Source: Solibacteraceae bacterium (GTDB lineage Bacteria > Acidobacteriota > Terriglobia > Bryobacterales > Bryobacteraceae). From it: a DNA stretch of 64,000 bases. Shown piece by piece: positions 1-64,000 of this stretch (position 1 is the stretch's first letter; each line of letters opens with the position of its first letter). A model generated the notes under the pieces. It was not told where the DNA came from and did no database searches. It worked only from the letters and a program-made list of their open reading frames with translations. Both the position numbers and the translations under genes were made by a program. The stretch lies in NCBI GenBank assembly GCA_021324015.1, contig JAJPJX010000129.1:62001-126000 (forward strand). The letters run 5' to 3'.

Positions 1-448
1 GTTCTTGAACAACGCCAACCCGATCGTGGATGCGATTCTTGGGGGGTGGGCCACCAGCCACATTCTCATGTGGCGCAACGGCGACCTGCTGAACTTCGGC
101 GCCGCCCAGGTGAGCGGCGATCCCACGCAAAGCGTTCCCTCCGGCCTGTTCTTCAACCCGGCGGTGTTTCAGGTCCTGCCGGCCTATACACCGCGCACCA
201 ATCCCTGGTATTACGACGGGCTGCGCGGCCCGGGCTTCTGGCAACTGGACTCGACGATCGTGAAATACTTCAAGATCACCGAGCGGGTGAAGTTCGAACT
301 GCGCATGGAGTTCTACAACCTGCCCAACGCGTTCATGCCCAGCGATCCGGACCTCGGGGTGGGCAGCGGCACGATGGGGCGCAGCACCTGGGTGGCCGGC
401 GGCAACTACGGCCGGGAGATTCAGTACACCGGCCGCATCCACTTCTGA
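1..448 (+). CDS. TonB-dependent receptor, C-terminal end (partial, 5' end outside window)
   Basis: This is the last ~149 codons of an outer-membrane TonB-dependent receptor; reading continues upstream of base 1. It aligns without gaps to the end of the next gene (709-4179), with about 11 differences by eye. The final residues YTGRIHF are the aromatic-ended C-terminal beta strand expected of an outer-membrane barrel. By analogy with its neighbour, the missing part would hold a carboxypeptidase-regulatory-like domain, a plug and most of the barrel. The substrate is unknown. A strong hairpin follows the stop codon, and the neighbour has its own promoter, so the two are probably separate transcription units. 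Confidence 0.9.
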   Translation, partial: FLNNANPIVDAILGGWATSHILMWRNGDLLNFGAAQVSGDPTQSVPSGLFFNPAVFQVLPAYTPRTNPWYYDGLRGPGFWQLDSTIVKYFKITERVKFELRMEFYNLPNAFMPSDPDLGVGSGTMGRSTWVAGGNYGREIQYTGRIHF

Positions 449-462
449 CCTGCTTCCCTTCC

Positions 463-495
463 GCGGGTCCGCCGTCCCTGCCGGGGCGGACCCGC
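463..495 (+). terminator. Hairpin terminator after the first TonB receptor
   Basis: GCGGGTCCGCC (463-473) pairs perfectly with GGCGGACCCGC (485-495) around an 11-base loop. It begins 15 bases after the stop codon and is followed by a pyrimidine-rich TGTCTTCTTCC stretch. The stem is strong but the U tract is broken, so it is a probable intrinsic terminator rather than a textbook one. Confidence 0.65.
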
Positions 496-566
496 TGTCT
501 TCTTCCCCGCCGGGGTGTCTTTCCCGCAGCCCTCCCTAACTTCGGTCAATTCAGCGTTTAAGAGTC

Positions 567-596
567 TTGACACTTCTAACCAAGAAAGCGTAGAAT
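567..596 (+). promoter_or_regulatory. Sigma70-type promoter for the second TonB receptor
   Basis: TTGACA (567-572), an 18-base spacer and TAGAAT (591-596) give a near-consensus housekeeping promoter. Transcription would start near 603, leaving a ~105-base leader before the ATG at 709. It lies just after the terminator hairpin of the preceding receptor. Confidence 0.7.
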
Positions 597-708
597 CGGC
601 GTAATTCTGCATTGGGCTTCTTTGGCGGAGCCAGGCCTGCCGCTGTAGCCGATAAAATTTTTGGGAATTCTTGTTGGTTGCCGGATACGGCAGCCCCGGG
701 GTGAGGAT

Positions 709-3700
709 ATGCCTAAAGCAAAGAGAATCGTGTGTTTCAGCAGTTTTGCGCCATTGGCCATGGTCCTGGTGTTGGCCGGGCCGGCGCTGGCGCAGGATTA
801 TCGGGGCACGGTCCAGGGTGTCGTGACCGACCCCAGCCACGCGGCTATTGCGGGTGCTAAAGTCAGTTTGAAGAACCCCAATACCGGCCTGGATACCGTC
901 CGCGTGACGGACACCACTGGCCATTACCTCTTCAATTTTGTTCAGCCCGGCACCTACAGCCTTTCGGTGGAGGCTGCCGGATTTCAGCATTTCGTACAGG
1001 AGGGAGTGACCGTCCTGACGCGCGGCGACGTCACGGTGGACGCCGCGCTCACTGTCGGCGCTGTCGCGGAGACGGTCAATGTCACCGAGGAGGTCGGGCA
1101 GGTGCAGTTCAACACCTCGACCATGACTACCACCGTGCAGGGCTCCATGCTGAAGGATCTCCCGGTGCTGGCGCGCAATCCCTTTACTCTGGCGCTGCTG
1201 AACCCGGCGGTGGTCAACAAGTATTGGGACGTGGCCCATCGCAACCCGTTTTACATGTGGTCGAACGGCGGTATGGATATCGGCGGGCCCACGGGCGGCA
1301 AGAACGAGCAGTTGCTGGACGGCACCACGCTGAACATCTCGGCGCGCGGTTCCTACAACGCGCCCATGGACGCGGTGCAGGAGGTCGCCATTCAGCAGAA
1401 CGCCATGGACGCCGAATACGGTTTCAGCGCGGGCGGCACGCTCAACCTGTCCATGAAGTCCGGCACCAACGACTTCCATGGCACGGCGTACTACTTCGGC
1501 CGCAACCCGGCCTTGAACGCGCTAGCCAACCGCATCACGCGCAATGAGAACATCATCCGCCAGAACATCTGGGGCGGCACCATCGGCCATCCCATCATCA
1601 AGAACAAGCTGTTCAACTTCTTCTCCTACGAGCAGTGGCGCACCACGCAGCCCTCGAGCAATGTCTCCACCGTGCCGACAGCAGCAGAGCGCAACGGCGA
1701 TTTCTCGCACTCGCTGACGCCGCAAGGCGGACTGCGCACAATCTACGATCCGTTCACCACGCAGTTTGACCCGGCGACTTCGGCGGTCACGCGCCAGCCA
1801 TTTCCCGGCAATATCATTCCCTCGAACCGGATGGATCCTTCCGGCAAGAAGGCTCTGGCGGACCTGTGGATGCCCAACAATCCGGGCGACGACCTTTCGG
1901 GCATCAACAACTTCAAAACCGCGTATGCGTGGTGGATCAAGTACTGGAACCTATCCGACCGTGTCGACTACAACATCAACGACCGGTGGCGCATGTTCGC
2001 CCGGTTCAGCAAGTTTCAGACCCGCCTGGACAACCCTAACTGGGGGGGCACCATCGCTGTGCCTTCGGACAATGGCGGCATCATGGACGCCATGAACGCG
2101 GCCATCGACGTCCTGTGGATGGCGACACCGCGCACCACGGTGGACTTCCGCTTTGGTTCGACCTACGACGAAGACGACTACGCTTCGCAGTGGGCGCAGG
2201 TCCCCACCAGCGTGTGGGCCGGCTTCTATCCGACCGGCTGGTACAAGGACGTGCTGCAACCCACCCAGGGCATCTACTACCCGAGATTCAATTTCAGCGG
2301 GAACGGCAGCGCTTACACGGGCATCGGCGGGTGGTGGCTGGTGCATGGACGGTCCCACAACCCGACCGTGGACGTGACGCACGACGTCGGCAAGCATCAT
2401 CTGAAGGCGGGGTGGCAGTTGCGCTACTCCTACGACCAGGACAACGCCAGTTCCGGACCGGGCAGCATGAGTTTCAACGCCATCGATACGGGCAGCACCT
2501 TCCTCAGCAATTACAACCCAGCATTGAGCGGCAATATGTACGCCTCGGCGCTGCTGGGCGTGCTGAACTCGGGCAATGCCCACATTGCCCCCAACCTGGA
2601 CATGCACCAGCAGCAGTGGGCCTACTACTTCCAGGACGACATCCGCCTCACCCGGGACATCACCTTGAACCTGGGGTTGCGCTGGGAGCGCGAAACGGCT
2701 CCGGCGGAAGAGACGCGCATGTTGGTCCAGACTCTCGATCTGACCAACCCGATTCCGGAACTTCAGGGGATCACCATGCCATCGCAGGTGACCTCCGTCG
2801 CGAAGGTTCCGTATAAATTCAACGGCGCCATGGTGTACACCAGCAACTCGCAACCACGCATGTACGACGCGCCGTGGACCACCTTCCTGCCGCGCGCCGG
2901 CATCGCCATCCGCCTGAACGACCGGACCGCCTTCCGGGCGGGCTGGGCGCGCTACGCGGTGCCCTGGGTCACCATCCACCCGGAGACCGGTGGTCTGCCC
3001 ACCAACGGTTTCTCGCAAAACACTTACGTACTGGGTCCGCTGCAAGGGGTACCGCGCGCGCTATTGAGCGACCCCTTCCCCTCCAGCAATCCGGTACTTT
3101 TGCCCGTGGGCAACACCCTGGGCCGCTATCAGGATCTGGGCAATGGGATCGCCTTCTGGGATGGGAACAACTTGCAGACGCCCATGAATGACCGCATCAA
3201 CTTCACCATTCAGCGGCAGGCACCGCAGCGGATCTTCGCCGAGGCCACCTTCTTCATGATGTTCGGCCACAATGTGCAGGATCCCAGCATGTGGGGCGGC
3301 AACTACTCATACAACCTCAATCAGATGGACCCGAACTTGGCTTACACCTACAAGGGTTTGGTAGACCAGTCGGTTCCCAATCCCTTCTACAACCTGCTGC
3401 CGGCCGACAAGATGCCAGGCACTCTGCGGACTCAGCCGACAGTCTCGGTCCGGCAGTTGCTGACGCCCTATCCGCAGTACGGCGCCTTGACCGAATACGG
3501 CTGGCCGGGCAACACCGATCATTACTACGCCGTGCAAATGCAGGCCCAGCGGCCGATGGCCAATGGCCTGACATTCCTGGTGGCTTATAACTACAGCCAC
3601 GAAACCCACGGGCAGTTCTTCAACGACATCGACCTGTACGCCAACCGGCTGACCATGCTGGACCGGATGCAGCCGCGGCACAATATCCGGATCGCCGGCA

Positions 3701-4179
3701 CGTGGGAATTGCCGTTCGGCAGGGGACGCCGGTTCCTGAGCAACGCGAACCCGCTGGTCGACGCCGTCCTCGGCGGGTGGGCTACCAGTCACATCTTCAT
3801 GTGGCGCAATGGCAACCTGCTGAACTTCGGCGCGGCCCAGGTGAGCGGCGATCCCACGCAGAGCGTTCCCGCTGGCCTGTATTTCAACCCGTCCGTCTTC
3901 AGCGTGCTTCCGGCCTATACTCCGCGCACGAATCCGTGGTACTACGACGGTCTGCGCGGTCCGGGCTTCTGGCAACTGGACTCGACCCTGGTGAAGTATT
4001 TCAAGATCACCGAGCGGGTGAAGTTCGAGTTGCGCATGGAGTTCTACAACCTGCCCAACGCGTTTATGCCCAGCGATCCGAACCTGGGCGTGGGTAGCGG
4101 CACCATGGGCCGCAGCACCTGGGTGGCCGGTGGCAACTACGGCCGGGAAATTCAGTACACGGGCCGCATTCACTTCTAG
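709..4179 (+). CDS. TonB-dependent receptor with carboxypeptidase-regulatory-like domain (Oar-like)
   Basis: This 1156-residue outer-membrane receptor would import an unknown large substrate, possibly an oligosaccharide or peptide, using TonB energy. The ATG at 709 follows GTGAGGAT and starts a clear signal peptide ending near LAGPALAQ. A TTG at 661 in the same frame would spoil the signal peptide. Residues ~30-115 form the carboxypeptidase-regulatory-like fold (YRGTVQGVVTD... GAKVSLKN... YLFNFVQPGTYSL). The plug follows (~120-260), then a long beta barrel ending in GRIHF. This architecture is typical of Acidobacteriota SusC/Oar-type receptors. No SusD-like lipoprotein lies nearby. It is a tandem paralogue of the gene at 1-448. 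Confidence 0.92.
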   Translation: MPKAKRIVCFSSFAPLAMVLVLAGPALAQDYRGTVQGVVTDPSHAAIAGAKVSLKNPNTGLDTVRVTDTTGHYLFNFVQPGTYSLSVEAAGFQHFVQEGVTVLTRGDVTVDAALTVGAVAETVNVTEEVGQVQFNTSTMTTTVQGSMLKDLPVLARNPFTLALLNPAVVNKYWDVAHRNPFYMWSNGGMDIGGPTGGKNEQLLDGTTLNISARGSYNAPMDAVQEVAIQQNAMDAEYGFSAGGTLNLSMKSGTNDFHGTAYYFGRNPALNALANRITRNENIIRQNIWGGTIGHPIIKNKLFNFFSYEQWRTTQPSSNVSTVPTAAERNGDFSHSLTPQGGLRTIYDPFTTQFDPATSAVTRQPFPGNIIPSNRMDPSGKKALADLWMPNNPGDDLSGINNFKTAYAWWIKYWNLSDRVDYNINDRWRMFARFSKFQTRLDNPNWGGTIAVPSDNGGIMDAMNAAIDVLWMATPRTTVDFRFGSTYDEDDYASQWAQVPTSVWAGFYPTGWYKDVLQPTQGIYYPRFNFSGNGSAYTGIGGWWLVHGRSHNPTVDVTHDVGKHHLKAGWQLRYSYDQDNASSGPGSMSFNAIDTGSTFLSNYNPALSGNMYASALLGVLNSGNAHIAPNLDMHQQQWAYYFQDDIRLTRDITLNLGLRWERETAPAEETRMLVQTLDLTNPIPELQGITMPSQVTSVAKVPYKFNGAMVYTSNSQPRMYDAPWTTFLPRAGIAIRLNDRTAFRAGWARYAVPWVTIHPETGGLPTNGFSQNTYVLGPLQGVPRALLSDPFPSSNPVLLPVGNTLGRYQDLGNGIAFWDGNNLQTPMNDRINFTIQRQAPQRIFAEATFFMMFGHNVQDPSMWGGNYSYNLNQMDPNLAYTYKGLVDQSVPNPFYNLLPADKMPGTLRTQPTVSVRQLLTPYPQYGALTEYGWPGNTDHYYAVQMQAQRPMANGLTFLVAYNYSHETHGQFFNDIDLYANRLTMLDRMQPRHNIRIAGTWELPFGRGRRFLSNANPLVDAVLGGWATSHIFMWRNGNLLNFGAAQVSGDPTQSVPAGLYFNPSVFSVLPAYTPRTNPWYYDGLRGPGFWQLDSTLVKYFKITERVKFELRMEFYNLPNAFMPSDPNLGVGSGTMGRSTWVAGGNYGREIQYTGRIHF

Positions 4180-4292
4180 AAACCGCTCCGCGACGGCCGT
4201 GGCTCGGTAAGCTAACTGTTCGTGTTTGCAGGAAGTCGCCGAACCGCGGCCCCCGCGCCCCGCAGAATGTTATCCTGGGGCAAGGTCAGCCC

Positions 4293-5123
4293 ATGCGCCT
4301 CCCCAGGATCGCTGTCGCCGTGCTCGGAGGCCTGCTGGCGTGGGGCGGCGTATACGCGTTTCAGCGGCCGTTCCGCGAGTATCCCGGCGTCGAGTACGAA
4401 GAATTCCCGCTGCCTCCGGACTACCAGGAGAAGACCGAGTGGGTTTTCGCGCGGCTGATGTATCCGCCCATCGGGGGACGCTACGGCGGCTTCCGGTTTT
4501 TCGGCGACTGGACTCACGGCGCTTCCAACTGGACCATCGACTATCCGCGTTCGGACCGGCACCTCTCGGCGGCGGTGCGGCGGCTCACTCGCGTGCATGC
4601 CCGTTCGGTGGAACAGCCTGTCAACCTGGACGACGGCGACGATGTGTTCAACTGGCCGTGGCTCTACGGTGTCGAAGTGGGCCATTGGGATCTGACCGAC
4701 GCGCAGGCGGTCAAACTGCGCGAATATCTCCTGCGGGGCGGGTTCTTCATGTGCGACGACTTCCACGGCACGCGTGAGTGGGAGGTCTTCGCGGCCAGCA
4801 TGAGACGCGTCTTTCCGGACCGGCCCATCGTGGAGATCGAGAATTCGGACGCTATTTTTCACGTACTTTACGATCTGGATGATCGCTACCAGGTCCCCGG
4901 CGCGCAATTCCTGTGGTCCGGCCGAGTATTTGAAAAAGATGGCGTGGTGCCGCGCTGGCGCGGCATCTACGACGACAAGGGCCGTCTCATGGTGGCCATC
5001 TGCCACAACATGGACCTGGGAGATTCGTGGGAATGGGCGGACGATCCGCGCTACCCCGAAAAGTTCTCCGCCCTGGGCATCCGCATCGCGGTCAACTATA
5101 TCGTCTACGCCATGACGCACTAG
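4293..5123 (+). CDS. DUF4159 domain protein
   Basis: This 276-residue protein has an N-terminal membrane anchor or signal (residues ~5-22). The rest matches DUF4159: WTHGASNWTIDYPRSDRH early, LREYLLRGGFFMCDDFHG in the middle and ALGIRIAVNYIVYAMTH at the end. DUF4159 has a glutamine-amidotransferase-like fold and usually occurs near MoxR/von Willebrand clusters in envelope contexts; none of those partners is here. The biochemical role is unknown. It stands alone, and its stop is 5 bases from the convergent cytochrome gene. Confidence 0.82.
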   Translation: MRLPRIAVAVLGGLLAWGGVYAFQRPFREYPGVEYEEFPLPPDYQEKTEWVFARLMYPPIGGRYGGFRFFGDWTHGASNWTIDYPRSDRHLSAAVRRLTRVHARSVEQPVNLDDGDDVFNWPWLYGVEVGHWDLTDAQAVKLREYLLRGGFFMCDDFHGTREWEVFAASMRRVFPDRPIVEIENSDAIFHVLYDLDDRYQVPGAQFLWSGRVFEKDGVVPRWRGIYDDKGRLMVAICHNMDLGDSWEWADDPRYPEKFSALGIRIAVNYIVYAMTH

Positions 5124-5128
5124 CGCCG

Positions 5129-6568
5129 CTACTTCGCCGCGTCCGCCAGTCCCAGGTCGCTCAGAATCTTGGGCGATGGCTCGCTCATAGCCAGCAGGTT
5201 GTGGCAGGCGCCGCAATCCTGGGTGATCTTCCGGCCGTCGGCGCTGGCGTGCGCATCATCGTGGCAGCGGAAGCAGCCTGGGAAATCATTGTGCCCGATG
5301 TTGTTGGGGTACGTGCCCCAGGAAACGCGCATGGCCGGGAACACGTTGCGGTCGTAGATGCCCACCAGCGCGCGGGAGGCCCGCGCGATCTCCGGGCCAC
5401 GCTGCTGCTCCAGGGCCGGGTAGTGCTGGCGATAATAACCCGCCAGAGCGGCCGGAATCCGCGCCGCGGCCTCCTCGCGGCTGGCATAGTTCCCGCGCAG
5501 GATCTCCACGCTTTCCTTCTTGACGAACGGGAGCGAGGGCGAGATGTCCCCGGCGGCCATGGCGGAATCCACGGCGCGCTCGGGTAACTGGAAAATGTGC
5601 GTGGGGCGGTTGTGGCAGTCGATGCAATCCATTTCGCGGATTGGCAGTGCCCCGGGTCCTTTCGTACCCGCCGCCTGGTACACCGTGGTGCGCCCGTCGC
5701 GGCCGCTGTATTCCACCCACGGAATGGTCTGGCGAGCTTGGTCGGAATAGGCGTAGCGAATACGGACTCCCGCGCCCACGTGCACGCCGTGAATCCCAGT
5801 TCCGCTCGCTCCGCCGCCGATCTTCATCAGCAGCACGGTCTTGGTGAGCGTGTTGGCTTCATCGTCGGCAAACGACGGGATCACCTCCAGGCGGTCCGAG
5901 CCAAACTTTGCGGGCCAGTGGCACACCTCGCAGGTTTCCCGGGCCGGCCGCAGGTTGCTCACGGGCGTGGGAATCGGCCGGGGATAGTTATTCAGCAGCA
6001 CGGCGAACACCTGTCCGGTACCGGAGATCTTGCTGCGCACGAACCAGGAAGCCCCCGGACCGATGTGGCAAGCCACGCAAGCCACCCGCGCGTGCGGTGA
6101 GTTCTGGTGGGCGGTGAACTCGGGCTGCATCACGGTGTGGCAGGTCTGGCCGCAGAAGGTCACCGAATCCATGTAGTTCACCGCGCCGTAGGTCACCTGG
6201 CTGGCGATGACGAGGTTGGCAAACGTGGTCGCGCCCACGAAATAAACCAGCCGGCGCAGTTCCCGGTTCTGCCAGTTCGAGGGAGGGAAACTGGTGGGGT
6301 AGAGGCCTTTCCGGTGCTCCCGCCGCTGGCGCAGCCAGATGCCCAGAGGAATCAGCGCCAGTCCGAAGAAGAACGCCGCCGGCACCGCCAGGAACACCAG
6401 GATGCCGATATACGGGTGGGTAATCTCGCCGCTGAGCGTGGTGGGCAACAGAAACATCCAGAAGACCGCGGCCGTGGTCACAATCGCCACCCCGGCCAGG
6501 CTCAGCAGATTGCTGGAAAGATAGATCAGCGGCGAGATGGGGCCCCTCCAGCCCCAGAATCGAATCAT
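5129..6568 (-). CDS. NapC/NirT-like membrane multihaem cytochrome c
   Basis: This 479-residue cytochrome has two N-terminal membrane helices (residues ~14-35 and ~45-75), then a periplasmic domain. It carries five CXXCH motifs (CVACH, CEVCH, CIDCH, CFRCH, CGACH) plus one CGQTCH, a CX3CH site where the first NapC/NrfH-type haem would sit. NapC/NirT proteins oxidise membrane quinol and hand electrons to periplasmic partners. The acceptor is not encoded next to it; the pentahaem and nonahaem cytochromes at 10608-12994 are the nearest candidates. A very strong purine-rich Shine-Dalgarno (AGGAGGAGGAAG) directly precedes the ATG. It is separated from tdh by a divergent intergenic region. Confidence 0.88.
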
Positions 6569-6650
6569 CTTCCTCCTCCTCCGTGCTCCCGGGCCCTTTT
6601 TACGCGGAAGGGCCTCCTTTATCCACTATAGTGAAAAAAGAGCGCATCCC

Positions 6651-7694
6651 ATGCGGCGGATGATGAAGGCACTGGTCAAGAGCGAGGCAGCGGCCGGATT
6701 GCGGCTGTGCGAGGTCCCGATCCCCGAGATCGGCATCAACGATGTGCTGGTCCGCGTGGACCGCGCCTCCATCTGCGGCACCGACCTGCACATCTATCAA
6801 TGGGACGAATGGGCCCGCAAAACGATCCCGGTGCCGATGGTGGTCGGGCATGAGTTTGTAGGAGAGATCGTGGAAACCGGCTCGAACGTGACGGACTTCT
6901 TTCCCGGGCAGGTGGTCAGCGGCGAGGGGCATGTCGTGTGCGGGCGGTGCCGCAACTGCCTGGCTGGACGCCGGCACCTGTGCGCTCACACCAGCGGCGT
7001 GGGCGTCAACCGTCCGGGGTGCTTCGCCGAATACATTGCGCTGCCCATGGGCAACGTGTGGCACCACGACGACTCGATCGACCGGGATATCGCCTGCATC
7101 TTCGATCCATTTGGCAACGCGGTGCACACGGCGCTCAGTTTCCCGGTTTTGGGCGAGGATGTGCTGGTCACCGGCGCCGGCCCCATAGGCATCATGGCCG
7201 CCGTGGTGGCGCGCCACGCCGGAGCGCGCTACGTGGTGATCACGGACCTGAACCCTTACCGGCTGGGACTGGCGAGCAAGGCGGGCGTCACGCTGGCCCT
7301 GGACCCGCGCGAGACTCCGCTGGCCCGGGCGCAGAAGCAACTGGGCATGCGCGAGGGCTTTGATGTGGGGCTGGAGATGTCCGGCAGCGCGGCCGCGTTT
7401 CGCGAGATGCTGGCCAACATGTGCCACGGCGGGCGCATCGCCATGCTGGGCATTCCCGCCGGCGGGGAGATGGCCATAGACTGGAACACCGTGATCTTCA
7501 ATATGCTGACCATCAAGGGGATCTATGGGCGGGAAATGTACGAGACCTGGTACAAAATGACCGTCATGCTCCAGTCGGGCCTGGACATTTCTCCCGTGAT
7601 CACACACCGCTTCCCCTTCTCTGACTGGCAGGCCGCCTTCGAGCAGATGCTCTCCGGAAACGCCGGAAAAGTCATCCTGCGGTGGCAGGAGTAG
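6651..7694 (+). CDS. tdh: L-threonine 3-dehydrogenase (zinc MDR family)
   Basis: This enzyme oxidises L-threonine to 2-amino-3-ketobutyrate with NAD+ in the cytoplasm. The 347-residue product follows E. coli Tdh closely: [14 protein letters not shown] near the N terminus, [10 protein letters not shown], the structural-zinc cysteines in [34 protein letters not shown], the [10 protein letters not shown] nucleotide loop and [12 protein letters not shown] near the C terminus. The start is ATG 6651 or 6663 (MKAL, the usual family start). The usual partner kbl (2-amino-3-ketobutyrate CoA ligase) is not adjacent. The next gene follows after 28 bases on the same strand. Confidence 0.93.
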
Positions 7695-7722
7695 CCCGGC
7701 GGGTCCGTGATAGTCTGTTGGG

Positions 7723-8880
7723 GTGCAATCCGCAACCCTGACCCTGGCCTTCTTCTGCGCGGCCCTGGCCGCGCCTGCGCAGTTCCTGCATAAAGGGACT
7801 TTCGAGGACCGTCCCTCGGTCGCGCTCTCGAACGACAAGATGGAACTGACCATCCTCACTAATGGCGGCGCTCTGGTGAACCTGGTGTTGAAGGACGACC
7901 CGCAGCAGATGAGCCCGTTCTGGAATCCCATCCGCATGGCGCGGGAACTCGGCCAGCCCAATAACTTCGGCACCTCCCTGGGGCACTTCGTGTGTGTGGA
8001 CGGTTTCGGCCCGGTTTCGGAGGAGGAGAAAGCCGCGGGCCTGCCCGGCCACGGCGAAGCGCACACACGGCCCTGGGAGATGCGCCACTCTGCCCGGGAG
8101 GGCCGCGTGGCGGCTGTGAGCTTCGCGGCCGAGTTGCCCGTGGTGCAGGAGACCTTCACCCGGACTCTGCGCATGGTGGACGGCGAAAACGTGATCTATG
8201 TGCAGAGCGAACTGGAGAGCGCGCTGGGCTTCGACCGGCCGGTGTGCTGGGCCGAGCACGCCACCATCGGCTCGCCGTTTCTCCAGCCCGGCGTGACCGC
8301 GGTGGACATGTCCGCGCGGCGGGCCCAGACCCGTCCTTACGAAGGCGGCAACGGGGGCCTCACACACCGCCTGCCCTCCGGTAAGGATTTCACATGGCCG
8401 TTCGCACCGGGAGCCCGGGGCGGCAAGATCGACCTGCGCACGGCCCCGCGGGAAGGCGGCACCGGCGACCATACCACCTGCCTCATGGATCCCTCGCGAA
8501 AGCTGGTGTGGGTCACCGCCGTGAACCCGGAAAAGCGGCTCATCCTGGGCTACCTGTTCCACCGCGACGAGTATCCCTGGACGCAAAACTGGGAAAATTA
8601 TCCGGCCAGCATGAAGTGGGCGCGCGGGATGGAGTTCTCCACGCAGCCATACGACGTGCCGCGGCGCCAGGCTGTGCAGGACAACTCCCTGTTCGGCGCG
8701 CCCACCTATCGCTGGCTGCCGGCGAAATCCAAAATCGGCTCCAGCTTCCTGATCTTTTTCGCGCACACCCCGGAGGGCTTTCGCAAGGTGGACGACGTGC
8801 GGCTGGAGAATGGCCAGATCGTGGTCGAGGACCGCAAGGACAAACTGCAGATCACGCTGGCGGCTTCGCTGCCGCTTTAA
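7723..8880 (+). CDS. Secreted galactose-mutarotase-like protein, function unknown
   Basis: This 385-residue protein begins with GTG and a short signal peptide (to about AAPAQ). The beta-rich body starts LSNDKMELTILTNGGALVNLVL and contains HFVCVDGFGP, WAEHATIGSPF and LGYLFHRDEYPWTQNWENYP. These resemble the galactose-mutarotase-like fold of aldose epimerases and related carbohydrate-binding proteins. The conserved histidine and glutamate of true epimerases cannot be assigned with confidence, so enzyme activity is not claimed. It may share a transcript with tdh, but a weak -10-like TAGTCT six bases before the GTG also allows its own leaderless promoter. Confidence 0.7.
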   Translation: MQSATLTLAFFCAALAAPAQFLHKGTFEDRPSVALSNDKMELTILTNGGALVNLVLKDDPQQMSPFWNPIRMARELGQPNNFGTSLGHFVCVDGFGPVSEEEKAAGLPGHGEAHTRPWEMRHSAREGRVAAVSFAAELPVVQETFTRTLRMVDGENVIYVQSELESALGFDRPVCWAEHATIGSPFLQPGVTAVDMSARRAQTRPYEGGNGGLTHRLPSGKDFTWPFAPGARGGKIDLRTAPREGGTGDHTTCLMDPSRKLVWVTAVNPEKRLILGYLFHRDEYPWTQNWENYPASMKWARGMEFSTQPYDVPRRQAVQDNSLFGAPTYRWLPAKSKIGSSFLIFFAHTPEGFRKVDDVRLENGQIVVEDRKDKLQITLAASLPL

Positions 8881-8883
8881 GTT

Positions 8884-9551
8884 TCACATGGCGCTCTTGC
8901 GGAAGATCAGGATGTGCTGGCGTGGCAGCGTCTCCTGTACCCGTTCCAGCCGGTAGCCCTGCGGCTCCACTTCGGCTTGGACTCCAGCCACGCTCATCTT
9001 GTGCTCCGGGCGGATGGGAACCTTGGGGTCCTCCTGCCGGTACTCCAGCAGCACCAGGCGGCCGTCCGGTTTCAGGGAACGCCGGATGCCGTCCAGCATC
9101 TTCTCCGGCTCGGAAAACTCGTGGTACACATCCACCAGCAGCACCAGGTCCAGCTTTCCCGCCGGCAGGCGGGGGTCATCCTCCGCGCCCAGCACGGTCT
9201 CGAAATTGTGCAGACCGCGCTGCTCCAGGTTCCTGCGGAGCTGTTCCAGCATGCGCGGCTGGAGGTCGTTGGCGTAGACCTTGCCGGTGGGTCCGACGCG
9301 CTCCGCCAGGCGCCAGGTGAAATAGCCTACTCCGGCGCCCACGTCACCCACGGTGGCGCCCGCGGGAACCCGATAGCGTCCAGGGCGGCATCCGGTGCTT
9401 CTTCCTGCTCGCGTTCCGGCCGCACCAGCCAGGGGGCACCGCCGTATCCCATCACCGGGGCGATGTGACGCCCTGTAATAGGGTGCACCGTCTCCCCGCC
9501 CCGGGCCGGAGGCAGGCTCAGCACCAGGGCCAGCAGAAGGCACGCGCGCAT
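8884..9551 (-). pseudogene. SAM-dependent methyltransferase, single-base frameshift
   Basis: The gene begins at 9551 with a signal peptide, then VHPITGRHIAPVMG and ERE..APDAALDAIG. That frame then runs out in PRAPPWVTWAPE and a stop. The expected continuation VPAGATVGDVGAGVGYFTW (SAM-binding motif I) is in the next frame and runs on through LVLLVDVYHEF to the stop at 8884. Adding one base to the CCC run at 9369-9371 would join the halves in register. The family is the secreted class I methyltransferases common in Acidobacteriota and Planctomycetes; the substrate is unknown. The cause may be real mutation or a homopolymer sequencing error. Confidence 0.8.
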
Positions 9552-9570
9552 CCTCCCAGCTTATACCCCA

Positions 9571-9599
9571 TTGGCAGCGCCGTGCGCTTGGTTTACTAT
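9571..9599 (+). promoter_or_regulatory. Promoter of the RsbRD_N-like gene
   Basis: TTGGCA (9571-9576), 17 bases and TACTAT (9594-9599) form a good sigma70-type promoter. The start point would fall near 9606, inside the inverted repeat at 9604-9622, so the leader is only about 18 bases. Confidence 0.6.
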
Positions 9600-9603
9600 T
9601 GAA

Positions 9604-9622
9604 CTGCACCTGGGAGGTGCAG
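9604..9622 (+). promoter_or_regulatory. Perfect inverted repeat covering the Shine-Dalgarno of the next gene
   Basis: CTGCACCT (9604-9611), GGG, AGGTGCAG (9615-9622) is a perfect 8-bp inverted repeat ending one base before the ATG at 9624. It contains the only Shine-Dalgarno sequence (GGGAGGTG). In RNA it would form a hairpin hiding the ribosome site; in DNA it could be an operator over the transcription start. Confidence 0.6.
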
Positions 9623-9623
9623 C

Positions 9624-10076
9624 ATGCTTTCCGGAAAGCTGGTTCATCTGATCGAAGCTCATTGGGACCAGGTTTTCCCCCGCGCCCTCGAGGAAATCCG
9701 CAAAGATCCCAAGCTCCCGCACATCGGCAGACTGCCGGACCTGGAGTTGCGCGAACGCGCTCAGGACATCCTGGAGCACCTGGGCCACTGGCTGGCCGCC
9801 GGCAACGAGGACGAAGTTGCCCGCCGCTATGAGGCCTTGGGCCGGGCGCGCTTCGAAGAGGGCATCCCGCTGCACGAAAGCGTCCGCGGGTTCCAGATTG
9901 TTAAGGAAAAGATTATCGATTTCATCCACGAGCAGGGCACCGCCAAGACCTCCGTGGAGTTGTACGCCGAAGAAGAACTCGAACTGCGCTTGTCCGGCTT
10001 CTTCGACGTGCTGGTGTATCACCTCATCCGGGGCTACGAGGGCGCCTGGCGGCGAACCCGGCAAGCGGCCGCATGA
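9624..10076 (+). CDS. RsbRD_N-like helical sensor-type protein
   Basis: This 150-residue, probably all-helical cytoplasmic protein has no signal peptide or membrane segment. It begins with LVHLIEAHWDQVFPRALEEI and contains RRYEALGRARFEEGIPLHESVRGF, then VYHLIRGYEGAWRR. The pattern resembles the RsbRD N-terminal domain found alone or fused to STAS and kinase modules of stress-signalling systems. No STAS, kinase or phosphatase gene is nearby, so the partner is unknown. The start is set by GGGAGGTG, which lies inside a perfect hairpin; expression is probably controlled at that element. It could equally be an unrelated helical family. Confidence 0.6.
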   Translation: MLSGKLVHLIEAHWDQVFPRALEEIRKDPKLPHIGRLPDLELRERAQDILEHLGHWLAAGNEDEVARRYEALGRARFEEGIPLHESVRGFQIVKEKIIDFIHEQGTAKTSVELYAEEELELRLSGFFDVLVYHLIRGYEGAWRRTRQAAA

Positions 10077-10125
10077 GTTCCCTGGCTCGTTGCGAAAAGG
10101 CAATCCAGGCGGCACACTGGTCGGC

Positions 10126-10596
10126 ATGAGAGGGATTTGGCTGCTGCTGTGCGGGCCGCCGCTACTGGCTCAGAGCCTGCACGTTTTCGGCGGTCCCGGA
10201 TCGCCGGGTGAGGAGGTCCAGGTGGATATTGTGCTGGTGTCCCCGGCGGGCCACGAACCCTCCGCCCTGCAATGGGAGGTTTCTTTTCCCGCCGCCGAAC
10301 TCGCCCTTGAGGGTTCCGGGGCGGGGTTGGGGATTGCCGCACGGGACGCCGGCAAGGGCATCCAGTGCGCCGAACAGCCTTCCGGGCAGGTCACCACGCG
10401 CGCCTACCGGTGTCTGCTGGCCGGCGGCCAGAAGACCATCCGCAACGGGCCAGTGGCGGCGCTCAAACTCAAGGTCGGCGCCGGCGCCCGGCGCGGCGAC
10501 GCCCGCGTCCGCATCACGCACGCCATCGGGGTGTCCGCGGACCTGAAGAAGGCCACCATCCCGGATGCCGAGGGCGTCGTCACCATTCGGCCCTGA
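10126..10596 (+). CDS. Small secreted protein with cohesin-like beta domain
   Basis: This 156-residue product starts at ATG 10126 with a short signal peptide ending near LLAQ. The remaining ~135 residues look like a cohesin or cohesin-like beta sandwich: GSPGEEVQVDIVL, SALQWEVSFPAAELAL, YRCLLAGGQ and VAALKLKVGAGA. Cohesin folds outside cellulosomes usually mediate protein binding on the cell surface. No dockerin is seen in the window. It follows the RsbRD_N-like gene by 49 bases on the same strand and may be co-transcribed. The assignment rests on pattern only. Confidence 0.6.
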   Translation: MRGIWLLLCGPPLLAQSLHVFGGPGSPGEEVQVDIVLVSPAGHEPSALQWEVSFPAAELALEGSGAGLGIAARDAGKGIQCAEQPSGQVTTRAYRCLLAGGQKTIRNGPVAALKLKVGAGARRGDARVRITHAIGVSADLKKATIPDAEGVVTIRP

Positions 10597-10607
10597 CGCA
10601 ATTTCGA

Positions 10608-11720
10608 CTATTGCACCAACCGGTTCAACGTCAAGAATACAATCCGTTTCTGGGACTCCGTGCGGGCCAGCGGGGAGTAGTAATACCAGAAGGTGGCCTT
10701 CAACTGGGTCTGGCTGCCCGCCGGGATGGGGAAGTGGAACGTTTCCATGCGCCTCTCTCCCGGTGCCAGGCGCGTGTCCGAGACCACCTTCGCTCCGCGC
10801 AGGAAGGCGAAGTGCTCACGCATGAGCACGGTCCCATGCTGGTCCGCAACCTTCCGTGCATACACGCGCTCTTCGCTAAAGTGCTGGCCGCCGTAGGAAT
10901 CCGCGCGCACCTCCAGCACCAGTTGCCGCAGCGGCGAACCGGTGGGCAGGTAGTGGCCCGCCGTCTGATTGGCCACCTCCACGGTAACTTTCAACTGGTT
11001 TCCTTCGCGCACCGCGTTCCACTGCGCCTTGAAGGCGCTGTTAAGCTGCTCCAGGGAATGACTGCCGGGCATCTGGTGCAGATTGATCTTGGCCACGCTG
11101 GAACGCCGGATCTTGGGATCCACCACGTCGCCCGCCACCCGCGACATGTGACAGGACTGGCACTCCTTTCCCTCTTTGGCGTACACGCTGTTCTTGAATT
11201 CCGAGTAAGTGGTCAGGACGGGAAATCCAAGGGCGTTCCGGTACTCGTGGCAGGGGGCGCAGACCAGGGAGGTGGTGTGCACGTTGGAAAAGGCGGTGGC
11301 GTGGCCCGTGGATTCGGAATCCTTTAGCGGCCCGGTCTTGGTCAGCGTGAAGGCCACCGTGGCCTTGGGATTCGGGCCCGACATGGAGACACTCTGAATC
11401 GAGTGGCAGAAGTCGCAGGTGACTCCTTCCCAGCTCACTTTGCGGACCAGCGAAAAGTCGCCCGTGCGGGCGCCTACGGGGGAATGGCACTCCAGGCAAA
11501 CTTTGCGGCCCGCGGCGCCGAAATCGGCTTCGGCCAGGTCCAGCACGTCCTGAAACAAGCGGCTCTCCATAGCCTGAGCGTGGGACGACGATTTCCACGC
11601 CTCCAGGATGGAACGGTGGCAGCGCCCGCAGACCTCAGCACTGCTCGGTGTTTCCAGAACACCCGCGCTGCCGGCGTGACTGGCCACCGCAAGCAACAGC
11701 AGCGGCAGAAGCATAATCAC
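10608..11720 (-). CDS. Pentahaem cytochrome c (cytochrome c554-like), periplasmic
   Basis: This 370-residue protein has a signal peptide (residues ~1-18) and five CXXCH sites: CGRCH, CLECH, CDFCH, CAPCH and CQSCH. It lacks a C-terminal anchor, so it is probably soluble in the periplasm. The layout resembles the cytochrome c554/c-prime multihaem group. The GTG start (11720-11718) overlaps the stop of the nonahaem gene as GTGA, so translation is coupled. It is the last gene of the Rieske-cytochrome b-multihaem operon, which suggests it carries electrons away from the membrane complex. Its terminal acceptor is not identified. Confidence 0.87.
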   Translation of the reverse strand: MIMLLPLLLLAVASHAGSAGVLETPSSAEVCGRCHRSILEAWKSSSHAQAMESRLFQDVLDLAEADFGAAGRKVCLECHSPVGARTGDFSLVRKVSWEGVTCDFCHSIQSVSMSGPNPKATVAFTLTKTGPLKDSESTGHATAFSNVHTTSLVCAPCHEYRNALGFPVLTTYSEFKNSVYAKEGKECQSCHMSRVAGDVVDPKIRRSSVAKINLHQMPGSHSLEQLNSAFKAQWNAVREGNQLKVTVEVANQTAGHYLPTGSPLRQLVLEVRADSYGGQHFSEERVYARKVADQHGTVLMREHFAFLRGAKVVSDTRLAPGERRMETFHFPIPAGSQTQLKATFWYYYSPLARTESQKRIVFLTLNRLVQ

Positions 11721-12994
11721 CTCCTGGCGGACTTCGGAGCCGCCTCGGGTTTGGCTTCCAGGTTGCGGATGGCCAGCCAGAGGCCACCCATAGTGATCAG
11801 GATGGTAATCAGGGAAAGCGCCAGGCCCCGGCGGCGGTGATTGCGCTCTTCGAGTGCCGACTGGCCGGCGCGCAGGGTTTCGGCGGCAATGGCCAGCCCC
11901 TGGTTGGCGGGCTGCTCGACCGCGGCGGTCTGAAACGCGTGCACCGCCACGCGCGCCTTGACCAGGGCCTCGCGCCCTTCAAGCTGCCGCATCTGGGCCT
12001 CGGAGACTTCCATGCCGTCGCTGTGCGCGCGGTTCAGCACCTCGTCGGACTTCGCCAGAGCCTCCTGCAAGCGGCCCAGCAAGGCGGCCATTTGGGCGGC
12101 GGTGGCGCCACCCTTCGAGGTAGCGTCGTGGCACTGCGCGCAGACCGCTCCCGAGCCCGAAAGCATGGCCAGCGAAGGCTGCTTGATCCCGTGGTTGCCG
12201 TGGCATACGGTGCACCCCCCGGTTCCCATGGCGGAGAAGACCGGCTGGTGCGGGCTCTTGTTGTAGAGCTCCTCGAACAGCACGTGGCAGGTGCCGCACA
12301 CGTTGGCCACCGAGGCCACTTGCGGCGGCGCCGCGCCGTGATTGCCATGGCAGGAGGCGCAACTGGGCGCCGAGAGATCTCCGCGCTTGGCCAGCGCCTC
12401 CCAGTGGACGCTGGTGCGGTACTGCTCGAACTGGTTGGTTTCGATCTTGTATGGGGCCATATGCCGGGCGTCGGCGTGGCACCGCGCGCAGGTCTCCGGC
12501 AACCGCAGCGGATGCACCGGCGAGAGGGCGTCGCGCACCTCGCGAATGTCGTGCACGCTGTGGCAGTCGATGCAGGTGGCCACCGCTCCGTCGCCCGCCG
12601 CCAGGCGTTTGCCGTGCACGCTGGTCTGATACTGCGCCAGTTGGTCTACGCGCTGCTGCGGCTTGAAGCGGTGAATCAAGGTTGCATCACTGTGGCAGCG
12701 CGCGCAGAGTTTCGGAATGGCGGTGCGCGCGGGCTTGCCGATGAAGCCGCGGGCGCGGCTCATGGAGGCTTCCGGGTCGTCAGTGTTGCGATCGCCGCCG
12801 TGGCAGTCCGAGCAGGAGAAGCCGTCACGCGCGTGCACATCCTGGGAAAATACCGCGGCGGGCTTTCCCAGATTGCCTTCCAGCGCCGTATGGCACTCCA
12901 CGCAGGAGTCCTTGTGCTCCGCGGGTGCGCCGCACAGCAACGGGAGCCAGACGATTGCCAAAAGGAAGGCGTTCCCTCTCCGGAGCGGTTTCAT
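11717..12994 (-). CDS. Nonahaem cytochrome c with C-terminal membrane anchor
   Basis: The 425-residue product has a signal peptide, nine CXXCH sites (CVECH, CSDCH, CARCH, CIDCH, CARCH, CASCH, CGTCH, CTVCH, CAQCH) and one C-terminal transmembrane helix (~385-405). A helical stretch (~310-380) lies between the haem domain and the anchor. The ATG at 12994 overlaps the stop of cytochrome b (ATGA). Position and anchoring suggest it replaces cytochrome c1 as the electron acceptor of the Rieske protein; this is inference from gene order. Many NHG and HxxC spacings resemble NrfB/NapC-type multihaem folds. Confidence 0.88.
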
Positions 12995-14049
12995 CGCAGA
13001 TACCCCAACACCGAAAACGTGGCCAGATATGCCAGCAGGGCCACACCCGCGCCCGTCACCAGGCGCTGGCGCAGCGTGCCCCGGCGATCCGCCGACCAGA
13101 AAGGTAGCAATACCCACCACACCGCCAGCAGGCCGAAACCGAACAGTCCCAGCAGTTCCCCCTCGATGCGCCATACGTGGCTGGGGATGAGCTTCAGAGT
13201 GTAAAAGGGCGCCAGGAAATACCACTCCGGACGGATGCCCGCGGGCGCCGGAGCGAACGGGTCCGCCTTCTCGCCGAGTTCCCAGGGGAACAGCGCCGCC
13301 AGCGACCCTAGCACTCCCAGGGCGGCGTACCAGGCCATCAGCTCACGCAGAAAAAAGTTCGGGAAGAACCGGATCTGTGGCAGGTTCTCACCTTTGATCC
13401 AGGGCGGCGAACTCATGCCCGCCTTCTGCACCAGCACCAGGTGCAAGACCAGCAGCAAGGTAGTGATCCCCGGCAGCACGGCCACGTGGAAGCCGAAGAA
13501 GCGCGTCAGCGTGCCGCCCCCCACGTCGTCGCCGCCTCGCAGGAAACGCGCGATCTGGTGGCCGATCAGGGGCACGCTGCCCGCCATGTCCGTGCCCACC
13601 TTCGTCGCGAAGTAGGACAGCTTGTTCCACGGCAGCAGATATCCGCTGAACCCGAAGCCCAGCGCCAGGCCCAGCAGCGCGATGCCGCTCAACCAGGTGA
13701 GCTCCCGCGGGCGCCGGTAGCTGTGCAGAAACACGACGCTGAACATGTGGATGAAGGCCGAAAGAATCATCAGGTTGGCCGACCAGCTATGAATGGAACG
13801 TACCAGCCAGCCGAATTCCACCCGCGTGACGATGAACTGCACACTCTCGTACGCCTCGGTAGGGCTGGGGCGGTAATACAGCAGCAGCAGGACTCCGGTC
13901 AGCACCTGAATCGTAAATAAAAAAAGCGTGATGCCGCCGAAGTAATACCACATGGTGGCGGAATGCACCGGGACGCTCTTATGCGCGGCGAACTCCCGGA
14001 TGGCGTTCCAGCCCAGCCGTTCGTCCAGCCATTCGGTTATGGCGGCCAC
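12991..14049 (-). CDS. Cytochrome b of a Rieske/cytochrome b complex (b6-like)
   Basis: This 352-residue integral membrane quinol-oxidising subunit joins a b6-like N half with a subunit-IV-like C half. Haem ligands are visible: helix B has two histidines separated by 13 residues (SIHSW ... FIHMF). Helix D has two separated by 14 (FGFHVAVLP ... VLHLVL), which is the spacing of cytochrome b6 rather than mitochondrial bc1. PEWYF, the quinol-oxidation motif, follows GIRP in the second half. It lies 19 bases downstream of the Rieske gene and overlaps the nonahaem gene by ATGA. Confidence 0.93.
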
Positions 14050-14068
14050 TCGTTGTCTCCTTTGCTTG

Positions 14069-14497
14069 TCAGGCTCGCTTGGACAGCACCACTTCGTCGC
14101 CGCGCACCCGCACGGCGTACTCCTCCAGGGGGGCCGGCGGCGGCCCGGAAACCACCTTTCCGTTCAGGTCGTACAAACCGTTATGGCAGGCGCACCAGAT
14201 CTCGCGGCGCGCATCCTGATACTGCACCGTGCAGTTCAGGTGCGTGCAGATAGCAGAGAAGGCCCGAAATTCTGATTCCCCCGTGCGGATCAGTAGGGCC
14301 GGCCGGCTGCCGAACTTGACGATCTTGCCGGCATTTACCTTGAGATCCTGGACTTTACCCGCCGAGACTTCGTTCACCGCCGCTTCGGGAATGGCGGGAG
14401 GATTCATGAACTTGATGGCGGGATAGAGGAAGGAAACGATGGAGGCCGAAAAGCCTCCGCCCAACAACCAGCGGACGATCGTGCGACGTTGCGCCAT
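14069..14497 (-). CDS. Rieske [2Fe-2S] protein
   Basis: The 142-residue product starts at ATG 14497, preceded by AGAGGTGGT. Near the N terminus, [12 protein letters not shown] followed by a hydrophobic segment gives a Tat-type membrane anchor, as usual for Rieske proteins. The two cluster-binding boxes are CTHLNC (residues ~85) and CACHNG (~106). It takes one electron from quinol bound at cytochrome b and would pass it to the adjacent multihaem cytochrome. It is the first gene of the four-gene operon running to 10608. A longer upstream reading frame exists but lacks a better ribosome site. Confidence 0.93.
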
Positions 14498-14646
14498 ATT
14501 ACCACCTCTCTGGGGCTCGGTTGTGGCAACGGTATTAGCACGTTGGATTCCAACGTGACTTTTCAACAATTTGTAGGAATATTTTACAGGACAAGGAGAG
14601 GTGATGGGGGATTTGGCGCAGGCTGGGCGGGGAATTTCCCCGGCTG

Positions 14647-16386
14647 TTATGGCACACTCTCGAACGGATTACTGCTTGGCGCGTACGGTGCGAGGCGAGG
14701 CGGCCGTGCATCCGGCTCGAGCAGCCAGGCCTTCCGGCCGGGATAGTAGCGCAGCAGCTTCTGGTTTTCCGCCGCGCCCAGGTCCCGCGCCCACACCACT
14801 CGCGCGTGGTCGATATCCGCCTCGTTGTACACCCATTCCTGAAAGGTGTGCCGCGGCCCATAGCGCACGAAGACCAATTGCTGCCCGGGGGCCTGCGCCA
14901 GTTCCCGGCGAATGGCCAGCCGTCCGTCGGGGTCGCCGTGATTGACGGCGGCCCAGGTTTCGTGCTGGAGCATGGCGGGGGCGAAACCGGCGTTGCCGGA
15001 CGCGTGCAGGCCGTACCAGAACAGGAACTGGGCGATGCACAAGATGACCAGCAGCCGGGCTGCCTCTTGCCCCGCCGGCTGTCCGCGGATGCGCCACCGG
15101 CCCAGGCGTTCGAGCGCCGTTACGCCGATCAGCACGAACAGGCAGCCGGCAGCCGCGAGGTAGTGCGGGTAGAAGTAGGGGTAGAAGTTCGCGCCCAGCG
15201 CGAAGAGCAGCACGGAGAGCACCACCCAGACGAAGCGGAATTCCGCCAGCGCGGGCAGAAAAGCCGGCAGCGTCAGGTAGATCGGCGCCGGGATGAAAAA
15301 CCGGTAGAAGCGGACGCGGTCCGCCAGACGCCGCAGGTAGCGCCCCGGCGTATCCGTACCCTGGCCGTGTACAGCGGCCTGCACTTCATAGTGCAGTTGC
15401 TGCTGCGGGGTCAGCGCGCGGTGCGGCACGGGGTTCGGCTGCACGGTGAACGTGGCAGGCACGCCGTACTGATAGCGGCTCAGCACGTACGGCAGGGTGG
15501 TCCAGCTTCCGGTCACCTGACGGTTATGGATGAGTGTGATGCCGGCGGCCGGCATGGCGGCCAGCGCGGCCGCAAGCAAGGGCTTCGCCAGGCGGCGCGC
15601 CCCCGATGGGTGCCGCAGCACCGGCAGGAAATACAGCCCCACGGATAGCGCCAGGAGCACGCACTCGTACGGACGGGTGAGCCACTGGAGTCCCAGACCC
15701 AGGCCCAGCCAGACGGCGTTCCGCCTGCCGCCGCCGGTGCGTAGCCGGGGCAGCGCGCCGCAGACCAGGCATCCCGCCGCGGCCGAAACCGCGCCTCCCC
15801 AATAGGTGTTCATCCAGTACGTCAGCGGCCCGAACTGGAACACCGCGAGCAGGCCGCCCCACAGGGCCCATCCCGGCGTGGTCCAACCCAGGAGCATCCA
15901 GTAGCACAGGGCGCACAGTGCCGCCACCGAGAGCGCCACCCCTGCCCATGGATGCCCGAAGAGCATCCGCCCGATGGCTAGCGCCAGGCCCTGCCCGATC
16001 GGAAAGATGGAGCTGTACGTAGGCTCCTGCAACACGAAAAAGGTTTCGAAGAACTGGTGCAGCGGGTGCGGCGGATTGGCCAGGCGGAAGTGGCGCAGGG
16101 TGTCGGCCACCAGCAGGTGGCTGAAGTCGTCCGGTCCGGCCGGCGCCGGAACCGGAGCCGCGGGCAGCAGGAGCAGCCGCAGCGCCACGGGCAGCCCGAC
16201 GAGAAGCAGCAGGCACCACCCGGTCCGGCGGGCCAGCCTCGCGGCCAGCCGCTCGATCCCCGCGCGCCACGCGAGCGCCAGCCCGGCCAGCAAGAGGGCC
16301 AGCGCCAGTTCCACGAAATCCGCGGCGCCGAACCCGATGGGGTTATGCAGCGGCAGGAACGAACGGAACAGGTGAAACAGGAACAT
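14647..16386 (-). CDS. Multi-pass membrane glycosyltransferase-like protein (GT39/ArnT type)
   Basis: This 579-residue protein has about ten predicted membrane helices. The first periplasmic loop holds PDDFSHLLVADTLRHFRLANPPHP, a paired acidic motif typical of the lipid-linked-sugar GT-C transferases such as ArnT and PMT. NTYWGGAVSAAAG and LTRPYECVLLALS lie in later helices. GT-C enzymes transfer a sugar from a polyprenyl-phosphate donor on the outer face of the inner membrane; donor and acceptor are unknown here. There is no visible operon with the cytochrome genes (149-base gap) and it is 15 bases from the esterase upstream of it. Confidence 0.68.
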   Translation of the reverse strand: MFLFHLFRSFLPLHNPIGFGAADFVELALALLLAGLALAWRAGIERLAARLARRTGWCLLLLVGLPVALRLLLLPAAPVPAPAGPDDFSHLLVADTLRHFRLANPPHPLHQFFETFFVLQEPTYSSIFPIGQGLALAIGRMLFGHPWAGVALSVAALCALCYWMLLGWTTPGWALWGGLLAVFQFGPLTYWMNTYWGGAVSAAAGCLVCGALPRLRTGGGRRNAVWLGLGLGLQWLTRPYECVLLALSVGLYFLPVLRHPSGARRLAKPLLAAALAAMPAAGITLIHNRQVTGSWTTLPYVLSRYQYGVPATFTVQPNPVPHRALTPQQQLHYEVQAAVHGQGTDTPGRYLRRLADRVRFYRFFIPAPIYLTLPAFLPALAEFRFVWVVLSVLLFALGANFYPYFYPHYLAAAGCLFVLIGVTALERLGRWRIRGQPAGQEAARLLVILCIAQFLFWYGLHASGNAGFAPAMLQHETWAAVNHGDPDGRLAIRRELAQAPGQQLVFVRYGPRHTFQEWVYNEADIDHARVVWARDLGAAENQKLLRYYPGRKAWLLEPDARPPRLAPYAPSSNPFESVP

Positions 16387-16401
16387 CCGCCGCCCGGGAA
16401 G

Positions 16402-18144
16402 CTACCGCGTGAGCAGCCGGGCCGCGCGCAAGCCGCCTGCCCGCTGGATGCCCGGCACGAAGAAATGGTCCGCGAAGTCCTGGTCGCTGCCCTGAAAGCC
16501 GCCCAGGCCGGCGCGCAGCTTCACGTGCTCCGGCGCCACCGCGGCGGCGAACAGCGCCCATACGGCCGCCTGGTCCAGACCCACCAGTTCGGCCTCTCCG
16601 GACTTGCGCAGAAAGGCCAGGGCCGTGAGAATGTCCTGCACGCGGTTGGCGTCGTCGCTGCGGTTGAAGGTCAGGTAGTGCGGCCCAGGTTTGCCGCGCG
16701 TCGCGACCGCGGCCCCGGTCTGGAACGCGTCGATCAACAGCACCGGCCGGCCGGCTTGCATCAGGCGCTGCACCTCCGCCGATTGGCGGGCCGCCGCCGA
16801 GCCCCGCGGATCCACCACCAGCGCCGCCAGTCCACGGCCTGGAATCCAGATGCCCGGGATGCGGTCACCCTTGCCCGGCCGGCTGAGCAGGATCCTTTCT
16901 CCGTCCTTCTGGCTGATCACTTCGGAAGGCCACTCCGCCATCAGCGCATACCGCAACCGCTCGCGGAAGACGGCCGGGTCCGTGGTGGCCTCGTTCTGCT
17001 GGCGCGCCGCCGCGATCCACTGCTCCACGATCTGCTCGTAGCTCAGCGCGCCCTCGGGCAGCGTGCGATTGTGCAGCGCCAACATCTTCTGGAGCTGCTC
17101 CACGTGGAAATTGCGCTCCCGGAAGTGCTCGCCGTCAGGGTCGCCCAGAATGCGCTTCCCGAAAAAGCGGTACACCGCTTCCCGGCTGCGCTGGTTGTAG
17201 TTGTGCGGCGCGTCGATCTGGATGGTCTCCACGTTGTCCGGCCGGTCGTACAGGCGGTAAATCGACTGAATGGCCGGAAACTCCTCCTGCGGCGTGTGGC
17301 GCGTCCAGTCGCCGGTGGCCGAAACCATCAGCAGGGGGCGCGGAGCCATCATGGCGCCGAACTCCAGGTTGAAGGTGTCCACCCGCAGGTTAGGCGCGTT
17401 CTCGCACGGGGAGCCTCCCTGCATGATGGCGGAAAGCATGTTCACCGGCGCGGAGAAGCGCACGCGGTCGTCCACGGCGGTCAGCAGAAAGGTTTGCGTG
17501 CCGCCCCCGGAAGCGCCTGTGGCGCCGATCCGGGCCGGGTCCACCTCCGGCAGGGACAGCAGAAAATCCACCACCCGGATGGAGTTCCATAGCTGTAGAC
17601 CCAGCGGCCCGAACGACCAGAGTTGCTCCCGCCGGCCGCCGAAAGCGTGCGGCGTCTGAATGGTGTCCGTGTAGCCTACCATGTCGTAAGCGAACACCAC
17701 GTATCCCTGGCGCGCCAGGTTGATGCACCGGCCGGGGATGGAGGCCAGTTCCGTGTTCTCGAGGCGGCCGTAGATCCAATGGCCGTGCGGCGAGGCGATC
17801 CCCGGAAACTTGCCGGCCTTGCCCAGCGGCCGGTACAGGTTGCCGCCCAGGTAATAGCCGGGCATGGTCTCGAGCAGCACTTTCTCGATGGAATAGTCGT
17901 GGTTCTCGATGCGCCCGAAAATCTGCGGGTGGAGCGGCGTCTTTTCGGGCATGGGCAGCAGACCGGCCGCGGACAGAATCTGCTTCCGCAAAAACGCCTT
18001 GCGCGCCTCCCATGCGGCCTTGGTACGGTAGACCGGCATGCGGAAGTGCGTGTCGGTGCCCGGCGGGCTCACGTTGCGCGCGTCCTGCGGAGGCACTTGC
18101 GCGGCGGCCGCGGCCAGGCACACCATTAAGGCGAAGCTCTTCAT
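16402..18144 (-). CDS. Secreted alpha/beta hydrolase, acetyl-xylan-esterase/dienelactone-hydrolase like
   Basis: The 580-residue product has a signal peptide (MKSFALMVCLAAAAAQ) and an alpha/beta-hydrolase domain. PGIASPHGHW marks the oxyanion strand and GATGASGGGTQ contains the nucleophile serine elbow. APHNYN may provide the catalytic histidine. A second, less conserved region (~370-580) may be a degenerate repeat. Related Acidobacteriota and Planctomycetes proteins are annotated as acetyl xylan esterases acting on plant polysaccharide side chains. The ATG is seven bases after a TATACT -10 element with no ribosome site between, so transcription may be leaderless. The next gene downstream is 15 bases away and may be co-transcribed. 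Confidence 0.8.
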   Translation of the reverse strand: MKSFALMVCLAAAAAQVPPQDARNVSPPGTDTHFRMPVYRTKAAWEARKAFLRKQILSAAGLLPMPEKTPLHPQIFGRIENHDYSIEKVLLETMPGYYLGGNLYRPLGKAGKFPGIASPHGHWIYGRLENTELASIPGRCINLARQGYVVFAYDMVGYTDTIQTPHAFGGRREQLWSFGPLGLQLWNSIRVVDFLLSLPEVDPARIGATGASGGGTQTFLLTAVDDRVRFSAPVNMLSAIMQGGSPCENAPNLRVDTFNLEFGAMMAPRPLLMVSATGDWTRHTPQEEFPAIQSIYRLYDRPDNVETIQIDAPHNYNQRSREAVYRFFGKRILGDPDGEHFRERNFHVEQLQKMLALHNRTLPEGALSYEQIVEQWIAAARQQNEATTDPAVFRERLRYALMAEWPSEVISQKDGERILLSRPGKGDRIPGIWIPGRGLAALVVDPRGSAAARQSAEVQRLMQAGRPVLLIDAFQTGAAVATRGKPGPHYLTFNRSDDANRVQDILTALAFLRKSGEAELVGLDQAAVWALFAAAVAPEHVKLRAGLGGFQGSDQDFADHFFVPGIQRAGGLRAARLLTR

Positions 18145-18151
18145 GCACGCG

Positions 18152-18157
18152 AGTATA
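18152..18157 (-). promoter_or_regulatory. -10 element of the esterase gene, leaderless type
   Basis: TATACT reads on the minus strand at 18157-18152, seven bases before the ATG at 18144. No Shine-Dalgarno sequence fits between. No convincing -35 box is visible in the GC-rich stretch upstream. Confidence 0.4.
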
Positions 18158-18179
18158 TACCCGCGGCCCCGCCCTCCCG

Positions 18180-18842
18180 CTATGCCACCACCCAGCCGTC
18201 CGCCAGGTGGACGATGCGGTTGCCGTAAGCCGCGTTGGCTTCCGAGTGGGTCACCTGCACGATGGTGGCGCCTTCCTGGTTGAGCTTCTTGAACAGCTCC
18301 ATGATTTCCTTGCCCTGGCTGGAGTGCAGATTGCCGGTGGGCTCGTCCGCCAGGATCAGCTTCGGATTGGCGATCACCGCGCGCGCCACCGCCACCAGTT
18401 GCTGCTGGCCACCGGAAAGCTGGCTCGGATACAGATCCCGCTTGCCCACGATATGGAACCGGTCCAGCGTGTCGCAGACGATGCTGGCGCGCTCTGCGCT
18501 TTTGATGTTCCGGTAGGAGAGCGGAACGTCCAGGTTCTCGTACACCGTGAGGTTGTCGATCAGGTGGTAGCTCTGGAACACAAAGCCGATATATTTCTTG
18601 TTCAGATCCACGCGCTCTTTCGGCTTCATGCGGTGCACCGGGTGATCCAGAAAGTAGTATTCCCCGGTCCAGGCGCCGTCCAGCATGCCCAGGATGCTGA
18701 GCAGCGTGGATTTGCCCGCGCCGGAGGGACCCATCACGGTCACGAACTCGCCTTCCTGAACGTCCAGGTCGATACGCCGCAGCACGAACGTCTTGCCGTA
18801 GCCGGCTTCGTAAAATTTGTCGAGGTTGCGCAGTCGGATCAT
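18180..18842 (-). CDS. ABC transporter ATP-binding protein (MacB/LolD family)
   Basis: This 220-residue cytoplasmic ATPase has Walker A GPSGAGKST (residue ~38), the Q-loop FQSYHL, signature LSGGQQQLVAVARA and Walker B LILADEPTG. The layout is that of the LolD/MacB/FtsE group, which energises FtsX-type permeases for lipoprotein handling, macrolide export or envelope signalling. No FtsX-like permease lies in the window, so it is an orphan. It is transcribed toward the esterase gene and diverges from the GlcG-like gene. A TAGAAT hexamer on the minus strand (18866-18861) is a possible -10. Confidence 0.9.
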   Translation of the reverse strand: MIRLRNLDKFYEAGYGKTFVLRRIDLDVQEGEFVTVMGPSGAGKSTLLSILGMLDGAWTGEYYFLDHPVHRMKPKERVDLNKKYIGFVFQSYHLIDNLTVYENLDVPLSYRNIKSAERASIVCDTLDRFHIVGKRDLYPSQLSGGQQQLVAVARAVIANPKLILADEPTGNLHSSQGKEIMELFKKLNQEGATIVQVTHSEANAAYGNRIVHLADGWVVA

Positions 18843-18969
18843 GGTCGGGCCAATGCCTTCATTCTACCCAGCGCCGCGGAGGTGCACGCGCGGTGCCAAC
18901 CGCAACTCCCTGGTAGGGCGCGTAATCTCACAGCGGTCCTGTTCGCTTTTGGGATGGCTCGTTCAGAAT

Positions 18970-18998
18970 CGGACAGGCTCTGGCCGCCACTGTATGCT
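18970..18998 (+). promoter_or_regulatory. Promoter candidate of the GlcG-like gene, leaderless type
   Basis: CGGACA (18970-18975), 17 bases and TATGCT (18993-18998) precede the GTG at 19005 by exactly six bases, which would place the start of transcription on the start codon. Confidence 0.4.
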
Positions 18999-19004
18999 GG
19001 AAAG

Positions 19005-19421
19005 GTGATCCAAGTACCGACCCTCGAATATGCCGAAGCCAGAAAGATTGTGGATGCCATCGCCGCGGAGGTTTTGGGCCGGGGCAAGGCCGCGGTGATC
19101 ACGGTGGCGGATCCCCACGGCGAGCTGATCGCCTTCGCCCGCCTGGACGGTGCGCCCCTCTCCTCCATCCAGATCTCGCTCAATAAGGCCTGGACGGCGG
19201 CCCGCGAGCGCAAGCCCACCAAGCAGATCGGCGAAGCCGCCCGCGACCCGGAGAAAGGCTTCGATATCGCTTATTTCGGCGATCCCCGTTTCGTGGGTTG
19301 GGGAGGCGGCCTGCCCATCTGGAAACACGGCCAGGTGGTCGGCGCGGTGGCCGTGAGCGGCCTCCCACAGGCGGAGGATATCGAGCTGGCCACTATGGGG
19401 GCGGCGTTGATCGCGGATTGA
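19005..19421 (+). CDS. GlcG/HbpS family protein (DUF336)
   Basis: This 138-residue protein matches the GlcG/HbpS family: TLEYAEARKIVDAI, AAVITVADPHGELIAFARLDGAP, SIQISLNKAWTAA, FGGDPRFVGWGGGLPI-type turn and GAVAVSGLPQAEDIELA. Family members bind small ligands or haem and are often encoded beside glycolate oxidase genes. Here the convergent neighbour 10 bases away is a GlcD/GlcF-type dehydrogenase, which supports a link with hydroxy-acid oxidation. The start is taken as GTG 19005, which lies six bases after a -10 element. ATG 18954 in the same frame would add 17 residues unlike the family. Confidence 0.82.
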   Translation: MIQVPTLEYAEARKIVDAIAAEVLGRGKAAVITVADPHGELIAFARLDGAPLSSIQISLNKAWTAARERKPTKQIGEAARDPEKGFDIAYFGDPRFVGWGGGLPIWKHGQVVGAVAVSGLPQAEDIELATMGAALIAD

Positions 19422-19431
19422 TACGCCGCCG

Positions 19432-22371
19432 CTACTTCAGGCACGCACGGAGAAGCACCGCCGGATGCTGCGCCAGGTGGCCGGCGAGGTCCTGCACCTG
19501 GCGGCGGCAGGAGGTTCCCGAGGCCACCAGCATCTCTCCCGGCTCCAGGCGGCGCGCCGCCGGCAACAGCCGCCGCTCCGCGATGCGCTGCGAGATCTCG
19601 TAGTGCTCGGGGGCGTAGCCGAAAGATCCAGCCATGCCGCAGCAGCCCGCATCCAGGTCCACTACCTTGGCTCCCGGAATCCGCGCCAGCAGCGCCCGCG
19701 CCGGCGCCAGCAGCCCCATGGACTTCTGGTGACAGTGTCCGTGCAGCAGGACCTTCGGCGGCCCGGCCGCCAGCTCCAGCTTTGCCCGTCCGTCGCGGCA
19801 GGCGCTCTCCAGGTACTCCTCGAACAACAGGCTGGAATGCGCCACCGCTTGCGCCTTCTCCCGCGCCGCCCCGCGCAGCAGGTCGGGAGCGTCTTCGCGC
19901 ACGGCCGAAAGGCAACTCGGTTCGCAGAAGACGATCGGCACGCCGCGCTCGGCCAACGGAAAGAGCAACTCCGCGTTGGCCTGCGCCAACTGCCGGGCCT
20001 CGCGCAGCAGGCCCTGTGAGATCAGAGGCCGGCCGCAGCAGCGGTGGTTGGCCGGTTCGACGGGCACGCCGGCTCTCTCCAGCACCTCCACGACCGCGAT
20101 CCCCACTTCGGGCTCATAGTAGTTGGTGAAAGTATCGGTGAACAGCGCCGCCCCCCCGGCCGCGGGCTCCCGGCTGCCAGCCCGGCGCGCAAACCACTTG
20201 GCGAAGGTCTCATGCCGCCATTCCGGGAGGCGCCGCCGCCGGTCGATCCCCAGCAGCCACTCCTGCAACCAACCCGCGGGGGCGCTTCGCAGCACCAGGT
20301 TCGAGAGCGGCGCCAGGCGGCTGCCCCACGCCGAAAGGCGATGGATGTTCCCCAGCAGGTACGCCCGCGCCGGCAATCCGTGCCGCTCCCGGTAACCAGC
20401 CAGGAACTCGCTCTTGAACCGCGCCATGTCCACGCCCACCGGGCATTCGGCTTTGCAGGCGCGGCACTCCAGGCACAGCTCCAGCGCGTCCCGCACCGCC
20501 TGGTCGCCCAACTCCGCGCTCCCCAATTTGCCGTTCATCGCCAGGCGCAGGACGTTGGCCCGTCCCCGCGTGGTGTGGGTCTCTTCGAGCGTGGCCATGT
20601 AGGAAGGGCACATGGTGCCCTCCAGCTTCTTGCGGCACGCCCCCACCCCGCTGCACATCTCCACCGCCCGGCCGAAACCGCCGTATTCGGTGTAATCGAA
20701 GAAACTGGGCGGGTCGGGCGTGTGGTAGCCGGCGCCGTAGCGCAGGTTGGCGGTGAGAGGCGGCGAATCCACGATCTTCCCCGGATTCAGAATTCCCAGC
20801 GGATCGAAGGTTCGTTTGACGGTACGGAAGGTTTCGTAGAGCACCGGCCCGAACATCTTCTCGGTGAAGGGGCCGCGCACCAGGCCGTCGCCGTGTTCGG
20901 CCGAAAGCGCCCCGCCGTACTCCAGCACCAGGTCGGCGACGTCGCTGGCGATGGCTTCGAACTGCTTCACTCCCTCGGCGGTCTTCAGGTTGATCACCGG
21001 CCGCACGTGCAGGCAGCCCACGGAAGCGTGCGCGTAGACGCCCGCCGTGGTCCCATGCCCGTGCACCACGCCCAGAAACCGCTCGATGTAGTCCCGCAGC
21101 TTCTCCGGGGCCACCGCCGTGTCTTCCACGAAGGAGATGGATTTGCCGTCGCCCCTCATGGACATGGAGAGTCCCAGCGCCGCCCTGCGCAGGCTCCAGA
21201 TGCGCGCCTGCGCGGACGGCTCCAGCGCGCGGTGGAAGTAATACCCCATCCCCTTGGCCGCCAGGTCCTGCTCCAGCGCATCCAGCCGCGCGGTCAGCTC
21301 CTCGGGGTGGTCCCCGTACAGCTCCACGATCAGCATTCCGCCCGGATCACCCTGCACGAAATCGCGCAGCGCCTCCAGGCTGGGATTGCTCCGCGTGGCA
21401 TCCAGGATGAACCGGTCCATGACCTCCACCGCCGCGGGACGATGCCGGAGGATCGCCGGGGTAGCCGCCAGCGCCTCCAGCAGTTCATGGAAGTGGATTG
21501 CCGCCAGCGCCTTGGCTTTGGGCAGCGGCACGATGCGGATCTTGGCCTGCGCTACGATGCCCAGCGTGCCCTCCGAGCCGACCATCATCTTGCACAGGTT
21601 GAACGGCTTGGTCCGGTCCACGAACTCGTCCAGGTTGTACCCGCCCACGCGCCGCAGGATCTTCGGAAACCGCCGGTCGATCTCCTCCGCGCGCAGTTCC
21701 GCCAGATGCCGCACCGTGCGGTAAGCAGCCGCTTCCAGGGTGTCTCCCGCCGAGACTTGCTCCAGTTCCTCGGGCGAGAGGCCGCGGAAGTGCGCCAGGC
21801 TGCCATCGGAGAGCACCACCCACTGCTCCAGCACGTGATCGATGGTCTTGCCGTAAAGCACCGAGCGCGCGCCGCTGGAATTGTTGGCCATCATGCCGCC
21901 CAGCGTCGCCCGGTTCGAGGTGGACACATCGGGGCCGAACTGGAGGCCCAGCGGGCGCAGTTGCGCGTTCAGCTCGTCCAGCACCACTCCCGGCTCCAGC
22001 AGCGCCCACCGCCCCGTGGCGCTGATCTCCAACACCCGGTTGAGGTACTTCGAAGTGTCCAGGACCAGTCCCGGTCCGATGGCCTGTCCGGCTTGCGAGG
22101 TGCCGCCTCCGCGCACCGTAATGGGACACAGGAATTGGTTGCAGATACGCACTGCCCGCGCCAGGTCTTCCCGCGTCTTCGGAATGACTACCCCCAGCGG
22201 CTCGATCTGGTAGACGCTGGCGTCGGTGGAATAGAGCGCGCGCGAGACCGTGTCGAAGCGCACCTCCCCGTCGATCTGCGCTTCCAGTTCACTGCGCAGC
22301 GTGGGCACGTCCAGTTGTCCCGGGTTGGCTATCGGCACGGGCGCGTGGGGCTTGATCCGGATCGGGGTCAC
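19432..22371 (-). CDS. FAD-linked 2-hydroxyacid dehydrogenase fused to Fe-S/CCG module (GlcD-GlcF type)
   Basis: This 979-residue fusion would oxidise D-lactate, glycolate or a related 2-hydroxyacid and feed electrons to quinone. The FAD-binding PCMH domain comes first (~50-240; ITVRGGGTSQAGQAIGPG, ANNSSGARSVLYG), then the FAD oxidase C domain (~280-530). Ferredoxin-like cysteine clusters follow at ~570 (CSGVGACRKK) and ~634 (CLECRACKAECP). Two CCG-type half repeats close it (RCCGRPL ~780, GCCGMAGSF ~913). This resembles D-lactate dehydrogenases of the YdiJ type. The GTG start (22371-22369) overlaps the stop of the aminotransferase as GTGA, so the two are translationally coupled. Confidence 0.88.
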   Translation of the reverse strand: MTPIRIKPHAPVPIANPGQLDVPTLRSELEAQIDGEVRFDTVSRALYSTDASVYQIEPLGVVIPKTREDLARAVRICNQFLCPITVRGGGTSQAGQAIGPGLVLDTSKYLNRVLEISATGRWALLEPGVVLDELNAQLRPLGLQFGPDVSTSNRATLGGMMANNSSGARSVLYGKTIDHVLEQWVVLSDGSLAHFRGLSPEELEQVSAGDTLEAAAYRTVRHLAELRAEEIDRRFPKILRRVGGYNLDEFVDRTKPFNLCKMMVGSEGTLGIVAQAKIRIVPLPKAKALAAIHFHELLEALAATPAILRHRPAAVEVMDRFILDATRSNPSLEALRDFVQGDPGGMLIVELYGDHPEELTARLDALEQDLAAKGMGYYFHRALEPSAQARIWSLRRAALGLSMSMRGDGKSISFVEDTAVAPEKLRDYIERFLGVVHGHGTTAGVYAHASVGCLHVRPVINLKTAEGVKQFEAIASDVADLVLEYGGALSAEHGDGLVRGPFTEKMFGPVLYETFRTVKRTFDPLGILNPGKIVDSPPLTANLRYGAGYHTPDPPSFFDYTEYGGFGRAVEMCSGVGACRKKLEGTMCPSYMATLEETHTTRGRANVLRLAMNGKLGSAELGDQAVRDALELCLECRACKAECPVGVDMARFKSEFLAGYRERHGLPARAYLLGNIHRLSAWGSRLAPLSNLVLRSAPAGWLQEWLLGIDRRRRLPEWRHETFAKWFARRAGSREPAAGGAALFTDTFTNYYEPEVGIAVVEVLERAGVPVEPANHRCCGRPLISQGLLREARQLAQANAELLFPLAERGVPIVFCEPSCLSAVREDAPDLLRGAAREKAQAVAHSSLLFEEYLESACRDGRAKLELAAGPPKVLLHGHCHQKSMGLLAPARALLARIPGAKVVDLDAGCCGMAGSFGYAPEHYEISQRIAERRLLPAARRLEPGEMLVASGTSCRRQVQDLAGHLAQHPAVLLRACLK

Positions 22372-23582
22372 GACGCGGCCCGGCTCCCTTCGGAGATGGC
22401 CAGCAATCCCTGCCGCAGGCGCTCCAGACCGCGCGCCAGCGTTTCCCCTCCACTGGCGAAGGAGACCCGCAGCGTACCCTCTCCCGCCGCGCCGTAGGCG
22501 GCCCCATGAACCACCACCACGCTCGCCTCCTCCAGCAGCCGGCGCCGGATCTGGTCCGAGCCAAGACCCAGCTCGCGCACATCCACCATGGCAAAGAAGC
22601 CGCCCTCCGGCGCGAGCGCCCGCACCCCGGGGATCTCGCGCAGCCCCGCCAGAACCGCGTCCCGCCGGCGGGCATATTCCGCGCGCATCTCCGCCACGCA
22701 CTCCTGCGGACCGCCGAGCGCCTCCGCCGCGGCGTCCTGCACGAAGGTAGCCGGACCGCGGCTGAATTGTTGCAGCACCAGCAGCATGGCGTCGATCCAG
22801 GCCTTGGGCGCGGCCGCGTATCCCACCCGCCAGCCGGTCATGGCGTATGTCTTCGACAGGCTGTTCACCAGAATGGTCCGCGCACGCAGCCCTTCGGAAA
22901 GGGAGGCCGGCGAGACATGCCGGAGCGCTCCGTAGGTGATGGCTTCGTAGATCTCGTCGCTGATTAGCAGCAGGCCGCGGTCTTCCACGAAGGTCCCGAT
23001 CCCGGCCAGTTCCTCCGCCGTGAAGACCGTCCCGGTTGGATTCCAGGGCGTGTTCAGAAGCAGCGCGCGGGCCCGCGGAGTCCAGGCGGCTTCCAGAGCC
23101 TCCCGGCCGAGGGCGAAGCGCCCTCCGGCGAGCCTCGCCGGCACCGGGCGCGGCACGCCTCCGGCCAGCCGTATGGGGGATTGATAGGCATCGTAGATGG
23201 GATCCGGCAGCAACACTTCGTCGCCCTCGTCTAGCGCCGCCTGAAGCGCCGTGGCGATGCCCATGGTGGCGCCGGTAGTTGCCAGGATTTCCGTTTCCGG
23301 ATCGTAGCGCAGGCCGTTTTCCCGCGCCAGTTTGGCGGCCGCGGCCGCGCGCAGCCGGGGCTCCCCGCGATTATCCGGATAGGCCGTGCGCCCCTCCCGC
23401 AGCGCCCGCGCGCACGCCTCCACGATGTGCGGCGGAGTGCGGAAATCGGGCTCGCCGCGCATCAGCGAAACCACCTCCCGCCCGGCCGCCCGCGCCTGGC
23501 GCACCTCGGCCAGAATCGAATTGACGGCCGTGGCCTTCAGCAGCGCGGTGCGCCGCGCGGCCTCCGGAGCGCGCGCCACCAT
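22368..23582 (-). CDS. Class I/II PLP-dependent aminotransferase
   Basis: The 404-residue product is a fold-type I aminotransferase of the aspartate aminotransferase subgroup. LMRGEPDFRTP near the N terminus, the PLP-contact NTPWNPTG, the DEIYEAITY strand and the lysine in NSLSKTYAMTGWRVGY (about residue 240) are all present. It transfers amino groups between amino acids and 2-oxo acids; the substrate cannot be told. It is the upstream gene of a coupled pair with the GlcD/GlcF-type dehydrogenase, suggesting joint use in 2-oxo or hydroxy acid metabolism. ATG 23582 is preferred over longer in-frame starts that run into the tRNA region. Confidence 0.88.
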   Translation of the reverse strand: MVARAPEAARRTALLKATAVNSILAEVRQARAAGREVVSLMRGEPDFRTPPHIVEACARALREGRTAYPDNRGEPRLRAAAAAKLARENGLRYDPETEILATTGATMGIATALQAALDEGDEVLLPDPIYDAYQSPIRLAGGVPRPVPARLAGGRFALGREALEAAWTPRARALLLNTPWNPTGTVFTAEELAGIGTFVEDRGLLLISDEIYEAITYGALRHVSPASLSEGLRARTILVNSLSKTYAMTGWRVGYAAAPKAWIDAMLLVLQQFSRGPATFVQDAAAEALGGPQECVAEMRAEYARRRDAVLAGLREIPGVRALAPEGGFFAMVDVRELGLGSDQIRRRLLEEASVVVVHGAAYGAAGEGTLRVSFASGGETLARGLERLRQGLLAISEGSRAAS

Positions 23583-23698
23583 GACGGCACGGTAGCAATT
23601 CCCTTTCGCGCCTGTCAAACGCCGGGCGGCCGCCCGCCGTTCCGTGATACACTGCAAATGTGCGGTTTGCCGCCGGTTCCTTCGATCGTTAACCACAA

Positions 23699-23775
23699 GC
23701 GCCCGTAGCTCAGCTGGATAGAGCGTTTGCCTCCGGAGCAAAAGGCCGGCGGTTCGAATCCGCCCGGGCGTACCA
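23699..23775 (+). tRNA. tRNA-Arg (anticodon CCG)
   Basis: The cloverleaf folds fully. Acceptor GCGCCCG (23699-23705) pairs with CGGGCGT (23765-23771) with a G-U at the end. The D arm is GCTCAGCTGGATAGAGC. The anticodon stem TTTGC/GCAAA holds loop CTCCGGA with anticodon CCG. The T arm is GGCGG-TTCGAAT-CCGCC. Discriminator A is followed by an encoded CCA (23773-23775). It reads CGG arginine codons. Confidence 0.96.
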
Positions 23776-23952
23776 AATCCTGCCCACCGCCGACTGGAAT
23801 CCACATCGCCATGTCAGCGCAAACCCCCCGATTACACCTTAGTCTTTACCTTCTCGGGGATTCGGACGACTCGGAGATTCGGACGAACGTTCCGGTCGAA
23901 GATGCCGTTTTCGCCAAGCCTGCCAGGTAACGGGCCGGCGGAGGCCGCGGCA

Positions 23953-23981
23953 TTGCAGCCCTCGCCGTGTTCCGTTATGAT
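23953..23981 (+). promoter_or_regulatory. Promoter of the Tat Gfo/Idh oxidoreductase gene
   Basis: TTGCAG (23953-23958), 17 bases and TATGAT (23976-23981) form a good sigma70-type promoter. Transcription would start near 23988, giving a 12-base leader that holds GAGGTAAG just before the ATG at 24000. Confidence 0.6.
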
Positions 23982-23999
23982 GCTCGCCGAGGTAAGAAG

Positions 24000-25523
24000 A
24001 TGCCATCCGATCCGGATCGCCGCAGGTTTCTGGGAACGGCAGCCGCCACAGCGGCGTTCAGCATTGTTCCAAGACACGTGCTGGGAGGGCCCGGTGTTGT
24101 CGCTCCCAGTGACAAAATCACGTTGGCGTACATCGGCGTGGGCACGCAAGGCCTGCGCGAGATGCTGGCGCTGCTCTCCGTTCCCGATATCCAGATTGTT
24201 TCCGTTTGCGACCCCAGCAAGGACGCGGTCGAGTACCGCGACTGGTCCCGGGATGGCCTCCTCAGAAACATTCGCCGCACATTGGAAAAGCCCGGCTGGG
24301 GCAGAGAAGGTGTGATCCCGGGGGGCCGCGACGTTGGTAAGGATGTCGTCGAAACCTACTATGCGAATAAACGGTCCTCCGACAAGTTCAGGGGCTGTTC
24401 GGCCTATGCCGACTTTCGCGAGTTGCTGGACAAGGAAAAAGACCTCAACGCGGTCAAGATCATGACGCCCGACCATCTTCATGCTGTGATCAGCATCGCG
24501 GCGATGAAGAAGGGAAAGCACGTGATCATGCACAAGCCCATCGCGAATCGCCTTGAGGAAGCCAGGCTGGTAATCGACACCGCTCGCGAGACGGGTGTCG
24601 CCACCCATTTCCTCCCCTGGGATTCCAATGGATCGATGGATCAGGTGATGGCGTGGATTCAGGACGGTTCCATCGGCACGCTGCGCGAAGTCCACAACTG
24701 GACCAACCGCCCCGTGTGGCCTCAGTACGCCACGCTTCCGGCCGATCAGCCGCCCATCCCCGCGGGCTTCGATTGGGATTTGTGGCTCGGCCCCGAGGCG
24801 GACCGGCCCTATCATCCGAATTACACCCATATGGTGTTTCGCGGGTGGTACGACTTCGGCGGCGGCTCCATGGCTGACATGGGTCACTACAGCCTCTGGA
24901 CGGTGTTTAACGCGCTGCAGCTTGCAGGTCCTGTCAGCGTGGAGCCGATGCTCAGCCACAACTGTGTGCTCCGCGACAGCGTGGCGGCCACGGTGAAGAA
25001 TGATTTTTCCTTCCCCACCGCCAGTGCGGTCCGCTTCCGGTACCCGGCGCGCGGGCAGCGGCAGGCCGTGGATCTGATTTGGCACGAAGGCGGGATGCGG
25101 CCGGCCACGCCGCCGGAGCTCGATGAGGACGGCAGGCAGTTTGCCGCCGAGGGCATGATGTTCGTCGGGGACAAGGGCAAGATCCTGGCAGGCTTCCGTG
25201 TCGAGGACCCCCGTTTGATCCCCGAACGGCGGATGCGCGGGTACCCGGCTCCGCAGGCGCGTTCGCGGCGCCCGGAGCGCGAGCCCGGCTGGGTATCGCC
25301 CGGCATGCGGCAGTGGATCGCCGCCTGCCGGGGCGGCGCTCAATCGCCCGGAAGCTTCCTGAACGCGGGACCGATTTCCGAAGCCGTCAACCTCTATGCG
25401 GTCGCCCTGCGCACGGGCCAACGGCTGCTCTACGACGCCGAAGACCGGAAAATTACAAGCCCGCAGGATGCCAACCGGTGCTTGTCCCGCGAATATCGGA
25501 AGGGCTGGGAACTGGCGGGTTGA
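24000..25523 (+). CDS. Gfo/Idh/MocA family oxidoreductase, Tat-exported
   Basis: This 507-residue NAD(P)-binding sugar or polyol oxidoreductase has a twin-arginine signal (DRRRFLGTAAATAAF). The Rossmann motif is AYIGVGTQGLREM, followed by VSVCDP. The family's catalytic-region motif appears as GKHVIMHKPIANR, with H-K-P instead of the usual E-K-P. HMVFRGWYDFGGGSMADMGHY is the typical metal- or substrate-site region of long secreted Gfo/Idh proteins. Such exported members in Acidobacteriota, Bacteroidetes and Planctomycetes act on sugar derivatives, sometimes carrying their cofactor. The next gene starts 10 bases later and is probably co-transcribed. Confidence 0.87.
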   Translation: MPSDPDRRRFLGTAAATAAFSIVPRHVLGGPGVVAPSDKITLAYIGVGTQGLREMLALLSVPDIQIVSVCDPSKDAVEYRDWSRDGLLRNIRRTLEKPGWGREGVIPGGRDVGKDVVETYYANKRSSDKFRGCSAYADFRELLDKEKDLNAVKIMTPDHLHAVISIAAMKKGKHVIMHKPIANRLEEARLVIDTARETGVATHFLPWDSNGSMDQVMAWIQDGSIGTLREVHNWTNRPVWPQYATLPADQPPIPAGFDWDLWLGPEADRPYHPNYTHMVFRGWYDFGGGSMADMGHYSLWTVFNALQLAGPVSVEPMLSHNCVLRDSVAATVKNDFSFPTASAVRFRYPARGQRQAVDLIWHEGGMRPATPPELDEDGRQFAAEGMMFVGDKGKILAGFRVEDPRLIPERRMRGYPAPQARSRRPEREPGWVSPGMRQWIAACRGGAQSPGSFLNAGPISEAVNLYAVALRTGQRLLYDAEDRKITSPQDANRCLSREYRKGWELAG

Positions 25524-25533
25524 AGGGGTCGAA

Positions 25534-26373
25534 ATGCGAACCATTTCCAGAAGAGAATTATTGGCCGGAAGTTCCCTGGGCATCGGCGCGGTGCTGCTGC
25601 AAGCCGATCCGCTGGGTCTCCCCATCGGATGTCAGACCTACCCGGTACGGGAGTCGATCGGAAAGGATTTTGAAGGCACCCTGCGGCAGATTGCCGGCAT
25701 CGGGTACCGGACCATCGAGATGTGTTCGCCCCCCGGCTACGAGAAGTCGGGCTTCGGTGCGCTGGTGAAGTTCAAAGCATTGGAGATCCGGCGGGTCATC
25801 GAGTCCGCCGGCCTGCGCTGCGAAAGCTGCCACTACCAGTTCCGAGAGCTCAAGGAAAATCTGGATGACCGGATCGCCTATGCCAAAGAGCTGGGCTTGA
25901 AACAGATGATCCTCTCGACCTTCGGTCTGCGGCAGGTTGCCGCCATGGACGATTGGATGCGGGCCGCCGACGCGCTGAACCAGATCGGCGCCCGCGTCCG
26001 GGACGCGGGCATGCAACTTGGTTTCCATAACCACGCGGGCGAGTTCAGGCAAATCGATGGCGTCCTCATCTACGACAAACTGATGAGCGAACTCGATTCG
26101 AAACTGGTGAAGATGCAGTTTCAGGTCTCGGTGATCAGCCTTGGCTACGAGGCGGCGGCGTTTTTCACGAAATATCCCGGCCGTTTTGTTTCCCTTCACC
26201 TCCAGGACTGGTCACCCGCGGAAAGGAAGCAAGTCGCGGTAGGGAAAGGCGTGGTCGATTGGAAAAAGCTCTTCGCCGCCGCCAAGAAAGGTGGAGTGAA
26301 GAACTACTTCGTCGAGCTGGATCTGGAAGCGATGAAAGAGAGCTATCCTTACCTTCACGCCCTCAAGACCTAA
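25534..26373 (+). CDS. Sugar phosphate isomerase/epimerase (xylose-isomerase-like TIM barrel), Tat signal
   Basis: The 279-residue product has an N-terminal twin-arginine signal (TISRRELLAGSSLG), then an AP-endonuclease-2/xylose-isomerase-like TIM barrel. GCQTYPVRE opens the barrel, YRTIEMCSPPGY follows, and LGFHNHAGEF carries the metal-ligand histidines. RFVSLHLQDW and YFVELDL come late. The usual acidic metal ligand around residue 185 (normally L..D.D..W) reads LVKMQFQVSV here, which is unusual and could weaken metal binding. It is probably co-transcribed with the Gfo/Idh gene, a common pairing for keto-sugar or inositol conversion. Confidence 0.82.
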   Translation: MRTISRRELLAGSSLGIGAVLLQADPLGLPIGCQTYPVRESIGKDFEGTLRQIAGIGYRTIEMCSPPGYEKSGFGALVKFKALEIRRVIESAGLRCESCHYQFRELKENLDDRIAYAKELGLKQMILSTFGLRQVAAMDDWMRAADALNQIGARVRDAGMQLGFHNHAGEFRQIDGVLIYDKLMSELDSKLVKMQFQVSVISLGYEAAAFFTKYPGRFVSLHLQDWSPAERKQVAVGKGVVDWKKLFAAAKKGGVKNYFVELDLEAMKESYPYLHALKT

Positions 26374-26408
26374 CGAGGCTCCCCTCAGAACCACGAGGCG
26401 GCGAACCA

Positions 26409-26437
26409 TTGCCTTTCGGATGCGACTGGCCTATATT
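26409..26437 (+). promoter_or_regulatory. Promoter candidate before the small membrane-protein gene
   Basis: TTGCCT (26409-26414), 17 bases and TATATT (26432-26437) suggest a sigma70-type promoter about 47 bases before the ATG at 26484. Confidence 0.4.
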
Positions 26438-26483
26438 TAGGTCGGGCCGCAGGAGAAACCGCGCGGCCTCGTGGGTGCGCGCC

Positions 26484-27221
26484 ATGACGATCCGGGAGCG
26501 AAGAGTCAATCGGTCCGCGATCCGAAAGAGCTTGGTGACGGCCGGCATGGGGGTGTTATCCGCTGTTGCCGCGCAGGCGTTCGGTTGGGTGTGGGTGCCT
26601 TATGGAGTGGTCTCGATTACTGCCGGCCTGGCAGCAGGGCTTTTCATCGCGTTCCTCGCTGATGCGCTCTTCCCGAGCAAGGTGTTCTCGGCGCATCGGA
26701 GTTCACCCGCATCGGATACTTTAGGAGATCGCGCCAACCTGAAAGCCGAGCCATGCTCCGCGGACACCCTCCGGCAGCGGATGAGTGAAGAGAAGGCCGC
26801 TTTGGAGCACCTCGATGCCGAGCGGCAACGCCGGGGCGACTCGCGTTTCGGGAAGACCACGGAGGATCGAATCGTCTGGGGTCAACTCATTGATCTGGAG
26901 TTACAAGAGATCGATGAACAAGTGAGTCGCATCTGTGGCTCGGCGGGCCGGGAGCCCAAGGGCCTCCCGCCAAATCGAACGTGCGCGAAGGAGGTCCTCG
27001 TGAGCGCAACCATTCATGAGTCCCTGAATTTGAACAGCGAGGAGCTTGCCATCCTCGCCGAGTTGCTGGAATCGGAGCGTGCCAAACTGCTGATTGAGAT
27101 CCGCCATACCGATCATCGAGCCTTTCGCGACGAACTCCACCGCCGGCTGGCAGTGGTAGAGAAGTTAGCGGAACGGTGGCCGATCCGGTTGAGCGGGCAG
27201 GGTTCCCAAATCGCGCCTTGA
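26484..27221 (+). CDS. Hypothetical membrane-anchored protein with C-terminal small conserved domain
   Basis: I do not recognise the full 245-residue product. Residues ~14-55 hold two hydrophobic segments ([17 protein letters not shown] and [17 protein letters not shown]), then a charged helical middle (~85-150). The last ~73 residues match a small soluble family recognised by [23 protein letters not shown]. That tail has its own strong ribosome site and GTG start at 27001, so it may also be made alone. The upstream half may be an unrelated segment joined in frame. The start at ATG 26484 is tentative. Confidence 0.5.
27001..27221 (+). CDS. Small conserved protein made from a possible internal start
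   Basis: A perfect AAGGAGG (26988-26994) stands six bases before GTG 27001 in the frame of the longer gene. The 73-residue product starts [20 protein letters not shown] and contains [20 protein letters not shown], typical of short free-standing hypothetical proteins of 70-90 residues. It would be a cytoplasmic helical protein of unknown role. Either this is the true gene and the upstream part is spurious, or both products are made. Confidence 0.5.
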
Positions 27222-28552
27222 CGCGCGCAACCACATTGCGCCCAGCCGCCGCAGGGGCGCGGCGGATCCATGCACGCCGTGTGTGTCTCTGGTTGAGCTG
27301 TTCCCTGTTCGTGCTGACCCAGAGGCACGCGCCGGCGCAGGCCGTGGCGCCTGAATCCGCGAGCGCGATCGTACTCAAGCCGGCGCTGGTCTTCGACGGC
27401 GAGGTTCTGCGCAAGGGCTTGTGGGTGCGGGTGAAGGGCGAACGCATCGAGGCTGCCGGTCCGGCCGCCGGCATCGGCACGGCCGGTGCGAGAATCATCG
27501 ACCTGCCGGGCATGACCCTGATGCCGGGCCTCGTGGAAGGGCACTCGCACATCCTGCTGCACCCCTATAACGAAACCTCGTGGACCGACCAGGTGGCGCA
27601 TGAGGGCCTGGCGCTGCGGGCCGCGCGCGCCGTCAATCACTTACGCTCCACGTTGATGGCCGGCTTCACCACTGTGCGCGACCTGGGCACCGAAGGCGCT
27701 GGTTACGCCGACGTGGAGTTGAAACAGGCGGTCAACCAAGGCATCGTTCCCGGTCCCCGCATCCTGGCTTCGACGCGCGCCATCGTGGCCACCGGGAGCT
27801 ATGCTCCCAAAGGCTTCGCGCTGGAGTGGCGCGTGCCGCAGGGCGCCGAAGAAGCCGATGGCGTGGATAGCCTCACGCGCGTAGTGCGCGACCAGATCGG
27901 GCGCGGCGCCGACTGGATCAAGCTGTACGGCGACTACGCATGGGGCCCGCTGCCGGGTGCGCACCCCACCTTTTCGCTGGAGGAGTTGAGGCTCGCCGTC
28001 CAGACAGCCCGAAGCGCCGGGGTGCCAGTGGCCGTGCACGCGAGTTCCGTGGAAGGCATGCGACGCGCGATCCTCGCCGGAGCGGAGACCATCGAGCATG
28101 GCGACGGGGGCACGCCGGAGATCTTCCGGTTGATGGTCGAGCACCGGGTGGCGTTCTGCCCGACGCTGGCGGCCAGCGACGCCACCGCGCAGTACGCCGG
28201 CTGGAAAAAAGGGCAGCAGCCGGAGCCGCCCGCGATCCGGCAAAAGCGGGCCAGTTTCCGGGCCGCGTTGGACGCCGGAGTCACGATTTTGAGCGGCAGC
28301 GACGTTGGTGTGTTCCCGCATGGTGAAAACGCCCGCGAGATCGAGTTGATGGTGGAGTACGGAATGCCGGCCGTGGAAGCGCTGAAGGCGGCGACCTCGG
28401 TCGCCGGCCGGGTGCTGCACCTGGAGGTTGGGCGGGTGAAGACCGGCATGCTCGCCGACCTGATCGCGGTGGAGGGTGATCCCACCAGTGACATCTCGGC
28501 GCTGCGGCGCGTCCGGTTCGTGATGAAAAGCGGAACGATTTACAGGCAGTAG
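27218..28552 (+). CDS. Secreted metal-dependent amidohydrolase (imidazolonepropionase-like)
   Basis: This 444-residue amidohydrolase-superfamily enzyme has a signal-like hydrophobic segment ([12 protein letters not shown]) cleaved near RHAPAQA. Metal ligands are visible: EGHSHIL (HxH), [19 protein letters not shown] and [24 protein letters not shown] is typical of the Xaa-Pro/imidazolonepropionase-like secreted amidohydrolases that cleave dipeptides or cyclic amides. The start is uncertain: TTG 27218 overlaps the previous stop (TTGA), while GTG 27281 lies directly before the hydrophobic segment. Confidence 0.83.
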
Positions 28553-28564
28553 CGCGCCTGCTGT

Positions 28565-28585
28565 CGCGGCCCGTGGGAAGCCGCG
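28565..28585. terminator. Hairpin between convergent genes
   Basis: CGCGGC (28565-28570) pairs with GCCGCG (28580-28585) across a nine-base loop, between the amidohydrolase stop and the convergent stop at 28608. There is no U tract; a terminator role is tentative. Confidence 0.3.
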
Positions 28586-28607
28586 GCCCATATGGCGGGG
28601 ACGCGCG

Positions 28608-31600
28608 TCAGGCCCCGCCTATTCGCACCGCGAATAGCGCGTGATGCCCGAGGATGAACAGCGTACGCTTCCCCGCGCCCCCGAACACAATGTCGATGGG
28701 ACGTTCCGGCACGTCGATTCGCCCGATTTCCTTGCCCGCCGGGTTGTAAACGAAGACTTGTCCGTTCGCCACGTACACGTTGCCGCGCCCGTCCACCGCC
28801 ACACACTCGCCCCCACGCGGCGCGAACGGCTCGAGATCGCTCAACGTGCCGTCCGCCCGCGCGGCCGCCCGGTAGGTGAGATCCTCCGACTCGTTGCTCA
28901 CGTACACACGTTCCCCCGGAGCCGCGGTGAGGAAACCGTGCGTGTCCAGGTTGTCCGAGAATCTCCAGCCGGTGGAATCGGGCGGCCCCTGCTGGAACAC
29001 CCGCGCTGCCGGGAGGAACACGGTTTCGTCCGGCGACACGTATTGCTGGGCCCTCGGGGCGGTCACGTCCCGCCGGAACATCTCGCCTAAGGTCGTGTAG
29101 GCCATCTTTTCGAAGTCGAGCTGATTGGCGAATTCCCCGTTGTTCCAGTAATTGACCGGCAGGATCACGCGCGCGCCCGGGCGTGGCTTCGTCTCCCGCG
29201 GGGCGATCACCGTGATCTGCCCGCCCGGCGCGCCCGGACGGAAACTATATACCGTGCCCTGTGCCCCCGCCGAGGACAACACCAGCAGATTGCCCGACTT
29301 GTCGAACGCCAGGTTCACCGGATCCAGCGGCTGATCGCGCTCGATCGTCAGCCCTTCCGCATCCGACCAGCCATAGATGCGCTGTTGCCAGTGATCGACG
29401 AAATACAATTTGCCGGCCGCATCCACGGCGGCGCCGCTGATCGAAAAGAACCCGTCTTCGAGCTTGCGAACTCGTGCTCCGGGAGCCAGCACTGCGGAAG
29501 CGCCGGACGGAACCGGCGGAGCCGGCGCCGCCGGAACGTCCAGCACGGCGAACTCCCGTTCCCGCGCCTCCAGGTGATGCGTCACGTCCTGGATCGCGTT
29601 TTCGTACGGGAATTTGCTCGCCCGCAGAAACGTGCCGCAGCCGTTCTGATCGCAGGTGGCGAATCCGCTCTCCGCATTGACGTGCACGTTCCGAAAATGA
29701 ATGCCGCCGGACTGGTACAGCCGCACCGCCGCCGGAAACGGCGCGTGCGAGCGCGTCACCCGGTACGCGTGGTTGTTCGCGATGGTGATGTTCTTCGACC
29801 GGCTGATTTCCAATGACAGGCATTCCGCGCTTTCGCCTGCCTCTTCCTCCGTCTGCGGGGCGTTGAAGTCCCAGTTTTCCACCCGGTCGAGCTTGAACTC
29901 GGTGCGTACGTGATGCTCCGACGATATCTGGTACACATGGCCGGGCGTAGTCGTGTCCGAGACATAGAAGCCGGCCTGCGCGAAGGTGCTCGGCGTCCAG
30001 ATGTTGGCGAATGTTCCGCCTCCTCCATTCGTGACCCAAATGCTCGGATACTGGCCGTCCCACCTCTTCCGCGGATCGGGATCGGCGGTGTGGTTGGCGT
30101 TGTACGGATTCACCGGCCCACTCCCATGTCCGCCGAGCAGGCGTACGTCATCCATCAGCGACGCGGCCCCCGCTGACCACAGCACCCCCACCGCGCGCGG
30201 ATTGATCCCTCCCGTGTATACGCCCAGCCCGCTCATCAGGTTCGATCCGCGTGCTGGCGCGAGGATCACCGCGCGAGGCGCGCCGACGCCCTGGAAGCCG
30301 GCCGTACCGTCCGGAAGATCGATTTGTGTCATGAGCGGATGCAATCCGATCAACACAGTCTCGGGTTTGAGCGTGATCGTGTCCTTCACGAGATACCTCC
30401 CACTCGGGAAGTACAGGACCCGATGCCCGTCGATTGCCTTCTGAAGCGCGGCCGTGTCGTCTGTCTTGCCGTCACCCGCGACGCCCAGCGTCCGTACGTT
30501 TGTCCACTCCGGCGTGGGCGGCAGCGGCGGAATCGCGGGAGCCATGACCGGGGGAAGACTGCTCAGGGCAGCCGCGTCGTACCGCTGTCCGAGGGCGCCG
30601 GGCTCCCCCAGGCCGGGCAGGATCAGCCCGAAGTTGAAACGCCGCACGCGATAGAGCGGACCCTTGCCTGCCACCTTTTTTCCGCTCTCCCGGAAGAGCG
30701 CAAACACAGGCACTCCCTTCGCGACCGCGTTCTCAAACCCGATTTCGTTCAGGTAGCTTTTCTCGTTGCCGATGATGACTGCCGCCCGTGAGACGTTCTC
30801 AAACCGGCAGTCCTTCGCCCACAGTTGGTCGTAGTATTCGGGGTCGATATCGATGCCCACCGGCACATTGCGGACCGTGTCGCGGATGAGCGTCAAGCCC
30901 GCCTCGTGCTCGCGGATCGCCGCCTCGCGCTGCCCCTCGAACACCGAATCGACTAGGGTGAACTGCCATGCGGGCGACGGCTTGTCCGTGAGGATGCCGT
31001 AGCGCCCGCCGTAGAACCTGAGGTCCTGCGCATAATTCCCGATCTCGGTGAGCGCGGCCAGTCCCGATCCGGTATGGAAGTCCATGTGGCTCAGGTACGC
31101 GTGCTGCGCCGCATGGAACCGCACGCCGATCGCCGCCGGGTTGCCGTCGCCGATCTCGAAGTCGATATTGCTCATCGCCGAGTAAAACGTTCCCGGATTC
31201 GCGTCGGCGATCGCGTCATTCGGAGGTACGCTGCCCACCGGTGGAAACGGAATGCGGAAGCCCCGCCTGCCTGCAAAGAACCCGCTGCCGGGCCGCATGC
31301 CGGTGAACATCACCATCACCCCCACGCCCTTCTGGAACCCCGGCGAATTCGGCCCGAGTACGAATGCGGGCCGCGACGCGCCGTACCCGAAGATGCGCAC
31401 GCCCGGCCACACGTAGATCGTCCGTGTCACGCGGTATCGTCCGGGAGGCACGAACAGGATGCCTTCCCGGACATGGTTCTCCGCCTTGTCGATGGCCGCC
31501 TGGATGGCGGCGCTATCGTCCGCCTGCCCATCGCCCTTGGCGCCGAACTCGGCGGCGGATAGATAGACAGCCTGCGGATCCTCCAGTCGCGTCGTGATCA

Positions 31601-31667
31601 TCGATGCGGCATATGCGGTGCCGGCCAGCAGCATGGCCAGCGGGAAATATCGGATGAGTGCGTCCAT
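28608..31667 (-). CDS. Secreted protein: two pectate-lyase-3/GH55-like domains plus NHL propeller
   Basis: The 1019-residue product has a signal peptide (to ~AYAAS). The first right-handed beta-helix domain begins AAEFGAKGDGQADDSAAIQAAID (~38) and the second VRTLGVAGDGKTDDTAALQKAID (~392). Both carry the GDG..DD.AA..AI signature of the pectate lyase superfamily 3/GH55 group. From ~725 on there are NHL/SMP-30-like blades: ISGAAVDAAGKLYFVDH, PVNLAFDKSGNLLVLS and ECVAVDGRGNVYVANG. This suggests a secreted polysaccharide lyase or hydrolase with a surface propeller. The fusion is unusual. The ATG at 31667 is ten bases after a TGCTATACC extended -10. Confidence 0.82.
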   Translation of the reverse strand: MDALIRYFPLAMLLAGTAYAASMITTRLEDPQAVYLSAAEFGAKGDGQADDSAAIQAAIDKAENHVREGILFVPPGRYRVTRTIYVWPGVRIFGYGASRPAFVLGPNSPGFQKGVGVMVMFTGMRPGSGFFAGRRGFRIPFPPVGSVPPNDAIADANPGTFYSAMSNIDFEIGDGNPAAIGVRFHAAQHAYLSHMDFHTGSGLAALTEIGNYAQDLRFYGGRYGILTDKPSPAWQFTLVDSVFEGQREAAIREHEAGLTLIRDTVRNVPVGIDIDPEYYDQLWAKDCRFENVSRAAVIIGNEKSYLNEIGFENAVAKGVPVFALFRESGKKVAGKGPLYRVRRFNFGLILPGLGEPGALGQRYDAAALSSLPPVMAPAIPPLPPTPEWTNVRTLGVAGDGKTDDTAALQKAIDGHRVLYFPSGRYLVKDTITLKPETVLIGLHPLMTQIDLPDGTAGFQGVGAPRAVILAPARGSNLMSGLGVYTGGINPRAVGVLWSAGAASLMDDVRLLGGHGSGPVNPYNANHTADPDPRKRWDGQYPSIWVTNGGGGTFANIWTPSTFAQAGFYVSDTTTPGHVYQISSEHHVRTEFKLDRVENWDFNAPQTEEEAGESAECLSLEISRSKNITIANNHAYRVTRSHAPFPAAVRLYQSGGIHFRNVHVNAESGFATCDQNGCGTFLRASKFPYENAIQDVTHHLEAREREFAVLDVPAAPAPPVPSGASAVLAPGARVRKLEDGFFSISGAAVDAAGKLYFVDHWQQRIYGWSDAEGLTIERDQPLDPVNLAFDKSGNLLVLSSAGAQGTVYSFRPGAPGGQITVIAPRETKPRPGARVILPVNYWNNGEFANQLDFEKMAYTTLGEMFRRDVTAPRAQQYVSPDETVFLPAARVFQQGPPDSTGWRFSDNLDTHGFLTAAPGERVYVSNESEDLTYRAAARADGTLSDLEPFAPRGGECVAVDGRGNVYVANGQVFVYNPAGKEIGRIDVPERPIDIVFGGAGKRTLFILGHHALFAVRIGGA

Positions 31668-31834
31668 AAGAATTACTCGTGGTATAGCACAGGGCGTGAA
31701 TCGGCGAAAGCTCAATGAACCGCGTACGGTCCCCGGCGAGCGGTCACGAGTTGCCGGTGAACCGTGTGGCCGGTGGTACACTATGTCGCAGCAAGATTCA
31801 TCCTGAAGCTGGTAGCCAGCGAAAAGGAGGTCCT

Positions 31835-33514
31835 ATGCCTGAAAAACTGCGTGAAAACCCGGCTGACAAAGCATCACATAGTGCAACGCGGCGGGAGCTG
31901 TTCCAGATGGGAGGCCTGCTTGCCATGCCCGCGCTCCTGGCCGGTTCGGAAGCGGTGGTGGCGACCGGTCCGCTGAAACCCGGACCCCAGATCTACCAGT
32001 CCATTGGCGTGGAACCGGTCATCAATTGCCGCGGCACATTTACCATCATCGGCGCATCGGTGGAACTGCCGGAAGTGCGCCAGGCAATGGAGTATGCCTG
32101 CCGATACTATGTGCAAATGGACGAACTGGCGGAAGGCGTGGGACGGCGGCTCGCCGAGCTGACCGGAGCGGAATGGGGAATGGTGTCAGCGGGCTGTGCC
32201 GCCGGGCTGAAACACGTGACCGCGGCCTGCGTCGCGGGCGGCAATCCCGAAAAGCTCATCCGGATTCCGGACTTGACGGGCTTCGATAAGACCGAAGTCG
32301 TCATTCCTCGCAGTTCGCGAAGCGTGTACGACCACGCCGTGCGGAATATCGGGGTCAAGATTGTCGTGGTGGACACGGCCGAAGAGCTGGAGAATGCGCT
32401 GAATCCCCGGACGGCGATGATTTACCTCACCGCGGGCGGCCCGTCTCTGGAAGGGCCGCTAGCCTTGGACAAGGTCGCCGCCATGGCAAAGCCGAGAAAC
32501 ATTCCCATTCTCGTGGACGCCGCGGCCGAGAACCTGACCATCCCGAACGTGCACCTGCAGCGGGGCGCTACGGTGGTGGCTTACAGCGGAGGAAAGGCCA
32601 TCCGCGGGCCGCAATGCGCCGGGCTGTTGCTGGGGCGTAAGGATATCCTCATGTCGGCCTGGCAGGCCAGTTCGCCGCACCACGGGCCCGGGCGTGACAA
32701 CAAAGTCGGTCGGGAAGAAACCTTGGGGATGCTGGCGGCGGTGGAAGCCTGGATCAAGCGCGATCATGAAGGGGAATGGCGCACCTGGCTCTCCTGGCTC
32801 GACACGATTGCCAAACGAGTCTCCACCATCGAGAGCGTGAAAACGGTCGTCCGGGAGCCCACTGGCCTGTCGAACAGAAGCCCGGCTCTCATCATTAGTT
32901 GGGATCCGGCGAAGCTGCACATCGACGGGGAGGAACTGGCCGAGACGCTGGCCAGGACCAAGCCGCGCATTGCAGTCGGCGCCGGCAACGGCGGCGGCCG
33001 CGGCCTCAGGAAGGAACCCGATGTCGGCTCGGCAGCCATCTCCATCACCGCATGGATGATGCAGCCGGGCGACGACAAGATCGTGGCGGACCGGCTGCAC
33101 GAGTTGCTTTCGGAAAAGCGCCCTGCGCCTTCCGCCGAACCGGCGCCGCCGGCGGCGAACCTGAGCGGCCGCTGGGATGTCGACATCGAGTTCTTCAGCA
33201 GCAAGAGCCGCCACACCCTCTATCTGGAACAGGACGGCAATCGCATCAAGGGCTCGCATCGGGGAGATTACGGAATGCGGGATGTCTTCGGCACGATTGA
33301 GGGCGACCAGGTCAAGCTGCGCAGCACGACTGCCGAACGCGGCAGCGGCGACTCGATCACGTTCATTTTCTCGGGAAGGGTTTCCGGCGATGCGATCTCC
33401 GGTCCCATCCACATGGGAGAATACCTCACGGCCAAGTTCGCGGCCAACCGGCACCCTTATCCGGCCGCGCATGGCTCGATCCTTGTTCCGAGCGGTCCCC
33501 CGCTGGCCAACTAG
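31835..33514 (+). CDS. SelA-like PLP-dependent transferase with Tat signal and C-terminal beta domain
   Basis: This 559-residue protein has a twin-arginine signal (ATRRELFQMGG..AMPAL). Then follows a fold-type I PLP domain of the SelA/DgaE group: INCRGTFTIIGAS, MVSAGCAAGLKH, ILVDAAAENL and the PLP lysine K254 in AYSGGKAIRGPQ. Relatives include D-glucosaminate-6-phosphate ammonia lyase, so a lyase or racemase on an amino sugar acid is plausible; selenocysteine synthesis is not. The last ~110 residues (NLSGRWDVDIEFFSSK... HRGDYGM... FSGRVSGDAISG) form a separate lipocalin-like beta domain. AAAAGGAGG precedes the ATG. The gene stands alone. Confidence 0.82.
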   Translation: MPEKLRENPADKASHSATRRELFQMGGLLAMPALLAGSEAVVATGPLKPGPQIYQSIGVEPVINCRGTFTIIGASVELPEVRQAMEYACRYYVQMDELAEGVGRRLAELTGAEWGMVSAGCAAGLKHVTAACVAGGNPEKLIRIPDLTGFDKTEVVIPRSSRSVYDHAVRNIGVKIVVVDTAEELENALNPRTAMIYLTAGGPSLEGPLALDKVAAMAKPRNIPILVDAAAENLTIPNVHLQRGATVVAYSGGKAIRGPQCAGLLLGRKDILMSAWQASSPHHGPGRDNKVGREETLGMLAAVEAWIKRDHEGEWRTWLSWLDTIAKRVSTIESVKTVVREPTGLSNRSPALIISWDPAKLHIDGEELAETLARTKPRIAVGAGNGGGRGLRKEPDVGSAAISITAWMMQPGDDKIVADRLHELLSEKRPAPSAEPAPPAANLSGRWDVDIEFFSSKSRHTLYLEQDGNRIKGSHRGDYGMRDVFGTIEGDQVKLRSTTAERGSGDSITFIFSGRVSGDAISGPIHMGEYLTAKFAANRHPYPAAHGSILVPSGPPLAN

Positions 33515-33528
33515 AACACGCTCGTGTT
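33515..33528. other. Short palindrome directly after the stop codon
   Basis: AACACG-CT-CGTGTT begins on the base after the TAG at 33512-33514 and lies between convergent genes. It has six-base arms and no U tract. It may be a weak transcription end signal or chance. Confidence 0.25.
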
Positions 33529-33553
33529 GCGATCCTCCGGCCCCGGCCTCTCT

Positions 33554-35578
33554 TTAGCGAAATGCCGGGCTGATGCGGACGATGCTGTGAATATTCAGGC
33601 GCGGCACGGTGCCGGACCATTGGCCGTTGGCGTAACTGCCCGCGAGGGGGAGTTGCTCCGGTTCCAGGGTGACGCGGGCGGGGGCCCCCGGCAGCGCGAC
33701 GCTGAGCGCCAGGGGGCCTACGGGCGGAATGTAGTCGCCGGCGATATAGTCGGCGGCCACCTGCATCGCGGTGCAATTCACCAGGTGGACCAGCAAATCC
33801 GCGTCTTTGCGGCGCAGCGCGACTTCCACGGTGGGCGGACCTTCGACTCGCACGGCGGGGACGAACAGCCGCTCGACGATGCGGCGCACAAACTGGCGGG
33901 TGGCCGCCGCGTGTGTGGCTGCGAAGATCGTCCCCATGGGTCCGTAGATGGCGGCGATTTCTCCGGAACCGTAGCGGTGCAGGGTGGCCGCGCAGGCGCC
34001 GTCGCGCGTGGCGTCGTAGGTGGGATATCGCTCCGCGAGCACCTGCGCGCTTGCAGGTTCCACCGCCTGCCACAAGCCGCGCGCCTCACCGAAGGTTTCG
34101 TCGCCTACGAGAAAGGCGTCCTGTTCGCCAGGCGATCCCGGGAGGCGCACGCCCAGTTCGTTGGCGAAAAGGGCTGCATTGCGGGCGCCGGCGAGCAACG
34201 CCTTGCCGCCCGCTCGCACGTAGTCTGCCACCACTTGTTTGACGTTCGCGCCGATGTTCGGCCAATCGGGCACGACCAGCAGCGGATAGCTGGCGATCAC
34301 CTCGCCGAGCCTCCATTCCGGAATCACGTCGACGGAGTATTGATTGTCTACGAGCACGTCCAGGAAGCCGCGCGCGGGATCGACGGCTGCGCCCCAGGCG
34401 CCAAACATCTTCGGCACGGTAGTGTAGAGACTGGTGGTGGAGAACAGCAGGCCGATCTGCGGCACGCTGCGGGTGCGGTGGCTGAGCGCCTGGCGATCGC
34501 GGCAAAAGCGCGCCACTTTTGCCATCACCTGAATGTGGCGCTCATCCAGCTTGCCGCTTCGGGTGGGCTGGTAATAGATCTGGAAGCCGCCGCCCTGCGC
34601 CAGAATGACGGCCGCCTCCTGCTGGAGCTGCACGGCCGGCTTATGGCTGGGGCCGGTTTTCGGTGTGGCGTTTTGAAAGCCCCACGCCATCAGGTCCCAG
34701 GGTTTTCCCACGGATGCGAGATACCGGCCTTCCAGGCGCGCGGTGGAAATGGAAGCGTTGCCCAGATAGTCGCCGGAGAGGTAATCCACGGGCAGGTCCG
34801 GGCGCTCCGGCACGAAAGTGGTGTAAAGCCAGTTGCTTGCGATCTGAAACTTGGGCCGGGTGCGGTGTAGCGTCTCTACGTAGTGGCGCACGTAGCCGCG
34901 GAAGCGGGCGCGCTGAAACTCCAGGAAGTCCTGCCATCCGGCGTCCTTTTCGCTCTTGGGCAGGTCGCGGACGCCGGTGGCTTCGCGAAACGCGCGCGCC
35001 GCCGCCTCGCCGTAGTCCAGGCTCACAGCCCAGCATTCGCCGTCCACCCAGACGCCGTCGAGGTCATATTTGCGAGCCGCTTCTTCAAGCTCCGGGATCA
35101 TGAGCCGATCCACGTAAGGGCCGAACGTGCTGGTCGCGTTCGGATCGCGTGCGCCGTCGGCGTGAACGGAAGCCCACTCGGGATGCTCGGCGATAGCGCG
35201 CGAATCCCAGACTCCCGAGAAATGGATGTACAGCGCGACGCCGTGCCGCGCGGTGACCCGGCGCCAGATCTCGAGCGAATCTTTCACGATGTGCGGAGCT
35301 GAAGTGCCGACCTGCGAGGGGTAGCCGAGGTATCCGACGTGTCCTTTGCAGTCGTATTGAACGTAGTCGGGCTTTACTTCGTTAAGGAAGTGCTCGACCA
35401 TTTCGTCGGTCACATCCCGGCCGAGAGCCATATCGTGCGGATTCGGGTGCAGGTCGAAATGCATGCCCAGGAAGGAATCCTTCCGAGCGAGCCGGGTCGG
35501 GGCCGTCTGCGAGACCCCCGCGCGCGTGGCGAACAGCGGAGCGCCCGCGGCCAGGAAGAATGCGCGTCGGTTTATCAT
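33554..35578 (-). CDS. Secreted glycoside-hydrolase-like protein (GHL6 / trimerisation-domain type)
   Basis: The 674-residue product has a twin-arginine-like signal (INRRAFFLAAGAPLF). A TIM-barrel domain follows: GMHFDLHPNPHD, YVQYDCKGHVGYLGYPS, LYIHFSGVWDSRAIAEHPEW and DGVWVDGECWA (possible catalytic acids, residues ~155-165). A beta-galactosidase-trimerisation-like domain (~390-580; PEWRLGEVIASYPLLVVPDW) and a C-terminal beta domain (LLVHLVNCTA) complete it. The order matches putative glycosyl hydrolase family GHL6 and fucosidase-like proteins. The substrate is unknown. ATG 35578 is the only start with a signal peptide; it is divergent from the MBL gene across ~105 bases. Confidence 0.8.
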   Translation of the reverse strand: MINRRAFFLAAGAPLFATRAGVSQTAPTRLARKDSFLGMHFDLHPNPHDMALGRDVTDEMVEHFLNEVKPDYVQYDCKGHVGYLGYPSQVGTSAPHIVKDSLEIWRRVTARHGVALYIHFSGVWDSRAIAEHPEWASVHADGARDPNATSTFGPYVDRLMIPELEEAARKYDLDGVWVDGECWAVSLDYGEAAARAFREATGVRDLPKSEKDAGWQDFLEFQRARFRGYVRHYVETLHRTRPKFQIASNWLYTTFVPERPDLPVDYLSGDYLGNASISTARLEGRYLASVGKPWDLMAWGFQNATPKTGPSHKPAVQLQQEAAVILAQGGGFQIYYQPTRSGKLDERHIQVMAKVARFCRDRQALSHRTRSVPQIGLLFSTTSLYTTVPKMFGAWGAAVDPARGFLDVLVDNQYSVDVIPEWRLGEVIASYPLLVVPDWPNIGANVKQVVADYVRAGGKALLAGARNAALFANELGVRLPGSPGEQDAFLVGDETFGEARGLWQAVEPASAQVLAERYPTYDATRDGACAATLHRYGSGEIAAIYGPMGTIFAATHAAATRQFVRRIVERLFVPAVRVEGPPTVEVALRRKDADLLVHLVNCTAMQVAADYIAGDYIPPVGPLALSVALPGAPARVTLEPEQLPLAGSYANGQWSGTVPRLNIHSIVRISPAFR

Positions 35579-35683
35579 TTCTCCACAGCATATCAGCTTA
35601 CCGGAGTGAGGAATCCGAAATCGCCGCGGGAGGCCGCGCGGTTCCTGAGCCATCGGCGCCCGGCTGGTGATACAACGGAGAGG

Positions 35684-37576
35684 ATGCACCGCAAATCCCT
35701 CGCCCTTCTTGCCGCCTTTCCGTTGGCTCTGGCCGCCGCCCCGCGATTCCCGATCGAAAAAATCACGGACAGCCTTTCGGTCGTTCGCGGGCCGGTAAAT
35801 GGCGTCCTGATTCAGCGCCATGGCGAGACCCTGGCGATCTACGGCGATCCGCGCCCGAACCCCGCGCCTGCGCGGATGGTCCTGTTTACGCATCATCGCC
35901 GCGATGTCGTCTGGGCGGGGCGGCTCCTGGTGGAGCGCGGCGCCGAAGCCATCGCGCCGGAAGCGGAAAAGGACCTGTTTGCGGACGTGGAGGGGTTCTG
36001 GTCGCATTACCGCACCGCGCGTTTTCACGATTATGCCAATCAATCCAGCCGCATCCTCGCCGAACCGGTGAGGCTGGCCAGGACGGTGCGCGACGGCGAT
36101 ACGGTCGAGTGGCAAGACATCGCTATCCGCGTGATGGCCACGCGCGGCTATACGCGCGGAGCGGTTTCGTACCTGGTCGACATCGACGGCAAGCGCATCG
36201 CCTGTGTCGGCGACCTGATCTACGGCGACGGCCGGCTGCTGGATCTCTTTAGCCTGCAAGACGCCATCCCCCAGGCGAAAGAGGATGGTTACCACGGCTA
36301 TGCCGCCCGCGCCGGCGACATCGTGGATAGCCTGCGCAAAACCGAGCAGTGGAAGCCGGACCTGCTGGTCCCCGCGCGCGGCCCCGTGATCCGCGATCCG
36401 GCGCGGGCCATCGGCGCGTTGACCGGCCGCCTGCAGGCGGTCTTCGCCAGCCACTTCGCCATCGACGCCCTGCGCTGGTACCGCGGCGACGACAGGATCC
36501 GCATCATGGCCGCTCGCGTCCTGGGCGCCACCCCGGTCCAGTGGATGCCCATGGCCGAGAAAGTGCAGGAGAAGCTCCCGGACTGGGTCATTCCGATCAC
36601 CAACTCCCGCCTGATTGTCTCGCGAACGGGCGCCGCATTCCTGGTGGATTGCGGCAACCGCAAGGTGGTCGAGGAAATCCGGCGGCTGAAGCGCACAGGC
36701 GTGATTAAGCAACTCGACGCCATCTACATCACGCACTATCACGACGACCACACCGACATGGCGCAGGCCCTGGCCGATGAGTTCCACTGCCCCGTGTACT
36801 GCTGCCGCGAGATGCGCGACATCCTGGAGCACCCGGAGGCGTATCGCATGCCGTGCCTGACGCCCAACGCGATTCACAGCATCCGCGCCTGGGAGGATGG
36901 CGCCACCCAGCGTTGGAACGAATTCACCTTCTCCTATTCCTACTTCCCGGGCCAGACCCTCTACCACGGCGGGCTCGTGGTGGCGAAGGATGGCGGCCAG
37001 AGTATTTTCTTTGTTGGAGATTCGTTCACGCCCACGGGGATGGACGACTATTGCCTGCTCAATCGCAATTTCCTGGCGCCCGAAGAAGGCTTTCTGGGAT
37101 GCCTGCGGCGGATTCGCGGCATGGCCGGCGACTACCTGCTGATCAACCAGCACGTCCCGCCTGCCTTCCGCTACTCCGCCGCGCAGCTTGACTACATGAT
37201 TGAGACCTTCCGGAAGCGGCGGGACCTCATGTCGGCCCTGTTTCCATGGGACGATCCGAACTTCGGCCTGGACGAGGAGTGGGCGCGCTTCTATCCCTAC
37301 ACGGCGGAGGTGGCGGCGGGGAGCCGTCTGGAACTGAAGGTGATCCTACGCAACCACTCGGCATCGCGGCAGGAATTTCGCGTGGCTCCACGCGTCCCGG
37401 CCGGCTGGAAGACGGTGGGCGAGCCCCTGCGCGTGTCCATCGGCCCGCGCGAGGAGCGCTCCGTCACCATCCCGGTGACAGCCGGCGCCCCGGGGCTGAA
37501 GATCGTCACCGCCGATGTCGCCTTCGGAGCATGGGATCTGCGCGAATGGGTTGAGGCGATGGTGACGGCCAGGTGA
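35684..37576 (+). CDS. Secreted protein with two metallo-beta-lactamase-like domains
   Basis: This 630-residue protein has a signal peptide (to ~LALAA). A first MBL-like unit (~20-230) has THHRRD (69-74) where HxHxDH should be, but keeps ACVGDLIYGDG; it is probably inactive. A second unit (~290-490) has intact HYHDDH (351-356), VGDSFTPTGMDDY and INQHVPP, consistent with a dinuclear metal site. The last ~110 residues form an NEW3-like beta domain (RLELKVILRNHSASRQEF). The substrate is unknown. Start ATG 35684 follows GGAGAGG. Confidence 0.83.
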   Translation: MHRKSLALLAAFPLALAAAPRFPIEKITDSLSVVRGPVNGVLIQRHGETLAIYGDPRPNPAPARMVLFTHHRRDVVWAGRLLVERGAEAIAPEAEKDLFADVEGFWSHYRTARFHDYANQSSRILAEPVRLARTVRDGDTVEWQDIAIRVMATRGYTRGAVSYLVDIDGKRIACVGDLIYGDGRLLDLFSLQDAIPQAKEDGYHGYAARAGDIVDSLRKTEQWKPDLLVPARGPVIRDPARAIGALTGRLQAVFASHFAIDALRWYRGDDRIRIMAARVLGATPVQWMPMAEKVQEKLPDWVIPITNSRLIVSRTGAAFLVDCGNRKVVEEIRRLKRTGVIKQLDAIYITHYHDDHTDMAQALADEFHCPVYCCREMRDILEHPEAYRMPCLTPNAIHSIRAWEDGATQRWNEFTFSYSYFPGQTLYHGGLVVAKDGGQSIFFVGDSFTPTGMDDYCLLNRNFLAPEEGFLGCLRRIRGMAGDYLLINQHVPPAFRYSAAQLDYMIETFRKRRDLMSALFPWDDPNFGLDEEWARFYPYTAEVAAGSRLELKVILRNHSASRQEFRVAPRVPAGWKTVGEPLRVSIGPREERSVTIPVTAGAPGLKIVTADVAFGAWDLREWVEAMVTAR

Positions 37577-37607
37577 CCCGGCCGCCCTGCCCATCCAGTC
37601 CGTAGTC

Positions 37608-37613
37608 TATAAT
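37608..37613 (+). promoter_or_regulatory. TATAAT element six bases before the SDR start codon
   Basis: A perfect TATAAT at 37608-37613 is followed by CGCCGC and the ATG at 37620. Transcription would begin on the A of the ATG; no ribosome site is present. Confidence 0.5.
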
Positions 37614-37619
37614 CGCCGC

Positions 37620-38387
37620 ATGCCGGATCTGCTCCGATTGGACGGAAAGGTTGCCCTGGTGACGGGAGGCGCATCGGGCATCGGCAAGGGCATTGTCGAG
37701 CTGTTTGTCCAGCAGGGTGCGGCCGTGGGGATCTTCGATATCCAGGGGCAGGCGGCCCGCGAGGCGTCCGCGGCGCTCGGTGGCAACGCGCTGGCGATCG
37801 TGGGGGATGTCGCCAGCGAGGCGGATTGTGCCGCGGCGGTGGAAGCGGTGCTGCGACAGTGGGGCCGGCTGGACATTCTGGTGAATAACGCCGGCATCGA
37901 GATCACCGGCACCGTGGTGGAACTCGCTCCGGAACAATGGGAGCGGCAGCTTGCGGTCAACCTGAGGGGCGCGTTCTTGTGCGCGCGCGCCGCCATTCCT
38001 CGCATGCGCGACCGGGGCGGGGCGATCGTGAATATTTCGTCGGTGCACGCCTACGTCTCATACGCCGGGAACGCGGCGTATGACGCATCGAAAGCCGGCC
38101 TCATCGGCCTGACGCGCACGATGGCGCTGGACCATGGGCCAGACGGCATCCGCGTGAATGCCATCTGCCCGGGCTACATCCAGACGCCGCTGCTAGAGAA
38201 ATGGCTGCGCGAACTGCCGGATCCGGAAAGCGCCATGCGGCAAGTGCTGGCCTTTCATCCTCTGGGGCGCATCGGCACTCCGCGCGATATCGCACAGGCG
38301 TGCCTTTTCCTGGTCTCCGATGCCGCCTCCTTCGTCACCGGCGCCTCTCTGGTGGTGGACGGGGCCATGACCGCCTCGGGCCACTGA
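37620..38387 (+). CDS. Short-chain dehydrogenase/reductase (SDR)
   Basis: This 255-residue classical SDR uses NAD(P)H in the cytoplasm. Cofactor motif TGGASGIGKG (16-25), NNAGIEITG, NLRGAFLCARA, catalytic Ser in NISSVHAY and YDASK are present. PGYIQTP and the C-terminal FVTGASLVVDGAM complete the family pattern. The closest general type is 3-oxoacyl-ACP reductase/glucose dehydrogenase-like SDRs; the substrate cannot be assigned. It begins 43 bases after the MBL gene but has its own perfect TATAAT element, so it may be a separate leaderless unit. Confidence 0.9.
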   Translation: MPDLLRLDGKVALVTGGASGIGKGIVELFVQQGAAVGIFDIQGQAAREASAALGGNALAIVGDVASEADCAAAVEAVLRQWGRLDILVNNAGIEITGTVVELAPEQWERQLAVNLRGAFLCARAAIPRMRDRGGAIVNISSVHAYVSYAGNAAYDASKAGLIGLTRTMALDHGPDGIRVNAICPGYIQTPLLEKWLRELPDPESAMRQVLAFHPLGRIGTPRDIAQACLFLVSDAASFVTGASLVVDGAMTASGH

Positions 38388-38419
38388 CGCGTTGCTAGAT
38401 CTGCGTGCCCCGCTTCGAT

Positions 38420-39211
38420 TCAGCGATTCTGTCTGGCGTTCGGCCGCATCATGCCCCGGCCGCCCGGCCCGCTCTTGATCGTGTAAGCGGATGGCACCTG
38501 GAACAGGGACGGATCGGGCTCGGCGCGCGAGATATTGGTTAACTGCATGACGCTGGTGCCGAAGCGCGGATCCGAGCTCTTGATCATCACTGGAACCTGG
38601 AGTTCCTGAGAGACCCACGTCTCCCGCACGATCGAGATGGGCTGCACATTGCCGATGGCCCCCGCCGGGATCGTGCGGGTGATGCGCGTCCCCGTGGCGG
38701 CAAGACCGTTGATGGTCTGGACACCCAGATTCTCCGTCTGCGTGTTCGCCGCGTTCGCGCCGTTGCCGCGGCGGCGCGGATTGTCGTTCGCCGCGGCTTG
38801 GCCGGTGGGGATACGGATTTGCCGCGCTGTCTTGCTCTGCGGGTCCAGCCGGTAGAGGTAACCCGCCACCGGATCGAAAATGGTGATCATCGTCCGCGCC
38901 GCTTGGCCCGGGGGCGTGAACGTGTGTTCGGTCCGCACGCGGCCCTGGCTATCCCGATAGACATTAGATTGCTCCTGGCGTTGGATTTGATTGCCGCCCG
39001 CCAGGGTTTGCTGAATCTGCACGGTTTGCACGGCCGAATACGGCTGGCCGGTTACCGGAGTCCGCCACTGCTGCCCGGCGCCCATTCCAAACCATGGCCC
39101 GCCGGCCTCCCCGAACCGCATACGACCCGGCCCCGGGGGCCCCGAAGGTGCTTGGGCCAGAAGCGCGCCCGCAGCCAACAGGCTGATCAATCCCGACTTC
39201 CAGTAATTCAT
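38420..39211 (-). CDS. Secreted protein of unknown function in an ECF sigma operon
   Basis: The 263-residue product has a signal peptide (to ~LLAQA) and a glycine/proline-rich N-terminal region. The pattern QTLAGGNQIQRQEQSNVYRDSQGRVRTEHTF is shared by a large Acidobacteriota family of unknown role. A low-complexity PRRRGNGANAAN patch (~147-158) precedes NGLAATGTRITRTIPAG. It begins 16 bases after the anti-sigma gene, so it is the third gene of the sigma/anti-sigma transcription unit and a likely effector or sensor of that system. No catalytic motif is seen. Confidence 0.75.
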   Translation of the reverse strand: MNYWKSGLISLLAAGALLAQAPSGPPGPGRMRFGEAGGPWFGMGAGQQWRTPVTGQPYSAVQTVQIQQTLAGGNQIQRQEQSNVYRDSQGRVRTEHTFTPPGQAARTMITIFDPVAGYLYRLDPQSKTARQIRIPTGQAAANDNPRRRGNGANAANTQTENLGVQTINGLAATGTRITRTIPAGAIGNVQPISIVRETWVSQELQVPVMIKSSDPRFGTSVMQLTNISRAEPDPSLFQVPSAYTIKSGPGGRGMMRPNARQNR

Positions 39212-39227
39212 GTTGACGATATCTCCC

Positions 39228-39893
39228 TTAGTTGAAATAGAAATCTCGATCTTGCATATCCAGCGAGTCCGGGAGGCGGACTGCCCTGGGCAGGCCGTCC
39301 TCCCCCACTACCACCTCCGCGGTCACTGCATTCTGGGAGACGCCTTCCACCGCGAAACCCATGCAAACCAGTGCGGCCTGCGGCAGTTCCACGCGCTCGA
39401 CGCGAACAGCCTCTCCGGAGGCGAGCGGCGGCACGAACGGCACGGGCAAAAAGCCGGCGGAGTCCTCGGGACCGATCTCCGGGGAATCCGCGTCTTCCGC
39501 GGCGCCACTCCATCCCGGCAGGGAAAGACTCAGCACATCGTTCGCCGGAACGGCGGATCCGCGGCGTGCGGGGTGGTGCCAGGGGGCCAGCAGGACCAGC
39601 GCCAGCACCAGCACGGCCACCGGCGCCAGCGTCCAGGCGAACCCACGCTGCCACAGCGTCCGCCGGCGTTGCGATTGGAACTGTGCCAGGATGCACTTAC
39701 GCCCGGCCGAGGGGTCCCCTGCGGACACGGATTGGCGAATCTGCCGGAATCTCGCGCTCAGCTCGCGCTCGGTATCCCAGAGCGCGGCGCAATTCGGGCA
39801 CGCCGCCAGGTGGGCCGCTAGTTCGGCTCCCGCCGGTGCTCCAATGCGCGCCTGCTCTACGAGTTCGCGCATCCAATTACGGCAATCGGTCAC
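39228..39893 (-). CDS. Membrane anti-sigma factor with zinc-finger (ZAS-like) N terminus
   Basis: The 221-residue product has an HxxxCxxC site (HLAACPNC, ~residues 28-35), the ZAS zinc motif that holds ECF sigma factors. One transmembrane helix follows (~85-104, LAPVAVLVLALVLLAP), then a periplasmic domain of ~115 residues. It would sequester the sigma factor encoded just upstream until an envelope signal arrives. The GTG start (39893) lies 17 bases inside the 3' end of the sigma gene, implying coupled translation and a fixed ratio. Confidence 0.85.
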   Translation of the reverse strand: MTDCRNWMRELVEQARIGAPAGAELAAHLAACPNCAALWDTERELSARFRQIRQSVSAGDPSAGRKCILAQFQSQRRRTLWQRGFAWTLAPVAVLVLALVLLAPWHHPARRGSAVPANDVLSLSLPGWSGAAEDADSPEIGPEDSAGFLPVPFVPPLASGEAVRVERVELPQAALVCMGFAVEGVSQNAVTAEVVVGEDGLPRAVRLPDSLDMQDRDFYFN

Positions 39894-40452
39894 GCTGCTC
39901 CCTCGCTAATTCCCGGCCGCTCGCCTTTCTTAGCTTTGCTCCAAGGAGCGCGCGGGCGCGGTACAAACGCGAGCGGACCGTTCCCACCGGGCAATCCATC
40001 AACCGCGCCGCTTCCTCATAACTTCGTTCGTCCAGATCGCAAAGCACGACCGCCTCCCGGTACGCATCCGGCAGTTCCTGTACGGCACGATACAACGCGG
40101 CGGTAGTCTCATCCTGGAGCAGATCGCGGAGCGCGTCCGGCTCGGCCATCTGCTCCGGCGCCTGTTCCAGACTCATGGCCGGCCGCATACGGCGCAGCAG
40201 GTTGCGCGCGATGCCAAACAAATACGCCTCCAGCGATCCGCGCTGGTCGTCGAAACCTCCGCCGGGCGCGATCAGGCGCAGAAACACCTCCTGCGTCACT
40301 TCTTCCGCGGTGGAGCGGTTGCCGGACATGTGTAAGGCGTAGCGATACAAGGGTTCGCGGTGGCGTTCGTACAGCACGGCCACCGACTCCTGGTCTCCGT
40401 TCCTGATCCGCCGATAGAGTTCCTCGTCCGTCCGTAGTTTCAGGCTCGTCAT
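39877..40452 (-). CDS. ECF-type RNA polymerase sigma factor
   Basis: This 191-residue sigma-70 family member contains region 2 (YRYALHMSGNRSTAEEVTQEVFLRL, the -10 recognition helix) and region 4 (LPDAYREAVVLCDLDERSYEEAARLMDCPVGTVRSRLYRAR, the -35 recognition HTH), with no region 1 or 3. It directs polymerase to a small regulon under control of the overlapping anti-sigma gene. A GGAAC-type ECF -35 motif lies about 25-30 bases before the ATG, which suggests autoregulation. Confidence 0.92.
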   Translation of the reverse strand: MTSLKLRTDEELYRRIRNGDQESVAVLYERHREPLYRYALHMSGNRSTAEEVTQEVFLRLIAPGGGFDDQRGSLEAYLFGIARNLLRRMRPAMSLEQAPEQMAEPDALRDLLQDETTAALYRAVQELPDAYREAVVLCDLDERSYEEAARLMDCPVGTVRSRLYRARALLGAKLRKASGRELAREQRDRLP

Positions 40453-40473
40453 ACGGTATTGCAGAAAGCCGGC

Positions 40474-40483
40474 AAAAAGTTCC
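40474..40483 (-). promoter_or_regulatory. Candidate ECF -35 element before the sigma gene
   Basis: GGAACTTTTT reads on the minus strand at 40483-40474. GGAAC is the common -35 core of ECF-dependent promoters. With a usual 16-17 base spacer the start point would fall at or near the ATG at 40452, so a leaderless autoregulated transcript is possible. Confidence 0.35.
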
Positions 40484-40653
40484 CGGACGGCGGAAAAAAG
40501 GCTCCCACCGGAAGAGTGTAACGGTATGTAGCGGGACTGGAGACAGCCGGGTATACTGAGCCTGGAGAGGTCCACCGGACCAGCGCTATATTGCACGTCA
40601 CCTGCTGAACCACTTTCTTTGGTCGCGGGATGAGGCCCACATAAGAACGCATC

Positions 40654-41040
40654 GTGAAAGTGCTTCTGCGGGATTGCGGCCGTACCTTCGCAGCCGAGCT
40701 TGGCATTGACTTGAGGACCCGCGGAGCCCCCGCGCTGCCCGATCTCGAGCGCGCCCTGCTGAAGGAGTTCAACGGCATCGGGGATATCGCGGTGAACATT
40801 TTCTTCCGGGAAGCTCAGGTGGCATGGCCCGAGTTGTTTCCTTTCATCGACGCGAAGGCCGCTGAGAGCGCGGCCAAACTGGGTCTACAGGCGGATCCGC
40901 AATCACTTGCGGCCCTCGTGAGAACGAAGACTAAATTTTCCCGGTTGACCGCCGCGCTGGTGCGTGTTCAGCTCAGCCACAAGCACGAGGAAGTCATTCA
41001 AGCGGCCGCGCGCGACCTCCGCCAAAAGCGCCTTGCGTAG
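40654..41040 (+). CDS. HhH-GPD/endonuclease III-like protein lacking its middle part
   Basis: The 128-residue product begins like the endonuclease-III-like family of about 200-215 residues (VLLRDCGRTFAAELGIDL). It then jumps at about residue 25 to the family's C-terminal half: LLKEFNGIGDIAVNIFFREAQVAWPELFPFID, which has the helix-hairpin-helix and the following acidic segment. Around 85-100 residues in between (the LL..ALLLSARI region) are missing. DNA-repair activity is therefore doubtful. The frame is open throughout, so the deletion is in register. Its last 43 bases overlap the convergent DUF2784 gene. Confidence 0.6.
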   Translation: MKVLLRDCGRTFAAELGIDLRTRGAPALPDLERALLKEFNGIGDIAVNIFFREAQVAWPELFPFIDAKAAESAAKLGLQADPQSLAALVRTKTKFSRLTAALVRVQLSHKHEEVIQAAARDLRQKRLA

Positions 41041-41402
41041 ATGCACAGGTTGAACGCAATCACGCCCACCGCGCACCAGGCCAGCAACTCTTGGGAAACA
41101 TCCGGGTAGACCAGCGCTCCCAGATAATGCACCAGGAAGCTTTCGGTGTATGGTGTTCTCCCCGCCTTACCCGCCAGCGCCTGCTCCAGGAGCGTCAGCG
41201 GACAAGGCCATGGCCCGATTTCAATCACCGCCCCGTAAATCAGGGAGGCGATGTGAACCCAGCTCAACAGGGCATGGCGGCGCGTCAGGAGGGCGCCCAG
41301 CACCACCCATAAGATCCACACGAGATGCACACTCAGGACCACGCCCACAAGGACTTCGTACAAAGGCGCGAAATGAGATGCGGCGGCCCCTTCCGCCGGC
41401 AT
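40998..41402 (-). CDS. DUF2784 family membrane protein
   Basis: This 134-residue protein has three to four membrane helices. Family signatures are VLSVHLVWILWVVLGALLT, WVHIASLIYGAVIEIGPWPCPLTLLE and the YTESFLVHYLGALVYPDV segment. DUF2784 proteins are short integral membrane proteins of unknown function found next to diverse genes. The 3' end overlaps the end of the HhH-GPD-like gene on the opposite strand by 43 bases, so the two are convergent and overlapping. Confidence 0.85.
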   Translation of the reverse strand: MPAEGAAASHFAPLYEVLVGVVLSVHLVWILWVVLGALLTRRHALLSWVHIASLIYGAVIEIGPWPCPLTLLEQALAGKAGRTPYTESFLVHYLGALVYPDVSQELLAWCAVGVIAFNLCIYARRFWRRSRAAA

Positions 41403-41444
41403 AGTCTTGTCACCCGTTAAGACTGCGCGCGGGCAGATCCTGCC

Positions 41445-41702
41445 TCAGCCTTCCCCGGCAACTTCCAGGTCCCACTGCTCCTGCCAGAGATCCAGATACC
41501 TTCCGCCTCTTTCGGTGAGCACCAACACTCGCGTGACCCACTCACCGGTTTCCCAATTGGCTGGATTGGCACGATAATCCTCGCACAAGTCAATCCATAC
41601 GCTGGTGATGCCGCCGGTCGATTGGTAGATCGCGAGAACCCGCGCGGAATGTCGCCTGCCATTCGGCCCTCGAACCGTCAGATGTTGGCCCGCTGCGATC
41701 AA
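41445..41702 (-). CDS. Small hypothetical protein
   Basis: I do not recognise this 85-residue product. It starts at TTG (41702) and reads as a compact soluble beta-rich protein: LTVRGPNGRRHSARVLAIYQS, SVWIDLCEDY, WVTRVLVLTERGGRYLDLW. No membrane segment or signal is present. The amino-acid composition is normal for coding sequence and the opposite strand offers nothing better. It lies divergent from the SPFH gene. Confidence 0.5.
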   Translation of the reverse strand: MIAAGQHLTVRGPNGRRHSARVLAIYQSTGGITSVWIDLCEDYRANPANWETGEWVTRVLVLTERGGRYLDLWQEQWDLEVAGEG

Positions 41703-41874
41703 GTCTTGCCAACCTCAGATTAGCACTGTCAAGCCTCGACTTCGCCGCTGTGGCAAGGTTCCTCGCACGCTGGACACGGATGTCAAAGCAGAGCACCATA
41801 GAAACGGAGCTGCAAATAGGGAAATCGGTACCCTCGAATGGTGCAGCCGTTGTCGAGAGTAACCGGAGGTTGAC

Positions 41875-42678
41875 ATGCTCAACGCAGCAACCATTGCCAT
41901 CACCATTTTGGTGATCTATTTCCTCTCGTCCATCAAGATCCTGCGCGAGTACGAGCGCGGTGTGATCTTCCGCCTCGGACGCGTGCTCCCGAGGCCAAAG
42001 AGCCCCGGCATCATCCTGGTGTTTGCGCCGATCGATCGCATGGTCCGGGTTTCGCTGCGGATCGATACGCTGGAGGTGCCGCCCCAGGACATCGTCACTC
42101 ATGACAACGTCACCGTGAAGGTAAACGCCGTCATCTTCTTTCGCGTGATGGATGCACGCCTGGCGGTGCTGGAGGTATCCAATTTCCTGTACGCCACGTC
42201 GCAATTGGCCCAAACCACGCTCCGCAGTGTGCTGGGAGAAGCCGATCTCGATGAGCTGCTGAGCCAGCGAGACCGGTTGAATTTCCGGTTGCAGACGATT
42301 CTGGACCGCCACACGGCGGCTTGGGGTGTGAAGGTGGTCCTGGTGGAAGTGAAGCAGGTGGATCTTGCGGAACAGATGATCCGCGCGATCGCTCGTCAGG
42401 CGGAGGCCGAGCGCGAACGGCGTGCGAAGATCATCCATGCGGACGGAGAGTACTCTGCCGCGGAGAAACTCAGCATGGCGGCGGCAGTGCTCCAAAGCCA
42501 GCCCGTGGCGGTGCAGTTGCGATACCTTCAGACCCTGGTCGAGATCGGAACGGAGAAAAACACGACCATTGTCTTCCCCTTGCCCGTCGATGTCATTTCG
42601 TCGCTATCCCGGATACTGAATTCGGCGGCGCCACCGGGATCCGGCAGGCAGGCGACGCTGCAAGAGGTCGCGACGTAA
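41875..42678 (+). CDS. SPFH/band-7 protein (slipin family)
   Basis: This 267-residue protein has one N-terminal membrane helix ([13 protein letters not shown]), then the band-7 domain: [65 protein letters not shown]-terminal coiled stretch ([21 protein letters not shown]) and [12 protein letters not shown] end it. Slipins/stomatin-like proteins organise membrane microdomains and often pair with an NfeD-type protease; none is adjacent. CCGGAGG precedes the ATG. Confidence 0.93.
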
Positions 42679-42679
42679 A

Positions 42680-43276
42680 TCATCTCGCCGGTGCGCGGTG
42701 ATTCTGCCGGCTCGGAGAACGGGGTGGAAAGAGGCGATACCCCGGGCCGGGCGGGTACCACCGTGCGAACAGTTCCAGCCGGCGCCGGAGCTGTTCCGCC
42801 GGCACGAAGGCGGCGCCTGTGCGCACGGTCACATCGTGCCAGAGGCTGTGGACGTATTCGGCCGCCATCCCGGCAAATGAGGCGGCCCCATAGCGTTCCA
42901 ACCGCAGCCTGCTGGACGCGCTGTCACGGTTCGAGAAGAGGAGGCTCTTCTGTCTGAGCGCATCCTCATCAATCTCCCCGGGCACTCCCGCACGGATCTC
43001 CTCGTCGAGTAACAGCCAGTAGGCCTTGCGCCGGCGGTCGGGCAGCTTTTCCCAGAGCGCCTGCCCCAGGCACCGCAGCAGTTCGAGCGCGATGTCGTGG
43101 TCTTCCCGGCCGGCCGCGGCGAGCGAAATCTCCAATCCGCTGTCTGTCGCGGTCCAACGGGAAGAAACCCGGGAGCGGCCGAGATCCTTGACGACACACA
43201 CGCGGCACCGGCCGAGTTGGCGGAGCATTCGTGGTGGGACCGAGTCTGCCGCGGGCCGCAGAAAGTCGCAGATCAA
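42680..43276 (-). CDS. Hypothetical protein, about 198 residues
   Basis: I do not recognise this protein. The frame is open with plausible composition: LRQLGRCRVCVVKDLGRSRVS, GLEISLAAAGREDHDIALELLRCLGQALWEKL, AYWLLLDEEIRAGVPGEIDEDAL, YVHSLWHDVTVRTG and RRRLELFARWYPPGPGYRLF. It appears soluble and mixed alpha/beta. The start is unclear: TTG 43276 is the first canonical start after the divergent region. An AGGAGGG ribosome site further upstream (near 43355) has no canonical start codon behind it in this frame. The stop is one base after the convergent SPFH gene. Confidence 0.5.
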   Translation of the reverse strand: MICDFLRPAADSVPPRMLRQLGRCRVCVVKDLGRSRVSSRWTATDSGLEISLAAAGREDHDIALELLRCLGQALWEKLPDRRRKAYWLLLDEEIRAGVPGEIDEDALRQKSLLFSNRDSASSRLRLERYGAASFAGMAAEYVHSLWHDVTVRTGAAFVPAEQLRRRLELFARWYPPGPGYRLFPPRSPSRQNHRAPAR

Positions 43277-43432
43277 GGTCCCGAAGCTCGCCGCATCCGC
43301 GCTCCACTGCCACGCGGGACCGGGACGAGATACGCTTTGGCGCGGGATCTTTCCCTCCTGATAAGATGATCCGTAGTAAATATAAGTCGCCGGTATCCGA
43401 AATACAACCGATCGGACGCCGCGGTGCAAGCG

Positions 43433-43657
43433 ATGAATGTGCAGGTGGAGTGCTACGCGGGCCGGAAGGCGGACGAACGCCCGGTGGGTTTTCAGCTTGG
43501 CGAGCGCCGGTACGAAATTGAAGCCGTCGAGGACCAATGGTACGGACCGGATGACGTCTTCTTCAAGGTGCGTGCGGACGACGGGAACCTGTATATCCTG
43601 CGTCACAACGCGGCACGGGACGACTGGAGCCTGGAGTCGTTCCGGAAGCTCTCGTGA
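43433..43657 (+). CDS. Small conserved cytoplasmic protein (74 residues)
   Basis: The product starts MNVQVECYAGRKADERP and continues LGERRYEIEAVEDQWYGPDDVFFKVRADDGNLYILRHN..DDWSLESF. This pattern is shared by a widespread family of short (65-80 residue) hypothetical proteins with a predicted beta-rich fold. Function is unknown. ATG 43433 fits the family better than GTG 43424. Its TGA overlaps the GTG at 43654 of the ceramidase-like gene, so it may be the first gene of the run to 47620. Confidence 0.72.
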   Translation: MNVQVECYAGRKADERPVGFQLGERRYEIEAVEDQWYGPDDVFFKVRADDGNLYILRHNAARDDWSLESFRKLS

Positions 43658-45060
43658 AGATCCCGGGCGAGCGGACGGAAGGGATGGAACCACAGAACGC
43701 AAACTGGCACGTGGGGGTAGGCAGGAAATGCATCACCCCCTTTCCCGGAGTCGAGTTGGCCGGTCTGGGATATTATCTGAAGCGCACCTGGGATCGCATT
43801 CATGACGATCTGAACGCCACGGCCCTGGTGATTACCGGCGCAGACGGCGAGAGCATCGCCATGCTGGCGCTGGACATCTTGTACGTGGACGCTGCGGCCG
43901 TGCGGGCTATTCGCGACCAGGCTGCGGCCCGGACGGGACTGCGGCCCGAATGCATCTGCGTCAACGCGTCGCACAGCCACAACGCGCCGACCCTGGCGTT
44001 TTTTGACGGGGCGGGCGAGATGCATACGGACTACGTGGCGTTGGTGGTCGGCAGGGCTGTGGAAGCCCTCGAGAGCGCCTGGCGCAGCCGCCAACCGGCC
44101 CGGTTGCACGTGGGCGCCGCGACGCTCCGGGGCCTGACCTTCAACCGCACGCGCGAGCGTGGGCCCGTAGACGAGCGGTTGGGTGTGCTGCGGGCGGATT
44201 CCCTGGACGGAAGACCGCTGGCCGTGGCGGTGAACTTCCACTCCCACCCCACCGTCTTTTGCCATGTGGAGCCGCGCTCGGTGTCCAGAGACTGCGTGGG
44301 CCAGATGGTAGACAGCCTGGAAGGGGCGCTGCCGGGCGCCACGGCGCTGTACCTGCAAGGGTCCTGCGGCGATGTGAACTATCTGATGGAGTACTGGACG
44401 CCGGAACGCTATCGGGAGGTCGGCACGGCGCTGTTCGAGGCCGCGCAATCTGCCCTGGCGGGTGCGCGCGAAGTGCGGGTCCCGGGCGTAAGCGCCGCCC
44501 TGCGCCAGGGAAAGCTCCCGGCCCGTAGATGGACCCGGGACGAGGTCCTGAGCATGTACGAGGAGGGCCGGCATCGCCTGTCCACCGGCGATACGGCCGG
44601 ATGGCTCGAGGGGATCGCCAGCAAGGTGGTGGGCTTGCCGCATCGCCTGCCGGAGCGCTATGGCGGCAGCGTGGATCGGGCTGTCGAAGCGGTTTCGCGC
44701 TTCGCGGTGCGTTGGGGCGAAGATGTGCTGCCCAAGCTCGACATGCTCCCAGAAACCCGTATCGCGGAGTTTCAGGCCATGCGGATTGGAGACGCCTGGG
44801 TGGTGACCAACCCGGCGGAATTCTTCAGCTCCCTGGCGCTCGAAATCCGGCGCCGGTGGTCCTACCCGGACCTGTTCATCCTGGGATATTCCAACGGCGC
44901 CACCAGCTACCTGCCGGACGCCTACGAGGTGGATCGCGGCAGTTACGCCTCCCTGCACGTGCCCAAGGCGGTGCGGCAATTGCCCTTCACGCGAGAGGCC
45001 GGCGCGGTTGCGGTGGAAGAGTCGCTGGCCGCCCTGCGCGAGGCGGCTGCGGCGCGGTAA
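43654..45060 (+). CDS. Neutral/alkaline ceramidase-like protein
   Basis: This 468-residue protein matches the N-terminal catalytic domain of neutral ceramidases: WHVGVGRKCITPFPGVELAGLG at the start, then VNASHSHNAPT (zinc-site HSH), VAVNFHSHPTVF and LQGSCGDVN. NPAEFFSSLALEIRRR and LGYSNGATSYLPDAYEVDRG are late signatures. True ceramidases cleave amide-linked sphingolipids, but many bacterial members have other unknown substrates and no secretion signal, as here. GTG 43654 overlaps the preceding stop; ATG 43684 is an alternative start. Confidence 0.82.
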   Translation: MKIPGERTEGMEPQNANWHVGVGRKCITPFPGVELAGLGYYLKRTWDRIHDDLNATALVITGADGESIAMLALDILYVDAAAVRAIRDQAAARTGLRPECICVNASHSHNAPTLAFFDGAGEMHTDYVALVVGRAVEALESAWRSRQPARLHVGAATLRGLTFNRTRERGPVDERLGVLRADSLDGRPLAVAVNFHSHPTVFCHVEPRSVSRDCVGQMVDSLEGALPGATALYLQGSCGDVNYLMEYWTPERYREVGTALFEAAQSALAGAREVRVPGVSAALRQGKLPARRWTRDEVLSMYEEGRHRLSTGDTAGWLEGIASKVVGLPHRLPERYGGSVDRAVEAVSRFAVRWGEDVLPKLDMLPETRIAEFQAMRIGDAWVVTNPAEFFSSLALEIRRRWSYPDLFILGYSNGATSYLPDAYEVDRGSYASLHVPKAVRQLPFTREAGAVAVEESLAALREAAAAR

Positions 45061-45131
45061 GCGCAAGCTCGATTCGATTGCCGCCGCGCGGCTGGCGTAC
45101 ACTCTGAGATGCCGTGTTGGATGGACCATCG

Positions 45132-46316
45132 ATGACCTGCCTTTCCCGCCGCACGTTCGGATTCGCGCTGGCCGGCGCCGCGCGCGCCGTCGATCTGGTT
45201 TTGCAGCCGTTCGCCGTGAGCCTGGGGCCGGAGCGCGTGATTGCCCCGGGAGTGCCCTGGCCCTACCTGGTGCAGCTCCGGGACGGAACCAGCATCCTGT
45301 TGGGACACGTGCGTTGGCCCAAGGGCGGCCGCTACCCCATCCACTACACGGGCGTGTCACGCGACGGGCGCAAGACCTGGCAGGAATGGAAACCGGCGGC
45401 CAACCAGGGACCCGGCCCCATCACCGAGGGCAGCGCCGTGGAACTGCGCTCCGGACCGCTGCTGGTGTTCAACGTGCACGCCGAGCACGTTGGCAACAAG
45501 GTGTTCCAGGCGCCATACTGGATCAGCCGGGACTCCTACCGCACGCTGGAGGGTCCCTTGCAATATCGCTTTTCGCTCCCCGAGGCTGAGACACAGGGCC
45601 GGGACGACCGCGGCGAACCAGTCTCCCGCATGTATCTGCGCCGTTCCGTGGTGGAACTGGAGAACGGCGACCTGCTGGCTTGCGCGTACGGCCGCTTCGA
45701 ATCCGACAAATCCCCGGTGGAATACCTGGCCTCCATGGCCAAGATGCGTTCGTTTCTGCTGCGCTCCTCCGACCAGGGTGCGACGTGGCGCTACATCTCC
45801 ACCATCGCCGCCAACCCGGTGGGGCAGGAGGGCGCGGCCGAACCGGTGCTGGTGCGGCTCGCGCGCGGTCCGCTCCGGGGGCGCCTGCTGTGCCTCATGC
45901 GCAGCGGCCGCGAAAATCCCATCTACCAGTGCGAATCCGACGACGAAGGCCGCACCTGGACGCGCATGTACCCGCTCTCCTGGCAGTACAGCCGCTACGG
46001 CAGGCGCCGGGAGATCGCCGGCACGGACCCGGACGTGATCGAAATGCAGGACGGTACGCTGGCCATGTCCTTCGGGCACAAGCCGGACTACGAAGACCAC
46101 GGGAATTTCGTGGCTTTTTCGGCGGATCAGGGGCGCTCGTGGACCGAGGTGGTGCGGCTTTCCTTTTCGGTCACCATGGCCTACTCAGGGATCCGGGAGG
46201 CCGCTCCCGGCGAATTGTTCGTGGTCTACTCGGTCAGCGATACCATCGACTCGAGCCGCTCCCACGATACGGTCTTTAACACAGTGGGCCGCTCGATTTA
46301 CGTGCGGCGCCGGTGA
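45132..46316 (+). CDS. Sialidase-like (BNR/Asp-box) protein with Tat signal
   Basis: The 394-residue product has a twin-arginine-like signal (CLSRRTFGFALAGAARA) and a six-bladed sialidase-type propeller. Asp-box motifs occur four times: SRDGRKTW, SSDQGATW, SDDEGRTW and SADQGRSW. Arg residues in blade contexts (LGHVRWPK, YLRRSVVEL, CLMRSGRE) could form the triad, but catalysis is not certain; many bacterial relatives act on other glycans. ATG 45132 is the last start before the signal and overlaps the stop of an eight-codon upstream reading frame (45109-45135). Confidence 0.82.
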   Translation: MTCLSRRTFGFALAGAARAVDLVLQPFAVSLGPERVIAPGVPWPYLVQLRDGTSILLGHVRWPKGGRYPIHYTGVSRDGRKTWQEWKPAANQGPGPITEGSAVELRSGPLLVFNVHAEHVGNKVFQAPYWISRDSYRTLEGPLQYRFSLPEAETQGRDDRGEPVSRMYLRRSVVELENGDLLACAYGRFESDKSPVEYLASMAKMRSFLLRSSDQGATWRYISTIAANPVGQEGAAEPVLVRLARGPLRGRLLCLMRSGRENPIYQCESDDEGRTWTRMYPLSWQYSRYGRRREIAGTDPDVIEMQDGTLAMSFGHKPDYEDHGNFVAFSADQGRSWTEVVRLSFSVTMAYSGIREAAPGELFVVYSVSDTIDSSRSHDTVFNTVGRSIYVRRR

Positions 46317-46333
46317 GCGCGCGGAGGGTGGAT

Positions 46334-47620
46334 ATGCAAGTCTTCAAAGCCGGACAGCAGCGCCTGTTCGAGACCGATGCGGAGACCGCGGCGGTGGTCT
46401 CGCGCATGCTCCTGGAGTTGGAGCGGGATGGCATGGATGCCGTGCGCCGCTACAGCCGGCAGTTCGATGACTGGGACCCGCCGGCCTTCCGCCTGAGCAA
46501 CAGCCAGATCCGCGAAGCCATCGCGCGGGTGCCGGAACAGGCCATTCGCGACACCGGCTACTGTCAGGCGAATGTCCGCCGCTTCGCGCAGGAACAGCTC
46601 CGCACCCTGCTGCCGCTGGAGGTGGAGATCCGGCCGGGTGTCATTCTGGGCCACCGCCACATTCCCGTGAATGCGGTGGGCAGCTATATTCCGGGCGGCC
46701 GCTATCCCATGTTCGGCTCGGCGCAGATGAGCATCATCCCGGCCCGTGTGGCGGGGGTCCGGCGCGTGGCCGCCTGCACGCCGCCGGCTAGAGGGCAGGG
46801 CTGCTACCCGGCCACCATCAACGCGATTCACAAAGCGGGCGCGGACGCCATCTACGTGCTGGGCGGAGTGCCGGCCCTAGCCCTGATGGCCTTCGGCCTG
46901 GATGGGCTGGAGCCGGTGGACGTGCTGTGCGGCGCCGGCAACCGGTTCGTGGCGGAGGCCAAGCGGCAGTTGTTCGGGCGCTGCGGCATTGACCTCCTGG
47001 CAGGCCCCACCGAGATCCTGGTAATCGCCGACGACCACGCGGATCCCGCCCTGGTGGCCTGCGATTTGCTGGGGCAGGCGGAACACGACCCCAACAGCGG
47101 GGTGTGCCTCATCTGCCTCAGCGAGGACTTTGCCCGCCGGACCACCGCGGAACTGGAGAAGCAATTGAGCGTGCTGCCCACGCGCGACGTGGCTGCCCTG
47201 GCCTGGCGCGATCACGGCATCGTGTACGTGGCCGAGAGCGAGGAAGAGGCCGCGCAACTCAGCGACCGCTATGCCCCGGAGCACCTGGAACTGCACGTGC
47301 GCCACTCGGATTTCTTCTTCGCGCGGCTCACCAACTACGGGTCGCTATTCATCGGCGAGGAAACCACCGTGGCCTACGGCGACAAAACCATCGGTACCAA
47401 TCACATCCTGCCCACCAGCCGGGCGGCTCGCTATACCGGCGGGGTGTGGGTGGGCAAATTCCTGAAGACCTGTACCTACCAGCGCATGACCCCGGCGGCC
47501 AGCCTGGAAACCGCCGAAGTCACCGAGCGCCAGTGCCTGCTGGAACACATGCTGGCGCACGCCATCACGGCGCGCGTGCGCATCGAGCGGTACGCGCCCC
47601 CCGCGGCGAAGAAGGAGTAA
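46334..47620 (+). CDS. Histidinol-dehydrogenase-like NAD-dependent alcohol dehydrogenase
   Basis: The 428-residue product belongs to the HisD family. It has LAGPTEILVIAD, zinc-site LGQAEHDP (Gln and His), catalytic APEHLEL (Glu-His), VAYGDKTIGTNHILPTSRAARYTGG with the ligand Asp, and a C-terminal histidine region. There is no his operon around it, and the AYGDKxxGxNH signature is that of HisD paralogues such as HpsN (sulfopropanediol dehydrogenase). A polyol or sulfonate alcohol is therefore a better guess than histidinol. ATG 46334 follows GGAGGGTGG. GTG 46313, overlapping the previous stop, is an alternative. Confidence 0.85.
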   Translation: MQVFKAGQQRLFETDAETAAVVSRMLLELERDGMDAVRRYSRQFDDWDPPAFRLSNSQIREAIARVPEQAIRDTGYCQANVRRFAQEQLRTLLPLEVEIRPGVILGHRHIPVNAVGSYIPGGRYPMFGSAQMSIIPARVAGVRRVAACTPPARGQGCYPATINAIHKAGADAIYVLGGVPALALMAFGLDGLEPVDVLCGAGNRFVAEAKRQLFGRCGIDLLAGPTEILVIADDHADPALVACDLLGQAEHDPNSGVCLICLSEDFARRTTAELEKQLSVLPTRDVAALAWRDHGIVYVAESEEEAAQLSDRYAPEHLELHVRHSDFFFARLTNYGSLFIGEETTVAYGDKTIGTNHILPTSRAARYTGGVWVGKFLKTCTYQRMTPAASLETAEVTERQCLLEHMLAHAITARVRIERYAPPAAKKE

Positions 47621-47630
47621 GGCCGCCGCA

Positions 47631-49298
47631 TCATTCGCCGGGCCGCGCGGCGGGCGGCTCGGCCAGCCCTGCGCGTTGCAGGATCCGTCGCACCTTCTTC
47701 GGCGAAATAGAGAGCTTCTCCGCCACGCGTGACACCTTGCGCCCCTCGTGCTCCCAGACCTTGGGGATCACGATGCGGGCAAACTCCTCGGTCAGCTCCT
47801 GGAAGGATTTTTCCTGCACGATGCCGGCGCTCCAGGCGCGCAGCAGGGGATCCACCGGGCTGGCGTGCAGCACCCTGGCCTTCAGCGTTTCCAGTTCCTC
47901 CCACACGTACTGCCGCTCCGAGCTATCGGGCTGCAACAGGGCGATGGCCTTGTCGCAGCAGCGCCGCGCGGCCTCCAGGTCGCGGTAAGGGCCGCCGCAA
48001 TACGTGAGGCCCTGCCACACGGAGGCGCGCGCCGTCAGGCGCCGGTTCTGGGTCTGTCCGGCGAACTCGACCGCCTCACGGGCGAAGGCCTCGGCCGCCT
48101 CCTGGTGCCGCGCGGAATCTCCGATCTGTTCTTCCAGGGCGGCGTTCTCCACGATGCATTGCAGTATGCGCGCCCGCGCCATCACCAGGTAGTCGCTCTT
48201 TTCGCTGCCGTGCCGGTAGGCCTCGGCGCTCTCGGCCGCGGCGCACTCCAGGTCGCCGGAATCCAGGTGCAGGAACCCCCGGTTGATATGCACCCCCGCG
48301 ATGCCGCGGTGATTGTGGTGCCCGGCGTAGAGGACCATGGCTTCCTCCAGGTGATCCCCGGCATCGCGGCGCAGGCGCTCGATGGCCAGGCGCCGCTCGC
48401 GCCCGGTTTGCGCGGCCTCCTCTTTGGCGGAGCGGCGGGACGTAGACAGGCGGTCCCATTCCTTCTGCATCTCGAGGGCCAGCAGGCGCTGGACGAAGGC
48501 CAGGTTCATCAGCGCCCGGGCGTACTGCAACGGCTCTCCGCCCGCCTGGCGGTACTCGCCGATGGCTCGCTCGAAGGCTTCCAGCGCCACCTGGTAGCGG
48601 CCCTGCCGGCGGGCGATCCGGCCGTAAGCCGACTGGATGTTTCCCCGGCTCAGGAAGTCGTCCGTCCCGCCCAGGGCCTCCTCGGCGCGGCGCAGAATGG
48701 CCAGCGCGTCGTGGAGCTTGCCCCGCTGGAAGGCCAGCCAGCTTCGCGCGGTCTGCATGATGGCCGCCATCTGGAGGTAGCCGCAGGAGAGCGCCAGTTC
48801 CTCGCCGCGGACGATATAGTTCTCCGCGTCGTCATACCGGCCGGTCTTGCGCAGGCAGCGGCCGGTCCAGAAATTGGCGATGGCCAGAAGTTCGGCGTCG
48901 CTTACCTCGCCTTCGAGCGACTGCACGAAGCGAAAATGCTCCGCCGCGCGGCCCAGGTCCTCCTCCGACATCGCGAGCATGCCCTCGGCCATCCGCAGGT
49001 GCAGGTAATCGAGCAGCGGGAGGTCTGTCCGCACGGAGACGGGAAATCCGGCCACCAGGCGGCGAAGCGCCTCTAGCCCGTCGAACCCGGCGTCCACCCA
49101 TTGTGCCAGCAGGCCCACCAGCACACCGGAATCCTTGCCGCCGGGCTCCAGGGCCTCCAGCGCGGGCCGGACGCTTTCCAGTCTGCGGATGCCCTGCCCG
49201 ATGCGGCGGTATCCGAGATCGTCCCGTAGCTGCGCGAGCAGCCCGGCGGTTCCACTGCCGCCGCTCATGACCGCAGTATGCAGCGGTTGCGCTGGCAT
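47631..49298 (-). CDS. TPR-rich regulator with C-terminal Fis-like helix-turn-helix
   Basis: This 555-residue cytoplasmic protein is mostly helical repeats (~90-470), including several degenerate TPR units (FWTGRCLRKTGRYDDAENYIVRGEEL; GRIARRQGRYQVALEAFERAIGEY). The last ~60 residues read SFQELTEEFARIVIPKVWEHEGRKVSRVAEKLSISPKKVRRILQRAGL, a Fis-type DNA-binding HTH. It is just downstream of aceB on the same strand, so a role in controlling the glyoxylate shunt is plausible but unproven. The start is ATG 49298 or ATG 49268; a TATATT element (49315-49310) favours the longer form with a very short leader. Confidence 0.72.
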   Translation of the reverse strand: MPAQPLHTAVMSGGSGTAGLLAQLRDDLGYRRIGQGIRRLESVRPALEALEPGGKDSGVLVGLLAQWVDAGFDGLEALRRLVAGFPVSVRTDLPLLDYLHLRMAEGMLAMSEEDLGRAAEHFRFVQSLEGEVSDAELLAIANFWTGRCLRKTGRYDDAENYIVRGEELALSCGYLQMAAIMQTARSWLAFQRGKLHDALAILRRAEEALGGTDDFLSRGNIQSAYGRIARRQGRYQVALEAFERAIGEYRQAGGEPLQYARALMNLAFVQRLLALEMQKEWDRLSTSRRSAKEEAAQTGRERRLAIERLRRDAGDHLEEAMVLYAGHHNHRGIAGVHINRGFLHLDSGDLECAAAESAEAYRHGSEKSDYLVMARARILQCIVENAALEEQIGDSARHQEAAEAFAREAVEFAGQTQNRRLTARASVWQGLTYCGGPYRDLEAARRCCDKAIALLQPDSSERQYVWEELETLKARVLHASPVDPLLRAWSAGIVQEKSFQELTEEFARIVIPKVWEHEGRKVSRVAEKLSISPKKVRRILQRAGLAEPPAARPGE

Positions 49299-49331
49299 GT
49301 CCAGCGCGGAATATACAGTGGCGGCCCGCCG

Positions 49332-50906
49332 TCACTCCAGGCAGTCATAGGCGCGCAGTGTGAGGAACTCGGGAAAGCTGGGACTGTAGATCATTTCCTC
49401 ATAGAGGCGCACGGCGGTGCCTAACTGGCGCTCGGGGACGTGCATGCTGAGTTTTTCCGCGGTGCTCTGCATCATCTGGCGGACCAGGGACGGCGTCACC
49501 GCCCGGCCATCCTGCATCACCGCGTCGTGGCGGATCCACTGCCAGACCTGCGCGCGGCAGATTTCGGCGGTGGCGGCATCCTCCATCAAATGGTAGATCG
49601 GCACGCAACCGTTGCCGCCCAGCCAGGCGGCCAGATATTGCAGACCCACGTCCAGGTTGCGCGCCAGGCCGGCTGCGGAGATCGTGCCGCCGGGGGCGCG
49701 CAGCAGGTCGGCGGGCCGGGCTGCCGCGCCGTGCCCGCGGTCGATCTGGTTGGGAAATGGCATATAGGTGTCGAACACGGACCTGGCTAGCGGAACCAGC
49801 CCGGGGTGCGCCACCCAAGTGCCGTCGTGCCCGGCCCACACCTCGCGCAGCTTGTCTTCCCGCACGCGCGCCATGGCAGCCTCATTGGCCGGGGGGTCGT
49901 TCTTGATAGGGATCTGCGCGGCCATGCCTCCCATGGCGTGCGCTCCCCGGCGGTGGCAGACGTCCACCAGCCCGTCCACGCAAGCGGCCAGGAACGGCGT
50001 GGTCATGGTGACCTGCGCGCGGTCCGGCAGCAGGCACTCCGGGCGCAGGCGGAATTTCTTGATGTAGCTGAAAATGTAATCCCAGCGCCCGCAATTCAGC
50101 CCCGCGGAGTGCTCCCGCAGCTCCCAGAGGATCTCCTCCATCTCGAAGGCCGCCAGGATGGTTTCGATTAAGACCGTGGCCCGGATGGTGCCGCGCGAGA
50201 TGCCCAGGCAGTCCTGCGCCAGCACAAAGACGTCGTTCCACAGGCGCGCTTCGTGCTGGCTCTCCAGTTTGGGGAGGTAGAAGTACGGCCCGCTGCCATT
50301 GCGAATCAGCGCGCGGGCGTTGTGGAAGAAGAATAATCCGAAATCGAACAGCGAGGCGGAGATGGGCGCTCCCTCGATCAGTACGTGCTTTTCCACCAGG
50401 TGCCAGCCGCGCGGGCGGACCATCAGCACCGCCGGGTTCTCGCGCACTTCGTAGCGCTTGCCATCGGGCGCGGTGTAACGGATCGTTCCGCAGACGGCAT
50501 CGCAGAGATTGAGATGCCCCTGCAGGATATTGTCCCAGGTAGGAGAGTTGGAATCTTCGAAGTCCGCCATGAACACGTTGGCCCCGGAGTTCAGGGCGTT
50601 GATGATCATCTTGCGGCCGGCCGGTCCGGTGATCTCCACGCGCCGGTCCAGCAGGTCGGCGGGCGGCGGAGCCACCTGCCAGGGGCTTTCGCGGATCTCC
50701 GCCGTTTCGGCGGGAAACTCGGGTAACTCGCCCGCGTCCAGGGCCCGCTGGCGGGCGCGCCGGGCATCCAGCAGCCGGCGGCGGCGCGGCTCAAACGCTT
50801 CGGACAACCTGGCGAGAAACCGCAGCGCCTGCGGCGTGAGCAGGCGATCGGGCAAGGAGTTCGCCGGCGCCGAAATTGGCGTCGGCTCGGGTCGGGCGGT
50901 AATCAC
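49332..50906 (-). CDS. aceB: Malate synthase A
   Basis: This 524-residue enzyme condenses glyoxylate with acetyl-CoA to malate in the glyoxylate shunt. Length and motifs match malate synthase [55 protein letters not shown] and [26 protein letters not shown] and [14 protein letters not shown] are also typical. The GTG at 50906 follows GAGGAAG with six bases between. It diverges from isocitrate lyase across 151 bases, so one control region could serve both shunt genes; the TPR regulator follows downstream. Confidence 0.94.
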
Positions 50907-51057
50907 AATGGCTTCCTCTGCGACCGATCCTAACCCAGGCCGGCGAAATCCCGGAACATGGCCGGTCCGATTTGGACTACTCGTTCGCGGCGTGCCTCTG
51001 CGTTTGCGGCGCAGCGGGATTTTGCCGTCTACTACCGGCAGGAGACGCCAACGCGAC

Positions 51058-52386
51058 ATGACCGGAAACGTTGAATTCTTGAACAACTGGACGCACGATC
51101 CCCGCTGGAATGGCATCGCCCGGCCGTATACCCCGGAGGAAGTGGACCGCCTGCGGCCCTCCGTGCGCGTCGAGCACACGCTGGCCACGCTGGGGGCGCA
51201 GCGCTTGTGGAGTTTGCTGCATCGCGAACCTTTCGTGCGCAGCCTAGGAGCGCTCACCGGCAACCAGGCGGTGGAGCAGGTGCAGGCCGGGCTGCATGCT
51301 ATCTACGTCAGCGGCTGGCAGGTGGCGGGCGACGCCAACCTCGCCGGGCAAATGTATCCCGACCAGAGCCTGTATCCGGCCAACAGCGTGCCCGCGCTGG
51401 TGCGCGCCATCAACAACGCCCTGTTGCGCGCCGACCAGATCTGCCGTTGCGATGGGAAGCCCGGACCCTACTGGCTGGCTCCCATCGTGGCGGACGCGGA
51501 GGCGGGCTTCGGCGGCACATTGAACGCCTTCGAGCTCATGAAGGCCATGATCGAATCCGGAGCGGCCGCGGTGCACTTCGAGGATCAGCTCTCTTCGGCC
51601 AAAAAGTGCGGGCACTTGGGCGGCAAAGTGGTGGTGCCCATCCGCGAGTTCGTGCAGAAACTGATTGCCGCGCGCCTGGCGGCCGACGTCATGGGCGTCC
51701 CGACCATCCTGATCGCCCGCACGGACGCGGATGCCGCCCGTCTCCTGCTTAGCGACGTGGACCCGCGCGACGAGCCTTTCCTCACCGGCGGCAAGACCGA
51801 TGAGGGCTTTTTCCGCTACCGCGGCGGCCTTGCGGCGGCCATTTCCCGCGGCCTGGCTTACGCCCCCTACGCCGACCTGATCTGGTGCGAGACCTCCGAA
51901 CCGGACCTGGAGCAGGCCCGCGAGTTCGCCCAGGCCATCCACGCGCACTACCCGGGAAAGCTGCTGGCCTACAACTGTTCGCCCTCCTTCCACTGGAGGA
52001 AGATCCTGACGGACGCGCAGATTGCGGCCTTCCAGGAATGCCTGGGAGAACTGGGGTACAAGTACCAGTTCGTCACGCTGGCGGGATTTCATTCCTTGAA
52101 CGCCGGCATGTTCGAGCTGGCCCGGGATTATTCCCGCTCGGGCATGAGCGCCTACGCCGGCCTCCAGGAGCGCGAGTTCGCCCTCGCCCAAAGCGGCGGG
52201 TACGCGGCTACCCGGCACCAGAGATTTGTGGGAACCGGCTATTTCGACGCTGTGCAGATGACCATCGCCAGCGGGCGGGCGGCCACCACCGCGCTGGAAG
52301 GCTCCACGGAGAACGCGCAGTTCGCGCCTCCCGGTTGCCTGGGAACGACGGACCAGTCTCCCATGCAGCCGGGCGATTCACGGTAG
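51058..52386 (+). CDS. aceA: Isocitrate lyase
   Basis: This 442-residue enzyme splits isocitrate into glyoxylate and succinate, the first step of the glyoxylate shunt. The catalytic loop KKCGH is present in the segment [54 protein letters not shown] and the C-terminal GYFDAVQM fit class I isocitrate lyases. It begins with ATG and diverges from aceB. A strong GC hairpin (52393-52425) follows the stop codon. Both shunt enzymes in one locus imply growth on acetate, fatty acids or similar C2 sources. Confidence 0.95.
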
Positions 52387-52392
52387 ACCCGC

Positions 52393-52425
52393 GCCGCCGC
52401 CCGCGCTGACATGCGCGGCGGCGGC
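52393..52425 (+). terminator. GC-rich hairpin after aceA
   Basis: The arms GCCGCCGC..CGCGC (52393-52406) and GCGCG..GCGGCGGC (52413-52425) pair with one bulged C around a TGACAT loop. The stem is 13 bp but has no U tract, so it would act as a Rho-assisted or structural end. Confidence 0.5.
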
Positions 52426-52517
52426 CCGGCAGGCACTGGTGTCTTCCGAGTGCAAGAATGTAACGCGCTAGGCTATCAGACAGCTATCTCCGGAATGGGA
52501 CCGGCTGAAAGGACATC

Positions 52518-52820
52518 ATGTCGAACACTAGGCGTAGCTTCCTGAAATCCGGTGCCGTCGTTGTTGGGGAAGGCCTTGCGGCCGCTGGCACTCCAGCGGC
52601 AGGGAGAAGTAGTGGACACCACCGGGCAGACCGGCAAGATGGAAACGCTCACGGAATGGTGCAAGAAGATTCGCCAATTGGGCGTGCTGGCCGGCGTGGG
52701 CACGCACATCGCGGAGGTTGTCGCCCATATGATGGCGTGTACGTCGGGATGTTCCCGGAGTTCAAACACGAGGTGCGGCAAAACGCCGAGATCGTGCATC
52801 GTATTCTCGTGACCACGTAG
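52518..52820 (+). pseudogene. Decayed Tat-exported protein gene
   Basis: A clear Tat signal start (MSNTRRSFLKSGAVVVGEG) runs into unrelated sequence. The frame one base over then carries VVDTTGQTGKMETLTEWCKKIRQLGVLAGVGTHIAEVVAH, which reads as a genuine conserved segment. From ~52730 the first frame resumes as YDGVYVGMFPEFKHEVRQNAEIVHRIL to a stop. Pieces of one protein therefore lie in two frames with material missing. The rest of 52387-52894 holds only the aceA hairpin and no other gene I can support. The protein family is not certain. Confidence 0.7.
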
Positions 52821-52894
52821 CGGACAGCGGAACGAACTTCCGGTCTGTCACGCTCACGGGGAACGGCTGGCCGGTTGGATAGGTGACCGAGTCG

Positions 52895-54214
52895 CTATGC
52901 CCGAGCCAGTTCCGAGCGGTGCGCCCACACTTTCTCGAAAGCCCGGGCGTACTGCTCGATCAGTTCCGCGGCTTCGTCGTGGAACACCGGCAGGCGGACC
53001 GCTTGCTGGTTCACCTGCGTGGTGCCATGCAGATCGTCCGGGATTCGCACCGGGTGGTGCCACCACTTGGATTCGGAATAGAGTTTATACCGGTGCTGCT
53101 CGTCGTAATGGCCGGGCGAGGCCTGTACGCCTTCGGCCCGCAGGGCCTTTAAGAGCGCGTCCTTGGATGCCCCCGCCTTCTTCTCGTCGATAAAGATCAT
53201 GTTGCTGGCCCAGTAGACTCGCTTGGCGTCCGGACGCGTGTAGGGATGAGAGATGCCGGGCAGTTCGGCGAGCCGGCCGTTCAGCCGCCGGAGCTGCGTA
53301 TCGACCAGAACGTTATGCTCGTCCATCTTGCGCAACTGGTGCCGGGCGATGGCGGCGGCGAAAGGATGGATGCGCAGCTTCGGCCCCATGCCGGTTCCCT
53401 GATACACCCGATAGGGACTATCCGGCGGGAAACTGGCCGGAAGTTCGTAGGCGCCGAACGTGGTGGCGCGCTCGTAGTGCTCCCGAGTTTGATAGATGCC
53501 CGCGCCGCCTTCCACCGAAGGCAGGAGCTTACTCGCCTGAAAGCTGAAGACGCCGATAGCTCCCCACGTACCCATCGGTTTGCCCTTGAGCGAGGCCCCT
53601 TGCGCCTGCGCGGCGTCTTCCAGAACGATCAGGCCCTGCTGCCGGGCGAAGTCGCAAATCTCGTCCATGTCGCACGGGTTGCCGAACGAATGCATCGGAA
53701 GAACGGCCTTGGTACGGCTGGTCAGCGCGCGCCGGGCATACGCCAGGTCGAAGGTCATGGTGCGCGGGTTGATATCCACGAATACCGGCACGTAGCCGAA
53801 CAGATGCATCAGCGCGGTGGTGGCCCAGGCCGTATACGAGGGCGCCAGGATTTCGCTGCCGGGCGGCAGATCGAGGGCGAAGAACATGGACATCAAGGCG
53901 CTGGTGCCATTCATGTGCGCCTTGATGTACGGCGCGTTCAGGTGCTGCTTCAGCTCTTTCTCAAACGCCGGAATCTCGGCGTACCAGTTGTTGTTCTCCA
54001 GCAGGGCGGCCAGCGCGGCCTGTTCCTCCCGGCCGTAGCGGGGCCACTTCAGGATGGCCGCTGTCTTGGCGGCGGGGCAAGTCACCGCTTTCGCGCCGCC
54101 GGCCACCGCCAGGCTCTCGCGGGATTGCGCCCGCGCCGCAGTTCCGCCCAATCCCGCCAGACCCGCCTGAACAAAGGCCCGCCGCGTCCTGCCCGATTCC
54201 TGGCCTGCCCGCAT
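52895..54214 (-). CDS. DegT/DnrJ/EryC1/StrS aminotransferase family protein with Tat signal
   Basis: This 439-residue PLP-dependent sugar aminotransferase-type protein has an N-terminal twin-arginine motif (GRTRRAFVQAGLAG). PLP domain motifs include AHMNGTSALMSMFFAL, PSYTAWATTALMHLF, VLEDAAQAQGASL and the lysine in FSFQASKLLPSVEGG. Family members transaminate nucleotide-linked keto sugars in the cytoplasm, so a Tat signal is unexpected; exported relatives occur in Acidobacteriota and Planctomycetes with unknown role. AGGAGG stands 8 bases before the ATG. It is separate from the serine hydrolase upstream of it by ~80 bases. Confidence 0.85.
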   Translation of the reverse strand: MRAGQESGRTRRAFVQAGLAGLGGTAARAQSRESLAVAGGAKAVTCPAAKTAAILKWPRYGREEQAALAALLENNNWYAEIPAFEKELKQHLNAPYIKAHMNGTSALMSMFFALDLPPGSEILAPSYTAWATTALMHLFGYVPVFVDINPRTMTFDLAYARRALTSRTKAVLPMHSFGNPCDMDEICDFARQQGLIVLEDAAQAQGASLKGKPMGTWGAIGVFSFQASKLLPSVEGGAGIYQTREHYERATTFGAYELPASFPPDSPYRVYQGTGMGPKLRIHPFAAAIARHQLRKMDEHNVLVDTQLRRLNGRLAELPGISHPYTRPDAKRVYWASNMIFIDEKKAGASKDALLKALRAEGVQASPGHYDEQHRYKLYSESKWWHHPVRIPDDLHGTTQVNQQAVRLPVFHDEAAELIEQYARAFEKVWAHRSELARA

Positions 54215-54297
54215 ATCAGCCTCCTGGATTCCACCGTATCAGCGCCGCGCCGCGGGCACAAGCCTCTTCGAGAATACCGGCCCGCGGATGGGCGAAA

Positions 54298-55521
54298 TCA
54301 GCGCTCGATTGCCGCGGCCGCCATGGCCATGAAGGCGTTGATCTCGTCGGCCACGTCCCCGCCGCCGTTGGTGCGCTGCATGAGGATGATCCCGACCAGA
54401 TCCTTGGCCGGATCCACCCAGCCATAGGTTCGGTAGGCGCCGCCTTTGACAAAACTGCCGATCGAGCTGTACCGGTACGTGCCCAGGGTCTCGCGCACCA
54501 CCTCGAAGCCAAAGCCGTGCCCCACTCCCGGGGCGAAGCCGGCCTTGATTTCGCGGGTCTGCGAGGTGGTCATGGCTTCCACGGCGGCGGCCGAGAGAAT
54601 GCGCGTCCCGTTTAGGGTCCCTTTGTTGAGCATCATCTGGTGAAAACGGGCCATGTCGCTGGCCGTGCTGAACAGGCCGCCCTCCGGCCGGGCGAACTTC
54701 GCCGGTGTCAGTGTGGCGCGCTTCAAGCCAGTCTCCTCATAGGTGTAGACCGCAGCTACGCGGCTCTGCTTCTCCGCCGGCACGAAGAAGGAGGTGTCCT
54801 GCATGCCCAGCGGCTGGAAGATCCGTTCGGCAACGAATCGGTCGTACGGCTCCTTCGCCACGACTTCGATTATGCGGCCCAGGGCCGCGATCCCGATATT
54901 GCTGTAGTTCCAGGCCGTGCCAGGCTCGAAAAGCAACGTCGCCCGGGAAACGTCCGTCACCATCTCCGCGAGGGTCCCGGGTGGCGGGCCGCTGCCGTGC
55001 GGAGCCGCGCCAGGCAGCCCGGAGGTGTGCGTCATCAGGTCGAGGATATTTACCGGCCGGGAGGGAGGAACCGGTGCGCAGTTGTATCCGGAGCGCGCGC
55101 CGCAGGGATTGACCTTCAGCCCTTTGAATTCCGGCAGGTACTTTTCCACCGGATCGATGAGGGAAACGCGCCCTTCATCCACCAGGATCATGACGCCGGC
55201 GCAGGTGACGGGCTTGGTCATCGAAGCAATCCGAAAAATGCTGTCGGTGCGCATTGGGGTCTTGCTCTCGAGTTCCTGGTACCCGACCGCATCCAGGGCG
55301 GCCACATGGCCGTGCCGGGCGACCAGCGTGACCACGCCCGCGGTCTTGCCGGCGTCGACAAATTCCTGCATGCGCGCCGGTATGCGCGCCAGTCGCGCCG
55401 GATCCATCGCCGCAGCCTCGGGATCGGCCTTCCCGGTGACAAAACGGCTCTCTGCGAGCGCCGGCGCCAGCGACACCAGCAAAAAGAATATGACGTTCTT
55501 CCTACCTGCTGCGCTTCCCAT
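54298..55521 (-). CDS. Secreted serine hydrolase, beta-lactamase/class C (esterase) family
   Basis: This 407-residue protein has a signal peptide (FFLLVSLAPALAE). The penicillin-binding-like fold carries the SxxK nucleophile as SMTK (in FRIASMTKPVTC) and the YxN tyrosine motif in AWNYSNIG. VSLIDPVEKYLPEFK and LGMQDTSFFVP are standard class C/EstB signatures. These enzymes hydrolyse esters or beta-lactams or act on peptidoglycan peptides; the context gives no choice between these roles. ATG 55521 is the start with the signal peptide. Confidence 0.88.
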   Translation of the reverse strand: MGSAAGRKNVIFFLLVSLAPALAESRFVTGKADPEAAAMDPARLARIPARMQEFVDAGKTAGVVTLVARHGHVAALDAVGYQELESKTPMRTDSIFRIASMTKPVTCAGVMILVDEGRVSLIDPVEKYLPEFKGLKVNPCGARSGYNCAPVPPSRPVNILDLMTHTSGLPGAAPHGSGPPPGTLAEMVTDVSRATLLFEPGTAWNYSNIGIAALGRIIEVVAKEPYDRFVAERIFQPLGMQDTSFFVPAEKQSRVAAVYTYEETGLKRATLTPAKFARPEGGLFSTASDMARFHQMMLNKGTLNGTRILSAAAVEAMTTSQTREIKAGFAPGVGHGFGFEVVRETLGTYRYSSIGSFVKGGAYRTYGWVDPAKDLVGIILMQRTNGGGDVADEINAFMAMAAAAIER

Positions 55522-55657
55522 AGGGGTCTCCCTTGCGATAGGTGCTTTGTAGCACTTTGGCGGGTCCCGCGGCAACACGTCTGGTTCAGTGCCAGGCAAA
55601 GCAAACTGGCGCTGCGCGGGGATTTTGTTCGACACTGAGAAAGAAGCCGCGTTCTCT

Positions 55658-56407
55658 ATGCTGATTGATGAAGTCTGCGATTTCCTCTTGCCTGCGGCGG
55701 CGGCCGCCGTGGTTGAGGATGTCAGGGTAGGTCTCGGCTATACGGCGGTCCGGCTTGACGGCGGGCGCTGCGGCCTCGCCTATACGTTCCGTGACGAAAT
55801 TCCCGCGGGCTGCTGTGTGATCAACTCCGCCGGGACGCTGACGGGCCGCCGCGCTTCAGACCTGGCCGTGTGGGCCAGGTCACCGGATCCGGTAGCCGCC
55901 GCGGTGGGATTGGCGACGCTCAACGCGCTGACCGGCGTGCCTCCGGGCGCGGCGGACGAGGACTTGTTGACCGAGTTGCGGGTCACCTCAAACGATGCCG
56001 TCGGAATGGTGGGCTACTTTGGGCCGCTGATCGAACCGCTTCGCACGTTGAGCAAGGCACTGCATATTTTCGAGCGCCGTCCGGACGCCGGCCCCGGTGT
56101 GCTCTCGGAGGCAGCCGCGGCCGAAATCCTACCGGAATGCCATCTTGTCATTCTTTCGGCGACGGCTCTGCTGAACCGGACGCTGGATGACCTCCTGGTT
56201 CACTGCCGGAATGCTCGGGAGGTCGCGATTTTAGGACCATCGACACCCTTGCTGCCCGGGATCTTTGCGGATCGCGGAGTGACACTCCTCTCGGGCGTTC
56301 ATGTGATGGACGCGGAGAGCGTCCTGCGTATTGTCAGCGAGGGCGGCGGGACACGCCAACTGCGGACGGGTATACGGAAATTGACCCTCCGCTGCGCTTC
56401 GCGTTGA
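55658..56407 (+). CDS. DUF364/DUF4213 protein (putative heavy-metal chelatase fold)
   Basis: The 249-residue product has a DUF4213 N-terminal half (VRVGLGYTAVRLDGGRCGLAYTF) and a DUF364 C-terminal half (VGMVGYFGPLIEPLRTLSKALHIFERRP... ILPECHLVILSATALLNRTLDDLL... VAILGPSTPLLPGIFADRGVTLLSG). DUF364 proteins have an enolase-N-like plus Rossmann-like arrangement and are thought to handle metal-bound or SAM-like ligands. No corrinoid or radical SAM gene lies nearby. ATG 55658 is chosen as the first start before the conserved region. Confidence 0.82.
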   Translation: MLIDEVCDFLLPAAAAAVVEDVRVGLGYTAVRLDGGRCGLAYTFRDEIPAGCCVINSAGTLTGRRASDLAVWARSPDPVAAAVGLATLNALTGVPPGAADEDLLTELRVTSNDAVGMVGYFGPLIEPLRTLSKALHIFERRPDAGPGVLSEAAAAEILPECHLVILSATALLNRTLDDLLVHCRNAREVAILGPSTPLLPGIFADRGVTLLSGVHVMDAESVLRIVSEGGGTRQLRTGIRKLTLRCASR

Positions 56408-56424
56408 GGTGACTGGGTGGTGTG

Positions 56425-57102
56425 CTATAGCGAGCGGTACGTGGCGTAAGCGTCGGCCACCGAGACGCCCCGGCGCAACTCTTCGCGCATTCCGCGCTCG
56501 CGGTTGAACATGTCTTCCGCGGCTGCCAGGACGTCCAGGGTGAAGTCGCCGGGGATGATTACGACGCCGTCCGTATCGCCGAAAACGAAGTCATCCGGGT
56601 GGATCACGGTGTGGCCGATTTTGATCGAAACCCGCCAGTCCACGATATCCCAGCGTCCCACGGAACTGGCCGAGCACTTGAACTTCGCGAACACGGGATA
56701 ATTTAGAGCATTCACAAAATCCACGTCGCGCACCCCGCCGTCAACGACCGCTCCCGTACAACCGCGCTGTTTGACCGCGGTGGACATAATCTCGCCCCAA
56801 TGCGCGCAGTCCATGCTCCCGGCAGTGGCCCACACCGACACGGTCCCCGGAGAAATGCTATCCAGCATCTTCAGGCGCATCTCGGTGTCATTGTGCGAGA
56901 TGTCGGAGCATGGATATCCCTGGCCCGTGAATGCCAGGCCGGCCACCCGGTTTGCAGCGGTGAATGGCGTGATGTAGTAGGGTAGGACCTGGTTCCGGTA
57001 TCCGTTCCGGTCCAGGATGTCGGAGACCGCTCCGGTATAGAGCCGTAAGAAACGCCCTGCAATTTCCGGGACATTTTGGACTGTGACCCGCGTGGTTCCC
57101 AC
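56425..57102 (-). CDS. RraA-like aldolase/demethylmenaquinone methyltransferase-fold protein
   Basis: This 225-residue protein matches the RraA family: GAVSDILDRNG, YYITPFTAANRVAGLAFTGQG, the TAGSMDCAHWGEIMSTAVKQRGCTG segment and GAVVDGGVRDVDF. Members include 4-hydroxy-4-methyl-2-oxoglutarate aldolases and oxaloacetate decarboxylases, or RNase E regulators. The R-D pair in VVDGGVRD is the aldolase metal/oxaloacetate site, so an aldolase or decarboxylase is more likely. The GTG start follows AGGAGG by six bases. It diverges from the KDPG-aldolase-like gene across about 175 bases. Confidence 0.87.
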   Translation of the reverse strand: MGTTRVTVQNVPEIAGRFLRLYTGAVSDILDRNGYRNQVLPYYITPFTAANRVAGLAFTGQGYPCSDISHNDTEMRLKMLDSISPGTVSVWATAGSMDCAHWGEIMSTAVKQRGCTGAVVDGGVRDVDFVNALNYPVFAKFKCSASSVGRWDIVDWRVSIKIGHTVIHPDDFVFGDTDGVVIIPGDFTLDVLAAAEDMFNRERGMREELRRGVSVADAYATYRSL

Positions 57103-57328
57103 GTCTGCCTCCTGGACGCGACAGTATCATCCGGCGCCAGAGAGTGCAAGTTGCATCTAGAGACCACAATTGATAGGCTGGTCTTTCCGGAGAAGGCCGT
57201 GGATCCGCAGCGAGCGTTATTCCGAAAGGCGCTCCACGGCTCAGCGGAGATCATGCCATAGGGAGAGGAGAAGCAGCATGGCGCGGTTCGTCCGACTCGA
57301 AGTCCTTCAGAAAATGATTTAGACAGGC

Positions 57329-57955
57329 ATGGTGCCTGTCTTCTACAGCGCCGACGTGGAGGTGGCCAAGCGGGTCGCCGCCGCGGTTTTTGCCGGTGGC
57401 TCTCCGCTTCTGGAGTTCACCAACCGGGGCGATCACGCCTGGGAAGTCTTCACGGAATTGGAGCGGCATTGTGCCCGGGAATTGCCTGGCATGATTCTGG
57501 GCGTCGGTTCGGTGGTGGACCCCGGTACGGCCTCGCTCTACATCAACTGCGGCGCCAACTTCGTGGTAGGTCCGATTCTCAATGCCGACGTGGCGCGCGC
57601 CTGCAATCGCCGCAAGATCCCGTACTCGCCCGGCTGCGGCAGTGCAAGCGAGATTTCTCAGGCGGAAGAACTGGGCTGCGAGATTGTGAAGGTGTTCCCG
57701 GGCGCCGAGGTCGGCGGGCCGAAATTCGTCAAGGCGATCAAGGGGCCGTGTCCCTGGGTTTCCATCATGCCGACGGGCGGCGTGGAGAGCACTGAGGCCT
57801 CCCTGAAGGCCTGGTTCGACGCCGGCGTCGCCTGCGTCGGGATGGGCTCGAACCTGATTACCAAGGAGCTGCTCAAAGCGGGGGACTACGCCGGCATCAC
57901 CGCCAAGGTGAAGGACACGCTCGAGCTGATCGGAAAGGTCCGGGCCGGAAAGTAG
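57329..57955 (+). CDS. KDPG/KHG aldolase family protein, with amber codon between a better upstream start and this frame
   Basis: The 208-residue TIM barrel reads MVPVFYSADVEVAKRV, LLEFTNRGD (catalytic Glu), GVGSVVDPGTA, YSPGCGSASEISQAEELG and KVFPGAEVGG (Schiff-base Lys in VKVFPG). The family splits 2-keto-3-deoxy-6-phosphogluconate or similar 2-keto-3-deoxy acids. Upstream in the same frame, ATG 57278 behind GGAGAGGAG encodes ARFVRLEVLQKMI, the family's usual N terminus, then TAG (57320-57322) where glutamate is expected. ATG 57329 is two codons later, so reinitiation could give the shorter protein. A functional enzyme without the first helix is uncertain. Confidence 0.82.
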   Translation: MVPVFYSADVEVAKRVAAAVFAGGSPLLEFTNRGDHAWEVFTELERHCARELPGMILGVGSVVDPGTASLYINCGANFVVGPILNADVARACNRRKIPYSPGCGSASEISQAEELGCEIVKVFPGAEVGGPKFVKAIKGPCPWVSIMPTGGVESTEASLKAWFDAGVACVGMGSNLITKELLKAGDYAGITAKVKDTLELIGKVRAGK

Positions 57956-57974
57956 GCAACTCGGGAGTATTTTT

Positions 57975-58451
57975 GTGATCCTTGCACACACACGCCGGCG
58001 GGCGGCTGGAGGCGCCGTGCTTCTGTGCATGGCGTTGGCTGGAGAGTGGCCGCTCTGCGCGGCAGCCGAAACGCCCGACGAACAAAAGGCCAGGATCGAG
58101 CGGCTGGAACAGGCGGTCCTGGCGCCATGCTGCTACAGCGAACCGGTATCCCGGCACCAAAGCGAGATCGCTGTCAAAATGCGCCTCGAGATCGCCAAAT
58201 GGGTTGCGGCCGGCAAGAGCGACCAGGAAATCCTGGATGCCTATGTGCAGAAATATGGCAGCAGAGTTTTGGTCGATCCGCGGACCATCCCTGCCTGGTG
58301 GACTCCGTGGATTCCGTGGCTCGCCCTCGTTTTCGCCGTTGTCTTCGGTTTCTGGCTCTTGAGACGTTGGCGCGCCCATCCGCTTCCGGCCGCGCCGGCG
58401 CCGCCGGGCGCCGATGTCACGGCACTTTCCGATCTTGATGAGGAAGAGTAG
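57975..58451 (+). CDS. ccmH: Cytochrome c maturation protein CcmH/NrfF-like
   Basis: This 158-residue protein has a signal peptide (to ~LCAAAE), a periplasmic helical domain and one C-terminal membrane helix (WIPWLALVFAVVFGFWLL). The CcmH core is EQAVLAPCCYSEPVSRHQS, then MRLEIAKWVAAGKSDQEILDAYVQKYG. Classical CcmH has LRCxxC, which reduces apocytochrome before haem attachment. Here two adjacent cysteines (PCC) replace it. The many multihaem cytochromes in the window depend on such maturation. It starts at GTG 57975, 19 bases after the aldolase stop; no other ccm gene is adjacent. Confidence 0.83.
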   Translation: MILAHTRRRAAGGAVLLCMALAGEWPLCAAAETPDEQKARIERLEQAVLAPCCYSEPVSRHQSEIAVKMRLEIAKWVAAGKSDQEILDAYVQKYGSRVLVDPRTIPAWWTPWIPWLALVFAVVFGFWLLRRWRAHPLPAAPAPPGADVTALSDLDEEE

Positions 58452-58475
58452 TCCAAGGCGCCAACCGCGATTCGT

Positions 58476-59675
58476 TCAGTCCTGGCGCGCGAACTTCTGA
58501 ATCAGCGCCTCCGTCGGCTCCACGCCGAATCCCGGTTTCTCGTGCGGATAGTAGAAGCCATTTTCGAATTTCGCTGTCATCGCCGCCAGCAACTCGTTCG
58601 CGCTTTCCAGGGTGCCGAAGCTCTCCGCCATCAGGCAATTCGGCGTCGAGAAGATGACCGCCAGCCCGTAAGGACTTGCGCCGCGATGCGGCACCACCGG
58701 GAGCGATTCCGGCGCGGCCAGCATCGCGATCCGGCGCACTTCCGTCAGCCCGCCCGACCATGTGGTATCGGGCTGCAGCAGCCCGACGGCCTTGTGCCGG
58801 AGCAATTCGGCGAAACCGAAGCGCGTGTATTCGTGCTCCCCGGAGGCGATCAGCGGTCCGTGCACTTCCCGGCACAGCCGGGCGTAGCCCTCCAGGTCAT
58901 CCGGGGAAAGCGGCTCCTCAATCCAATACAGCCGGAATTCCCGCAGCCGGTCCGCCATCTCCAGCGTGTAGGGCACGTCCCACTGGCACAGGCAATCGAT
59001 CATCAGCAGGGCATCCGGACCGATGATCTGGCGCACCTCGCGCAACTGCGAAACAGTCCGGTTCATCCCCTCGCGGCCTTCGTTGAGGCCGTTGCGGATG
59101 GGCAGCTTAAAGGCGCGAAATCCGAGCTTCACGGCGCCGGCCATGTCGAAACCTGTGTAATAGCCCTGGATCTTCGGCTTGGTCGGACCGCCGAGGAGTT
59201 GATGAACCGGCCGCCCGGCGGCTTTCCCGCAGATGTCCCAGAGCGCCAGGTCAACGCCGCTGAGCGCCATGATCGGCACGCCTTTGCGGCCGTAGAACAG
59301 CATCGAATGGTACATCTGGTCCCACAGCAGTTCTACGCGCAGCGGGTTGCTGCTGACGAGGAGGTCGGCCAGGTGGTGCTCGATGATGTACTTTCCCGCG
59401 CCGCCCCCGCCGCCCATGCCATATCCGGTGATGCCGCGGTCGGTCCGGATCTCGACGATGATAGCCCCGATCAATTGCGAGAATGGGCCGAACCAGCGCG
59501 ATCGCCGGGGATCGAAATCAGAACTGAACTTGGGAGCCGCGTGTTGGAAGGTGCCCGCGAGGGTGACAGCCAGGTCCACGGGCCAGGCGCGCACGGAAGT
59601 GATCTTCAGGTTCTGCTCCGCCCAGAGCGGCGACGCCGCCGCCGCGGCGAGAAGCGACCGCCGGGAAACCCGCAT
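58476..59675 (-). CDS. Enolase-superfamily dehydratase, L-rhamnonate-dehydratase-like, Tat signal
   Basis: This 399-residue protein has a Tat-like signal (RVSRRSLLAAAAASPLWAE), then the mandelate racemase/muconate lactonising fold. It contains MALSGVDLALWDICGKAAGRPVHQLLGG, metal-site DCLCQWD, EEPLSPDD and GEHEYTRFGFAELL, plus PHRGASPYG near the end. GEHEYTR is characteristic of L-rhamnonate dehydratases. These convert a sugar acid to a 2-keto-3-deoxy acid, the substrate of a KDPG-like aldolase such as the one at 57329. ATG 59687 would add four residues. Confidence 0.8.
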   Translation of the reverse strand: MRVSRRSLLAAAAASPLWAEQNLKITSVRAWPVDLAVTLAGTFQHAAPKFSSDFDPRRSRWFGPFSQLIGAIIVEIRTDRGITGYGMGGGGGAGKYIIEHHLADLLVSSNPLRVELLWDQMYHSMLFYGRKGVPIMALSGVDLALWDICGKAAGRPVHQLLGGPTKPKIQGYYTGFDMAGAVKLGFRAFKLPIRNGLNEGREGMNRTVSQLREVRQIIGPDALLMIDCLCQWDVPYTLEMADRLREFRLYWIEEPLSPDDLEGYARLCREVHGPLIASGEHEYTRFGFAELLRHKAVGLLQPDTTWSGGLTEVRRIAMLAAPESLPVVPHRGASPYGLAVIFSTPNCLMAESFGTLESANELLAAMTAKFENGFYYPHEKPGFGVEPTEALIQKFARQD

Positions 59676-59714
59676 CCCGGCGATCATATCATCACGGGAG
59701 CAGGGAGACTGCGC

Positions 59715-61847
59715 CTACCGCGCGAGCGGGTCCGGCCGGAGCTGGAAGTGCACCACTTTGCTCATGGTTCCCTTTCCGCCCTCCACGTGGAACATGGCCC
59801 GCGTGGCGTAGGTGGACCACAGGCCCTTTCCTTTCCATCCGGCTTTGGCATCGTCGATGCGTCCGTCCATGCCCTTGGCGAAAAATCCGATCGGGTACGG
59901 CACGCGCAGCGTCACGAACTTGCCGTTGACCAGCGCCATCAGCGCGTCCTCGCCGTTGCCCGTGGCGATCGGCAGGTTGCGGCCCAGTCCGAAGGTGTCG
60001 TGCTGGTCCACCCAATCGTAGTAGCTGGCTTCGGCGCTGCCCGAATCGGTGACGCCCTTGAGTTGCGGCGCCGGAAATGGGTAGAGCGTCCATCCCTCGG
60101 GACAATGCTGTCCGGTGGCGGTCGGCCCATTCAGAGGCCCCTTGCATTTCCGCCGGTCGAAGCTGGCGAAGTGGCCGCTTGCCAGCACCGTCCACACCAC
60201 GCCGTTGGTGTCGATATCCAGCCCGCGCGGGGAGAAACCCTGCACCGGAGCTTTCGGATTGTTCCACGGAAGCTCGTAGACCTCCGCCAGTGTGGTCTCC
60301 GGAGGATGTGCGCCGGGGTTCAGCCGCACGATCCGGCCCGGAAAGCCCAGAATCGATCCCCAAATCGTCCCGTCGGCCGGACTGACCGTGACGCCGTAGA
60401 AGGCGCCCGAGATCCGCTTGTCCTTGGTGGGATCCACCGGCTGGTCCGGCTCCACGTAGGCGTCGCGCCGGCCGTTGCCGTTGGTGTCCAGGATCAGCGC
60501 GGTCCATCCCTGCGACTTCGCTTCGTCGTGGGTCTCCTCGAACATCTTGGTATTGAGCCAGCCGACGACGTCTCCTCCTCCGCCGCTGCTCGTCCACAGG
60601 GTGTGGTTGGCGTCCTCGGCGAACTGCAAATGGTGCGTGCTGAAGCAGGTGTCAATCAGCGTGAACTGCTGCGTGCCGGGATCAAAGAAGGCGAGTTGCC
60701 GGCTGCTGCGGTGGAGCGGGAACAGCCGCGCGGAAGGATGGCTGGATCCTTCCTTGCAGTAATCCGGATTCTCCGGCGGACGAATCACCGAGGTGAACCA
60801 GACGCGCCCTCTCTCATCGAACATCGGGTTGTGCATATTCGCCTGGCTGTCCCAGATGGCTTCGTCTCCCCAGTAGGGCGAGGACTTGAGCGGCTTATCC
60901 GGACCGGGAGTCTTGGGATCGCGTACCGGCATCTTCACGTGCGTCGCCGTATGGCGCACCGGGTCCAGCACCGGAATGGAGTCCGTGCTCAGTTCCGGGG
61001 CGCCATAGATCAGGCCGTTGGCGTTGACCCGCGGATTGCGCTTATCGGTGGCGATTTCGTCGTGCAGATACGCCTTCGGCCCGGCCCAATCCCATTCCGT
61101 GATGACCACGTTGCGTTCCACTCCCTGCGGCCGCGGGGGCGCCGGCGGCAACTCGCCCGCCTCGATCCGGCTGGTCCAATCGGCGAACATGGCCAGCGCC
61201 CGGTCCTTTCCGATGCGGCCGATCCCGCCCAGCATATTCCCGCCGGCCTGCCCCGACTGGATGCGCCGCTCCCAGGCCTTGGCCGGGGAATCGAAGCTGC
61301 CCAGCGCCTTGGGGATCTCCCGGGTGGCCTGATTCCCCAGTTGGTGACACGACCAGCAGCTATCCGTTTTGATCAGTTCCACGAACTGCGCCTGGGTCTT
61401 CAGGCCTGGTGAGATGCCGTTGCCGTCCGGGCCCGTGCCGGGGAATTCGCTCTTGTCCGGCACCTTCAGCAGCGAATACCAATAGCTGGCCGGATAGTAT
61501 TGCGCCGCGGCGCGCGCATCCGGCGCGACGACCGCCGTGAGGTTCACGATTTTGCCCGGCACGGCCTGGACCTTCGGCGAATCCACCAGGCCGTAGCCGC
61601 GCACCCACACCTCATAGTTGGCCTTCGGCAGGTCCGGGAGCAGGTAGCGGCCGCGCCCTTCCGTGACCACGATCCTGGCGAACTTCGTCGGCAGATCTCG
61701 CGTCTCCGCAATCACCCAGACGCCGGCTTCCGGCCCCTTGGCGCTTGTGACCACGCCGCCGATATCCGTATTGCCGATGCGAACGGCGGGCTGCGCCGAA
61801 GCAGTTGCCGCAATACCCAGGAAGAACAGGACCTTCATCGCCTTCAT
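59715..61847 (-). CDS. Secreted protein: carboxypeptidase-regulatory-like domain, one c-type haem site and propeller
   Basis: The 710-residue product has a signal peptide (to ~ATASAQ). A carboxypeptidase-regulatory-like beta domain (~25-105; IGGVVTSAKGPEAGVWVIAE) is followed by DSCWSCHQLGNQ (CXXCH, residues ~164-168), which is a single haem c site. After ~250 a streptogramin-lyase-type propeller runs to the end: WTSVIRPPENPDYC, LWTSSGGGGDVVGW, VSPADGTIWGSILG and GLDIDTNGVVWTVLASGHF. This order suggests a haem-bearing periplasmic or surface redox protein of unknown substrate; the family is common in Acidobacteriota. GTG 61856 is an alternative start. Confidence 0.75.
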   Translation of the reverse strand: MKAMKVLFFLGIAATASAQPAVRIGNTDIGGVVTSAKGPEAGVWVIAETRDLPTKFARIVVTEGRGRYLLPDLPKANYEVWVRGYGLVDSPKVQAVPGKIVNLTAVVAPDARAAAQYYPASYWYSLLKVPDKSEFPGTGPDGNGISPGLKTQAQFVELIKTDSCWSCHQLGNQATREIPKALGSFDSPAKAWERRIQSGQAGGNMLGGIGRIGKDRALAMFADWTSRIEAGELPPAPPRPQGVERNVVITEWDWAGPKAYLHDEIATDKRNPRVNANGLIYGAPELSTDSIPVLDPVRHTATHVKMPVRDPKTPGPDKPLKSSPYWGDEAIWDSQANMHNPMFDERGRVWFTSVIRPPENPDYCKEGSSHPSARLFPLHRSSRQLAFFDPGTQQFTLIDTCFSTHHLQFAEDANHTLWTSSGGGGDVVGWLNTKMFEETHDEAKSQGWTALILDTNGNGRRDAYVEPDQPVDPTKDKRISGAFYGVTVSPADGTIWGSILGFPGRIVRLNPGAHPPETTLAEVYELPWNNPKAPVQGFSPRGLDIDTNGVVWTVLASGHFASFDRRKCKGPLNGPTATGQHCPEGWTLYPFPAPQLKGVTDSGSAEASYYDWVDQHDTFGLGRNLPIATGNGEDALMALVNGKFVTLRVPYPIGFFAKGMDGRIDDAKAGWKGKGLWSTYATRAMFHVEGGKGTMSKVVHFQLRPDPLAR

Positions 61848-61870
61848 GAGTGACACCCCTCGTCCGGGCT

Positions 61871-61876
61871 AGTATA
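61871..61876 (-). promoter_or_regulatory. -10 element of the haem-propeller gene
   Basis: TATACT on the minus strand (61876-61871) would start transcription near 61864, leaving a 17-base leader with GAGGGG before the ATG at 61847. No clear -35 box is seen. Confidence 0.4.
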
Positions 61877-61935
61877 TACCCCGATTCACAGGGAGAGAAT
61901 GCCGGATGAAGCCGGATGAATTCGAACAGGCGTGC

Positions 61936-63012
61936 TTACTTGTTCCCAAAGGTATAGCTCAACCCGGTACTGCTGCCGTAGTCGCTGCCCTGGAGTTGTC
62001 CTGGCGGACGGGTATCCCAGTTTCCGTAGAACGACAGGTTCCAGTCAATTTTGCCAAACACCTTCAGGTAGTAGGATGCATTGATCTTCGCGAAGAGGCG
62101 TCCCGCTTCTGTCACGGCCGGTAACAGGCTGCCGGTGAGATCGAGTCGAGTCTTCTTGAAGGTGAAGACTTCCAAATTGGAGGAGACTACCGCCACACCG
62201 ATGTCCTGCGTCCGCCGATTCTGTGCCGTGGGAGTATAGTTCGTGCGCTGCCACCCCACACCGCCAGAAGTTGTGAGGCGGACTTGATTCGTGTTCTTCA
62301 GATAGCGCCCCAGGCCAACACCGAAAATGGTCTGGCGCTCGATTTCCTGCACAGAACTTTGCAACAGCCCGGCAATCCCGGTGAGGAAATAGTTCTTTCG
62401 TGACAGCACGCGGTAAGCGCCCCAATCGAGCTGGTTGCGCGTGGCGGTGGCTGCGCCTGTGCTGGAGGACAGGTTGGAATTCAGGCTGATCTTCGTGCCC
62501 CACCGGATCTGCCGGTAGTCGAGCTCGGAACCAAGGTTGTATTGAGTGCTGTTGTTGCCTTTGGCATAGGAAGCGCCGAGTGTGACTTTGCCGCTCAGGC
62601 GCTTCACAAAAGTGTCGGAAGTCTGTGTCATGCGGACGACGGAGGTCTTGTCGACCACCACCGACTCTTCTCCCGACCGAATCTCGAGCTTGATGGGAGC
62701 GCCTTCGATTGCCGCCGTATGGATCACCCTGCCGGAATAGATAGAGCCGTCCTGAAGCAGCACCAGGAACAGGAAATTGCTTTCCAGACGGGCCACTTTG
62801 AGCCAATCGATCGAAATCGTGCCGTCGACGTAGTCGAGATCGACCTTGAGCACGCCGCCTTCCAGGTTCTTCACTTCGCCGGTGATGCGGTCGCCATTCT
62901 TCATCACCAGCACGTCGGTCTTTGGGCGGGCCATCACCGGGCATGCCAGGCATGCGGCCAGGCTCAACACAACAAAAACTTTGCTCCGGCGGGTGATGGT
63001 TTCTCCAGGCAC
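61936..63012 (-). CDS. DUF481 outer-membrane barrel protein
   Basis: This 358-residue protein has a signal peptide (SKVFVVLSLAACLACPVMA) and an Sm-like or beta N-terminal domain (DVLVMKNGDRITGEVKNLEGGVLKVDLDYVDG). A beta barrel of the DUF481 family follows: GKVTLGASYAKGNNSTQYNLGSELDYRQ, RKNYFLTGIAGL, and STGLSYTFGNK at the end with a terminal-strand aromatic pattern. DUF481 proteins are salt-induced or structural outer-membrane proteins without known substrate. The GTG start 63012 follows AAGGGGG; TTG 63042 gives ten extra residues. It diverges from the truncated oxidoreductase gene. Confidence 0.86.
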   Translation of the reverse strand: MPGETITRRSKVFVVLSLAACLACPVMARPKTDVLVMKNGDRITGEVKNLEGGVLKVDLDYVDGTISIDWLKVARLESNFLFLVLLQDGSIYSGRVIHTAAIEGAPIKLEIRSGEESVVVDKTSVVRMTQTSDTFVKRLSGKVTLGASYAKGNNSTQYNLGSELDYRQIRWGTKISLNSNLSSSTGAATATRNQLDWGAYRVLSRKNYFLTGIAGLLQSSVQEIERQTIFGVGLGRYLKNTNQVRLTTSGGVGWQRTNYTPTAQNRRTQDIGVAVVSSNLEVFTFKKTRLDLTGSLLPAVTEAGRLFAKINASYYLKVFGKIDWNLSFYGNWDTRPPGQLQGSDYGSSTGLSYTFGNK

Positions 63013-63097
63013 ACGGCCCCCTTTCGCCGCAATGATGTACAATGCAGGCCGCCGACTCAGAAAATCCGGCCCTGCTGGAGAAGCGGGTGAGTGGCCT

Positions 63098-64000
63098 ATG
63101 AAACACGTGAAGATCGGGGTAATTGGCGCTGGTTGGTGGGCGGCGGAGAATCATATTCCAGTTCTGCAGAGCTTCCCGGGAGTGGAGGTAGCCGCGGTCT
63201 GCCGGCTCGGCGCGCAGGAACTTCGCAAGGTCCAGGAGCGCTTTCACATCCCGTATGGAACCGAAGATTACCGGGACCTCATCCGCGTGAACGGACTGGA
63301 CGGCGTAGTGATCAGCTCGCCGCACCACCTGCATTTCGAGCACGCGCGCGCGGCGCTGGAACACGGGTTGCATGTGTTGTGCGAGAAGCCGATGGTGCTG
63401 CACGCTGCGGAGGCGAGGCAGATCGCCTCCCTGGCACACTCCGGAAGCATGCATTTCCTGATTCCCTACGGCTGGAGCTATACGGGCTTCGCCCGCGCCG
63501 CCAAGAGCCGTATCGACGGCGGAGAGATCGGCGCCATCGAGCACGTGCATTGCCATATGGCCAGCGCGCTGCGTGACCTGTTCAGCGGGGAGGGGGCCTG
63601 GTTCGCCGAAAAGGCCTTTCTCCAGCCGCAAATGGGCACGTGGAGCAACCCCGATACAGGCGGAGGGTTCGCCCACGGCCAACTGACGCACGCCCTGGGC
63701 CTCTTGTTTTACATCACTGCTCTGGAGCCTCAGGAGGTGTTCGCGCTGATTGGAAACTCGGCGACCGGCGCCGATCTGTTCAATTCCATCGCCTGCCGGT
63801 TTTCGAGTGGCGCAACTGGCATGCTGGGAGGCGCCGCGACCATGCCGCCCGGCTCACCCTACCAGGTCGATATCCGGATCTTCGGCGGCCACGGGATGCT
63901 CTTACTGGACATCGAGCGGCCGCGCTTGGAGATTCGAAGAAATGACGGCCGCCACGAGTTACTGCCGATGGATCATCAGCCCGGCGCGTATGAGTGCGTG
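63098..64000 (+). CDS. Gfo/Idh/MocA family oxidoreductase (partial, 3' end outside window)
   Basis: The frame is open from ATG 63098 to the last base (301 codons). It starts KHVKIGVIGAGWWAAENHIP, a classic Rossmann motif, followed by GVEVAAVCRL, VVISSPHHLHFEHARAAL and HVLCEKPMVLH with the family E-K-P. GGGFAHGQLTHALGLLFYI is the catalytic-domain site. Unlike the relative at 24000 it has no Tat signal, so it is cytoplasmic. Substrates of this family are sugars, inositols and their derivatives; no further call is possible without the C-terminal part. Confidence 0.9.
   Translation, partial: MKHVKIGVIGAGWWAAENHIPVLQSFPGVEVAAVCRLGAQELRKVQERFHIPYGTEDYRDLIRVNGLDGVVISSPHHLHFEHARAALEHGLHVLCEKPMVLHAAEARQIASLAHSGSMHFLIPYGWSYTGFARAAKSRIDGGEIGAIEHVHCHMASALRDLFSGEGAWFAEKAFLQPQMGTWSNPDTGGGFAHGQLTHALGLLFYITALEPQEVFALIGNSATGADLFNSIACRFSSGATGMLGGAATMPPGSPYQVDIRIFGGHGMLLLDIERPRLEIRRNDGRHELLPMDHQPGAYECV

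Follow-up and report, generated by a model that had tools for sequence, protein, structure and literature searches.

RNA thermometers of the hsp17 and ROSE types are the closest described systems in layout, in that a single hairpin would cover the Shine-Dalgarno sequence by the start codon. The hsp17 hairpin is reported to contain an internal 1x3 bulge (PMC4477652). The locus studied here lies in a 64,000-nucleotide stretch of DNA, hereafter the window, and carries a comparable single hairpin, but it differs from these thermometers in having no bulge, in lacking conservation among the relatives read, and in a 5' arm of which part would lie outside the transcript if the promoter works as proposed. 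A palindrome over the transcription start between divergent genes is also the classical place of an operator. The window palindrome resembles operators of this class in lying at the putative +1, but neither the genome nor the family contains another exact copy, and the syntenic loci have no counterpart repeat. For the downstream gene, the closest described systems are the RsbRD_N family (PF14361) and the globin-like sensors PDB 3pmc and 3pmd, with which the structure model of the window protein aligns best, at weak sequence similarity; the protein differs from RsbRD_N in scoring below the Pfam cut-off and in comprising 150 residues without a further domain.

The features of the locus are collected in Table 1. 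The hairpin is present as described in the first-pass annotation: its arms occupy 9604-9611 and 9615-9622 around the loop GGG (9612-9614), TGAA separates TACTAT from the 5' arm, and a single C (9623) separates the 3' arm from the ATG at 9624. The promoter proposed there also holds at 9571-9599. With a spacer of 17 nt and a 9/12 consensus match, it is the sole one at the scan threshold on both strands of 8800-10200, where shuffled sequence gives a mean of 0.2, and it recurs in several homologues. The ATG at 9624 aligns with residue 1 of the homologues, and the placement of the Shine-Dalgarno sequence within the repeat is likewise supported. Transcription generally starts 7-9 bases past the end of the -10 element; since this element ends at 9599, the start would fall at about 9606-9608, within the 5' arm.

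Table 1. Coordinates of the promoter, the hairpin and the two divergent genes in the window.
Feature	Position	Strand	Basis
Divergent methyltransferase gene	8884..9551	-	Start 9551 inferred from homology
-35 element TTGGCA	9571..9576	+	Promoter scan; hexamer and 17-nt spacer also in L031, L033 and L037
-10 element TACTAT	9594..9599	+	Promoter scan; recurs before homologue starts
Putative transcription start zone	9606..9608	+	7-9 bases past the -10 end; inside the 5' arm
Perfect inverted repeat CTGCACCT-GGG-AGGTGCAG	9604..9622	+	Read from the sequence
Shine-Dalgarno sequence GGGAGGTG	9612..9619	+	In the loop and 3' arm of the hairpin
RsbRD_N-like protein (150 aa), globin-type sensor fold (model)	9624..10076	+	Frame, profile, predicted structure

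The protein encoded downstream scores 16.5 bits against Pfam RsbRD_N, below the gathering cut-off of 24.3, and RsbRD_N is matched at E <= 0.05 by 35 of the 40 aligned members, window included (best 2.9e-9). The structure model (pLDDT 90.4, pTM 0.83) aligns best with 3pmc (Z 15.1, 128 aligned residues, rmsd 2.3) and 3pmd (Z 15.1, 139 aligned, rmsd 2.5), both titled sporulation inhibitors, followed by the globin-coupled sensor domain 4zvb (Z 14.5, 131 aligned, rmsd 2.2) and the stressosome sensor domain 3zta (Z 12.9, 129 aligned, rmsd 2.5). Since helical models can score Z near 13 by a common arrangement, the argument is carried by the top rows. From Z 15.1 down to 12.5 these are globin-coupled sensors and globin-like sensor proteins, and the first phycobiliproteins come in at Z 12.4. 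Additionally, the sequence profile matches 3pmc with an E value of 0.00056. By its predicted fold the protein would thus belong to the globin-type sensor domains, which supports the earlier naming of an RsbRD_N-like gene, weakly by sequence and by the fold of the model; a globin fold in a model does not establish function. The spacer to the divergent methyltransferase gene is 72 bp. In the assembly as given, the N-terminal and catalytic parts of the methyltransferase lie in different frames, and the frame is uninterrupted in the syntenic relatives L115 and L101; the break would be either an assembly error or a recent frameshift.

To compare the locus with its relatives, we collected homologues from 61 genomes, 24 of which held a match (own genome included), and from 237 genomes of the family, 59 of which matched at E <= 1e-30 (own included); eight of the 68 match rows in the family-genome search were not taken as such. 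The 72 homologue loci, less L030 (a partial match) and one duplicate start, gave 70 homologues, and five further distinct starts brought the set to 75. A contig scan with alignment A1 returned 40 loci, 35 of them with the same starts as in the other genome set, whereas the contig scan with the single window protein found no relative; alignment A2 comprised 39 of 40 loci, leaving out L111, together with the window. Where a homologue match did not reach back to residue 1, its start was placed by extrapolation from the query, and the codons at the aligned place of the 75 distinct starts are 71 ATG, two GTG, one CTG and one GTA. The relatives compared belong to other genera, the nearest homologue having 60% protein identity; those named are mostly Bryobacteraceae and other Acidobacteriota, with L123 and L125 named otherwise. 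The window itself would come from a bacterium of this kind, apparently an acidobacterium living in soil.

Both the promoter and the Shine-Dalgarno sequence recur among these relatives. Of the 70 homologues, 16 are preceded by a promoter match of at least 8/12, where shuffles yield about 4.4, and in 11 of these the distance from the -10 end to the start is 12-26 nt (28% in shuffles). The window, L031, L033 and L037, all among the 16, share the pattern TTGGCA-N17-TA(C/G)(C/T)AT, which ends 16-24 nt from the start. When the range 8-28 nt before the start was searched, with the expectation taken from single-base shuffles, a TA..AT box turned up in 21 of 75 homologues, where 3.1 would be expected, in every case at 16-24 nt; the distance of 24 nt from the -10 element to the ATG in the window is the top of this range. 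Exact TACTAT stands 19-24 nt before the start in five of 75 homologues, window included (0.2 expected), and a Shine-Dalgarno match of at least five bases to AGGAGGTG is found 4-18 nt before the start in 54 of 75. With its two elements 17 nt apart, inside the 16-18 nt required here, and found again in relatives about as far from the start, the pair reads as a sigma-70-type promoter. A promoter accepted by the scan is present in only a minority of the homologues, which counts against the reading of an ordinary promoter with a chance palindrome. Six loci (L044, L046, L047, L049, L085 and L088) show a different upstream pattern, CCTTGACTC followed by TA(A/C)CT about 17 bases after TTGACT; the pattern, whose second box stands in the context CGTA(A/C)CT, was seen by eye, and this box is not accepted by the consensus scan.

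The hairpin, by comparison, is not kept. The first-pass annotation had named random drift of the repeat in close relatives as the observation that would speak against a regulatory role, and among the 74 other distinct starts, all from other genera at no more than 60% identity, the repeat sequence is kept in none. Neither does any of these 74 starts have a stem of at least eight pairs near the Shine-Dalgarno sequence; the window alone has eight, the next-best stem has seven pairs (L029, 31% identical, a partial match), and every other start has at most five. The two loci that retain the divergent methyltransferase, at 74-76% identity (L036 = L115 and L035 = L101), have a -10-like box before the start (TACTAT, TAGCAT) and no inverted repeat with arms of at least six bases in the last 75 nt before it. 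Across nine loci, such repeats occur in these 75 nt in the window and in L033 only; the one in L033 sits at a greater distance from the start, around its -35 element. Stretches complementary to the Shine-Dalgarno sequence just upstream of it were found in one of 54 homologues against 0.92 expected, in a test that misses the window itself, where the Shine-Dalgarno match runs into the loop. Since the promoter and the Shine-Dalgarno sequence recur and the hairpin does not, constraint can be seen, for part of the family, on the promoter and the Shine-Dalgarno sequence and not on the pairing.

The claim that the hairpin is more than chance was not borne out by stem counts either. Among 327 gene starts, drawn from 459 kb of the genome, two have a perfect stem of at least eight pairs (loop 3-8) over the Shine-Dalgarno zone, against 0-3 (mean 1.35) in 20 shuffles, and seven have a stem of at least seven pairs, against 2-11 (mean 4.55). 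These counts are approximate, as the gene caller behind them was rough and set the methyltransferase start wrongly, and the shuffles are a simple dinucleotide walk. No special cause need be invoked for a stem of such length at a single gene start. Both starts with stems of at least eight pairs fall in the window, which holds 44 of the 328 called genes, and the whole window contains 20 perfect stems of this length, same-centre recounts included, against 6-18 (mean 12.2) in ten dinucleotide shuffles; this mild excess over each of the ten shuffles counts against the chance palindrome. Elsewhere in the window, a perfect 9-pair repeat, AGACAGGCATGGTGCCTGTCT, lies at 57321-57341 over the putative start codon of the frame 57329-57955 given by the rough caller.

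The full hairpin alone has a predicted energy of -12.5 kcal/mol, and the 86-nt region round it is mildly more stable than its shuffles (z -1.65), 13 of which, out of 200, equal or surpass it. A transcript beginning at G9606 would retain a 6-pair stub of -8.9 kcal/mol with most of the Shine-Dalgarno sequence still paired, one beginning at C9607 a 5-pair stub of -4.2 kcal/mol, and one beginning at A9608 a 4-pair stub of only -1.9 kcal/mol. In the predicted fold of the C9607 and A9608 transcripts, the Shine-Dalgarno sequence is instead paired with the first part of the coding sequence. Each of the three starts is therefore predicted to leave the ribosome site occluded. A passive effect of the stub or of the alternative pairing on translation is possible by these models, and the predicted pairing of the Shine-Dalgarno sequence is the main point against a chance palindrome.

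Taken together, an ordinary promoter with a very short leader and a fortuitous palindrome, rather than a switch, is quite probably what the locus represents; the hairpin is most likely a chance palindrome because several relatives keep the promoter and the ribosome site without it. Specifically, the sigma-70-type promoter TTGGCA-N17-TACTAT would drive the RsbRD_N-like globin-fold sensor gene from a leader of about 16-18 nt, and the purine-rich Shine-Dalgarno sequence GGGAGGTG would be maintained for translation; its 8-base upstream complement would have arisen by chance in this lineage, perhaps with a few extra bases gained between the -10 element and the Shine-Dalgarno sequence, and the remaining stub of 4-6 pairs would at most lower translation passively.

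A lineage-private RNA switch, either an attenuator or an RNA thermometer, would demand a transcript from G9606 or earlier, in which 6-8 pairs hide the Shine-Dalgarno sequence until heat, a protein or the ribosome opens them, and we regard it as unlikely. The predicted energies of the full hairpin and the G9606 stub, with the Shine-Dalgarno bases 9615-9619 mostly paired, agree with such a switch, but the -10 element, which recurs in relatives, places the start inside the 5' arm. The distant homologue L029 offers a parallel in its 7-pair stem over its own Shine-Dalgarno sequence, yet the absence of the stem from the 74 other distinct starts leaves no compensatory changes to count, and pairing kept by identity or by compensatory change was found at none of these starts, which come from other genera only. 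Moreover, the perfect GC-rich stem without a bulge is unlike the hsp17 thermometer with its reported internal bulge (PMC4477652). A search of window positions 9300-10300 against Rfam gave no match over the hairpin; the one match in this range, at 9315-9447, stayed below the threshold. The lack of a match is also what a new RNA would give. The L029 hairpin (cctccgaTTGAtcggagg) lies 14-31 bases before the homologue start.

It is rather improbable that the 19-bp palindrome is bound over the transcription start by a dimeric repressor, perhaps for the sensor gene or for the divergent methyltransferase. The perfect palindrome over the putative +1 in the divergent spacer stands where such an operator would be expected, but the genome of 8.2 Mb contains one exact place and none with one mismatch, and the exact palindrome occurs in one of the 237 family genomes, as does the reversed control, leaving no exact copy in the 236 others. 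Relatives of the palindrome with three mismatches do exceed chance: the window has six places where 0.41 are expected, and the genome has 101, compared with 36 for the reversed control. Each of the 13 two-mismatch places falls within a stop-free frame of at least 308 codons, which agrees with coding sequence, and an operator regulon was rejected on this account. Further promoter-near copies, from exact to two mismatches, or a fixed sequence in the relatives were not found, the syntenic relatives have no inverted repeat in the stretch and arm length given above, and a scan of three neighbour proteins identified no known DNA-binding regulator among them, one of the three having no family match. 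Besides the hairpin, the window has five three-mismatch places, two of which (11022 and 12278) lie inside long frames; many of the three-mismatch places in the window and the genome may read like coding sequence.

A minimal attenuator private to the lineage appears very improbable. Here, a start at G9606 would open the mRNA with the 6-pair Shine-Dalgarno hairpin, a start at A9608 would let the Shine-Dalgarno sequence pair with the coding start, and the choice of start site would, if this is true, control translation of the globin-type stress sensor via the hairpin stub. An intrinsic terminator and a repeat family were both rejected, as the three terminator-like sites lie elsewhere and the own genome holds a single exact place.

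The chance palindrome beside an ordinary promoter thus stands as the preferred explanation, with confidence lowered slightly because the alternative Shine-Dalgarno pairing and the three-mismatch excess count against it. Of the earlier interpretation, the promoter, the start, the Shine-Dalgarno sequence and the gene type hold, and the hairpin as a translation switch or operator is not supported, the repeat being absent from the relatives read. The result is mainly a calibrated negative on perfect stems over the Shine-Dalgarno zone: by shuffling, about one in 240 gene starts of this GC-rich genome should have a perfect 8-pair stem there. Beyond the hairpin, our data point to a recurring promoter with a very short leader that precedes a family of small sensor genes with a globin fold in Bryobacteraceae-like bacteria.
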